Part shown: positions 1-33,937 of the stretch, one piece after another
Numbering within the stretch: position 1 is the first letter of the stretch
Layout: every line of letters begins with the position of its first letter
From: an uncultured Akkermansia sp.
GTDB lineage: Bacteria; Verrucomicrobiota; Verrucomicrobiia; Verrucomicrobiales; Akkermansiaceae
Assembly (NCBI GenBank): GCA_947588645.1
Contig: CANPYO010000017.1
Span: forward strand, 1 to 33,937
Length of the DNA: 33,937 bases
Reading direction: 5' to 3'
The notes under the pieces: model-generated
What the model was told of the DNA's origin: nothing
What the model saw: only the letters and a program-made list of their open reading frames with translations
Database searches by the model: none
Position numbers and translations under genes: made by a program

Positions 1-71
1 AGGCATCAAGCTTTCAGAAATTTCTTTTTTCCCGTTTTTTACGTCCCTTCGGTGACTTTATTTTTGAGGCA

Positions 72-214
72 ATGCGGCGCGCCAGAGGCGCGGGGAGGCG
101 AAAGCGACCGACGGCCGTAAGGTCGATCAGCCAAAAGCGCAGCTTTTGCTCCGCAGGGGTAAGGAGTCTTGTGGCGACTCCGAAGCAAGCGCCGATGGGG
201 CGGCGCTGAGTCAA
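72..214 (+). repeat. Modular hairpin repeat array (D-type), copy 1
   Basis: Contains GCGAAAGCGACCGACGGCCGTAAGGTCGATCAGCCAAAAGCGCAGCTTTTGC...GGAGTC..GACTCCGAAGCAAGCGCCGATGGGGCGGCGCTGAGTCAA, closely matching 12712-12888 and 26965-27112. Confidence 0.85.
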
Positions 215-404
215 CCCGGCATGGCATCACTCCGTATGCTTTCTCTCGATCATCGCATCTCGTCTTCGAAAATGCCTCTCCGCCCCGCGCATCGCACGCG
301 AACATCGCAATCGTACATCGTCCGGCGCGCTAGCATTCAAATCGTAAATGTTTGGCTTTTTCCGTCAGTTCTTGAAAAAATTTGTTTGATGTAAAGAATT
401 TGCA

Positions 405-433
405 TTGCCAAGTCATAAAAAATCGTGTAGAAT
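405..433 (+). promoter_or_regulatory. Putative sigma70-type promoter of rplS
   Basis: TTGCCA - 17 nt - TAGAAT, followed by a leader of about 57 nt. Confidence 0.6.
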
Positions 434-437
434 ACCT

Positions 438-472
438 CGCCTTCTGTGGAAGTGATCCTTCATTTCCAGGCG
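438..472 (+). promoter_or_regulatory. Structured 5' leader hairpin of rplS mRNA
   Basis: CGCCT-tctgt-GGAAGTGA-tcct-TCATTTCC-AGGCG: nested stems with one G.U pair, starting at the predicted TSS. Confidence 0.5.
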
Positions 473-496
473 CGAATTTCTTAACTAGTACCCAAG

Positions 497-841
497 ATGA
501 ACATTCTCGATAAAATCGGTCAGGAGCAGCTTAAAAGCGATGTAACGCCCTTCAATGTGGGCGACACCGTGAAAGTGCATTGCCGCGTGATAGAAGGCGG
601 TAAGGAGCGTGTGCAAGTGTTCCAGGGGATCGTGATTGGCAAGCGGGGCTCCGGTGTCAATGAGGCTTTTACCGTCCGCAAGATTTCTTATGGTGAAGGA
701 GTGGAGCGTTCGTTCCCCCTGCATTCGCCGCGCATCGCCAAGATTGAGGTGGCGTCCCGTGGCAAGGTTCGCCGGGCCAAGCTCAACTACCTGCGCGACC
801 GCGTCGGTAAGGAAGCTGTCACCGTGAAGGCTGCCCGCTGA
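497..841 (+). CDS. rplS: 50S ribosomal protein L19
   Basis: [53 protein letters not shown]... is typical L19. Confidence 0.97.
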
Positions 842-868
842 TGCTCCTTCTTCTCGGTTTTTTATTCA

Positions 869-897
869 GACGCGTGCTTCGGTGCGCGTCTTTTTTT
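869..897 (+). terminator. Intrinsic terminator after rplS
   Basis: GACGCGTGC-TTCG-GTGCGCGTC followed by TTTTTTT. Confidence 0.9.
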
Positions 898-1054
898 GCC
901 GTCGACAGTTTTGTCTGTTGGAATCGCATGAGGAATGCGAGACACTCCACTTGCCTCCGCGCAACGCGCGCAAGCTTTGCAATCGTACATAGGCGGCGCC
1001 TCGCATTTGCCCCGCCAAATTCGCGCGTACGCGCGCTCACTTTCTAAATCGTAC

Positions 1055-1131
1055 AAAACTGCCGACGGCTGTTTGGACAAAAGCGCAGCTTTTGTCCACA
1101 GGGCTCGCTGGCAGGGTGGTGCCAGTGAGTC
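1055..1131 (+). repeat. Modular hairpin repeat (D-type), short variant
   Basis: AAAAGCGCAGCTTTT followed by CTCGCTGGCA-GGGTGG-TGCCAGTGAG; the latter recurs at 26545 and 26911. Confidence 0.75.
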
Positions 1132-1194
1132 ATCGTACCTCGTACATCGTACATAGGCAAACGCATTTTCTAATGTGTTTGCCTTGTTCCTCAC

Positions 1195-1223
1195 TTGACG
1201 TGTATGTCCGGGGGGTGTAAACT
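1195..1223 (+). promoter_or_regulatory. Putative promoter giving a leaderless HD-gene mRNA
   Basis: TTGACG - 17 nt - TAAACT - 6 nt (ggcggt) - ATG; predicted +1 is the A of the ATG at 1230. Confidence 0.65.
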
Positions 1224-1229
1224 GGCGGT

Positions 1230-2276
1230 ATGACGTGGGAGAGTATCACACAAATGACAGCGGTGCTGGCGAATGGTCAGCCGGCGCAGGGGACATTGAG
1301 AGCGCGGGTTGCCCAGAAGCTGATACGCACGACGAGGAATGGGAAGCCGTATATGGAGGTGCAGCTGGCAGATTCGGAGTCGAGCCTGATGTTGAAGGTG
1401 TGGGAGAATATGCCCTGGTATGCAGCACTGCAGGGTGCGGAGCCGGAAGCGGGAATAGCTATGGATGGCATGTGGTGCAACACGCAGTTCGGTATTGAGG
1501 TGTCGGGGGCTACGGTACGACCGCTGCGTCCGGAAGAGGAGGAGATTTTGCTCATAGGTAGTTCAGAATTGCGGGAGCGACAGAATGCGGACTGGAAACA
1601 GATACTCGAGCTGGCAGGTAGCATTCGCGACCCGCGCATGGTTGCGTTGTGCAACGCTCTGTTGAGCGTGCACGAAAAAAGGTTTCGACGCGCGGCTGCC
1701 GCGAGAGGGTTTCACCACGCCCGCCGAGGTGGGCTTGTAGAGCACACGGCCGGGGTGATGCGAACGGCAAACGCGCTGTGTGATGCGTACCCGCATGTCA
1801 ACAGGGATTTGGTGCTCACGGGAGCGCTTTTCCACGATTGCGGAAAGATGTGGGAGAATGGCTATGGCGAACGCGGGCTGACCATGCCTTACACCGATGC
1901 CGGAGAGTTGCTCGGGCATATTTCTCTGGGGATAGAGGTCATCAACAAGCTATGGGCTGGCGTATGTACAGAGGAGCGCCGTAAAGAGTGGGAAAAACTC
2001 AGACCGCCGACGGAACAAGTTCGGCTGCATTTGCTGCACCTCGTTGCATCGCACCACGGAACCATGGAGTTTGGTTCGCCGGTGGTTCCGAAAACGCCGG
2101 AGGCTTTTGTGTTGCACCATGCGGACGATTTGGATGCGAAGATGGAGATGCTACGCGGCGCATACGCAGAATCGCCGCAGCTTTCCGAGCATATACGCCA
2201 ACGCAAGATGCCCTTGCCCGGCAATGTGGTGGATTCCCTGCCGAGGGTGAGCAGAGCTGAAGAGGAGGACGCGTGA
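1230..2276 (+). CDS. OB-fold/HD-domain protein, YhaM-like 3'-5' exoribonuclease family
   Basis: HD motifs: FHHARRGGLVEHTAGVMRTA, LTGALFHDCGKMWE, HHGTMEFGSPVVPKTPEAFVLHHADDLDAKM; N-terminal OB-like segment. Confidence 0.85.
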   Translation: MTWESITQMTAVLANGQPAQGTLRARVAQKLIRTTRNGKPYMEVQLADSESSLMLKVWENMPWYAALQGAEPEAGIAMDGMWCNTQFGIEVSGATVRPLRPEEEEILLIGSSELRERQNADWKQILELAGSIRDPRMVALCNALLSVHEKRFRRAAAARGFHHARRGGLVEHTAGVMRTANALCDAYPHVNRDLVLTGALFHDCGKMWENGYGERGLTMPYTDAGELLGHISLGIEVINKLWAGVCTEERRKEWEKLRPPTEQVRLHLLHLVASHHGTMEFGSPVVPKTPEAFVLHHADDLDAKMEMLRGAYAESPQLSEHIRQRKMPLPGNVVDSLPRVSRAEEEDA

Positions 2277-2277
2277 T

Positions 2278-2904
2278 ATGGCCGAGAGTATCGTGAGCCT
2301 GTTGGTGATAAGCGGAACACTGGTACTCTCTCAGCTTAGTCCAGGACCGGATGTGTTCTATGTATTTCGGACCTCGCTGGCGCAGGGGTTCCGCAGAGGA
2401 ATGGCGGTGGCGTTCGGTATCAATATGGGGTTTCTGGTTCAGAGCATTGTGGCATGTACACTGGGAGCCTGGGTGCTGGAACAGAGCTGGAGTAATTGGC
2501 TCATCATTGGTGCGGCGTGCTGGCTGCTTTACCTCGCTTGGAAAATCTGCCCCAAGTTCGGCTCGGAATCGCAGATCCAGCTGGATACCGACGGCATCGC
2601 TCATGAATCCGTCTCCGTGCTTATCCGCAATGGTTTCCTGTGCAATATACTCAACCCTAAGTGCATGCTCTTCATTCTGTCTCTCACCACAGATGCTCTG
2701 CGCCATCATGCAGGGTTAAGATGGTATGTGCCCGCACTTATTGCCAGCCTGTTTGTGGCCAGCATAGGCGGTTGGGCATTGTGGAGCGGAATGCTGCAGT
2801 GGGCGCCGCTTCGTGGGGCTTATTTAAGGCATACGCGGGTGGTGGATGCCGTATTTGCGCTCATACTGGCCGTATTTGCGGCGTGGCTGCTCGTGAGCTT
2901 ATGA
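2278..2904 (+). CDS. LysE/RhtB family amino-acid exporter
   Basis: LVLSQLSPGPDVFYVFRTSLAQGFRRGMAVAFGINMGF and hydrophobic segments; GAGGAGG SD-like site upstream. Confidence 0.85.
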   Translation: MAESIVSLLVISGTLVLSQLSPGPDVFYVFRTSLAQGFRRGMAVAFGINMGFLVQSIVACTLGAWVLEQSWSNWLIIGAACWLLYLAWKICPKFGSESQIQLDTDGIAHESVSVLIRNGFLCNILNPKCMLFILSLTTDALRHHAGLRWYVPALIASLFVASIGGWALWSGMLQWAPLRGAYLRHTRVVDAVFALILAVFAAWLLVSL

Positions 2905-3866
2905 TCGGGCAGGCCGACAGCAGTGTGCCGCCCATGTTGGCTCTCGCGCCCATGCAGGACGTCACGGATTTGGCATTCATGCGTACGCTGACGCGCATCC
3001 ACTGCCTGCCGGATTTTTGGATGACTCCCTATTTTCGTAGCACGCGCACCACTTGTGCGATGTCGGAGGGCCCGCTACGATGCATCGTGGAGAATCCTGC
3101 AGGGATTCCTGTATGGGCGCAGCTGGCAGGAAGTACGGCCGTAGCTCTGCTGAGAGATGCGGAAGCGCTGATGCAACTGCCGGTGGCGGGCATTAATTTG
3201 AACGTAGGCTGCCCTTCCCCGCTGGTGAATCGGCATGGGGCAGGAGCGGGATTACTGCGCAAGCTGCCCCTGTTGCGTGAGATTGCTCTGGCTTTGCGGG
3301 CACAACTTCCTCCCGGGGCGTGGAGCGTGAAGTGCCGCATAGGGTGGGAGCGTGCGGAGGAGTTTTCTCGTGTGCTTGATGCGCTGTGCGATTCGCATCC
3401 GGACATGCTCATAGTGCATGCCCGCACGAGAAAGCAGCGGTACGCAGGGGAACCATGCCGTGCTGCCGTGCGACTTGCGGTGCAGCATGCGCGTTGTCCG
3501 GTGTTTGCCAACGGGGACATACAAAGCATGGATGATGCCGGAGAATGGTTGCAGACAGTTCAGCCTGCCGGTCTGATGATTGGGCGCGGCTTGGTGCGCA
3601 ATCCGTATCTGCTGCGCCAGTTGCGCGGAGGTTCAGCTGCCACCCCGGGAGAAATGCAGGAATACTACGCCACCTTACTGGAAGAGACAGGGCGTTTCCT
3701 CGAGCGATACACGCCTTCCGGACATTGCAACCGCATGAAAAAATATCTCGCCTTCTGCTATCGTGATTTCCCAACGGAGGCTGAATATAAGCTTCGCCGT
3801 TGTATCGATCCCTCAGAAATGGGACGCCTGCTCCAACTTAGCCGAGCGGGATTTAGCGCGTCTTGA
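2901..3866 (+). CDS. tRNA-dihydrouridine synthase family protein
   Basis: MLALAPMQDVTDLAFMR, INLNVGCPSPLVNRHGAGAGLL, VHARTRKQRY, VFANGDI, GLMIGRGLVRNPYL. ATG at 2901 chosen over the longer ORF start at 2661. Confidence 0.9.
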   Translation: MIGQADSSVPPMLALAPMQDVTDLAFMRTLTRIHCLPDFWMTPYFRSTRTTCAMSEGPLRCIVENPAGIPVWAQLAGSTAVALLRDAEALMQLPVAGINLNVGCPSPLVNRHGAGAGLLRKLPLLREIALALRAQLPPGAWSVKCRIGWERAEEFSRVLDALCDSHPDMLIVHARTRKQRYAGEPCRAAVRLAVQHARCPVFANGDIQSMDDAGEWLQTVQPAGLMIGRGLVRNPYLLRQLRGGSAATPGEMQEYYATLLEETGRFLERYTPSGHCNRMKKYLAFCYRDFPTEAEYKLRRCIDPSEMGRLLQLSRAGFSAS

Positions 3867-5241
3867 GATTCATGAGCATCTGCGCGTTATTGGGGCAGCG
3901 CTTCATGAAATAGAGCAGCCTCTCCATGGCCTCCGGCGGCTTGTGTCCGGCCAAGGCGCGGCGTATGAGGTGTATCTTTTCGAGCATCCACTCCGGAAGG
4001 ATGAGTTCTTCACGTCTGGTACCGCTCTTCAGGATATCTACCGCCGGATAAATATACATTTCTGCAATGCGACGGTTAAGGACGAGTTCCATGTTGCCGG
4101 TTCCCTTGAATTCCTGAAAAATAAGCTCATCCATGCGGCTGTTGGTCTCAATGAGGGCCGTGGCAAGGATGGTGAGTGAGCCGGCCTGGCGCGTGTTGCG
4201 AGCTGCAGCGAAAAGGCGGCGCGGCATCTCCAAGGCGCGAGCATCAATGCCGCCGCTCATCGTCCGACCGCTCCCCTTATCCAAATTATTGTAAGCACGG
4301 GCGAGGCGGGTGATAGAGTCCAGGACGACGAGAACATGTCGACCGGCTTCCACGAGACGCTTGGCGCGGGTGATGCACATTTCGGCCATGCGACAATGTT
4401 CGCGCACTCCGCTGTCGTTGCTGGAGGCGTAGATCTCGGCCCCGGGCAAAGCGCGGCGGAACTCTGTCACCTCCTCCGGGCGTTCATCGATGAGCAAGAC
4501 GAGCAAGGTAATTTCGTCGTTGTACTTTTCCAGCACAGCTTCCGAGATGTGCATGAGCAGCGTCGTCTTACCTGTACGCGGCGGGGCTACAATGAGTCCA
4601 CGTTGTCCACGCGCTACCGGCGCCACCAGATCCAGCGTACGTGTCGTGTAACGGTCAGGCGTTGTTTCAAAACAGATGCGTTCCGTGGGGTTGGTCGCCT
4701 TCAGGTCGTCGAAGTGGGGATTGTTGGCTGCGACTTCCGGCGGCTGCCCATTCACTTCTATGACTGAGATGAGCTGGTGCCCACGTTCATATTTTTGTGC
4801 CATGCCCTTGATTTGCACAAAGGGACGTAGATGGTGCTCTTCGATGATGTCCGCCGGCACATAAACGGCCTCCGTTGAGGGCGCCCAGTTATTGTCCGGC
4901 ACACGCACGAAGCCAAAGCCTTTGCTGGTGATCTCCAGAAGACCGACAAGCTCCGTAGGCTCGCCCACAGGGACGTAGGCTCGTGTGGAGGTGTTGTCTC
5001 CGTCAGTGGCAGGGGATTGGGGAGAGCGGCGGGGCTTTTGAAAACGATTTTTTTGGCGGTGAAACCCCATGCGCTTATTGCGCGGATTCTCGGTATTGCG
5101 GCGGTCGTTGGTAAAACGCGGACGGGGATACTGCTGATTCGAGGAATCAGCACCAGCTGCAGATTCATCATGAGCTCCCTGGCGGCGCCGCCAAGATCTT
5201 GCATTCTTTTGAGGTACGGGATTATCCGTATTCATCATCAC
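3853..5241 (-). CDS. rho: Transcription termination factor Rho
   Basis: APPRTGKTTLLMHISEAV, LLVLLIDERPEEVTEFRR, VLVVLDSITRLARAYNN, GTGNMELVLNRRIAE; basic N-terminal extension. Confidence 0.97.
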   Translation of the reverse strand: MMMNTDNPVPQKNARSWRRRQGAHDESAAGADSSNQQYPRPRFTNDRRNTENPRNKRMGFHRQKNRFQKPRRSPQSPATDGDNTSTRAYVPVGEPTELVGLLEITSKGFGFVRVPDNNWAPSTEAVYVPADIIEEHHLRPFVQIKGMAQKYERGHQLISVIEVNGQPPEVAANNPHFDDLKATNPTERICFETTPDRYTTRTLDLVAPVARGQRGLIVAPPRTGKTTLLMHISEAVLEKYNDEITLLVLLIDERPEEVTEFRRALPGAEIYASSNDSGVREHCRMAEMCITRAKRLVEAGRHVLVVLDSITRLARAYNNLDKGSGRTMSGGIDARALEMPRRLFAAARNTRQAGSLTILATALIETNSRMDELIFQEFKGTGNMELVLNRRIAEMYIYPAVDILKSGTRREELILPEWMLEKIHLIRRALAGHKPPEAMERLLYFMKRCPNNAQMLMNLKTR

Positions 5242-5281
5242 ATGAGTTGTTCAACCTGTCGACGATATGCCCGCGTTCACG

Positions 5282-6037
5282 CTACGAGAGTTGCTCCAGA
5301 ATTTCATCCGGGATCTCGAAGTTGGTAAACACGTTCATTGTATCATCATAATCATCCAGAAGATCGTAGAGCTTCATGACCTTTTGCGCCGTTTCCACAT
5401 CGGTAATCTCGGTGGTGTTTTGAGCCACAGAAATGAGCTTGATGCCCGTGACATTTTTGCCGGCGGAACCCAGAGCCTCCTGCACGGTTTGCAGGTCTGT
5501 GGGAGCGCAGGTGAACACCCATTCGCCGTCATTTTCTCCGGCCTCCACATCATCTGCCCCGCAATCCAGCGCCAGCTCGGTAGCGGAATCCTCGTTGAGA
5601 GCCTCATCCACGATACGGACCTCGCCCTTGCGGTCAAACTGGTATGCCACCGAGCCCGGGGTTCCCATGTTGCCGCCATTGCGCGAGAAAATCGTGCGGA
5701 TTTCTGAGGAACAGCGGTTGGTGTTGTCTGTGGCTACCTCCACAATGATGGCGGTGCCTGCCGGACCATAACCTTCGTACGTGACTTCTTGGATTGTGGC
5801 GCCCTGCAGCTCGCCGGTTCCTTTTTTCACGGCTCGGTCGATGTTCTCCTTGGGCATGGAAACAGCTTTGGCCCCCTCGATTGCTGCGCGCAGCCGAGGA
5901 TTGGTGTCCACATCCCCGCCGCCACTCTTGGCTGCTAAGGTAATCTCATGGGAATAGCGTGCAAATATCTTGCCTTTTTTGGCATCGGCTGCAGCTTTCG
6001 TGAACTTGATTTTAGACCATTTATTGTGACCGGACAT
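5282..6037 (-). CDS. YebC/PmpR (TACO1) family protein
   Basis: MSGHNKWSKIKFTKAAADAKKGKIFARYSHEITLAAK...GDVDTNPRLRAAIEGAKAVSMPKENIDRAVKKGTGE. Confidence 0.97.
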   Translation of the reverse strand: MSGHNKWSKIKFTKAAADAKKGKIFARYSHEITLAAKSGGGDVDTNPRLRAAIEGAKAVSMPKENIDRAVKKGTGELQGATIQEVTYEGYGPAGTAIIVEVATDNTNRCSSEIRTIFSRNGGNMGTPGSVAYQFDRKGEVRIVDEALNEDSATELALDCGADDVEAGENDGEWVFTCAPTDLQTVQEALGSAGKNVTGIKLISVAQNTTEITDVETAQKVMKLYDLLDDYDDTMNVFTNFEIPDEILEQLS

Positions 6038-6196
6038 AACTGGGAGCGTTTAATTGTGAGATTGAGGTGAGAGACCGCTGATGCGGAGAGCAGAAGGGTA
6101 GCAGGAACATATTGCGTGGGGTGGCGCGTTGTCCTCACGCCCGTCCGCCGCTCTCGTGAGAGCAGCCTCATTGCATGGTTCAAGCATTCCTCAAAG

Positions 6197-6270
<74 letters not shown>

Positions 6271-6325
6271 ATGCCTTGAACCGAGCAGCATTTTACAGCT
6301 TTTTTTGCCCTTGACAAGTCAAAAG

Positions 6326-6345
6326 CACATCCGTCCCAAGAAAAA
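6326..6345 (-). promoter_or_regulatory. TTGGGAC box upstream of tRNA-Pro
   Basis: Reverse complement TTTTTCTTGGGACGGATGTG; same 20-mer near def (10129), purN (22234) and tRNA-Gln (24915). Confidence 0.6.
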
Positions 6346-6589
6346 CGCGACTCTTCAGACGCTGAAAATAGCCTCTGAAGAATGATAAACCATTTATAAT
6401 TTACGATTTACGATTGACGATGTGCGATTCAGAAAATTCCCGCGCTTGCGCGCGAGTTGGCGAAGTTTGCCGTCTTGCCGGCTTACTTCCTTCGTCCATA
6501 GGTAACGCATGGGAAATGGGGTGAATGAGCCCGGAGAAAATTATATTGGGACGCGTGCGCTCAAAATGAGCAAAAAGGGGAAAATTCGC

Positions 6590-6618
6590 TTGCCAACAAG
6601 GGCCGGGATATGTTAGCA
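6590..6618 (+). promoter_or_regulatory. Putative promoter of STAS gene
   Basis: TTGCCA - 17 nt - TTAGCA; leader about 9 nt. Confidence 0.45.
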
Positions 6619-6633
6619 TGAGAGACGGGAGAT

Positions 6634-7185
6634 ATGGCAGACACGAGTTTAAAATATCACGAATTCAAGGATGGAATCTGGATACGCTGCAACAGCCGAG
6701 GGTGCTTTATGAACAGCCCGGCGCTGAAGGGGATAGCCGAGAAGTATTTGGAACACGGGGGAACCCACGTTGTGGTGGATTTGGAACTGTGCTCCGGGGT
6801 GGATTCCACCTTCATGGGAACCTTGGCGGGGCTGGCACGGCGCTGCATGGGAGCGGGCGGAAGCTTAGAAGTGGCAGGAGCCACGGAGAGGACGCGAGGA
6901 GCCATGGAAGGCCTTGGACTGGACATGCTCATTGAAATCGACTCGCCCAACGCTCCTTGGCAAGAGGATATAGAAGCGCGCCGAGCCGTGCTGACGCGTG
7001 ATGAGGCACAGAGCGCGGTGAATGAAGAGCCTCTCAACGAAATGCAGCGCACTCGACATGTCCTGGAAGCGCACAACACCCTGCGCTCGATGAACAGCCG
7101 AAATGACGCCGCCTTCGGCTATGTGTGCGAAACCTTGCAGGAGGATCTGATGCGCCACGAAAAAGATTATGGGGATGAAGGCTGA
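6634..7185 (+). CDS. STAS-domain protein (anti-sigma factor antagonist-like)
   Basis: GTHVVVDLELCSGVDSTFMGTLAGLARRCMGAGGSLEVAG is the STAS core around the D-S motif. Confidence 0.8.
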   Translation: MADTSLKYHEFKDGIWIRCNSRGCFMNSPALKGIAEKYLEHGGTHVVVDLELCSGVDSTFMGTLAGLARRCMGAGGSLEVAGATERTRGAMEGLGLDMLIEIDSPNAPWQEDIEARRAVLTRDEAQSAVNEEPLNEMQRTRHVLEAHNTLRSMNSRNDAAFGYVCETLQEDLMRHEKDYGDEG

Positions 7186-8596
7186 TACGCCCGAGGGATA
7201 CGCGAAGCAGTACCGCGCTTTGTTGCAAGCTGTGGCGGATTCATGTGATCCAACTGCCGCGGAGGAGCTTCCTGCGGCAGATCCGGAACTCAGCGAGATG
7301 GAGGTGCAGAGCCTGTGGGCTGTCGGCATGTTTGGCAACGAATGGGAAAGCGAGCGACACGGGCACGTGAGCATTTTGGATTTTGGTGAGTGGAACCGCT
7401 CTGCCGGTCCGGACTTCCTGTTTGCGGAGATAAAAATGAATGGGCGTCTGGTGCGCGGAGACATTGAAATCGACCCAAACGCGCAAGCTTGGGAGCAGCA
7501 TGGACACGGCGCAAATCCTCGCTTCAACAATGTCGTGCTCCACGTGGTGCTCACGAAGCCGCCGCAGGGTTGGTACACGCGAAATTCTATGCACATGGAG
7601 GTGCCGGTGGTCTACCTGAGCGCACAGAGAGTGCGGGAAGCTCTGGAGATACAGCAACCTGCCATCGACGCCATCTGTGGACGCAATGATTGGAATGGAC
7701 GCACAGAACTCTGCGCCAAACCGCTCGAAGGCATGAATCCTGCGCAAATCGAGACCCTTCTGCTGTCGGCGGCAGCGCATCGGATAGAGTGCAAGCGGCG
7801 CCGTTACCGTCGCAAAGTGGCCGTGCTCGGGGAAGCCCAAGCTTCATACGAAGCGTGGGCTGAATGCCTGGGCTACAGTGCCAACAAGGAGCCAATGATT
7901 ATGCTGGCTCGGCGCGCGCCGCTCCATCGCATGCGCGGGGTGGATGCAGAAGCCATTTTGCTGGGTATGGCCGGATTTTTGAAACCCGTGTTGCCAAGCC
8001 GCGCGGAGCCTGAAGCCCGTGCCTACCACCGACGCGTATGGGATGCATGGTGGAAGGTCAAGGATGACTTTGCGCTGGGGGGACAGCGAAGCCCGACATG
8101 GCAATTCACCGGCATTCGCCCATTCAACCACCCTCACCGCAGAGTGGCGGCTTTAGCTGTGAGCGCCACCCATTGGCAGGAGATGATGCCCCTGCTCACC
8201 GCCGCACACTCCAGACAACTCATGAGCGCACTGTGCGAGTTGCACCATCCTTTCTGGGAACGGCACAGCATGCTGGATTCCCCCGTCCTTCAACGAACGT
8301 GCGCACTGGTTGGTCGCGAAAGAGCGAAGGACTTTTTGTGCAACCATGTCTATGTGCGAGACGAAACGCGGGAAGCATGGACAGCTTTCACGTGCCTGAC
8401 ACGCACCAAACTGCCTACACGCGTTGCACACTTGGCTCGGGCTCTTTTTGGACAACGCGAGGATCTGCGCGGCATCATGCGCCACGAATACGCGTGCCAG
8501 GCCCTGCTACAAATCGGCACCGATTTCTGCCGCAACGGTGCGTGCCAGGACTGCCTGTTTCCTCTTCAACTCAAAAGCCTTTGCAACCCTCGTTGA
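7169..8596 (+). CDS. DUF2851 family protein
   Basis: WNRSAGPDFLFAEIKMNGRLVRGDIEIDPNAQAWEQHGHGANPRFNNVVLHVVL; C-terminal C-rich CRNGACQDCLF. Confidence 0.75.
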   Translation: MGMKADTPEGYAKQYRALLQAVADSCDPTAAEELPAADPELSEMEVQSLWAVGMFGNEWESERHGHVSILDFGEWNRSAGPDFLFAEIKMNGRLVRGDIEIDPNAQAWEQHGHGANPRFNNVVLHVVLTKPPQGWYTRNSMHMEVPVVYLSAQRVREALEIQQPAIDAICGRNDWNGRTELCAKPLEGMNPAQIETLLLSAAAHRIECKRRRYRRKVAVLGEAQASYEAWAECLGYSANKEPMIMLARRAPLHRMRGVDAEAILLGMAGFLKPVLPSRAEPEARAYHRRVWDAWWKVKDDFALGGQRSPTWQFTGIRPFNHPHRRVAALAVSATHWQEMMPLLTAAHSRQLMSALCELHHPFWERHSMLDSPVLQRTCALVGRERAKDFLCNHVYVRDETREAWTAFTCLTRTKLPTRVAHLARALFGQREDLRGIMRHEYACQALLQIGTDFCRNGACQDCLFPLQLKSLCNPR

Positions 8597-8610
8597 ACGG
8601 TCAAAAGACT

Positions 8611-9471
8611 ATGGATCCCCTGCTCAAATCCGTCTCACGCACCTTTTATTTATCCATCAAACGCCTGCCGCCAAAAATGCGTGCCGGTGTTGCTGTGGGG
8701 TACCTGCTGGCACGCGCGACAGACAGCGTAGCGGACGCGTCCCGTATTCCCCATGCCGAGAGAATTGCCACCCTCCGTGCCATGGGACAAAGTATCGCCG
8801 GCACTGCACAAGAAGCTCCTATCCCGGAGGCAATTTGCGAAGCGGCGGACACCCCGGCGGAAGCAGCCTTGCTCACCCGCTTTGGCGACGTCTTGGACGC
8901 TTTGGCCAAGCTTCCGCCTCAGCAAGCAACGCTTGTGCGCGAAGTACTCGCCTCCATCCTCCAAGGGCAGCTCTGGGATCTCTCCTTTTTCGAGGAGCAC
9001 ACTCGGGTGCTTTCCGATGAACAAACGCGCCTCTACACGTACCGCGTGGCGGGATGCGTGGGCAGATTTTGGACCCGCCTGGGACGCGTTACACTGGGCG
9101 ATCATTTTTGTGCCGCAGAGGAGGCTGAAGAGATGGAGGAAGCGGCGGTGCGCTATGGTTGCGGGCTGCAACTGATCAATATCCTGCGCGACCGCGAAGA
9201 AGACGCTCGCACACGCGGTCGAGAGTATCTGTGCAGCGACGCACAGGTGTGGATGGATCGTGCCGAAAGAGCGATGCAAGACGGGTTGGACTACGCTCGC
9301 CGACTGCGAGGATGGCGAGTGCGAGTGGCCTCTATGCTGCCGGCTTTACTGGGGATTAAAACGCTTGCAAAACTTCGTCGCGCCAAGCCGGGCAAGCGAG
9401 TTAAAATATCGCGAGCAACAGTATACAGCTGCGTTCTGTGCGCCTTGCTTTCCCCCCCAAAAAAACAATAG
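8611..9471 (+). CDS. Squalene/phytoene synthase family protein
   Basis: SVSRTFYLSIKRLPPKMRAGVAVGYLLARATDSVAD; YGCGLQLINILRDREEDARTRGREYLC. ATG at 8611 used instead of the upstream ORF start. Confidence 0.88.
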   Translation: MDPLLKSVSRTFYLSIKRLPPKMRAGVAVGYLLARATDSVADASRIPHAERIATLRAMGQSIAGTAQEAPIPEAICEAADTPAEAALLTRFGDVLDALAKLPPQQATLVREVLASILQGQLWDLSFFEEHTRVLSDEQTRLYTYRVAGCVGRFWTRLGRVTLGDHFCAAEEAEEMEEAAVRYGCGLQLINILRDREEDARTRGREYLCSDAQVWMDRAERAMQDGLDYARRLRGWRVRVASMLPALLGIKTLAKLRRAKPGKRVKISRATVYSCVLCALLSPPKKQ

Positions 9472-9515
9472 CAACCGCATTTCTAATGTGGCTGCCTCGT
9501 CTGGCTCTATCCGCC

Positions 9516-10070
9516 TCAGCTTTCCCTGCTGAGGATGCGCTTCAGGCGCTTTGCCAGCGTCACCTTGGCGGCACTGGATACTCGATCGGTGAAAAGCACA
9601 CCCTTCAGATGATCACACTCGTGCTGCAGGCATCGGGCAAGCAATCCCCCGCAATCTATCTCCAGTACGCTGCCGTCCAGCTTGTACAGCTTAGCGCGCA
9701 CGCGCCCGGGACGAGAAACTTGGGAGCGTATATTTTTCACGCTCAGGCATCCCTCGGTGCATAGCTCTTCCTTGCCGTAGGGTTCCAATTCAGGATTCAC
9801 AAAAACGAGAGGCATCACGCTGCGCATGTCCACTTCCGCCCCGTTTACAATGATTTTTTCGGCAGGCTCATCTTCGTCTTCCGGAATATCGATGACCACC
9901 AGCTGAATACCTAATCCCACCTGTGGGGCAGCAAGACCTATTCCCTGTGCCGCGTACATGGTTTCTAGCATATTCACTGCCAGTGTATTGTGCTCAAGCT
10001 CCACTTTCTCTACCCTGGCACATGCCTCGCGGAGCACATGGTCGCCGTACTGTTTAATTTCCAGCAGCAT
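9516..10070 (-). CDS. def: Peptide deformylase
   Basis: MLLEIKQYGDHVLR, QGIGLAAPQVGLG, EGCLSV, LLARCLQHECDHLKGVLFTDR (HExxH-type variant QHECDH). Confidence 0.95.
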   Translation of the reverse strand: MLLEIKQYGDHVLREACARVEKVELEHNTLAVNMLETMYAAQGIGLAAPQVGLGIQLVVIDIPEDEDEPAEKIIVNGAEVDMRSVMPLVFVNPELEPYGKEELCTEGCLSVKNIRSQVSRPGRVRAKLYKLDGSVLEIDCGGLLARCLQHECDHLKGVLFTDRVSSAAKVTLAKRLKRILSRES

Positions 10071-10080
10071 TTCGCCATTT

Positions 10081-10108
10081 ATTTTACAGCCGCCACCCAC
10101 ATTGTCAA
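10081..10108 (-). promoter_or_regulatory. Putative def promoter
   Basis: TTGACA - 16 nt - TAAAAT - 10 nt - ATG; leader about 4 nt. Confidence 0.6.
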
Positions 10109-10128
10109 GCAGAACCCAAGGCAAATGC

Positions 10129-10225
10129 CACATCCGTCCCAAGAAAAAGCACCCCCAATAGGCAGTTAACGGCACACCATGAAGCATAAGTTGTTGGTTA
10201 TTTACGATGTACGATTTACGATTTG
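10129..10225 (-). repeat. About 100-bp repeat upstream of def, inverted relative to a copy upstream of purN
   Basis: cacatccgtcccaagaaaaagcacccccaataggcagttaacggcac...aagttgttggttatttacgatgtacgattt matches the reverse complement of about 22150-22253 with few differences. Confidence 0.85.
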
Positions 10226-10476
10226 GATTATAGCGCGCCGAAGGCGCGGGCTATGCGAAAGCCTTAGCTAAGGGGGAGGGTGAAATCATGGATGGTTATT
10301 GGTTAGAGAGGTGTCGAATTTTGCGGAGCCGTGTCTCCGGCTTTGCTACATCGTACATGGACGCCGTCAGGCGCCCCCGTCTCGCCTCCCCGCAAGTTTC
10401 GCTCGCCGAATTACCTAATCGTAAATGGGTCACGTTTTTTCTTGGGACAGATGGGGGCCATAAGACCCTTCCCCAG

Positions 10477-10699
10477 GGCAAACGCATTTGAGAGAAGGTC
10501 ATCAACAGAGAAAATGCCCTTATTGACTGATATCTCTCTTTATACGCATCAAAAATCATGACAACAAGAGATCATCATGATGATGGCTCCAAAGGGATCT
10601 CAGCATACATTAATGATCTGAAAAAATCTGCGCAACACGCACATTATTAATAAATCGTAAATCGTAAATCGTAAATCTGACTCCTCTCAAATGCGGTTT
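10477..10699 (+). mobile_element. MITE-like repeat REP-A, copy 1
   Basis: Ends GGGCAAACGCATTTGAGAG...CTCTCAAATGCGGTTTG; body shared with 12535, 21681 (inverted) and 26597. Confidence 0.75.
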
Positions 10700-11631
10700 G
10701 AGGCTGGGCTTTCAATGAATAGACGTTTGTGTGCTCGTCGGGCGCGGAAGCCACCCGGCAAATTGCAGCAGCTATTGGCCGCCTGTGTCGGCAAAATGGC
10801 GCAAACTGCGTTCACGCAAGCCTCCGAAAGGTTTGGCACTCCGCAACGCCTCATGTAGTGCAGCACCACCGCCCGACATAATTCTGCCGGTTTGTCCGTC
10901 AAAAACGGTAGATAGAGACGTCCCTGCGGATCGGTGAGCGGCAGAGCATCCAGCGCAGCATCCAGCGCGGCGCACACATCCCCTTGCAGGCGGGCGCCTC
11001 GCAGCAACGCCGGTACGGCATCTCGCCCCATTGCCTCGTTGAGCGCCGGTAAAACTCGCAAACGCAACTTGTTGCGGACGGCCGCAGCGGGGTCGGCATT
11101 GGTAGTGTCTTCACGCCAATTTTGGCCGATTTCATGGAGCCACGCCGTAATGGACGCGCGCCGTATGCCGAGCATGGGTCGCAACCAAATGATGTCCCCC
11201 TCTTGTCTCTGAAGCTGCATACCTCGCAATCCCGCAGAGCCCCGCGCCAAGTTGAAGAGTACGGTTTCCGCCTGGTCATCCGCATGGTGCGCGAGCGCCA
11301 CGGCCCGAAACCCCACGCTGAGAGCGTGCTCGATGAGGATACGGCGGCGTTCGTGACGCGCTGTTGTTTCCAGTGACTCACCGCTCTGTTCTGCCTTTGC
11401 GGGCACGTCGACGCGGTACTCCGCGAAAGTCACACCAAGCTGCCGGCAGAGATCACGGCAAAACCGCGCATCTTCATCGGCCTCTTGTCCACGTATGCCA
11501 TGGTGCACATGGCACGCCTGCATCGGCACTCCGTGCAATGCGAGAAGACGCAACAGAGCCACCGAATCCCGTCCACCACTCAGGCCGAGAATTACGGGTT
11601 CTTGTGGGCACTCAAATGGCTCCGGCCACAT
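10687..11631 (-). CDS. tilS: tRNA(Ile)-lysidine synthetase
   Basis: VILGLSGGRDSVALLRLL P-loop motif; HVHHGIRGQEADEDARFCRDL; LAHHADDQAETVLFNLARGSAGLRGM. Confidence 0.95.
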   Translation of the reverse strand: MWPEPFECPQEPVILGLSGGRDSVALLRLLALHGVPMQACHVHHGIRGQEADEDARFCRDLCRQLGVTFAEYRVDVPAKAEQSGESLETTARHERRRILIEHALSVGFRAVALAHHADDQAETVLFNLARGSAGLRGMQLQRQEGDIIWLRPMLGIRRASITAWLHEIGQNWREDTTNADPAAAVRNKLRLRVLPALNEAMGRDAVPALLRGARLQGDVCAALDAALDALPLTDPQGRLYLPFLTDKPAELCRAVVLHYMRRCGVPNLSEACVNAVCAILPTQAANSCCNLPGGFRARRAHKRLFIESPASNRI

Positions 11632-11642
11632 AGCTCCCCAAA

Positions 11643-12386
11643 TCAGCGCTCCTTCTTTCTCTTGGTGGGGATGAGCTTTTCCGGGTTAATCTTGCGGAAA
11701 AGCTTGGCGGCTTCCAGCTGTTCCTCATCCTTGATTTCAAACTGCTGCACCACCCCGCTGGCATACGCCACGACAAGGGCGTTACTATGTCTGTTCTGCG
11801 CCGGTAAAACCATGCTCTTGAAGTCCTTCAGACTCGTCACGCTTTTGCCGATTTTGGGAATTCCATCGCTGAGCCAAGGGAGCATATCCAAATGCTTTTT
11901 CCCGAGAGTGCGAATCTGGGAATTCGGGTTCTTCTCGTCCTCTGATCCATCCGTCCACGAGACGTACGACACGCTGCGCTCACTCGCTTCCATCAGTGTG
12001 CCTTCATTGACCGTGATACGGTGATCCCCCGGGCAGTGGAAGATGGTTGCCAGCTTCATTTTGTGCTTGCGGTCACGGGGCAATACGGTCGAATCCAGCT
12101 CGGGTCCCAGTGCGAGCCACCACCCGTCCGCCTCATTCATCTCCTCGGTATCCTCGTCATCTGCCATTCCGCTTGTCGGCAGCAGATTGCGCGTGGACAT
12201 ATCTTGCCCGTACTTGATGCCCAACTTGGCGAGCTGGTCGACATTTGCCCGGCACTTTACGATATCTCCCGAGTTCAGGTAACTGAACAAAAGAGGAAAA
12301 GATATACCCAGCAACACCGCTAGAATGGCTATGACTACTATGAGCTCAACTAACGTGAATCCGGCGTGTTCTTTCGTGCTCCTCAT
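11643..12386 (-). CDS. Prepilin-type N-terminal cleavage/methylation domain protein (pseudopilin)
   Basis: AGFTLVELIVVIAILAVLLGISFPL is a class III prepilin signal. Confidence 0.9.
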   Translation of the reverse strand: MRSTKEHAGFTLVELIVVIAILAVLLGISFPLLFSYLNSGDIVKCRANVDQLAKLGIKYGQDMSTRNLLPTSGMADDEDTEEMNEADGWWLALGPELDSTVLPRDRKHKMKLATIFHCPGDHRITVNEGTLMEASERSVSYVSWTDGSEDEKNPNSQIRTLGKKHLDMLPWLSDGIPKIGKSVTSLKDFKSMVLPAQNRHSNALVVAYASGVVQQFEIKDEEQLEAAKLFRKINPEKLIPTKRKKER

Positions 12387-12393
12387 ACTCCCT

Positions 12394-12421
12394 AATCTAC
12401 CACATACCCGGGCTATGTCAA
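12394..12421 (-). promoter_or_regulatory. Putative pseudopilin promoter
   Basis: TTGACA - 16 nt - TAGATT - 7 nt - ATG; leader about 1 nt. Confidence 0.6.
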
Positions 12422-12532
12422 GCTTTCAGAAAAAATCGAGTAGGGGACTTTCACACGTGTCCCAAGAAAATTTGGCTCCGCTTCCCGCCGCTTTGTAACG
12501 CTGTCCGTGCGTGGCTTCGTGAACTCCCTAGG

Positions 12533-12718
12533 ACAACCGCATTTGAGAGAAGTCAATTAACAGAAAAATACTCTTATTGACTGATATCACTGTTTATACG
12601 TATCAAAAACCGTGATAACCAGTGGTCATCATGATGATGGCTCCAAAGGAATCTCAGCATACATCCATGATCTGAAAAAATCTGCGCAACGCGCACATTA
12701 TTAATAAATCGTACAAAA
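12533..12718 (+). mobile_element. MITE-like repeat REP-A, copy 2 (right end separated by D-type array)
   Basis: aaccgcatttgagagaagtcaat...attgactgatatcactgtttatacg...tctgcgcaacgcgcacattattaataaatcgta. Confidence 0.75.
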
Positions 12719-12888
12719 CTGCCGACGGTGTAAGGCAGATTGGACAAAAGCGCAGCTTTTGCCCCGCAGGGGCGAAAGCGACCGACGGCTGTAAGGTCGA
12801 TTAGCCAAAAGCACAGCTTTTGCCCCGGAGGGGTGAGGAGTCGTGAGGCGACTCCGAAGCAATAGGCAATGAGGTGCCTACGAGTCAA
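12712..12888 (+). repeat. Modular hairpin repeat array (D-type)
   Basis: AAAAGC-GCA-GCTTTT, AAAAGC-ACA-GCTTTT, GGAGTCG-TGAGG-CGACTCC, then GACTC...TAGGCA-atgagg-TGCCTA-cGAGTC. Confidence 0.85.
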
Positions 12889-12911
12889 CGTACATCGTAC
12901 CTCGTACATAG

Positions 12912-12940
12912 GCAAACGCATTTCCTAATGCGTTTGCCCT
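12912..12940. repeat. Terminal hairpin of REP-A
   Basis: GGCAAACGCATT-TCCT-AATGCGTTTGCC; similar hairpins near 1157, 21683, 26811 and 30938. Confidence 0.8.
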
Positions 12941-12960
12941 GTGTCCTCATGCGTTTACAC

Positions 12961-12989
12961 TTGACTTTCCCCGGGTGGAGGTGTAACCT
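12961..12989 (+). promoter_or_regulatory. Putative purH promoter
   Basis: TTGACT - 17 nt - TAACCT; leader about 37 nt. Confidence 0.6.
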
Positions 12990-13032
12990 GAGCGCGCTTC
13001 GCTGATCGAGGCAAAACATCCCCACTCATCAC

Positions 13033-14616
13033 ATGGCTACGCAGAAGAATGAACGTATTGAACGTGCCCTGTTGTCAGTATCGGATAAGACAGGACTTGA
13101 AACCTTTGCGAGAAGATTGTCCGATATGGGCGTGCAGCTCATCTCCACAGGCGGCACCTGCAAATACCTCCGCGGACTCGGTTTGGAAGTCACTGAAGTG
13201 TCGGACTACACCGGGGCGCCGGAGCTTTTCGATGGTCGAGTGAAAACGCTGCACCCAAAGGTTCATGGCGGGCTGCTGTGGCGCCGTGACCTGGCCGAGC
13301 ATCAAAAACAGGCCGAGGAGCACAACATCCCCACCATCGACCTTGTTTGCGTCAACCTTTACCCCTTCGAGCAGACGATTGCCAAAAAAGGGGTCTCTCT
13401 GTCCGAAGCCATTGAAAACATCGATATCGGAGGACCGTCCATGCTGCGTTCTGCCGCCAAGAATTACGAATCCGTCACGGTGGTAACGGATCCGGAGGAC
13501 TACGACCATGTGCTGGGGGAGATGGAGCGTCCGTCCGAGGACGGCACCCCCCTGTGCTGGACGACGCGAAAAACACGGAAGAGTTTGGCTGTCAAAGTTT
13601 TTAAGCGAACCGCCTTGTATGACATGGCCATTTCCAACTTCTTGGGCGGACAAGGTGAGGACAATATCAAGATGACGTTCTCACTCACTCTTCCCTTTGC
13701 GCAGACTCTGCGTTACGGAGACAACCCCCACCAACCCAGCCTGCTGTACGGCGACTTTGAGAAAATTTTCAGCCAACTGCAAGGAAAGGAACTTTCCTAC
13801 ACGAACGTGTTGGATCTGGATGCTGCGGCATCTCTCATCTCCAATTTCCGGCGTCCCACCGTCGGCATCCTCAAGCACACCAATCCCTGTGGCGTAGGGC
13901 AGGACAACGACGATCTGGTCGCAGCCTGGAAGCGTGCCTATCAGACTGACACTCAGGCTCCTTTCGGCGGAGTTATTGTGATGAACCGACCAATGACAGA
14001 GGCGCTTGCGCACATCGTGGCAGCCATCTTCACGGACGTCATCATTGCGCCGGATTATGAGCCGGGGGCTCGCGCCCTGCTGCAGAAAAAGAAAAATTGT
14101 CGCATCATGCGCATCGATATGGACGCATGGAAGGAGTATTGCAAAGCCCCCATTGTCCGCTCTGCTCCCGGGGGGGTCATGACGATGAAGCGCGATACTG
14201 AAGTGATGGGACTGGACGATCTGGAGAGCAAGGTCGTTACCAAGCGTGTGCCCACCGCCGATGAGATGGAGGCCATGCGTTTCGCTTGGCGCGTATGCAA
14301 GCAAGTGCATTCCAACGCCATTGTCTTCAGCGATAAGGATGGTACGCTGGGCATCGGCGCCGGACAAATGAGCCGTGTAGATTCTGCGAAAATCGCCGTC
14401 TGGAAAGCCGGTCAGGCCGGGCTCTCCCTAAAGGGAAGCGTCATCGCCTCCGATGGACTCTTCCCCTTTGCCGATGGGTTGCAAACAGCCATCGACGCCG
14501 GTGCGACAGCATGCATCCAACCCGGAGGCTCCATTCGTGATCAAGAGGTGATCGATGCGGCAGATGCCGCTGGAATCGCCATGGTCTTCACCGGAGCCCG
14601 CCACTTCCTCCACTAA
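13033..14616 (+). CDS. purH: Bifunctional AICAR formyltransferase/IMP cyclohydrolase
   Basis: [54 protein letters not shown]-type ending ...[33 protein letters not shown]. Confidence 0.98.
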
Positions 14617-14637
14617 CTTTTTCTTGCATACCATACC

Positions 14638-15375
14638 ATGGTGCACCTGGGTGTCAATATCGACCATGTGGCCACGCTGCGCCAGGCACGCTATGCCGGG
14701 GAACCAACCGCTGCCGTCCCCGAGCCTTCCGTGCTCGAGGCTGCCCGCGCGGCCATGCGAGGCGGTGCGGATTCCATCACTTTGCACGTGCGCGAGGATC
14801 GTCGCCACATGCAAGAAGAGGATGCGCTTAACGTGCGCCGCGAAATACCTTTGCCTCTCAACCTGGAGATGGGTGCCACCGGCGCCATGCTTGACGTGGC
14901 TTCCCGTGTGCGTCCAAACTTCGTGTGCCTTGTGCCCGAACGCCGACAGGAACTTACTACCGAAGGCGGGCTGGATGTCGTCAGCCGTCGGCTGCAATTG
15001 AGCGAACTTGTAGCTGCCATCGCGGAACAGGGCGCGCGCGTGAGCATGTTCATTGACCCGGAACCCGAGCAGGTTCGTGCCTCCGCCGATATCGGAGCCC
15101 CCATGGTGGAGCTGCACACAGGGCGCCTCGCCAACGCTGCCGGTCAGGAGCAAGAGCGCGAGTTGCAACGTCTCATCGACGCCTCCTCCCTCGCCCATTC
15201 TCTGGGACTGGAAGTACACGCCGGTCATGGCATTCGCCTCTCCCACCTTCCGCTCCTTGCTCGCCTTCCTCATCTTGCCGAACTCAACATCGGTCATACT
15301 CTCATTGCCCGCTCCATTTTCATTGGTCTTGCTCAGGCTGTTCGCGAGATGAAAAACGCCCTCGACAAGATGTAA
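14638..15375 (+). CDS. pdxJ: Pyridoxine 5'-phosphate synthase
   Basis: LGVNIDHVATLRQAR, GADSITLHVREDRRHMQEED, LEVHAGHGIRL, ELNIGHTLIARSIFIGL. Confidence 0.97.
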   Translation: MVHLGVNIDHVATLRQARYAGEPTAAVPEPSVLEAARAAMRGGADSITLHVREDRRHMQEEDALNVRREIPLPLNLEMGATGAMLDVASRVRPNFVCLVPERRQELTTEGGLDVVSRRLQLSELVAAIAEQGARVSMFIDPEPEQVRASADIGAPMVELHTGRLANAAGQEQERELQRLIDASSLAHSLGLEVHAGHGIRLSHLPLLARLPHLAELNIGHTLIARSIFIGLAQAVREMKNALDKM

Positions 15376-15573
15376 GAAAAGCATTCTCATGCACGACGGA
15401 GGCAGACGGGGTCTGCCCATGTACGAGGTACGATTTGGAAAGTGAGCGCGTGTTGCGCGGATTTTTTCGGATCATTAACGCATGGGAAATGGATTGAATG
15501 AGATCGGAGAAATTTTATTGGGACACGTGTGGTTTTTGAGTTGATGCAAATGTGCTTGTCCTGCAAAATTAAG

Positions 15574-15602
15574 TTGCAAGGAAGCTTCCAGCGTGGTAAA
15601 AC
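15574..15602 (+). promoter_or_regulatory. Putative promoter of HIT gene
   Basis: TTGCAA - 17 nt - TAAAAC - 9 nt - ATG; leader about 3 nt. Confidence 0.55.
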
Positions 15603-15611
15603 AGGAGCGCA

Positions 15612-15956
15612 ATGGAAAAAACTCTTTTTCAGAAGATCGCCGACAGAGAGATACCGGCGCAGATCGTCTATGAGGATGAGCTGTGCGTGGCCTTTCGCGA
15701 CATATCGCCGGCAGCGCCGGTGCATGTGTTGCTGGTACCGCGCAAACCCATACCGAGCATAGCAGAGGCTAAGGCGGAGGACGCGGAAATGTTGGCGCAC
15801 CTGATGCTCAAAGTGCGCGAGATAGCGCAAGCGGAAGGTATTGCGGAGAAAGGATTCCGCACGGTGCTCAACACGGGTTCAGATGGCGGGCAAACCGTGC
15901 CTCATTTGCACATTCACATACTCGGTGGACGCAGTATGCAGTGGCCTCCCGGCTAG
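15612..15956 (+). CDS. HIT family (HINT-like) protein
   Basis: LFQKIADREIPAQIVYEDELCVAFRDISPAAPVHVLLVPRKPI; GQTVPHLHIHILGGR. Confidence 0.95.
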   Translation: MEKTLFQKIADREIPAQIVYEDELCVAFRDISPAAPVHVLLVPRKPIPSIAEAKAEDAEMLAHLMLKVREIAQAEGIAEKGFRTVLNTGSDGGQTVPHLHIHILGGRSMQWPPG

Positions 15957-15991
15957 GCGGTCTCATTTTTGCGGGAATTGGAAAGCAGGGA

Positions 15992-18340
15992 ATGAAGTTG
16001 TCATACGAATGGATCGATGAGAGGACGCTGGAGCTGGAGCTGCCGGCGGCGCGTTTACGGCTCTCCTTTCCGGAGCCGGGAATGGTGCGGTGTCGCTATG
16101 TGACAGGCGTGGTATTCGAGAACATACCGAGTTACGGGGTGAGTTCCGAGTATCGTCCAAGCAGGGTGGACATTGAGGAGAGCGAGCAAGAAGACGCTTT
16201 TGCTCTGCGTACGGAGCGTCTGTTACTGAAGATTCGCAAGAGTGACGGCGGGTTGGAATTTTATGAAAATGGGGAAGGCAGGCTGCTCTGTGCGGATGCG
16301 GAGGGGATGGGGCACCGAACCCAAGGGCGAACCGGCGATGAGCTGGTATGGGTGCTCAAGCAAATGCCGGAGGAGGCACATTTCTTCGGTCTGGGGGACA
16401 AACCATGTTCTTTGAACATGCGAGGAATGCGCTTCGAGATGTGGGGAGCGGACCACTATAAGTTTACCCCGGAGAGCGATCCTCTGTACAAGAACATCCC
16501 CTTTTTTATGTGCTTGAACCGGGGCACGCAATATGGCATCTTTTTTGACAACACCATGCGCTCCTACTTTGATTTTGGCAAGGAGCGCAAAGACCGCCTG
16601 CTCTTCGGCGCAGATGGCGGAGTGATGGATTACTATTTCATCTGCGGGAAAGACGCCTTGGAGACCGTGCAGATGTATACAAAACTCACCGGACTGGCGC
16701 CACTACCACCGCTCTGGGCACTAGGCTACCACCAGAGCAAGTGGAGTTACTACCCGGAGGCAAATGTGACCGAGGTGGCGCGCGAGCTGCGTTCGCGGCG
16801 CATACCCTGCGATGTCATCCACTTGGACATCCACCACATGAAACGCTACCAAAGCCTCACATGGGATCGCGAGCGTTTTCCGGATCCTCCCGGCATGATC
16901 CGTCGCCTCGGCGAGGAGGGCTTTAAGGTGGTCACCATTGTGGATCCCGGCATCAAAATTAACCCGGACAACTATGTGTGGCGCAGCGGGTTCGAAAAGA
17001 ACGTCTTTTGCCGACGTCACGATGGTGCGCTACTAGAGGCAGAGGTGTGGCCGGGACTGTGCACTTTTCCGGATTTTACCAGCCCGACTACACGGATCTG
17101 GTGGGCCGACCTTTTTCATCGGGAGGTGGGAGAATACGGCGTACGAGGGATCTGGACAGATATGAACGAACCGGTGATTTTTCCGGATAAAACATTCCCG
17201 GACGACACGCGTCATGCGTACGACGGGTTTGCGTGTTCGCACTTGAAAGCACACAACATCTACGGCCAGTGCATGGCGCAGGCCACGCGACTTGGCATGG
17301 AGAAAAGTGCACCGGAGAGGCGTCCGTTCGTGCTCACGCGCTCGGGCTTTGCGGGCTTGCAGAGATGGGCCGCCACGTGGACGGGAGACAACTACTCAGA
17401 CTGGGAGAATCTGAAAATGGCCAACCTCATGATTCAACGTCTCTCTACCAGCGGAGTCTCATTCTGCGGAGCTGATACCGGGGGCTTCCTGGGACGTCCC
17501 ACACCGGAACTTTTCCGCCGGTGGATGCAAATGGCCGCCTTCCACGTCTTTTTCCGCAATCATAATAACGGAGAGTTCGGGGGACAGGAGCCATGGTGCT
17601 TCGACAAAAAGACGGAAGACATCGTGAGACGTGCCATTGAGGAGAGATACAAACTGCTGCCCTACCTCTACACCTGTTTCTACCGCTATTCAACGGCAGG
17701 AACGCCCATTATCCGCTCGCTTGCACTCATGTTCCCGGAGAATCCGGACACCTACTGGCGCAGCAGCGAATTTTTCCTGGGAGATGCGCTGTACGTGGTT
17801 CCCGTACACCACCCCGGACAGACGGGGCGCAGCTTATACTTGCCGCCGGGCAAATGGTTTTCACTGTGGGATGACAGTCCGGCTCCGGCTGTGAATGCCG
17901 AGGCTAAAGTGCCCACGCCGGATGAGCACATACCCGTATTTGCGTGCGGAGGCAAAGTAATACCGCGCTGGCCTGTGCAGCAGTACGTGGGCGAATTATC
18001 CACTCCTCCCTGCAGTTTGGATTTGTGGTTTGCACCCGGCACAGAGGAACAGAGCATGCTCTACGAGGATGAGGGGGATGGATTGGCTTACCGCTATGGA
18101 GCCTATCTCCTGCACACCTTCACTTGCCGCACCGAGGAGAACCAACTCTTGCTCACTCATCGCCGCACGGGACAATATCGTCCACAACGCCTCTGCTTTC
18201 ATCTGCGTCTGCACGCCTTGCCGACGGGAGCAAGTCCGACACTGACGGTAGATGGTCAAAGCAGGCCGCTGGAGTGGACGGATCGTGTAGCGCAAGCGGA
18301 GCTCCCCGTCGATTTTCGTGAAGTTTTGCTCAGCTTATGA
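15992..18340 (+). CDS. Glycoside hydrolase family 31 (alpha-glucosidase-like)
   Basis: PPLWALGYHQSKWSYY, GIWTDMNEPVIF (nucleophile region), TGDNYSDWENL, FCGADTGGFLGRPTPELFRRWMQMAAFHVFFRNH. Confidence 0.95.
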   Translation: MKLSYEWIDERTLELELPAARLRLSFPEPGMVRCRYVTGVVFENIPSYGVSSEYRPSRVDIEESEQEDAFALRTERLLLKIRKSDGGLEFYENGEGRLLCADAEGMGHRTQGRTGDELVWVLKQMPEEAHFFGLGDKPCSLNMRGMRFEMWGADHYKFTPESDPLYKNIPFFMCLNRGTQYGIFFDNTMRSYFDFGKERKDRLLFGADGGVMDYYFICGKDALETVQMYTKLTGLAPLPPLWALGYHQSKWSYYPEANVTEVARELRSRRIPCDVIHLDIHHMKRYQSLTWDRERFPDPPGMIRRLGEEGFKVVTIVDPGIKINPDNYVWRSGFEKNVFCRRHDGALLEAEVWPGLCTFPDFTSPTTRIWWADLFHREVGEYGVRGIWTDMNEPVIFPDKTFPDDTRHAYDGFACSHLKAHNIYGQCMAQATRLGMEKSAPERRPFVLTRSGFAGLQRWAATWTGDNYSDWENLKMANLMIQRLSTSGVSFCGADTGGFLGRPTPELFRRWMQMAAFHVFFRNHNNGEFGGQEPWCFDKKTEDIVRRAIEERYKLLPYLYTCFYRYSTAGTPIIRSLALMFPENPDTYWRSSEFFLGDALYVVPVHHPGQTGRSLYLPPGKWFSLWDDSPAPAVNAEAKVPTPDEHIPVFACGGKVIPRWPVQQYVGELSTPPCSLDLWFAPGTEEQSMLYEDEGDGLAYRYGAYLLHTFTCRTEENQLLLTHRRTGQYRPQRLCFHLRLHALPTGASPTLTVDGQSRPLEWTDRVAQAELPVDFREVLLSL

Positions 18341-19482
18341 AACGCGATACTATCGAAAAAATTGCCACGCGACTCGACAATTTCGGAGCAGCCGACGTAC
18401 GACGGCTTTTCACACGACTTGCCACAGAGAAAGGGTTGTTGCAAGAAGTGTTTGACGCCCTGCGCGACGGACTCATCCTTTTCTCCTCAGATGGTAAAGC
18501 GCGTTTTGCAAACAAGGCCGCATGCAGCATTTACAACCACCCAATGCGCGAGCTGCTGCGCGAGCCCTTTGAGCGTTTGGTGAGCGGCACATGCAGCTGG
18601 CAAGAGTTGCAGGCGAGCAAGGCGGCTATTGTGCGCGATGTGCATGTCAATTACCCGACCAGCAAGCACTACAACTTTTTCATTTCACCACTTGCCGGAG
18701 AGCGAGAGTATCTGCTGCTTGTGCGGGATGATACCGAAGCGCAGGAGCGTCGGGAAGAGAATGCTGAGGCTGAACAATTCAACTTGCTCACCTTTTTGAG
18801 TTCTGCTGTGGCGCATGAGATCGGCAACCCCCTCAACTCGCTTGGACTCACCCTGCAGCTCATGAAGAGAAAGTTGGATAAACTTGAGAAGCTGGATACC
18901 AAGAACAGACGCGCTCTCAGCGAATTGTTGGATGACTCGCTCCAGGAAACGCAGCGTCTGGACACCCTGCTGCACCAGTTTTTGGAATCCGTGCGACCCT
19001 CCACACCCGTGCGCAGTAAAGTGCAGATCAACGACACGATTGCTCATGTGCTGCGTGTGCTGGCGCCGGAAATAGCGGAGCGCGGTGTGTCTGTACAGAG
19101 CGAGTTGCCGGATGACATGCCGGCAATCAGCGCAGATGCCGACCAACTTTTCCGTGCGCTCTACAACCTCATCCGCAACGCGCTCCAATCCCTGTCCGGC
19201 ACTAGCGGAGGCATCTCGATCTGCACCTCATACAACGATTCTGATGTCGGCGTGATTATCGGCGATAACGGATCGGGCATCTCGCACGAGGTGATGGGAA
19301 GCATGTACGAACCTTTCCGCACCACCAGGAAAAAAGGGCACGGACTCGGATTGCTCATTGTACGCCACATCATCCGCGAACACGGCGGCACGCTCAGTAT
19401 CACCTCTCGAGAGGGGTTGGGCACAACGGTCACTATCACCCTGCCCCGAGCCGACCGCATTGTGCGCTTGCTGCCCTCCTAG
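18337..19482 (+). CDS. PAS-domain sensor histidine kinase
   Basis: H-box LSSAVAHEIGNPLNSLGLTL; N-box LYNLIRNALQSL; G-boxes IGDNGSGISHEV, GHGLGLLIVRHIIREHGG. Confidence 0.92.
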   Translation: MKRDTIEKIATRLDNFGAADVRRLFTRLATEKGLLQEVFDALRDGLILFSSDGKARFANKAACSIYNHPMRELLREPFERLVSGTCSWQELQASKAAIVRDVHVNYPTSKHYNFFISPLAGEREYLLLVRDDTEAQERREENAEAEQFNLLTFLSSAVAHEIGNPLNSLGLTLQLMKRKLDKLEKLDTKNRRALSELLDDSLQETQRLDTLLHQFLESVRPSTPVRSKVQINDTIAHVLRVLAPEIAERGVSVQSELPDDMPAISADADQLFRALYNLIRNALQSLSGTSGGISICTSYNDSDVGVIIGDNGSGISHEVMGSMYEPFRTTRKKGHGLGLLIVRHIIREHGGTLSITSREGLGTTVTITLPRADRIVRLLPS

Positions 19483-19602
19483 CAAGAACAGCCCTATTCA
19501 TTTACGATGTACGATTTACGATTTGGAAAGTGAGCGCACGTTGCGCGGGAGAGCGGAGCAGGAGCGACGCGGGATTTTGAAAGCCGTGCGCGAGCATTGA
19601 CA

Positions 19603-19690
19603 AGGCAAACGCGTATGAGAGATGCTAATCAGAAGACCAAAAATCATGACAACCAGCGGTCATCATGGTGTTGGCTCTGTGGTAAAGGTG
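19603..19690 (+). repeat. Truncated REP-A copy
   Basis: aggcaaacgcgtatgagagatgctaatcagaagaccaaaaatcatgacaaccagcggtcatcatggtgttggctctg. Confidence 0.65.
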
Positions 19691-19694
19691 AGCA

Positions 19695-21620
19695 TCACCT
19701 GTTGTCGATGCTCATTCTAATGAGCAGCATACCATCTTGCACTGTGACTTGACCGCGGACTCTCCCGGCTAATTTACCAGTTTCCGGGGCGTGATTGCTC
19801 TCACCGTTTATGCAGAGCAACTCATCAATCTTCAAAGAGAACACAGCGCCGCAAAAGGCCTCACCGGCATTCGAATCCGTGTTCAAAGCATCGGCGGCAG
19901 CGCGATCCGTGGCCAAGACCATCTTTCCGTCGCCAACCACCAATTGCGGTATGTAAGATCCGCCGGCAACGGGAAACGCGAGCGTGTAACGCACGGCGCC
20001 ATTCGGCTCGGGCTGCGAGAGAACAGGCAAGTTATCGCACAACTCCGGCGCTACGGATAGAGCCCCGGCAACAGCCTTGAGCTGGTCAACGAAGTCGCGC
20101 CATCCTCCCACTATAGCGGGGCGATCAGTGACGGAAAGGCGCAGGGCGCCGTAGAAGGTCTGGGGATTCCTGCGACCGAGCATGAGCGCCACGGGAGAGG
20201 AGAGGCCATCGCTGATCCGCGAAAGAGCGTTGCAAATGCCACGAATTTGGGGGCGAAACTGCTGCATGAACATCATTCCCATGCTCGCTCTGTCCTTGAG
20301 CTCCTCATCCAGCGTCAGAATCACTCCGGAAACGATGTCGAGAACAGCATCCGGGACACCGCTGCAATCCACATCACTCGAACGGCATAAGCGCGTACTC
20401 TCCACATAAAGGGCGCAAGAATCAGCAAGATTCGTGTACCGGAGTTCTCCCGGCTCGAAGGATGCGCCACAGGCATCCGAAGAGAACCTGGCCTGCGTTT
20501 CTTCCCCATCCCGCCATATTTGGAGCGTCGTGGGTCTTTGGGGCTTTACAGCTTTCGCCTTTTCTATTACGTTGAGCAACGTTTTTACCCCATTGGCTGC
20601 CGCCTGAAAAGCTTGGGCGTCTCCGGTCTGAGTCGTTGCCAGATCAGCAAAGAGCTTTTGCGTCGGCTCGAGCATACTTGACAAATTGCTCGGTTCTTGC
20701 AGACAAGCCTGCAGCTCGGCCGACATCCACGCGGCCAACTCGATATTTTCCCCGTGGGCATCCATATCGTTGAGCTCGGGCGCGGCCAACAAGGATTGTG
20801 TGCTATCTGCCGGCCACGGCGCCTCAGGTTTATCCGCCACCAGAACAATGCGCAGCGCCCCGGGTTGTTGCTGAGCAAGCACGTATAGCTTGTGCTTTGC
20901 AAGCTCAGAAAGCAGTTCGCCGCGCTCTTCTGCCGAGAGCTGCAACGTGTCGACAAAACGTCCCATGATGGCATCCCATGAAAATTCCAGCACCTGATTC
21001 TGTGCAAATGAGCCCTCAACGGACGCTTGCGCGGCCAGACGCTTCTCAATCTGCCCGACAAACTGCCGAAAAGAGTCCTCCTTGCCACTTGCTGCCGTAA
21101 ATACGATGTATATCGGCGCCACGCTCAATTTGCAAAGCCGCTCCTTGAGCTCATCGAGCTGAGACCTGTATGAAGCTTGCAAACTCACCTGCGCCGCATT
21201 CTGAACGTCGCCGCCCCGTCCATTCGCATAATACTGCTCCATGCGAGAAATCACCGCCAGCTGCTGCACAGCGCGCTGTGCGGACAAAAGTTCCCGGCAC
21301 GCCTGTTCACCCCCCTTCCCCAAGCTCACAGCAACACTACCCACACTCTGCGCGGCATTCCTGTCCGGCATTTCTACCTGCAACTCCTTGGCCAACGCCG
21401 CCGCTACCATGGACGCGTTATCACCGCTGGCTGCCACCACACCGGCTGTCTCCCTCGGAATGTACCGCAGTGCAGGAACGCTCTTCTCTCGCTTCTCAAC
21501 GGAGGCGCTCGTCGACTGTTGTTCTCCCTCAAACAAGCTTGTGAACGAAAAGGCTGCCTGCGCAGGCTCCATCATGAGCGTCCCGGCCACAACTGCAAGC
21601 ATCACAATGTATCTCTTCAT
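19695..21620 (-). CDS. Exported protein of unknown function (641 aa)
   Basis: Long ORF with signal peptide MKRYIVMLAVVAGTLMMEPAQA; no recognised domain. Confidence 0.8.
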   Translation of the reverse strand: MKRYIVMLAVVAGTLMMEPAQAAFSFTSLFEGEQQSTSASVEKREKSVPALRYIPRETAGVVAASGDNASMVAAALAKELQVEMPDRNAAQSVGSVAVSLGKGGEQACRELLSAQRAVQQLAVISRMEQYYANGRGGDVQNAAQVSLQASYRSQLDELKERLCKLSVAPIYIVFTAASGKEDSFRQFVGQIEKRLAAQASVEGSFAQNQVLEFSWDAIMGRFVDTLQLSAEERGELLSELAKHKLYVLAQQQPGALRIVLVADKPEAPWPADSTQSLLAAPELNDMDAHGENIELAAWMSAELQACLQEPSNLSSMLEPTQKLFADLATTQTGDAQAFQAAANGVKTLLNVIEKAKAVKPQRPTTLQIWRDGEETQARFSSDACGASFEPGELRYTNLADSCALYVESTRLCRSSDVDCSGVPDAVLDIVSGVILTLDEELKDRASMGMMFMQQFRPQIRGICNALSRISDGLSSPVALMLGRRNPQTFYGALRLSVTDRPAIVGGWRDFVDQLKAVAGALSVAPELCDNLPVLSQPEPNGAVRYTLAFPVAGGSYIPQLVVGDGKMVLATDRAAADALNTDSNAGEAFCGAVFSLKIDELLCINGESNHAPETGKLAGRVRGQVTVQDGMLLIRMSIDNR

Positions 21621-21629
21621 GATGTCTGT

Positions 21630-21658
21630 ATTTTAGCCATTTTCTGTACCCATGTAAA
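21630..21658 (-). promoter_or_regulatory. Putative promoter of the 641-aa exported protein gene
   Basis: TTTACA - 17 nt - TAAAAT - 9 nt - ATG; leader about 3 nt. Confidence 0.6.
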
Positions 21659-21680
21659 GAATGAAACAAGTTACCACAGG

Positions 21681-21911
21681 GCAAACGCATTAGAAAATGC
21701 GTTTGCCTATGTACGATTTACGATTTACGATTTATTAATAATGTGCGCATTGCGCAGATTTTTTCGGATCATTAATGTATGCTGTGATTCCTTTAGAGCC
21801 ATCATCATGATGACCGCTGGTTATCACGGTTTTTGATACGTATAAACGGTGATATCAGTCAATAAGAGCAATTTCTCTGTTGATTGACTTCTCTCAAATG
21901 CGTTTGCCCTA
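21681..21911 (-). mobile_element. MITE-like repeat REP-A, copy 3 (inverted)
   Basis: Reverse complement of the 26597-26832 type element, ending caaatgcgtttgccc. Confidence 0.8.
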
Positions 21912-22149
21912 CCAGTTACCATATACAATGCACGACACGCGTGTCCCAATAAAATCTTCTCCGGGCTCATTCAACCCATTTCTTCGCGTGTGGGATGCGA
22001 GACACACCACTTTCTTTCGCGCAACACTCGCTAGCTTTGCAGTCGTACACCGTACTTCGTACATAGGCGCCGCCAGGCGCCACCGCCATCGTCTTCGAAA
22101 ATTCTGCTTTGCTTTTATTTCGCAGAAACGCGCGAAGCGTGCTAGCATT

Positions 22150-22253
22150 CAAATCGTACATCGTACATCGTACATCGTAAATAACCAACAACTTATGCCT
22201 CATAATGTGCCGTTAACTGCCTATTGGAGGTGCTTTTTCTTGGGACGGATGTG
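22150..22253 (+). repeat. Copy upstream of purN of the about 100-bp repeat at 10129-10225 (inverted)
   Basis: ...aaataaccaacaactt...tgccgttaactgcctattggaggtgctttttcttgggacggatgtg. Confidence 0.85.
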
Positions 22254-22313
22254 GATGCACGATGCACGATTTGGATTTTAGCGCGCCGAAGGTGCGGAAA
22301 ATTCTTACACAGA

Positions 22314-22342
22314 TTGACAAACGGAGGGGATTGCGATAGAGT
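22314..22342 (+). promoter_or_regulatory. Putative purN promoter
   Basis: TTGACA - 17 nt - TAGAGT - 9 nt - ATG; leader about 3 nt. Confidence 0.65.
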
Positions 22343-22351
22343 TTGTGGCGT

Positions 22352-22930
22352 ATGAAAACGCGTCTCGCTGTGCTTGGCTCGGGTTCCGGGTCTAATTGTC
22401 AATCGATTTTCAATGCGATAGATGATGGGCGACTGGATGCCGAGGTCGTCATTGTGCTTTCCGATAATCCGGAAGCATTCATTCTGAAACGCGCGGCACA
22501 GCGTGGCGTGCTTACCGGCATTCTCAACTGCCACGGCTTTAAAAACAAGTTCCCGGAAGAAGAACAAGCAGCCCTCGCCCAGCAACTCCGGGAAATGCAG
22601 GTGGATTTGATCTGCCTGGCGGGTTTCATGCGTTTGGTGAAGCAACCCTTGCTGGATGTGTTTCCCCGTCGCATTTTGAACATTCACCCCGCTCTGTTGC
22701 CGAATTTTCCGGGAGTGGAGGCCTGGAAACAGGCGTTGGAGGCCGGCGCTTCCCAAACCGGCTGCACAGTACACTATGTGGATGCCGGCATGGACACAGG
22801 GGAAATTATCATGCAGGCTTACGTGCCCGTATTGTCCGACGACACGCCGGAGTCACTCCACGCGCGCATTCAGGTGCAGGAGCACATTCTCTACCCTGCC
22901 GCCATTCAATCTGCCCTCTCGCGACTCTGA
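22352..22930 (+). CDS. purN: Phosphoribosylglycinamide formyltransferase
   Basis: RLAVLGSGSGSNCQSI, ICLAGFMRLV, RILNIHPALLPNFPG, GCTVHYVDAGMDTGEIIMQ. Confidence 0.96.
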   Translation: MKTRLAVLGSGSGSNCQSIFNAIDDGRLDAEVVIVLSDNPEAFILKRAAQRGVLTGILNCHGFKNKFPEEEQAALAQQLREMQVDLICLAGFMRLVKQPLLDVFPRRILNIHPALLPNFPGVEAWKQALEAGASQTGCTVHYVDAGMDTGEIIMQAYVPVLSDDTPESLHARIQVQEHILYPAAIQSALSRL

Positions 22931-23568
22931 GAGTCGCCATTTTTCTCGCGTATCATCCAGCGCATGAGCGCGTAGAGCGCCGCCAGCAAGAGAGCACCAC
23001 CCACAATGAGCCCCGTTTCGTCCTTCACGGCACGAATCAGGTTCTCAGGAGATCCCAGGATATCCGGGTGATCTCGACCGATTTTATCCCCGAACCACGC
23101 GAGTACAGCGCACCAAATGGCGGAGCCGAAAATGGTGGCCAGGGAGAAGGTGAGAAATCCCACGCGCGCCAATCCGGCGGGGATGGATATCAGGTGACGC
23201 ACCACGGGCAGGAAGCGTGAAAAAAAGATGCCCGGAGCCGAGTAGCGCTTCATGAAAAGCTCTGCCTTAGCCACCTTGTGCTGAGGCATGAAAAACCATT
23301 TACCAAAGCGCAGGATGAACGGGCGACCCACCCACAGCGCCATGGCGTACATGATGCATGAACCGATGTAGGAGCCCACTGTACCCGCCGCCACCACGCC
23401 CCAAAAACTCATTGTTCCGTCCGGATGCGCAGCCAAAATCGCTGCCGGCGGCACGACCACCTCACTGGGCACGGGCAAGATGGAGCTTTCCATCGCCATG
23501 AGCAACACCACGCCCGCATAACCGAGATCTGCGACCCATTGCATCCAGATGACCAACCATTCGTGCAT
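22906..23568 (-). CDS. DedA family membrane protein
   Basis: GYAGVVLLMAMESSILPVPSEVVVPPAAILA; YSAPGIFFSRFLPVVRHLISIPAGLARV. Confidence 0.93.
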   Translation of the reverse strand: MHEWLVIWMQWVADLGYAGVVLLMAMESSILPVPSEVVVPPAAILAAHPDGTMSFWGVVAAGTVGSYIGSCIMYAMALWVGRPFILRFGKWFFMPQHKVAKAELFMKRYSAPGIFFSRFLPVVRHLISIPAGLARVGFLTFSLATIFGSAIWCAVLAWFGDKIGRDHPDILGSPENLIRAVKDETGLIVGGALLLAALYALMRWMIREKNGDSQSRERAD

Positions 23569-23574
23569 GCGCTT

Positions 23575-23603
23575 ATTATGCCTGCCATAAGCCGGTTTGG
23601 AAA
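23575..23603 (-). promoter_or_regulatory. Putative dedA promoter (leaderless)
   Basis: TTTCCA - 17 nt - CATAAT - 6 nt (aagcgc) - ATG. Confidence 0.55.
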
Positions 23604-23611
23604 GACTTTTC

Positions 23612-23640
23612 TTGCGACCTCACATGGTTCATGTTAAAAT
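23612..23640 (+). promoter_or_regulatory. Putative lpxB promoter (leaderless)
   Basis: TTGCGA - 17 nt - TAAAAT - 6 nt (gcgcgc) - ATG. Confidence 0.65.
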
Positions 23641-23646
23641 GCGCGC

Positions 23647-24765
23647 ATGAAGTTCTACGTGGTGGCCGGTGAGAAGAGCGGCGACAAACAAGGAGCCCTG
23701 CTTATGCAGGAGCTTCTAAAATTGAGACCGGATATTTCCTTCGCCGGATTAGGTGGCAGCCACATGCACGCTCTGGCTCCGGATTCGATCGAGGACTGGG
23801 CGGAGCAAGCCGCCGTTATCGGTGTGGTGGAAGTGCTGCGCCACGCACGCTACTTTCTACGTCGTCTCAAGGAGATGGAGGAGCGCATTGTGACCGATGA
23901 ACCGGATGCCCTGCTGCTCATCGATTATCCCGGCTTTAATCAGCGCCTTGCCAAACGGGTGCGCGCACGCTGTCCGGATATCAAGATCATCTGGTTTATC
24001 GCTCCCATGGTGTGGGCCTGGCACAAAAGCCGCATTCCCAAGCTTGCCGCCATGCTTGATCTCATGCTCTGCACCTTTCCCTTCGAGCGTCCCCTCTTCG
24101 AGAAGGTCGGTCTGCGTACCCGTTTCGTCGGTCATCCTTTGGCCGATGAAATCATAGCCACGCGCAGTAGCGACGTCCGCGATGCGCAGCTTATCGGTCT
24201 TTTCCCCGGCTCGCGTATGCGCGAAGTGGAACGGCATTTCCCCGTCTTTTTACAGGTGGCTGAACGCTTGCGTTCCTTGCATCCGGAGTGGAAAATTGAG
24301 ACGTCTGCCTCTTCCCCGGAGCTGCTGAAAAAAATGCAACGCATGGCGAACCGTGCCGGAGTGCCGGAGGATGTCCTCAACATCCGCCTGGGTAACTACC
24401 ACTCCCTCATGGATCGCGCTCAAGCCGCACTTGTCACCTCCGGAACCGCCACCTTGGAAGCTGCGCTGCACAATCTCCCCTTTGCCTTGGTTTACAAGGT
24501 GGCTTGGGGAACCTACCTGCTCGGTCGCTTGTTGCTCACCATCCGCTTCATCGGCATGGTTAATATCCTGGCAGATTCTGCCATCACGCGCGAACTGATC
24601 CAACACGAATTTAATGTCACCAATTGCATTGCCGAGTTGGAGCGACTCATGAAGCCCGCCGAGCGCGAAAAGACCCTGCGCGACATGCACGACGCGGTCT
24701 CTTGCTTGGCTCAAAGTAAAGGCTCTGCCGCCACTGCCGCGTGGGAAATTTTACAGCTCTTTTAG
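23647..24765 (+). CDS. lpxB: Lipid-A-disaccharide synthase
   Basis: KFYVVAGEKSGDKQGALLMQEL, FAGLGGSHM, LLIDYPGFNQRLAK, FIAPMVWAWHKSRIP, LFPGSRMREVERHFPVFL. Confidence 0.96.
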   Translation: MKFYVVAGEKSGDKQGALLMQELLKLRPDISFAGLGGSHMHALAPDSIEDWAEQAAVIGVVEVLRHARYFLRRLKEMEERIVTDEPDALLLIDYPGFNQRLAKRVRARCPDIKIIWFIAPMVWAWHKSRIPKLAAMLDLMLCTFPFERPLFEKVGLRTRFVGHPLADEIIATRSSDVRDAQLIGLFPGSRMREVERHFPVFLQVAERLRSLHPEWKIETSASSPELLKKMQRMANRAGVPEDVLNIRLGNYHSLMDRAQAALVTSGTATLEAALHNLPFALVYKVAWGTYLLGRLLLTIRFIGMVNILADSAITRELIQHEFNVTNCIAELERLMKPAEREKTLRDMHDAVSCLAQSKGSAATAAWEILQLF

Positions 24766-24768
24766 CGA

Positions 24769-24839
24769 TAGTCTCGCCTGGGTTCGAACCAAGACTAAGG
24801 GAACCAAAATCCCTTGTGCTACCATTACACCACGAGACC
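24769..24839 (-). tRNA. tRNA-Gln (TTG)
   Basis: Reverse complement GGTCTCGTGGTGTAATGGTAGCACAAGGGATTTTGGTTCCCTTAGTCTTGGTTCGAACCCAGGCGAGACTA; anticodon loop TTTTGGT. Confidence 0.93.
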
Positions 24840-25068
24840 GCCAACCCTTTACAGGGGGGAGCAAAGGATGTAACATAGCTTTTCAGAAAAGTCAAGTGGT
24901 TTTGTGAGCAAAACCACATCCGTCCCAAGAAAAAGCCTGCCCATTTACGATGTACGATTTGGGAATAATGCGCGCGTTACCGACGGCAAAGTAGTGCGTC
25001 TCGCATTCCACACGCGAAGAAATGGGTTGAATGAACACGGGGGAAATTTTATTGGGACACGTGTGCGG

Positions 25069-26199
25069 CTACCGTGTTCCTTCCGCCTGTCCGGAGGGGC
25101 AATAGACGCGTGGAACACGGGCGGAGATGGAGGTGATGACGTTGGAGGGGATCGTATGAGCGCGGGTAGTAAGCTCCTGCCAAGGGACGTTCGGTCCCAT
25201 CATTTCGGCTACATCGCCGGGCTTCACATCCTGCAGGTGGGTCACATCCACCATCACCTGATCCATCGTCACGCGTCCCAGTACCGGGCAGTAGGAGTTG
25301 TTGAGGTACACGCGTGCGCCTGTGTTGGAGAGGTAATGCAGATAACCGTCTCCGAAGCCGATGCCGATGGTGGCCACGCGCGTGGGCGCCGTGGTAATGT
25401 AAGTGTGGTTGTAGGACACACCATGGTTGTCCGGCAGTGTGCGCACGAGGGTGACGCGGCTGAAGAGGGTGAGGGTGTTGCGCAGCTCCTTGTTGAAGGG
25501 CGATGGCATGGGCGAATAGCCGTACAGGATGCGCCCCAGGCGCACCATATTTGTGCAGGGCACGTGGTAGTTGAACACGCCGGAGCTGCTGCACAAGTGA
25601 CGGTACTCAAAGGTTATGTCTTGTGAGAGTTCGCTCACTGCCTGCTCAAAGGCTGCAATTTGGCGATGGGTAAAGGAAATGTCCTCGCTGGCGGCGGAGA
25701 GATGGGAGTAGATGCCCTCGATATGCAGGTTCAGGAGCTGCTTCAATTTGTCAGCAAGGCCGTGGATGCTGTGCGGCAGCAGTCCTGCGCGCCCCATGCC
25801 GGTATCGATACTGATGTGCAGGTGCACTTTTTTGCCGTACAATTCGCCCAAGGAATTGAAATGCTCGGCTTCCTCGGGTGAAGAGAGGGCTGCACGCCAC
25901 CCATTCTGCACGATGGCCTCGCGTTCTTCCGGAAAACACGGACCCAGGATGAACGGACATATGTGCGCCCCGGTGTCCTGCACGCGCTGCGCTTCCGCAA
26001 TAGTGGCCACACCGAAGAAAGAGATGTCTTCCCCATCCAGCGCGCGCACGACTCCCTCCAGGCCGTGCCCATAGGCCTCTGCCTTGACAATCGCCATACG
26101 CCGATGATTCGGCAGCGCCTTCTGCACCACGCGCAAGTTGTGTTTCATGGCATCCGTATCAATCTCCGCCCATGCGCGGTATAGCGAACAATCGGTCAT
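25069..26199 (-). CDS. alr: Alanine racemase
   Basis: [35 protein letters not shown] (PLP-Lys region), [36 protein letters not shown] at 26199 chosen. Confidence 0.95.
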
Positions 26200-26205
26200 G
26201 CGCGT

Positions 26206-26234
26206 ATCATACGCCCTGCACATCGGAATGGCAA
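26206..26234 (-). promoter_or_regulatory. Putative alr promoter (leaderless)
   Basis: TTGCCA - 17 nt - TATGAT - 6 nt (acgcgc) - ATG. Confidence 0.65.
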
Positions 26235-26458
26235 CTTTTTTTGCGGTGCTCAAAATGCAAACATGACTTGCTGCCCACATCCGCCCCACGGCCCCATGCA
26301 ACCGTCTTGCGGCTGCTCATTTACGATTTCCGACTTGCAAAATTCGGCGAGAAAAGCTCGCGGGGAGGCAAAGCAGAGGCGGAGCGGAATTTGAAAACGG
26401 TGCGCGGGAATCGTTAGGAAGCGGCGGGGGCGGGGGCAGCGAAACGCCGCCTATGTAC

Positions 26459-26575
26459 AAGACGCCCGACGGCCCCGTTTAGGGTGCTCGCGTCAGCGGG
26501 CAGTGAGGGCGGTTGGACAGCGCGACGGCGCTGCCCCGCAGGGGCTCACTGGCAGGGTGGTGCCAGTGAGTCAAG
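26459..26575 (+). repeat. D-type hairpin module, GC-rich variant copy a
   Basis: gacggccccgtttagggtgctcgcgtcagcgggcagtgagggcggttggacagcgcgacggcgctgccccgcaggggctcactggcagggtggtgccagtgagtcaa. Confidence 0.85.
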
Positions 26576-26596
26576 ACGCCCGACGGCCCCGTCAGG

Positions 26597-26832
26597 GCAA
26601 ACGCATTTGAGAGAAGTCAATCGACGGAGGAAATGCTCTTATTGACTGATTTCACTGTTTATACGCATCAAAAATCATGACAACAAGAGATCATCATGAT
26701 GTTGGCTCCAAAGGGATTTCAGCATACATTAATGATCCGAAAAAATCCGCGCAACGCGCACATTATTAACAAATCGTACCTCGTACATCGTACCTCGTAC
26801 ATAGGCAAACGCATTTTCTAATGCGTTTGCCT
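26597..26832 (+). mobile_element. MITE-like repeat REP-A, copy 4 (most complete)
   Basis: GGGCAAACGCATTTGAGAG...AATGCGTTTGCC, flanked on both sides by gacggccccgt. Confidence 0.8.
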
Positions 26833-26835
26833 TGA

Positions 26836-26940
26836 CGGCCCCGTTTAGGGTGCTCGCGTCAGCGGGCAGTGAGGGCGGTTGGACAGCGCGAAGACGCTGC
26901 CCCGCAGGGGCTCACTGACAGGGTGGTGCCAGTGAGTCAA
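26836..26940 (+). repeat. D-type hairpin module, GC-rich variant copy b
   Basis: Near-identical to 26459-26575 with changes in hairpin loops. Confidence 0.85.
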
Positions 26941-26964
26941 AGCCCCCGAGGGCTCGGAGGGGGA

Positions 26965-27112
26965 TTGGACAAAAGCACAGCTTTTGCCCGAAGGGCGAAA
27001 GCGACCAACGGCCGTAAGGTCGATTAGCCAAAAGCGATAGCTTTTGCCCCGAAGGGGTAAGGAGTCGTGAGGCGACTCCGAAGCAAGCGCCGATGGGGCG
27101 GCGCTGAGTCAA
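26965..27112 (+). repeat. D-type modular hairpin array
   Basis: AAAAGC-ACA-GCTTTT, GCCC-GA-AGGGC, AAAAGC-GATA-GCTTTT, GGAGTCG-TGAGG-CGACTCC, GACTC...AGCGCC-gatggggc-GGCGCT-GAGTC. Confidence 0.85.
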
Positions 27113-27267
27113 GGTACGATGTACGATTTGAATGCTAGCGCGCCTACGGCGCGAGGAAGCAGGTGGTGTGTCTCGCATTCCACACGCGAAGAAATGGGTT
27201 GAATGAGCCTGGAGAAGACTTTATTGGGACACGTGTGTGAAACGCCAAACATTTTTTTAATTATCTC

Positions 27268-27296
27268 TTGACTATCGAGCATACATGTGCTAAAAA
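27268..27296 (+). promoter_or_regulatory. Putative promoter of structured RNA candidate
   Basis: TTGACT - 17 nt - TAAAAA with TGC extension; TSS expected at about 27300-27303. Confidence 0.55.
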
Positions 27297-27299
27297 GGG

Positions 27300-27415
27300 A
27301 CTCCTGCAAGGTCCCATAGGACCGTTAAATCTATGTGGGCTGGTCATTGAACCAAGCTCGTGGTGCGTTGCAGGCGCACTTAAAGGGGCAGCGATTTCGC
27401 TGCCCCTTCCTTTTT
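27300..27415 (+). ncRNA. Candidate novel structured small RNA with predicted pseudoknot and intrinsic terminator
   Basis: Promoter upstream; hairpin GGTCC-CATA-GGACC (27310-27323); stem 27337-27344/27351-27359 with bulged A; hairpin GTGCG-TTGCAGG-CGCAC (27363-27379) whose whole loop complements 5'-terminal CCTGCAA (27303-27309); strong terminator. Confidence 0.6.
27383..27415 (+). terminator. Intrinsic terminator of the ncRNA candidate
   Basis: AAGGGGCAGCG-ATTT-CGCTGCCCCTT followed by CCTTTTT. Confidence 0.9.
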
Positions 27416-27508
27416 GCATGGAAAGCGAGTTGCATGGGCTTGGAGAAGATTTTATTGGGACACGTGTGTTTTTAAATACAATTTGCCGAGGAATGGCGAT
27501 ATTTAGGA

Positions 27509-27537
27509 TTGACAAAGTAAATTCGGATACCTATAGT
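27509..27537 (+). promoter_or_regulatory. Putative promoter of Pro/Ala-rich lipoprotein gene
   Basis: TTGACA - 17 nt - TATAGT; leader about 18 nt. Confidence 0.65.
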
Positions 27538-27561
27538 GAGGGGAGACAGAAGACCTTTACC

Positions 27562-28215
27562 ATGATGAGTTTTGCGCGCAAACTGACGATCTGTTTCACC
27601 GGGGTGGTGACAGCCGGACTCACCGGCTGCGTGCTCGATACGGATCCTGTACCGGAAATGCCGTATCGTCCGCGTCCTGTGGCGCCCCAGCAACCTGCTC
27701 CGGCGGAGGAGCCCGTACAAACGACTACGTGGGAGAATGCTCCTGCGGCCTCATCATTCATCACCCCACCGGCAGCAACAAAGCAGACAGCCCATGCGCC
27801 CGCACCCGCTCCTGCGGCAGCAGCGCCCGTGGTGACGCCTGCCCCCGTAGCAGCGCCTGCGGCGGCACCCGCAGCGGAGCCCAATCCGGCACCAAGCCCG
27901 GTTCCGGCACCGGCAGAGACCAAACCGGCGGAAATACAGCCAACGGTCATCAATTTGGACACACCGCCGGCAGCCAGCAGTTCTCCTGCCCCTGCGCCCG
28001 CACCTGAAGCTGCGACCGGCACAGAGCTCAAACAGATCACCAACACCGGGCCTATTCCCACTGCCGCCAGAGTGGAAGGGGATCCTACTCGTGTGTGGAA
28101 TCCGCTGGATCCCAGCAAAAAAATTCGCATCATCAATCCCAAGACCAATCAGCCCTACCCCAGTGGTAAGAAGCTGAAGGTACGCGGCACTAATTTCCAA
28201 TTTTACGTGCCGTGA
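27562..28215 (+). CDS. Pro/Ala-rich putative lipoprotein
   Basis: MMSFARKLTICFTGVVTAGLTGC lipobox; long Pro/Ala-rich linker; conserved-looking C-terminus VWNPLDPSKKIRIINPKTNQPYPSGKKLKVRGTNFQFYVP. Confidence 0.75.
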   Translation: MMSFARKLTICFTGVVTAGLTGCVLDTDPVPEMPYRPRPVAPQQPAPAEEPVQTTTWENAPAASSFITPPAATKQTAHAPAPAPAAAAPVVTPAPVAAPAAAPAAEPNPAPSPVPAPAETKPAEIQPTVINLDTPPAASSSPAPAPAPEAATGTELKQITNTGPIPTAARVEGDPTRVWNPLDPSKKIRIINPKTNQPYPSGKKLKVRGTNFQFYVP

Positions 28216-29093
28216 GTTCTGCGCCAGCCATTCCGTTTGCATCCGTCGCCATCCTCGGACCCGGACTCATCGGCGGCTCCTTGGCCATGGCCATGCGCAG
28301 GTACATGCCCGGGGTGGAGATTCGTCTGTGGGCGCGGAGAGAGGAACCTCTGGCGTACGCGAAAGAAAACGGGCTGGCAGATATCTGTTCGCGGGAGCTG
28401 CTGAAGGCCGTGAGCGGCGCCGAATTGGTGATCCTCTGCACACCAACGGGAACGTTTCTGGATCTGGCGAAAAAGTTTGAACCATGGCTTGGCAGAGGAG
28501 CTGTGGTCACGGATGTGGGTTCTACAAAAGGGGATGCTCACGCCGGGGCCGGCTCTTTCTTGAAAGAAAAGGGACACGTATTTATCGGGTCGCACCCCAT
28601 GGCCGGATCCGAAAAGCAAGGAATTGAGCATGCTCAAGCCGATCTCTTCAAAAACGCCGTAGTTGCCATGACCAATGAGAATGGCGCCGGTGAAAGTGAC
28701 CTCGTGCGCCTCAGTCGTTTTTGGCTTGAACTGGGCGCAACCGTTTTCACAACAACTGCGGTTCATCACGATAGTCTTGTGGCCGGAATCTCCCATGTAC
28801 CGCACATACTGGCTGCCCTCGCAGCACGCACAGCTTTGGCCGATCAAACGCTCAGCGTTGACGACCTGCGCGTGATGGCCTCCACCGGATTTCGCGATAC
28901 CACACGGGTATGCAGCGGGTCGCCCGAGCTCTGGACCAACATACTTTCGCAGAATGCCAAGGCAATCTGCCCTTATTTGGAGCAAAGCATAGCCGACCAG
29001 CAACACGTGCTTCAGCTACTTAAAGAAGGGAAGCACGAAGCGCTGCAGCAATGGCTTGCCGAGGCTAAGAAAACTCGCGAGACCGTATGCTGA
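28212..29093 (+). CDS. tyrA: Prephenate dehydrogenase family protein
   Basis: VAILGPGLIGGSLAMAMRR, LVILCTPTGTFLDLAKKF, VVTDVGSTKG, FIGSHPMAGSEKQGIEHA. GTG start overlaps the previous stop. Confidence 0.92.
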   Translation: MSSAPAIPFASVAILGPGLIGGSLAMAMRRYMPGVEIRLWARREEPLAYAKENGLADICSRELLKAVSGAELVILCTPTGTFLDLAKKFEPWLGRGAVVTDVGSTKGDAHAGAGSFLKEKGHVFIGSHPMAGSEKQGIEHAQADLFKNAVVAMTNENGAGESDLVRLSRFWLELGATVFTTTAVHHDSLVAGISHVPHILAALAARTALADQTLSVDDLRVMASTGFRDTTRVCSGSPELWTNILSQNAKAICPYLEQSIADQQHVLQLLKEGKHEALQQWLAEAKKTRETVC

Positions 29094-29105
29094 AGCGCGG
29101 TCGAT

Positions 29106-30605
29106 TTATTCGGCGAGCTTCTCCCCTCTGACGTAGCCCTTGGGAGCGGGAGCACTGGGAGCGCCATCCGCAACAGGATGATCCACCGTGATTCCCTCGG
29201 AACCTGTGTTGGAGAAAGTCACACCATTTTTCTTTTTGCCATCACTCGCCAACCCCTCTCCGACGAGCATATCGCCGAGCCACACATAGAAGCCGGGCTG
29301 TATATTGGCCTCGGTATTTCCCGGCAAGTAGGCGACGCGGATTTCCTCCTTATTTTTCGACATGTCGTCGGAATAGAGAATCACCTTGCCATTCCAAGTG
29401 AGATAGCTTTCCGTAACAGAAAGTTCACCGCTGACAGTTCCATTACCCACCTGCACCACAAGTCCCTTATCCGTTGTCCAACCTCCCTCGGCTCCATTGC
29501 CCACACCCGCCACAAAACTCACGGCAAATCCCTTCTTCAAATCCGTATTTTGTGGCCATGGAACCACCAACTCGGATCCCGCACCCAGCGTGAGAGTATC
29601 CTCGTTGAGTTCAACTCCATCCTTGGCTGTGGCCGTTTCAAGCATGGAGGTCGCCGTCACATCAAACTTGGCAGAAGCTTTGCGAGGCAAGCCCGCGGAG
29701 CGTCCCGCCAACCCCAACGCCTGCGCCACCCGCCCCGCCATAAGCAGATCCCCCTGTGGGTTGGGATGCAAGCCATCATGCACATTATAAAATGAGGGCA
29801 CACCCTTGCCCGGCTTTTCCTCATTCGCGACATCAATAAGCCCCTTGTTCACATCTGCCAAGATCACCCTCTTGCTCTTCGCCCACGCAACCAGCTTCTT
29901 ATCGTAATCAGACACAATTGCAGCATAATCAGCCGGTTCCGTATTGTTGCCACGAGATGTGTTGCCCCACGTGGGGATCGTGAGGACAACAATGCGCGCC
30001 TTTTTGTTTACTTTACGTATCGTATCCACAATGACCGATATATCCCCCTTTTTCTTATCCAAGAGAGCGCTCCGCGCCTCATCTATATTCGACCCCTTAC
30101 CGATGCCGCCCTTTTTCATGTAATCGCTCAGGGTATCATTGGTACCAAGAAGAATAAAGTACGTATCGGGGGCGGGACCGCTCACCTTGCGCGAACCGGA
30201 GTACGTCTTATCGACCCCGAGCCAATCCAGTATATCCGTGCCATCAAGTCGTTTGGAATTATGCAGCCTGCCGCTCGTCTCGTAGGCTCGCTGAGAACTC
30301 ATGGCGGCGTGCACATTGTTGAACCCCTTGCCGATGTACTTGGTACCCGGATCAATACCTCCACTATTATTGCCCGTTTCTACACCCACCACCTCAAACG
30401 AAATGTCGTTGTCTACCCAAATCTTGTGCAGAGCCCAGCGGTAGGAGGGAGCGCCGTATCCATGCGTAATAGAATCGCCAATGAACATCACGCGACCCAA
30501 ATTAGGAAGCTCTTTTTTTGCGTGTTCCTTTTTGCCGGCAGCACTGCAAAGGCATGTGCCAACCATCGCACACGCCGCCGCAAGAATTGTCTGATAGGTC
30601 TTCAT
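29106..30605 (-). CDS. SGNH/GDSL hydrolase family exported protein
   Basis: GRVMFIGDSITHGYGAPSYRWAL, LLGTNDTLSDY, NVHDGLHPNPQGDLLMAGRVAQAL; signal peptide. Confidence 0.9.
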   Translation of the reverse strand: MKTYQTILAAACAMVGTCLCSAAGKKEHAKKELPNLGRVMFIGDSITHGYGAPSYRWALHKIWVDNDISFEVVGVETGNNSGGIDPGTKYIGKGFNNVHAAMSSQRAYETSGRLHNSKRLDGTDILDWLGVDKTYSGSRKVSGPAPDTYFILLGTNDTLSDYMKKGGIGKGSNIDEARSALLDKKKGDISVIVDTIRKVNKKARIVVLTIPTWGNTSRGNNTEPADYAAIVSDYDKKLVAWAKSKRVILADVNKGLIDVANEEKPGKGVPSFYNVHDGLHPNPQGDLLMAGRVAQALGLAGRSAGLPRKASAKFDVTATSMLETATAKDGVELNEDTLTLGAGSELVVPWPQNTDLKKGFAVSFVAGVGNGAEGGWTTDKGLVVQVGNGTVSGELSVTESYLTWNGKVILYSDDMSKNKEEIRVAYLPGNTEANIQPGFYVWLGDMLVGEGLASDGKKKNGVTFSNTGSEGITVDHPVADGAPSAPAPKGYVRGEKLAE

Positions 30606-30611
30606 GCCTGC

Positions 30612-30640
30612 ACTATACTGCTATTTCCGCGCATGAGCAA
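30612..30640 (-). promoter_or_regulatory. Putative promoter of GDSL hydrolase gene (leaderless)
   Basis: TTGCTC - 17 nt - TATAGT - 6 nt (gcaggc) - ATG. Confidence 0.6.
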
Positions 30641-30935
30641 GAAAAAAAACATTGTGGATTGCAAGATTCAATGCAACAGGTTCTCGGCACAAAAAAGGGT
30701 GCCAAGAAGTTCAAAGTATGCTAGAGTAATTCTCTACAACAAACCAAAACACTATGAACAACGGCACCCAAACGCATTGTAACTCCGTTGCCCGAAAAGG
30801 CAAGCACATTATCTTCCGGGGAAACCATCGTACTTCACACATAGGCGCCACCGCCATCGTCTTCGAAAATTTTGCTTTGCTTTTGTTTCGCAATCTCGCG
30901 CGTAGAGCGCGAGCTTTCAAACCGTAAATCGTACA

Positions 30936-30968
30936 TAGGCAACCGCATTTTCTAATGCGTTTGCCTTG
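30936..30968. repeat. Terminal hairpin of REP-A (solo)
   Basis: GGCAACCGCATT-TTCT-AATGCGTTTGCC next to cgtaaatcgtacata. Confidence 0.7.
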
Positions 30969-31027
30969 CGGTATGGGTGCCTTAATTTTCTTTTGTTGAT
31001 AGTTTTTATTATTCTTATTCACGGTGT

Positions 31028-32236
31028 TCAATAGTTTGCGACAATTTGCTCCACAAGTGCTTTACTGCTTATTTTCTCGCTGTCGTATTCATTGATGGAC
31101 TGCATATCCACGCCCGGCAAATGACGCACCGAGTATAGTTGCATCACCATCTCCGCTCCGTGTGCGCGAAGACGACGACCTCTCATTGGTGTGTATATGA
31201 TATCCATGTGGCGCACCTCTCTCGCAAGCACAATCGCAACTCCGCTCCCCATTGTGATGACCCCGGCAGCATGACGGCTCACTTCCACCAGTACCCCTAC
31301 AGAAACTCTCGCGTTACTCTCAATAGTCCGGTTGATGTATGTCTCGTACCCTCTCTTGATTAATCCCTCCTCAAGCCCACGCCAAAAGCTCTCCGGAAAC
31401 ATCTGCGTGGATACCGCCTCCGGAAGCAGCACGACATACTTCCCCTCCTCCAGTCCCTCTCGCTGCATCAATATCCTTGCCTGTTCCCTGACCTCTTTTT
31501 GCGTCTGTAGCCGCGGTATGCTTTCCCCTGCCTTTGCCCCCACACTCTCGCATATGTAGCTGTAAAAATTGACGTGTGGGTCTTTCCTTCGCAGTTCAAC
31601 CATGTGTTCTGCTATGCGTGGGGTGAGGCAGAAAATGCGGTGTCCCTCAGCCTCAAGCATAATCTCTCGATACTCTTTCCCCTGCTCGCAGAATATTTCG
31701 TGAATCTCTCCCTGATCCAACGGAATGTGACGCACCTCGATCCCCTTCGGCAGCATCATCCGGCACATCTGCTCAACCTTCTCCTCACGCGCTACCACGA
31801 GCGGTTTCCTTGACCCGTGTCCCCGCACTCGTTCCTCCATGCAAGCAAGTTCCACATACGTCTCCCCCATGTTGTGCCTCGGCAGATACACGTCATCATA
31901 CTCCTCTCCAACCTTCTGAGCCAGCTCCTCAAGCCACTTCCTCTCATAATCATACCTCTGCAGCGTAATTCCAAGCACCTTTTTCCTCCTCCGATTCCGG
32001 GAGTACACCTGCAGCCCGCACACATACACCCTCTTATGCTTTCCCAGCCGCCTCTCGTGCCACAATCCTCCCAGCAGCGTCTCTCGAATCGCGCCACTCC
32101 ATCTATCAATCTCCTGCTTATACACCGATATCCCCAGGAATCTCACCACCTTCCTCCCCTCCCACGACGGTGGGTTCTCAATGTTCTCTACTATTGTTTT
32201 GCGAAGCCGCATTATGAGTGTAGTTGGGTCAACCAT
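31028..32236 (-). CDS. Glycosyltransferase-like protein (GT9/heptosyltransferase-like C-terminus)
   Basis: GKYVVLLPEAVSTQMFPESFWRGLEEGLIKRGYETYINRT...VGVLVEVSRHAAGVITMGSGVAIVLAREV; family assignment tentative. Confidence 0.6.
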   Translation of the reverse strand: MVDPTTLIMRLRKTIVENIENPPSWEGRKVVRFLGISVYKQEIDRWSGAIRETLLGGLWHERRLGKHKRVYVCGLQVYSRNRRRKKVLGITLQRYDYERKWLEELAQKVGEEYDDVYLPRHNMGETYVELACMEERVRGHGSRKPLVVAREEKVEQMCRMMLPKGIEVRHIPLDQGEIHEIFCEQGKEYREIMLEAEGHRIFCLTPRIAEHMVELRRKDPHVNFYSYICESVGAKAGESIPRLQTQKEVREQARILMQREGLEEGKYVVLLPEAVSTQMFPESFWRGLEEGLIKRGYETYINRTIESNARVSVGVLVEVSRHAAGVITMGSGVAIVLAREVRHMDIIYTPMRGRRLRAHGAEMVMQLYSVRHLPGVDMQSINEYDSEKISSKALVEQIVANY

Positions 32237-32334
32237 CAAAAATCATTGCCTCAATAATTTTTTATGGAATACCGATGACTTGCGTTGTTTAGTTAGTTAG
32301 TGGATAGTGATACCTTTTTTCTTCAACATGATGA

Positions 32335-33039
32335 CTATACCGAAAGAGTCTGCCTTACTTCCGCATCAATAAACATCTCCTCCTCCGCTCTGTTGGGTGT
32401 GTCGCGTAATTGATCAACTGTTACTACGCAACTGATCTCATCGTGATCTTTCAAAAAATATTTTCCTGAAGCTGTTTTGAAGAGTCTTTCCATGATCTCA
32501 TTATTTATTTTGGAACTCTCTCCCTCGGTGAAGCTTAACTTATTGTACTCTGCTATATAAACAAAAAAACAATACGCTCCATGCGCAACATTGCAAAGAT
32601 GTTTGAATTCAGGTTCGTCTCCATTTTTATTTTTCGGAATTTCACGATGGTAAATTTCCGAAATACAAAGTTTTTGTTCGTATTTGGTCGGAAACGGAGA
32701 AAACGAAACAAGGATGCTTTCAAAGTCTGTCCTGTGCCAGTGTTTTCTCCTTCTCAAAACAAGGATTTGCTTTTTTGCGTCCATAATCACAAAAGCTATT
32801 TGGATGATGATCTTATCCCTCCCTTGAGCTCTGCTTAAAATACCTGTTTCCAGATCTTGATCTTTGCAACACTCTTTGATGTCTATCTTTGCTAGTTTAC
32901 CTGGATTCCGTATATCTTGGGCAAGACAACTGTCGCTTTTACAATACATTTTTGTTTCCCTTGGGAAATAATACACATCGTAAAAGGCCCGGCATATAGT
33001 AATTAGAAGCAGCAGAGCAAATATTATGACGGCATACAC
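32335..33039 (-). CDS. Membrane-anchored hypothetical protein (possibly Nudix-like, weak)
   Basis: N-terminal TM MYAVIIFALLLLITICRAF; IQIAFVIMDAKKQILVLRRRKHWHRTDFE segment. GTG start. Confidence 0.55.
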   Translation of the reverse strand: MYAVIIFALLLLITICRAFYDVYYFPRETKMYCKSDSCLAQDIRNPGKLAKIDIKECCKDQDLETGILSRAQGRDKIIIQIAFVIMDAKKQILVLRRRKHWHRTDFESILVSFSPFPTKYEQKLCISEIYHREIPKNKNGDEPEFKHLCNVAHGAYCFFVYIAEYNKLSFTEGESSKINNEIMERLFKTASGKYFLKDHDEISCVVTVDQLRDTPNRAEEEMFIDAEVRQTLSV

Positions 33040-33206
33040 ATTGAAGTGGACTGAACTAGTCCAGCGATACCGAAAATAACGGTCAATATGTTTCCTAATT
33101 TACCTTCTGGTAGAGTTGGTATTTTCATAAGTTTAAATTGATTGGTTTGTGAAAAAATTTTGTGAATTGCAAGAATAAATGCAACAAGAGGAGAAAAAAG
33201 TTGAGA

Positions 33207-33389
33207 TCATGCAGAGAGGAGATTAAAATAGTGACGGAAGGATTTAGTCATGTACCAAGAGCTAAGTCCATTGAAGAGGAGACGAGAATAGCGGTTCATC
33301 CAGAGAGCAACGAGGGAAAGCGTTTTCTGGGAGACACGGGAGAATTTTGTTTTCTGAAACTCCATTGTAAGTATAATTGGGTCAACCAT
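33207..33389 (-). pseudogene. Possible truncated paralogue: 5' end duplicates the start of the 31028-32236 gene
   Basis: aaaaattattga...ATGGTTGACCCAAyTAyACTyAyAATG... shared with 32236 and its upstream region; divergent afterwards, 60-aa ORF. Confidence 0.45.
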
Positions 33390-33448
33390 TAAACATCTTT
33401 TTTCAATAATTTTTCATAGATTGCCACTGAATCAAAATGTTCGATTTT

Positions 33449-33937
33449 TTATTTCAGCATATATCCACCATCGATGACGTAAAGGGAACCCGTAATCCAC
33501 GATGCGGCATCTGAAAGAAGAAAGGAAATCAAATTAGCTATTTCCTCTGGTTCTCCATATCTTCCTAAGGCAAAATTCTTTGCATCTTTCTCATACATTT
33601 CTTGATTAAATCGTGGATTTTCATGAATGAGTGGTGTGTTCACCATTCCCGGCAATACTGCGTTTGATCGGATCCGTTGCGGACCTAACTCACGAGCCAA
33701 ATCCTGCGCATAATGCGCAAGGCCTATTTTGGATATTCCATAGAACCCATTCCCAATTTTGTGCGCTAAAGCACTGACAGAAGAAGTAAAAACCAAAGAC
33801 GCCCCAGACTTTAACTTTTTTTCCTTTATAAGTAGAGTTTGGAGATTTATAACGCTCAACAAATTTACTGCCAAGAGTTCCTTGATTGTCTCTTCTTTGG
33901 CAAAGGTACACATCAACGTACGACTTATACCGGCATT
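33449..33937 (-). CDS. SDR family oxidoreductase (5' end beyond window)
   Basis: NAGISRT (read through the window edge), FTSSVSALAHKIGNGFYGISKIGLAHYAQDLARELGPQRIRSNAVLPGMVNTPL, GEPEEIANLISFLLSDAASWITGSLYVIDGGY. Confidence 0.92.
   Translation of the reverse strand, partial: NAGISRTLMCTFAKEETIKELLAVNLLSVINLQTLLIKEKKLKSGASLVFTSSVSALAHKIGNGFYGISKIGLAHYAQDLARELGPQRIRSNAVLPGMVNTPLIHENPRFNQEMYEKDAKNFALGRYGEPEEIANLISFLLSDAASWITGSLYVIDGGYMLK

Follow-up and report, generated by a model that had tools for sequence, protein, structure and literature searches.

Small mobile elements of Akkermansia with a four-hairpin single-strand fold: an apparently undescribed family

Rickettsia palindromic elements (RPEs) are small palindromic repeats that are dispersed intergenically and also occur as in-frame insertions within protein genes (PMC10969869). 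BOX elements of Streptococcus pneumoniae are modular, hairpin-forming, array-forming dispersed repeats with one module variable in number (PMC3049150). The CGTC-type REPs are short palindromes without a dedicated transposase (PMC3733652). The features given for MITEs are AT-richness, target duplications, and inverted repeats at the termini (PMC3049150).

The window analyzed in this study is a contig of 33,937 nucleotides from the 2.49-Mb MAG of an uncultured Akkermansia sp., a genus also indicated by named matches to the D module. For the hairpin array found in this window, a better description is that of a mobile four-hairpin element. Very probably, its hairpins are parts of a non-autonomous mobile element of about 84-91 nt, with the four-hairpin fold kept in one strand. 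The literature searched contained no description of this repeat for Akkermansia, and this small mobile-element family, defined by its single-strand fold, is apparently undescribed.

Likened by description and not by sequence, the Akkermansia unit would work most like RPEs, being also inserted in frame in protein-coding genes (RHS). RPEs, however, are about 150 bp long and occur in varied metabolic genes, whereas the units analyzed here are 84-91 nt long, have constant loops and covarying stems, and are found in RHS genes and group II introns. The likeness to BOX elements is architectural only: the modules are different, and here it is the D module that varies in number. The words "compensatory" and "covaria" are absent from the text of PMC3049150. 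REPs with GTAG or CGTC tags are single hairpins of 20-40 bp with the tag unpaired at the terminus, whereas the Akkermansia unit has four hairpins and a GARKCAA tail. Moreover, GTAG-type REPs are associated with the RAYT (Y1) transposase, which is absent from the element-rich Akkermansia clade. Thus, neither a single tagged hairpin nor a RAYT in the genome was found, and assignment to REPs was rejected. Like MITEs, the unit is small, non-autonomous, folded, and dispersed, but none of the three MITE features (terminal inverted repeats, target duplication, and AT-richness) was found, and the unit was not assigned to MITEs either. The first 12 nt of the matched units and the reverse complement of the last 12 nt agree at no more than 6 of 12 positions, mostly 2-4, and the G+C content is mostly 0.53-0.72.

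The clean minimal form of the unit, found in related species, can be written as AAA-[A]GACGGCTGTAA[A']-[B]-[C]-TGA-[D]-GARKCAA. In its four successive hairpins, A, B, C, and D, the loops are constant, as are the linkers between them and the single-stranded tail GARKCAA. Hairpin A has the loop GACGGCTGTAA, hairpin C is formed by CCCC/GGGG, and hairpin D is built around GTGRGG. The stems of hairpin B include CAAAAGC/GCTTTTG, CAGAAGC/GCTTCTG, CAAACGC/GCGTTTG, CAAACCGC/GCGGTTTG, CAGCGC/GCGCTG, and others. In the clade of the source genome the D hairpin is doubled (D1-GAAGCAA-D2-GAGTC), and the extra D2 has several compensated sequence classes. The three modules of the preliminary description were found with exactly the sequences given there (Table 1); each is the 3' arm of D1 together with D2, i.e., the duplicated 3'-terminal hairpin of the unit. 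The outer stem GACTC/GAGTC proposed for these modules is spurious, because GACTCC belongs to D1 as its 3' arm (GGAGTCG..CGACTCC) and GAGTC is the unpaired tail, which varies freely: across species it is GAGTC, GAATC, GAAGC, or GAGGC, with no matching changes upstream. In the minimum-free-energy fold of positions 12720-12888, D1 and the inner D2 stem are formed instead of the outer stem. The terminal variant reported at 26545-26570 is present as described and represents another D hairpin.

Table 1. Four-hairpin units and their D modules in the window. Unit coordinates and bit scores were obtained with covariance model R1, except for the 26834..26940 copy, which was located as a direct repeat and by sequence.
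Feature	Position	Strand	Details
Unit A-B-C-D1	99..188	+	98.5 bits; tail GAAGCAA 182-188; D1 163-181
Module of the preliminary description	176..212	+	D1 3' arm 176-181, GAAGCA, tail GAGTC 208-212; sequence and pattern match
D2 stem of the 176..212 module	188-193 / 202-207	+	AGCGCC / GGCGCT
Diverged unit	1053..1133	+	40.4 bits; D hairpin CTCGCTGGCA 1104-1113 / TGCCAGTGAG 1120-1129
Partial unit, A-B then C hairpin	12716..12761	+	34.8 bits, model positions 4-50
Unit A-B-C-D1, top score	12773..12862	+	114.2 bits; D1 GGAGTC 12837-12842 / GACTCC 12850-12855
Module of the preliminary description	12850..12886	+	D1 3' arm, GAAGCA, tail GAGTC 12882-12886; sequence and fold of 12720-12888
D2 stem of the 12850..12886 module	12863-12868 / 12875-12880	+	TAGGCA / TGCCTA
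Unit with extended A hairpin	26457..26574	+	36.8 bits; D hairpin CTCACTGGCA 26545-26554 / TGCCAGTGAG 26561-26570
Second copy of the 26457..26574 unit	26834..26940	+	Direct repeat, 94% identity to 26468-26587; A without 5' arm
Partial unit, A-B	26940..26986	+	33.4 bits, model positions 4-50
Unit A-B-C-D1	26996..27086	+	107.1 bits; D1 27061-27079
Module of the preliminary description	27074..27110	+	D1 3' arm, GAAGCA, tail GAGTC 27106-27110; sequence and pattern match
D2 stem of the 27074..27110 module	27086-27091 / 27100-27105	+	AGCGCC / GGCGCT

Other repeats were also observed in the window. A second dispersed family of about 200 nt is located at 10474-10673, 12528-12727, and 26593-26792 on the forward strand and at 21711-21910 on the reverse strand; its copies, 75-91% identical and present in both orientations, often adjoin four-hairpin units. 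A 28-nt near-perfect palindrome, GGCAAACGCATT..AATGCGTTTGCC, was found at 1156-1184, 12911-12939, 21680-21708, 26804-26832, and 30938-30966, usually 3' of short direct repeats of the CGTACAT type. A dispersed motif, GTTGAATGAGCC..TTTTATTGGGACACGTGTG, occupies positions 6513-6560, 15492-15532, 25026-25066, 27198-27238, and 27429-27469 and, inverted, 21935-21982. The Rfam 15 scan of the window revealed no family at the units; the only matches, all away from them, were two tRNAs and DapZ below threshold. The DapZ match (27325-27415, 26.6 bits at a gathering threshold of 56) is probably due to chance.

In the whole genome, a search for the pattern GACTCCGAAGCA-N(10-40)-GAGTC yielded 34 exact matches, and the reversed control yielded none. 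Among these copies, the D2 stem is AGCGCC/GGCGCT in 12 and TAGGCA/TGCCTA in 13; the remainder are near-variants, including ACCGCC/GGCGGT, TGGGCA/TGCCTA (G.U), and TAGGCA/TGCCTG (U.G). The replacement of the inner stem with pairing kept, proposed from these two main classes, was confirmed: four stem pairs are compensatory in register, namely 2-19 (GC/TA/CG), 3-18 (CG/AT), 5-16 (CG/GC), and 7-14 (GC/AT), and pairs 4-17 and 6-15 are constant. In one more class, GAGGCA/TGCCGA (locus L062 and copies in genome G025), two facing pairs are changed to tandem G.A mismatches, which are not Watson-Crick.

Covariation was assessed against a tree-aware null, in which substitutions were redistributed on a FastTree tree, by an R-scape-style re-implementation (our own script, not R-scape). 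The expectation that a larger alignment would show covariation beyond phylogeny held for the whole unit in many species, but not per pair for the D2 hairpin alone. For D2 (62 unique sequences), the best structural pairs had E-values of 0.7-2, within the tree-aware null; its fraction paired was 0.894, with a null mean of 0.616 and maximum of 0.790 (500 null alignments). For the A hairpins, gathered by the loop and a motif downstream of it rather than by pairing, the top four pairs were all structural, with E-values of 0.07-1.0; the fraction paired was 0.844 vs. a null maximum of 0.703. The whole-unit set included 148 matches from many species, corresponding to 125 distinct rows and 26 pairs (116-125 distinct units over the tests). 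In this set, 95.1% of cells were paired, compared with at most 46% for slid structures, and 24 of the 26 pairs were changed on both sides. In the tree-aware test, the fraction paired was 0.934 vs. a null maximum of 0.688 (200 null alignments). The 12 top-covarying column pairs were all structural, ten of them at E<=0.025; the exact E-values are approximate because the null came from our own script and the structure of the model guided the fitting of the whole-unit alignment. Covariation was present in all four helices, with up to 14 pair-to-pair double changes at one base pair. The stems change in matched pairs and the loops do not change, which shows that evolution preserves the folded shape of one strand. 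The suggestion of the preliminary description, that a folded structure is under selection or constrains copying, is thus supported by whole-unit covariation far above the tree-aware null.

The compensatory look could alternatively be a phylogenetic artefact, if a small number of ancestral hairpin types had been passed on or exchanged as whole blocks. This holds for the D2 hairpin taken alone, given its per-pair E-values. For the full unit it is highly improbable: numerous double changes lie on separate branches, ten pairs pass the above E-value, and units at a single group II intron site differ compensatorily between species, which is the cleanest case of paired evolution.

Half-way states of the stems were used for identification of the folding strand. 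For the whole unit, 57 G.U and 17 A.C distinct-stem events were found (p 3e-6), and model-free counts with loop-anchored patterns for the A and D hairpins gave 26 G.U vs. 9 A.C. For the control, the unrelated 28-nt palindrome in the same genomes, the G.U:A.C ratio was 13:11. No difference is expected for a symmetric DNA palindrome; therefore, one strand, the one written here, folds. The asymmetry points to a strand that may act as RNA or single-stranded DNA, the G.U/A.C test being blind to which. It also bears on the alternative that the hairpins are pure DNA palindromes, in which replication template-switching (quasi-palindrome correction) recopies one arm from the other with no selection on a fold. 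Template-switching accounts for wholesale stem replacement with few intermediates, as between TAGGCA/TGCCTA and AGCGCC/GGCGCT, and recombination among dispersed copies could swap hairpins too, mixed stems such as ACCGCC/GGCGCT being found. Nevertheless, this process is strand-symmetric, so that equal G.U and A.C counts would be expected, and it leaves the constant loops, linkers, and tail, as well as the precise-site dispersal, unexplained. Hence we regard it as unlikely.

Several low-copy species have the unit within group II intron domain I, with Rfam RF02001 adjoining; near units in relatives, this host intron was the only Rfam match. Several species have same-family introns that lack the unit, and both forms coexist in G074 and G076, the filled copy in G074 being presumed from intron-like translation around the unit. 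In the empty intron, GAAGAAC is directly followed by AACTGCGG, whereas the filled one reads GAAGAAC[AAAGC...GAAGC]AACTGCGG, with an insert of 84-87 nt. Filled and empty sites thus differ precisely by the unit, which has been mobile on an evolutionary time scale. Since same-family introns are empty at the exact junction, the possibility that the unit is a native fragment of domain I was ruled out. A conserved single-copy RNA gene was suspected from single-copy high scorers, but these represent the intron insertion. The filled intron is located 3' of at least six unrelated terminator hairpins; therefore, the intron has apparently moved along with its passenger. Two 95% identical group II intron copies in G388 share one unit (L423, 1048-1135; L424, 1083-1170), which lies antisense in an apparent RT gene, as judged by translation, and interrupts it with a stop.

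Insertions were also found in RHS genes. Of the RHS paralogues in G026, one has the sequence NDRSE-IIHATR, and another has an in-frame addition of 29 residues at this point. Other RHS insertions occur at different points and in both orientations. All of them keep the ORF open, and the length is divisible by three in 9 of the 9 listed, which is modest evidence for frame selection because 52% of all units are divisible by three and some insertions share ancestry. Outside Akkermansia, the putative host genes, as read from flanking translations, are those of an intron RT, an IS110-like transposase, an integrase-like protein, and an RHS protein; several of them are broken. Insertion is precise, AAA...GARKC, with the site continuing with A (usually AA). 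No clear target site duplication was found, and the empty and filled introns and RHS genes fit insertion without duplication; because the element begins with A, a duplication of 1 nt (A), or of AA at some sites, would look the same.

Among intergenic copies, 48 are located between divergent genes and 14 between convergent genes. This enrichment, together with the conserved fold, would agree with a host-beneficial cis-regulatory or small RNA, repeated by chance and selected for host function. Divergent spacers, however, are generally longer, and between co-directional genes no orientation is preferred (24 vs. 27, counts that are noisy because they include palindromic anchors). In addition, copies lie within RHS genes and group II introns, and many species of the genus have none; a host RNA of this kind is therefore very unlikely.

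The element is present in many gut species of Akkermansia: the covariance model matched 45 of 76 Akkermansia species and six genomes outside the genus, with 388 genomes of the phylum Verrucomicrobiota sampled; no matches were found in the large complete Akkermansia genomes sampled. In the scan of genome contigs with the module pattern, the informative matches belonged to rabbit-gut Akkermansia, and scattered matches in unrelated taxa were presumed to be due to chance. No exact-pattern match was found in viral contigs, nor any in plasmids with one query, which is weak evidence against transport by viruses or plasmids. Genes for Y1 (RAYT-like) transposases were found in 50 of 76 Akkermansia genomes, but the Y1 domain (PF01797) is absent from G000 and the whole element-rich clade, and mobilization by Y1/RAYT was rejected on these grounds. 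No reverse transcriptase (PF00078) was found in G000, G025, G026, G091, G092, G093, G095, G001, G003, or G084, MAGs whose incompleteness could hide one; an element with its own reverse transcriptase, or a SINE-like one mobilized by it, was rejected, as no such gene was found in the element-rich clade.

For the mobile element preferred here, an enzyme supplied in trans would recognize the fold as its unit. Copies would be inserted as AAA...GARKC before A, with neither clear target duplication nor terminal inverted repeats, into intergenic DNA, domain I of group II introns, and RHS genes. The paired stem substitutions would arise because propagation or tolerance of the element requires one strand to fold, as RNA or single-stranded DNA. 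We propose tentatively, as a possibility that falls a little short of even, that the main conserved information of this bacterial element is the four-hairpin single-strand fold, with loops constant and stems freely replaceable, and that an enzyme recognizes this fold and inserts the element precisely without target duplication, also into other mobile elements, for example group II introns, which keep their mobility with the insert.

Descriptions of small dispersed palindromes are usually based on sequence; in the present case, as covariation over four helices and the filled and empty sites show, it is the fold and not the stem sequence that is inherited. Inheritance of the fold offers a way to test how repeats of this kind are recognized and moved, and the covariance model is ready for finding units in Verrucomicrobiota. 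The filled introns are a natural case of a group II intron whose mobility was apparently retained with a foreign insert of 84-87 nt in domain I.

Follow-up and report, generated by a model that had tools for sequence, protein, structure and literature searches.

The gap between two genes of an uncultured Akkermansia raises the question of whether it holds an RNA gene of its own and, if so, of which kind. The window, that is, the whole stretch of 33,937 nucleotides of contig CANPYO010000017.1 that was analyzed, shows an intergenic gap with an alanine-racemase-like gene (25069-26301, reverse strand) on one side and a lipoprotein-like gene (from about 27563) on the other, both named from a reading of their translated open reading frames. 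An earlier note described in this gap an orphan RNA with its 5' end paired to a hairpin loop, which might be a new sRNA, a riboswitch-like element or a ribozyme. According to sequence comparison, the RNA gene is real and previously undescribed, and its fold is conserved. In our best reading, it is a member of a new family of sRNAs that is restricted to this lineage, and whose members are structured, probably act in trans and probably do so without Hfq.

Architecture of the RNA gene

The RNA unit is located at about 27268-27415 of the forward strand, and contains a promoter, a 77-nt core with three hairpins and a strong terminator. The sigma-70-type promoter (27268-27296), assigned by sequence and by conservation among homologues, shows the hexamers TTGACT (27268-27273) and TAAAAA (27291-27296), separated by the 17-nt spacer ATCGAGCATACATGTGC. 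An A/T-rich tract upstream of the -35 hexamer (27247-27263, same strand) is a possible UP element, and similarly placed A/T tracts are found 5' of most homologues, with the exceptions of G008 and G111b. The gene body (27301-27415), with a predicted start and a predicted transcript of about 115 nt, is delimited by the homologues, the covariance model and the fold, this strand folding 3.8 sd better than shuffled sequence (z of -3.8). Alignment of the copies places within it the P1 5' strand CCUGCAA (27303-27309), whose partner is the P4 loop, the P2 hairpin GGUCC-CAUA-GGACC (27310-27323), and the P4 hairpin GUGCG/CGCAC (27363-27379), whose 7-nt loop UUGCAGG is the P1 3' strand (27368-27374). The P3 hairpin (27337-27359), GGGCUGGU/ACCA(A)GCUC as RNA and GGGCTGGT/ACCA(A)GCTC as DNA, is marked by compensatory changes. 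The intrinsic terminator, GGGGCAGCG-AUUU-CGCUGCCCC followed by a U-rich tail (27383-27415), was read from the sequence and also recovered by a terminator scan. Promoter, CCUGCAA, P2, P3, P4 loop and terminator were each found where the earlier note had placed them. A conserved RNA is thus bounded by its own conserved promoter and an intrinsic terminator, as expected of a stand-alone intergenic sRNA gene.

Since the -10 hexamer TAAAAA lacks the last T of TATAAT, the promoter was not listed by a consensus scan, and its support is the conservation across homologues. The spacer is almost as conserved as the hexamers, and the promoter pattern, with two or fewer mismatches, matches only at RNA copies in the 77 genomes of the genus that were searched. 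The palindromic centre of the spacer (ACATGT, which in some copies reads CACATGTG) might serve as an operator, and the conservation of the spacer suggests that the sibling copies may be jointly switched by one regulator. The lipoprotein-like gene shows a near-perfect promoter, TTGACA-17-TATAGT (27509-27537), and its orthologues have similar upstream sequence; this promoter suggests that sigma-70 promoters of this group may be E. coli-like. A run of short and imperfect GC-rich repeats (AGCTTTTGCCCGAAGGGCGAAAG and its relatives) was also observed at 26888-27100 of the window, and peptide-like frames resembling them appear again near 39-305 and 12574-12921.

Copies, distribution and conservation

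BLAST detected a second copy within the same genome (G000:C99), with 84% identity, and further copies elsewhere in the genus. With a covariance model search, the total rose to 17 full-length copies, distributed over nine of the 77 genus genomes at one to four each; one additional copy runs off a contig end, and another is a truncated remnant. The window copy scores 116.8 bits against this model, which was built including the window sequence. The copies occupy several unrelated loci, and promoter, core and terminator travel together among homologues. The term orphan is contradicted by these numbers, and the BLASTN comparison with related genomes that the earlier note had proposed yielded homologues retaining body, promoter and terminator. 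Within the part that was read, two of the four copies in G111 do not differ, and this pair may represent an assembly duplicate. A search of the named genome collection yielded 14 stretches, each of them in an uncultured Akkermansia MAG whose isolate name starts with 'Lapin', the French word for rabbit; this name would place the carriers in the rabbit gut.

Outside the genus, no credible copy was found in 242 sampled genomes of the order, and no copy in a 390-genome sample across the phylum. Phage and plasmid collections contained no copy, and IMG/VR showed no match to the promoter pattern and a single match to the core pattern, which was judged to be chance on reading. Weak matches in two genus genomes, G106 (E 0.016) and G001 (E 0.083), were taken as chance and not counted as carriers, and the weak matches L071 and L072 in the order proved on reading to be merely terminator-like hairpins.

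Comparison of the window with its orthologue in G042 showed 93 and 86% identity for the flanking genes, and in the intergenic gap the main alignable piece, which spans positions -26 to +148 counted from the -35 hexamer, has 88% identity; apart from the promoter-to-terminator stretch, little of the orthologous intergenic DNA is conserved. The flanks are far less well kept than the promoter spacer and the stems, a difference that implies selection acting on the RNA, and by this comparison we consider that the sRNA gene is under selection. Linker lengths differ by single bases across copies, which speaks against a coding sequence. Some copies have decayed: one in G048 (L040, contig C24) has lost its -10 hexamer, and another in G111 (L070, contig C95), which adjoins a tyrosine-recombinase-like gene, retains nothing but the terminator and the 3' portion of P4. 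Furthermore, G046 shows the flanking genes without the RNA at the site of the window copy (locus A), and has a copy with 91% identity elsewhere. Because of these two decayed copies and the empty locus A in G046, single copies are considered dispensable.

Fold and pairing of the 5' end

RNAalifold analysis of 16 aligned cores gave a z-score of -6.0 in relation to column shuffles, with 0 of 500 equally good, and across 15 aligned copies (14 of them distinct) the proportion of cells that pair is 96.3%, compared with 37-44% when the partners are slid. P2 shows GGUC/GACC in all copies, with one U-G, and a variable loop. P3 and the terminator stem show A-U/G-C exchanges and two-sided changes; covariation is good in P3, whose loop is frequently C(UUCG)G in the homologues. 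The P4 stem is paired in all copies, and its sole variable pair is G-C/G-U. For P1 (CCUGCN/NGCAGG), five pairs are present in 16 of the 16 cores, with one C-G replaced by U-G in three, and its covariation is weak, the score being equalled by shuffles in 21 of 500 cases. P1 and P4 thus rest mainly on conservation. Overall, conservation lies in the stems and the P1/P4 module, and variation in the P2 loop and the linkers.

The 7-nt complementarity between CCUGCAA and UUGCAGG described in the earlier note is complete in the window, and of this complementarity, whose loss in homologues the note had named as evidence against its proposal, the CCUGC/GCAGG part is retained in every core; the sixth pair (GC, GU, AU or UA) is formed in 13 of the 16 cores and mismatched in the remaining three. 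An additional pairing between the CAUA loop of P2 and UAUG in the linker did not hold, as it is unconserved and forms in merely 63.6% of cells. When P1 is formed, six nucleotides of the P4 loop pair, which leaves one nucleotide free at the 5' edge of the loop and none at its 3' edge, and kissing loops allow such geometry. A pseudoknot with P1 and P4 formed simultaneously is therefore geometrically feasible and, from the aligned sequences, likely. The pseudoknot of the earlier note is plausible and both its strands are conserved, but covariation in the crossing helices is too thin to separate it from alternating folds.

Identity, rival explanations and related systems

No Rfam 15 family reached its gathering threshold, and relaxed thresholds likewise gave nothing, in keeping with a new sRNA; this proposal of the earlier note also agrees with the conserved stand-alone promoter-RNA-terminator unit and with a separate SRP RNA in the genome. 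The bacterial small SRP RNA (RF00169) is of similar length and was discarded as an identity, since the genome's own copy lies on another contig (C12:3913-4006) and the model gives no match in the window, where the lack of an SRP signature had already been noticed. A riboswitch or cis-acting leader requires the same downstream gene class at every copy, but downstream genes differ, and the terminator lies outside the folded core; the ribozyme proposal found no support. A type III toxin-antitoxin RNA, which calls for tandem pseudoknot repeats next to a toxin endoribonuclease gene, was also rejected, as the RNA shows no tandem repeats and no neighbour gene is common to all copies. No long antisense partner was found in its own genome, where, terminator palindrome aside, other matches are 14-19 nt long with E > 1. 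A single profile search for Hfq (PF17209) gave no match in the draft genome (95.9% complete), with controls matching; an Hfq-dependent sRNA, which requires Hfq in the genome, is consequently improbable, and Hfq-independent action is expected.

We lean, with slightly more confidence than doubt, towards a stand-alone sibling sRNA gene whose product has P2-P4 folded and its 5' end locked to the P4 loop, and acts in trans without Hfq. RNA polymerase would start just 5' of CCUGC and stop at the terminator, and the core of about 77 nt would fold into P2, P3 and P4. The 5' end would then pair with the P4 loop over 5-7 bp, a pairing backed by conservation, giving a compact, probably pseudoknotted molecule with a hidden 5' end, in which both helices presumably form at once. 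Because the stems and P1/P4 are conserved while the P2 loop and linkers vary, we infer an RNA that is structured and acts in trans, and not one that works as antisense through an exposed seed. It most likely would bind a protein, or its 5'-end/loop pair would open for a target RNA, in either case without Hfq. What the sequences show is a conserved promoter, fold and terminator; that the gene is transcribed, that its RNA acts in trans on a protein or another RNA, and that the copies are regulated jointly are inferred from them. The joint claim of a new pseudoknotted RNA class, with the 5' end locked in its own loop, a spreading promoter-RNA-terminator cassette, co-regulation by an operator in the spacer and independence of Hfq, seems improbable when taken as a whole.

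The same conserved strands might instead build a two-state switch that alternates between a nested junction of P1, P2 and P3, a three-way one closed by CCUGC/GCAGG, and a state with P4 formed and the 5' end free, a ligand, protein or target RNA choosing between them. In each of the copies examined, the nested P1 has the better predicted energy, with P4 no more than 1.3-4.6 kcal/mol behind, and the RNAalifold consensus of the 16 cores picks the nested form; however, P1 and P4 can coexist in the kissing-loop-like geometry and there is nothing downstream to control, the terminator being outside the core, and we regard the switch as possible but doubtful. A passenger cassette, spreading within the clade by dispersed-repeat recombination or mobile elements and with little function for the host, would explain the unrelated loci, the pseudogene remnants and the copies adjoining a tyrosine-recombinase-like gene (named from sequence). 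The window copy is flanked by two direct copies of a repeat end on the forward strand (27198-27238, 5' of the RNA gene, and 27429-27469, 3' of it; 41 nt, 90% identical, 231 apart), and this arrangement, together with the empty site in G046, suggests that copies move from site to site in this clade. Nevertheless, the dispersed repeat is absent from some RNA loci, the phage and plasmid collections hold no copy, and the spacer and stems are far better kept than the flanks, which makes a mere passenger rather unlikely. The repeat itself, with the 3' end GAATGAGCCCGGAGAAGATTTTATTGGGACACGTGTG, also occurs at 21935-21972, 25039, 15505 and 6533 of the window and in 13 of the 77 genus genomes, with 80 copies in this genome (three or fewer mismatches), 41 in G042 and 28 in G046; its right end seems fixed and its upstream part is variable.

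At other loci, a group II intron lies directly 3' of the RNA. By sequence similarity, ten copies have intron sequence after the terminator, in two of them just a 5'-truncated internal piece, and RF02001 and RF01998 match intron sequence in three of the loci scanned. That the sRNA is a part or regulator of this intron is nonetheless very improbable: this intron end is likewise found after many unrelated hairpins that resemble terminators, also in genomes without the RNA, and seven copies, including that of the window, have no intron directly 3'. The intron was thus rejected as functional partner and considered a passenger, and its choice of terminator sites gives some independent support that the sRNA terminator is a terminator. 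The intron is multicopy (L038:6826 onward; L039, L023, L041, L043, L073 and others) and lies directly after intrinsic terminators; its junction often resembles TTTTG followed by TACGTCAGGCATGACATG, although many matches are partial. Equally hard to credit is a leader or attenuator acting in cis on the lipoprotein-like gene, as its position upstream of that gene in the window would suggest, since the gene is served by a promoter of its own, which resembles sequence in relatives that lack the RNA at this locus, and other loci have different downstream genes.

The preferred reading, a stand-alone trans-acting sRNA, concerns a group in which structured sRNAs seem little studied: in the paper library searched, no paper was found uniting Akkermansia, small RNA and pseudoknot, or on a structured or characterised sRNA in Verrucomicrobiota. 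The 17 full-length copies and the covariance model make a clean family that yields precise predictions, and its carriers are related to a gut bacterium that attracts wide interest; a restricted, multicopy and partly decaying RNA family is useful for studying the origin and movement of sRNA genes. Among known RNAs, DapZ (RF02551) is the best sub-threshold Rfam match (26.6 bits, spanning the terminator), but its gathering score is 56 and a homologue reaches just 14.6. ToxI/CptI-type antitoxin RNAs are likewise short and pseudoknotted, as predicted here, whereas the present RNA is a single unit instead of tandem repeats and has no neighbour gene shared by all copies. Qrr and LhrC are multicopy sibling sRNAs. 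In contrast to them, this family shows no evident exposed conserved seed and no Hfq match, sequence relation to them being covered by the Rfam scan alone; like them, it comprises several similar intergenic sRNA genes per genome, with their own promoter and terminator.
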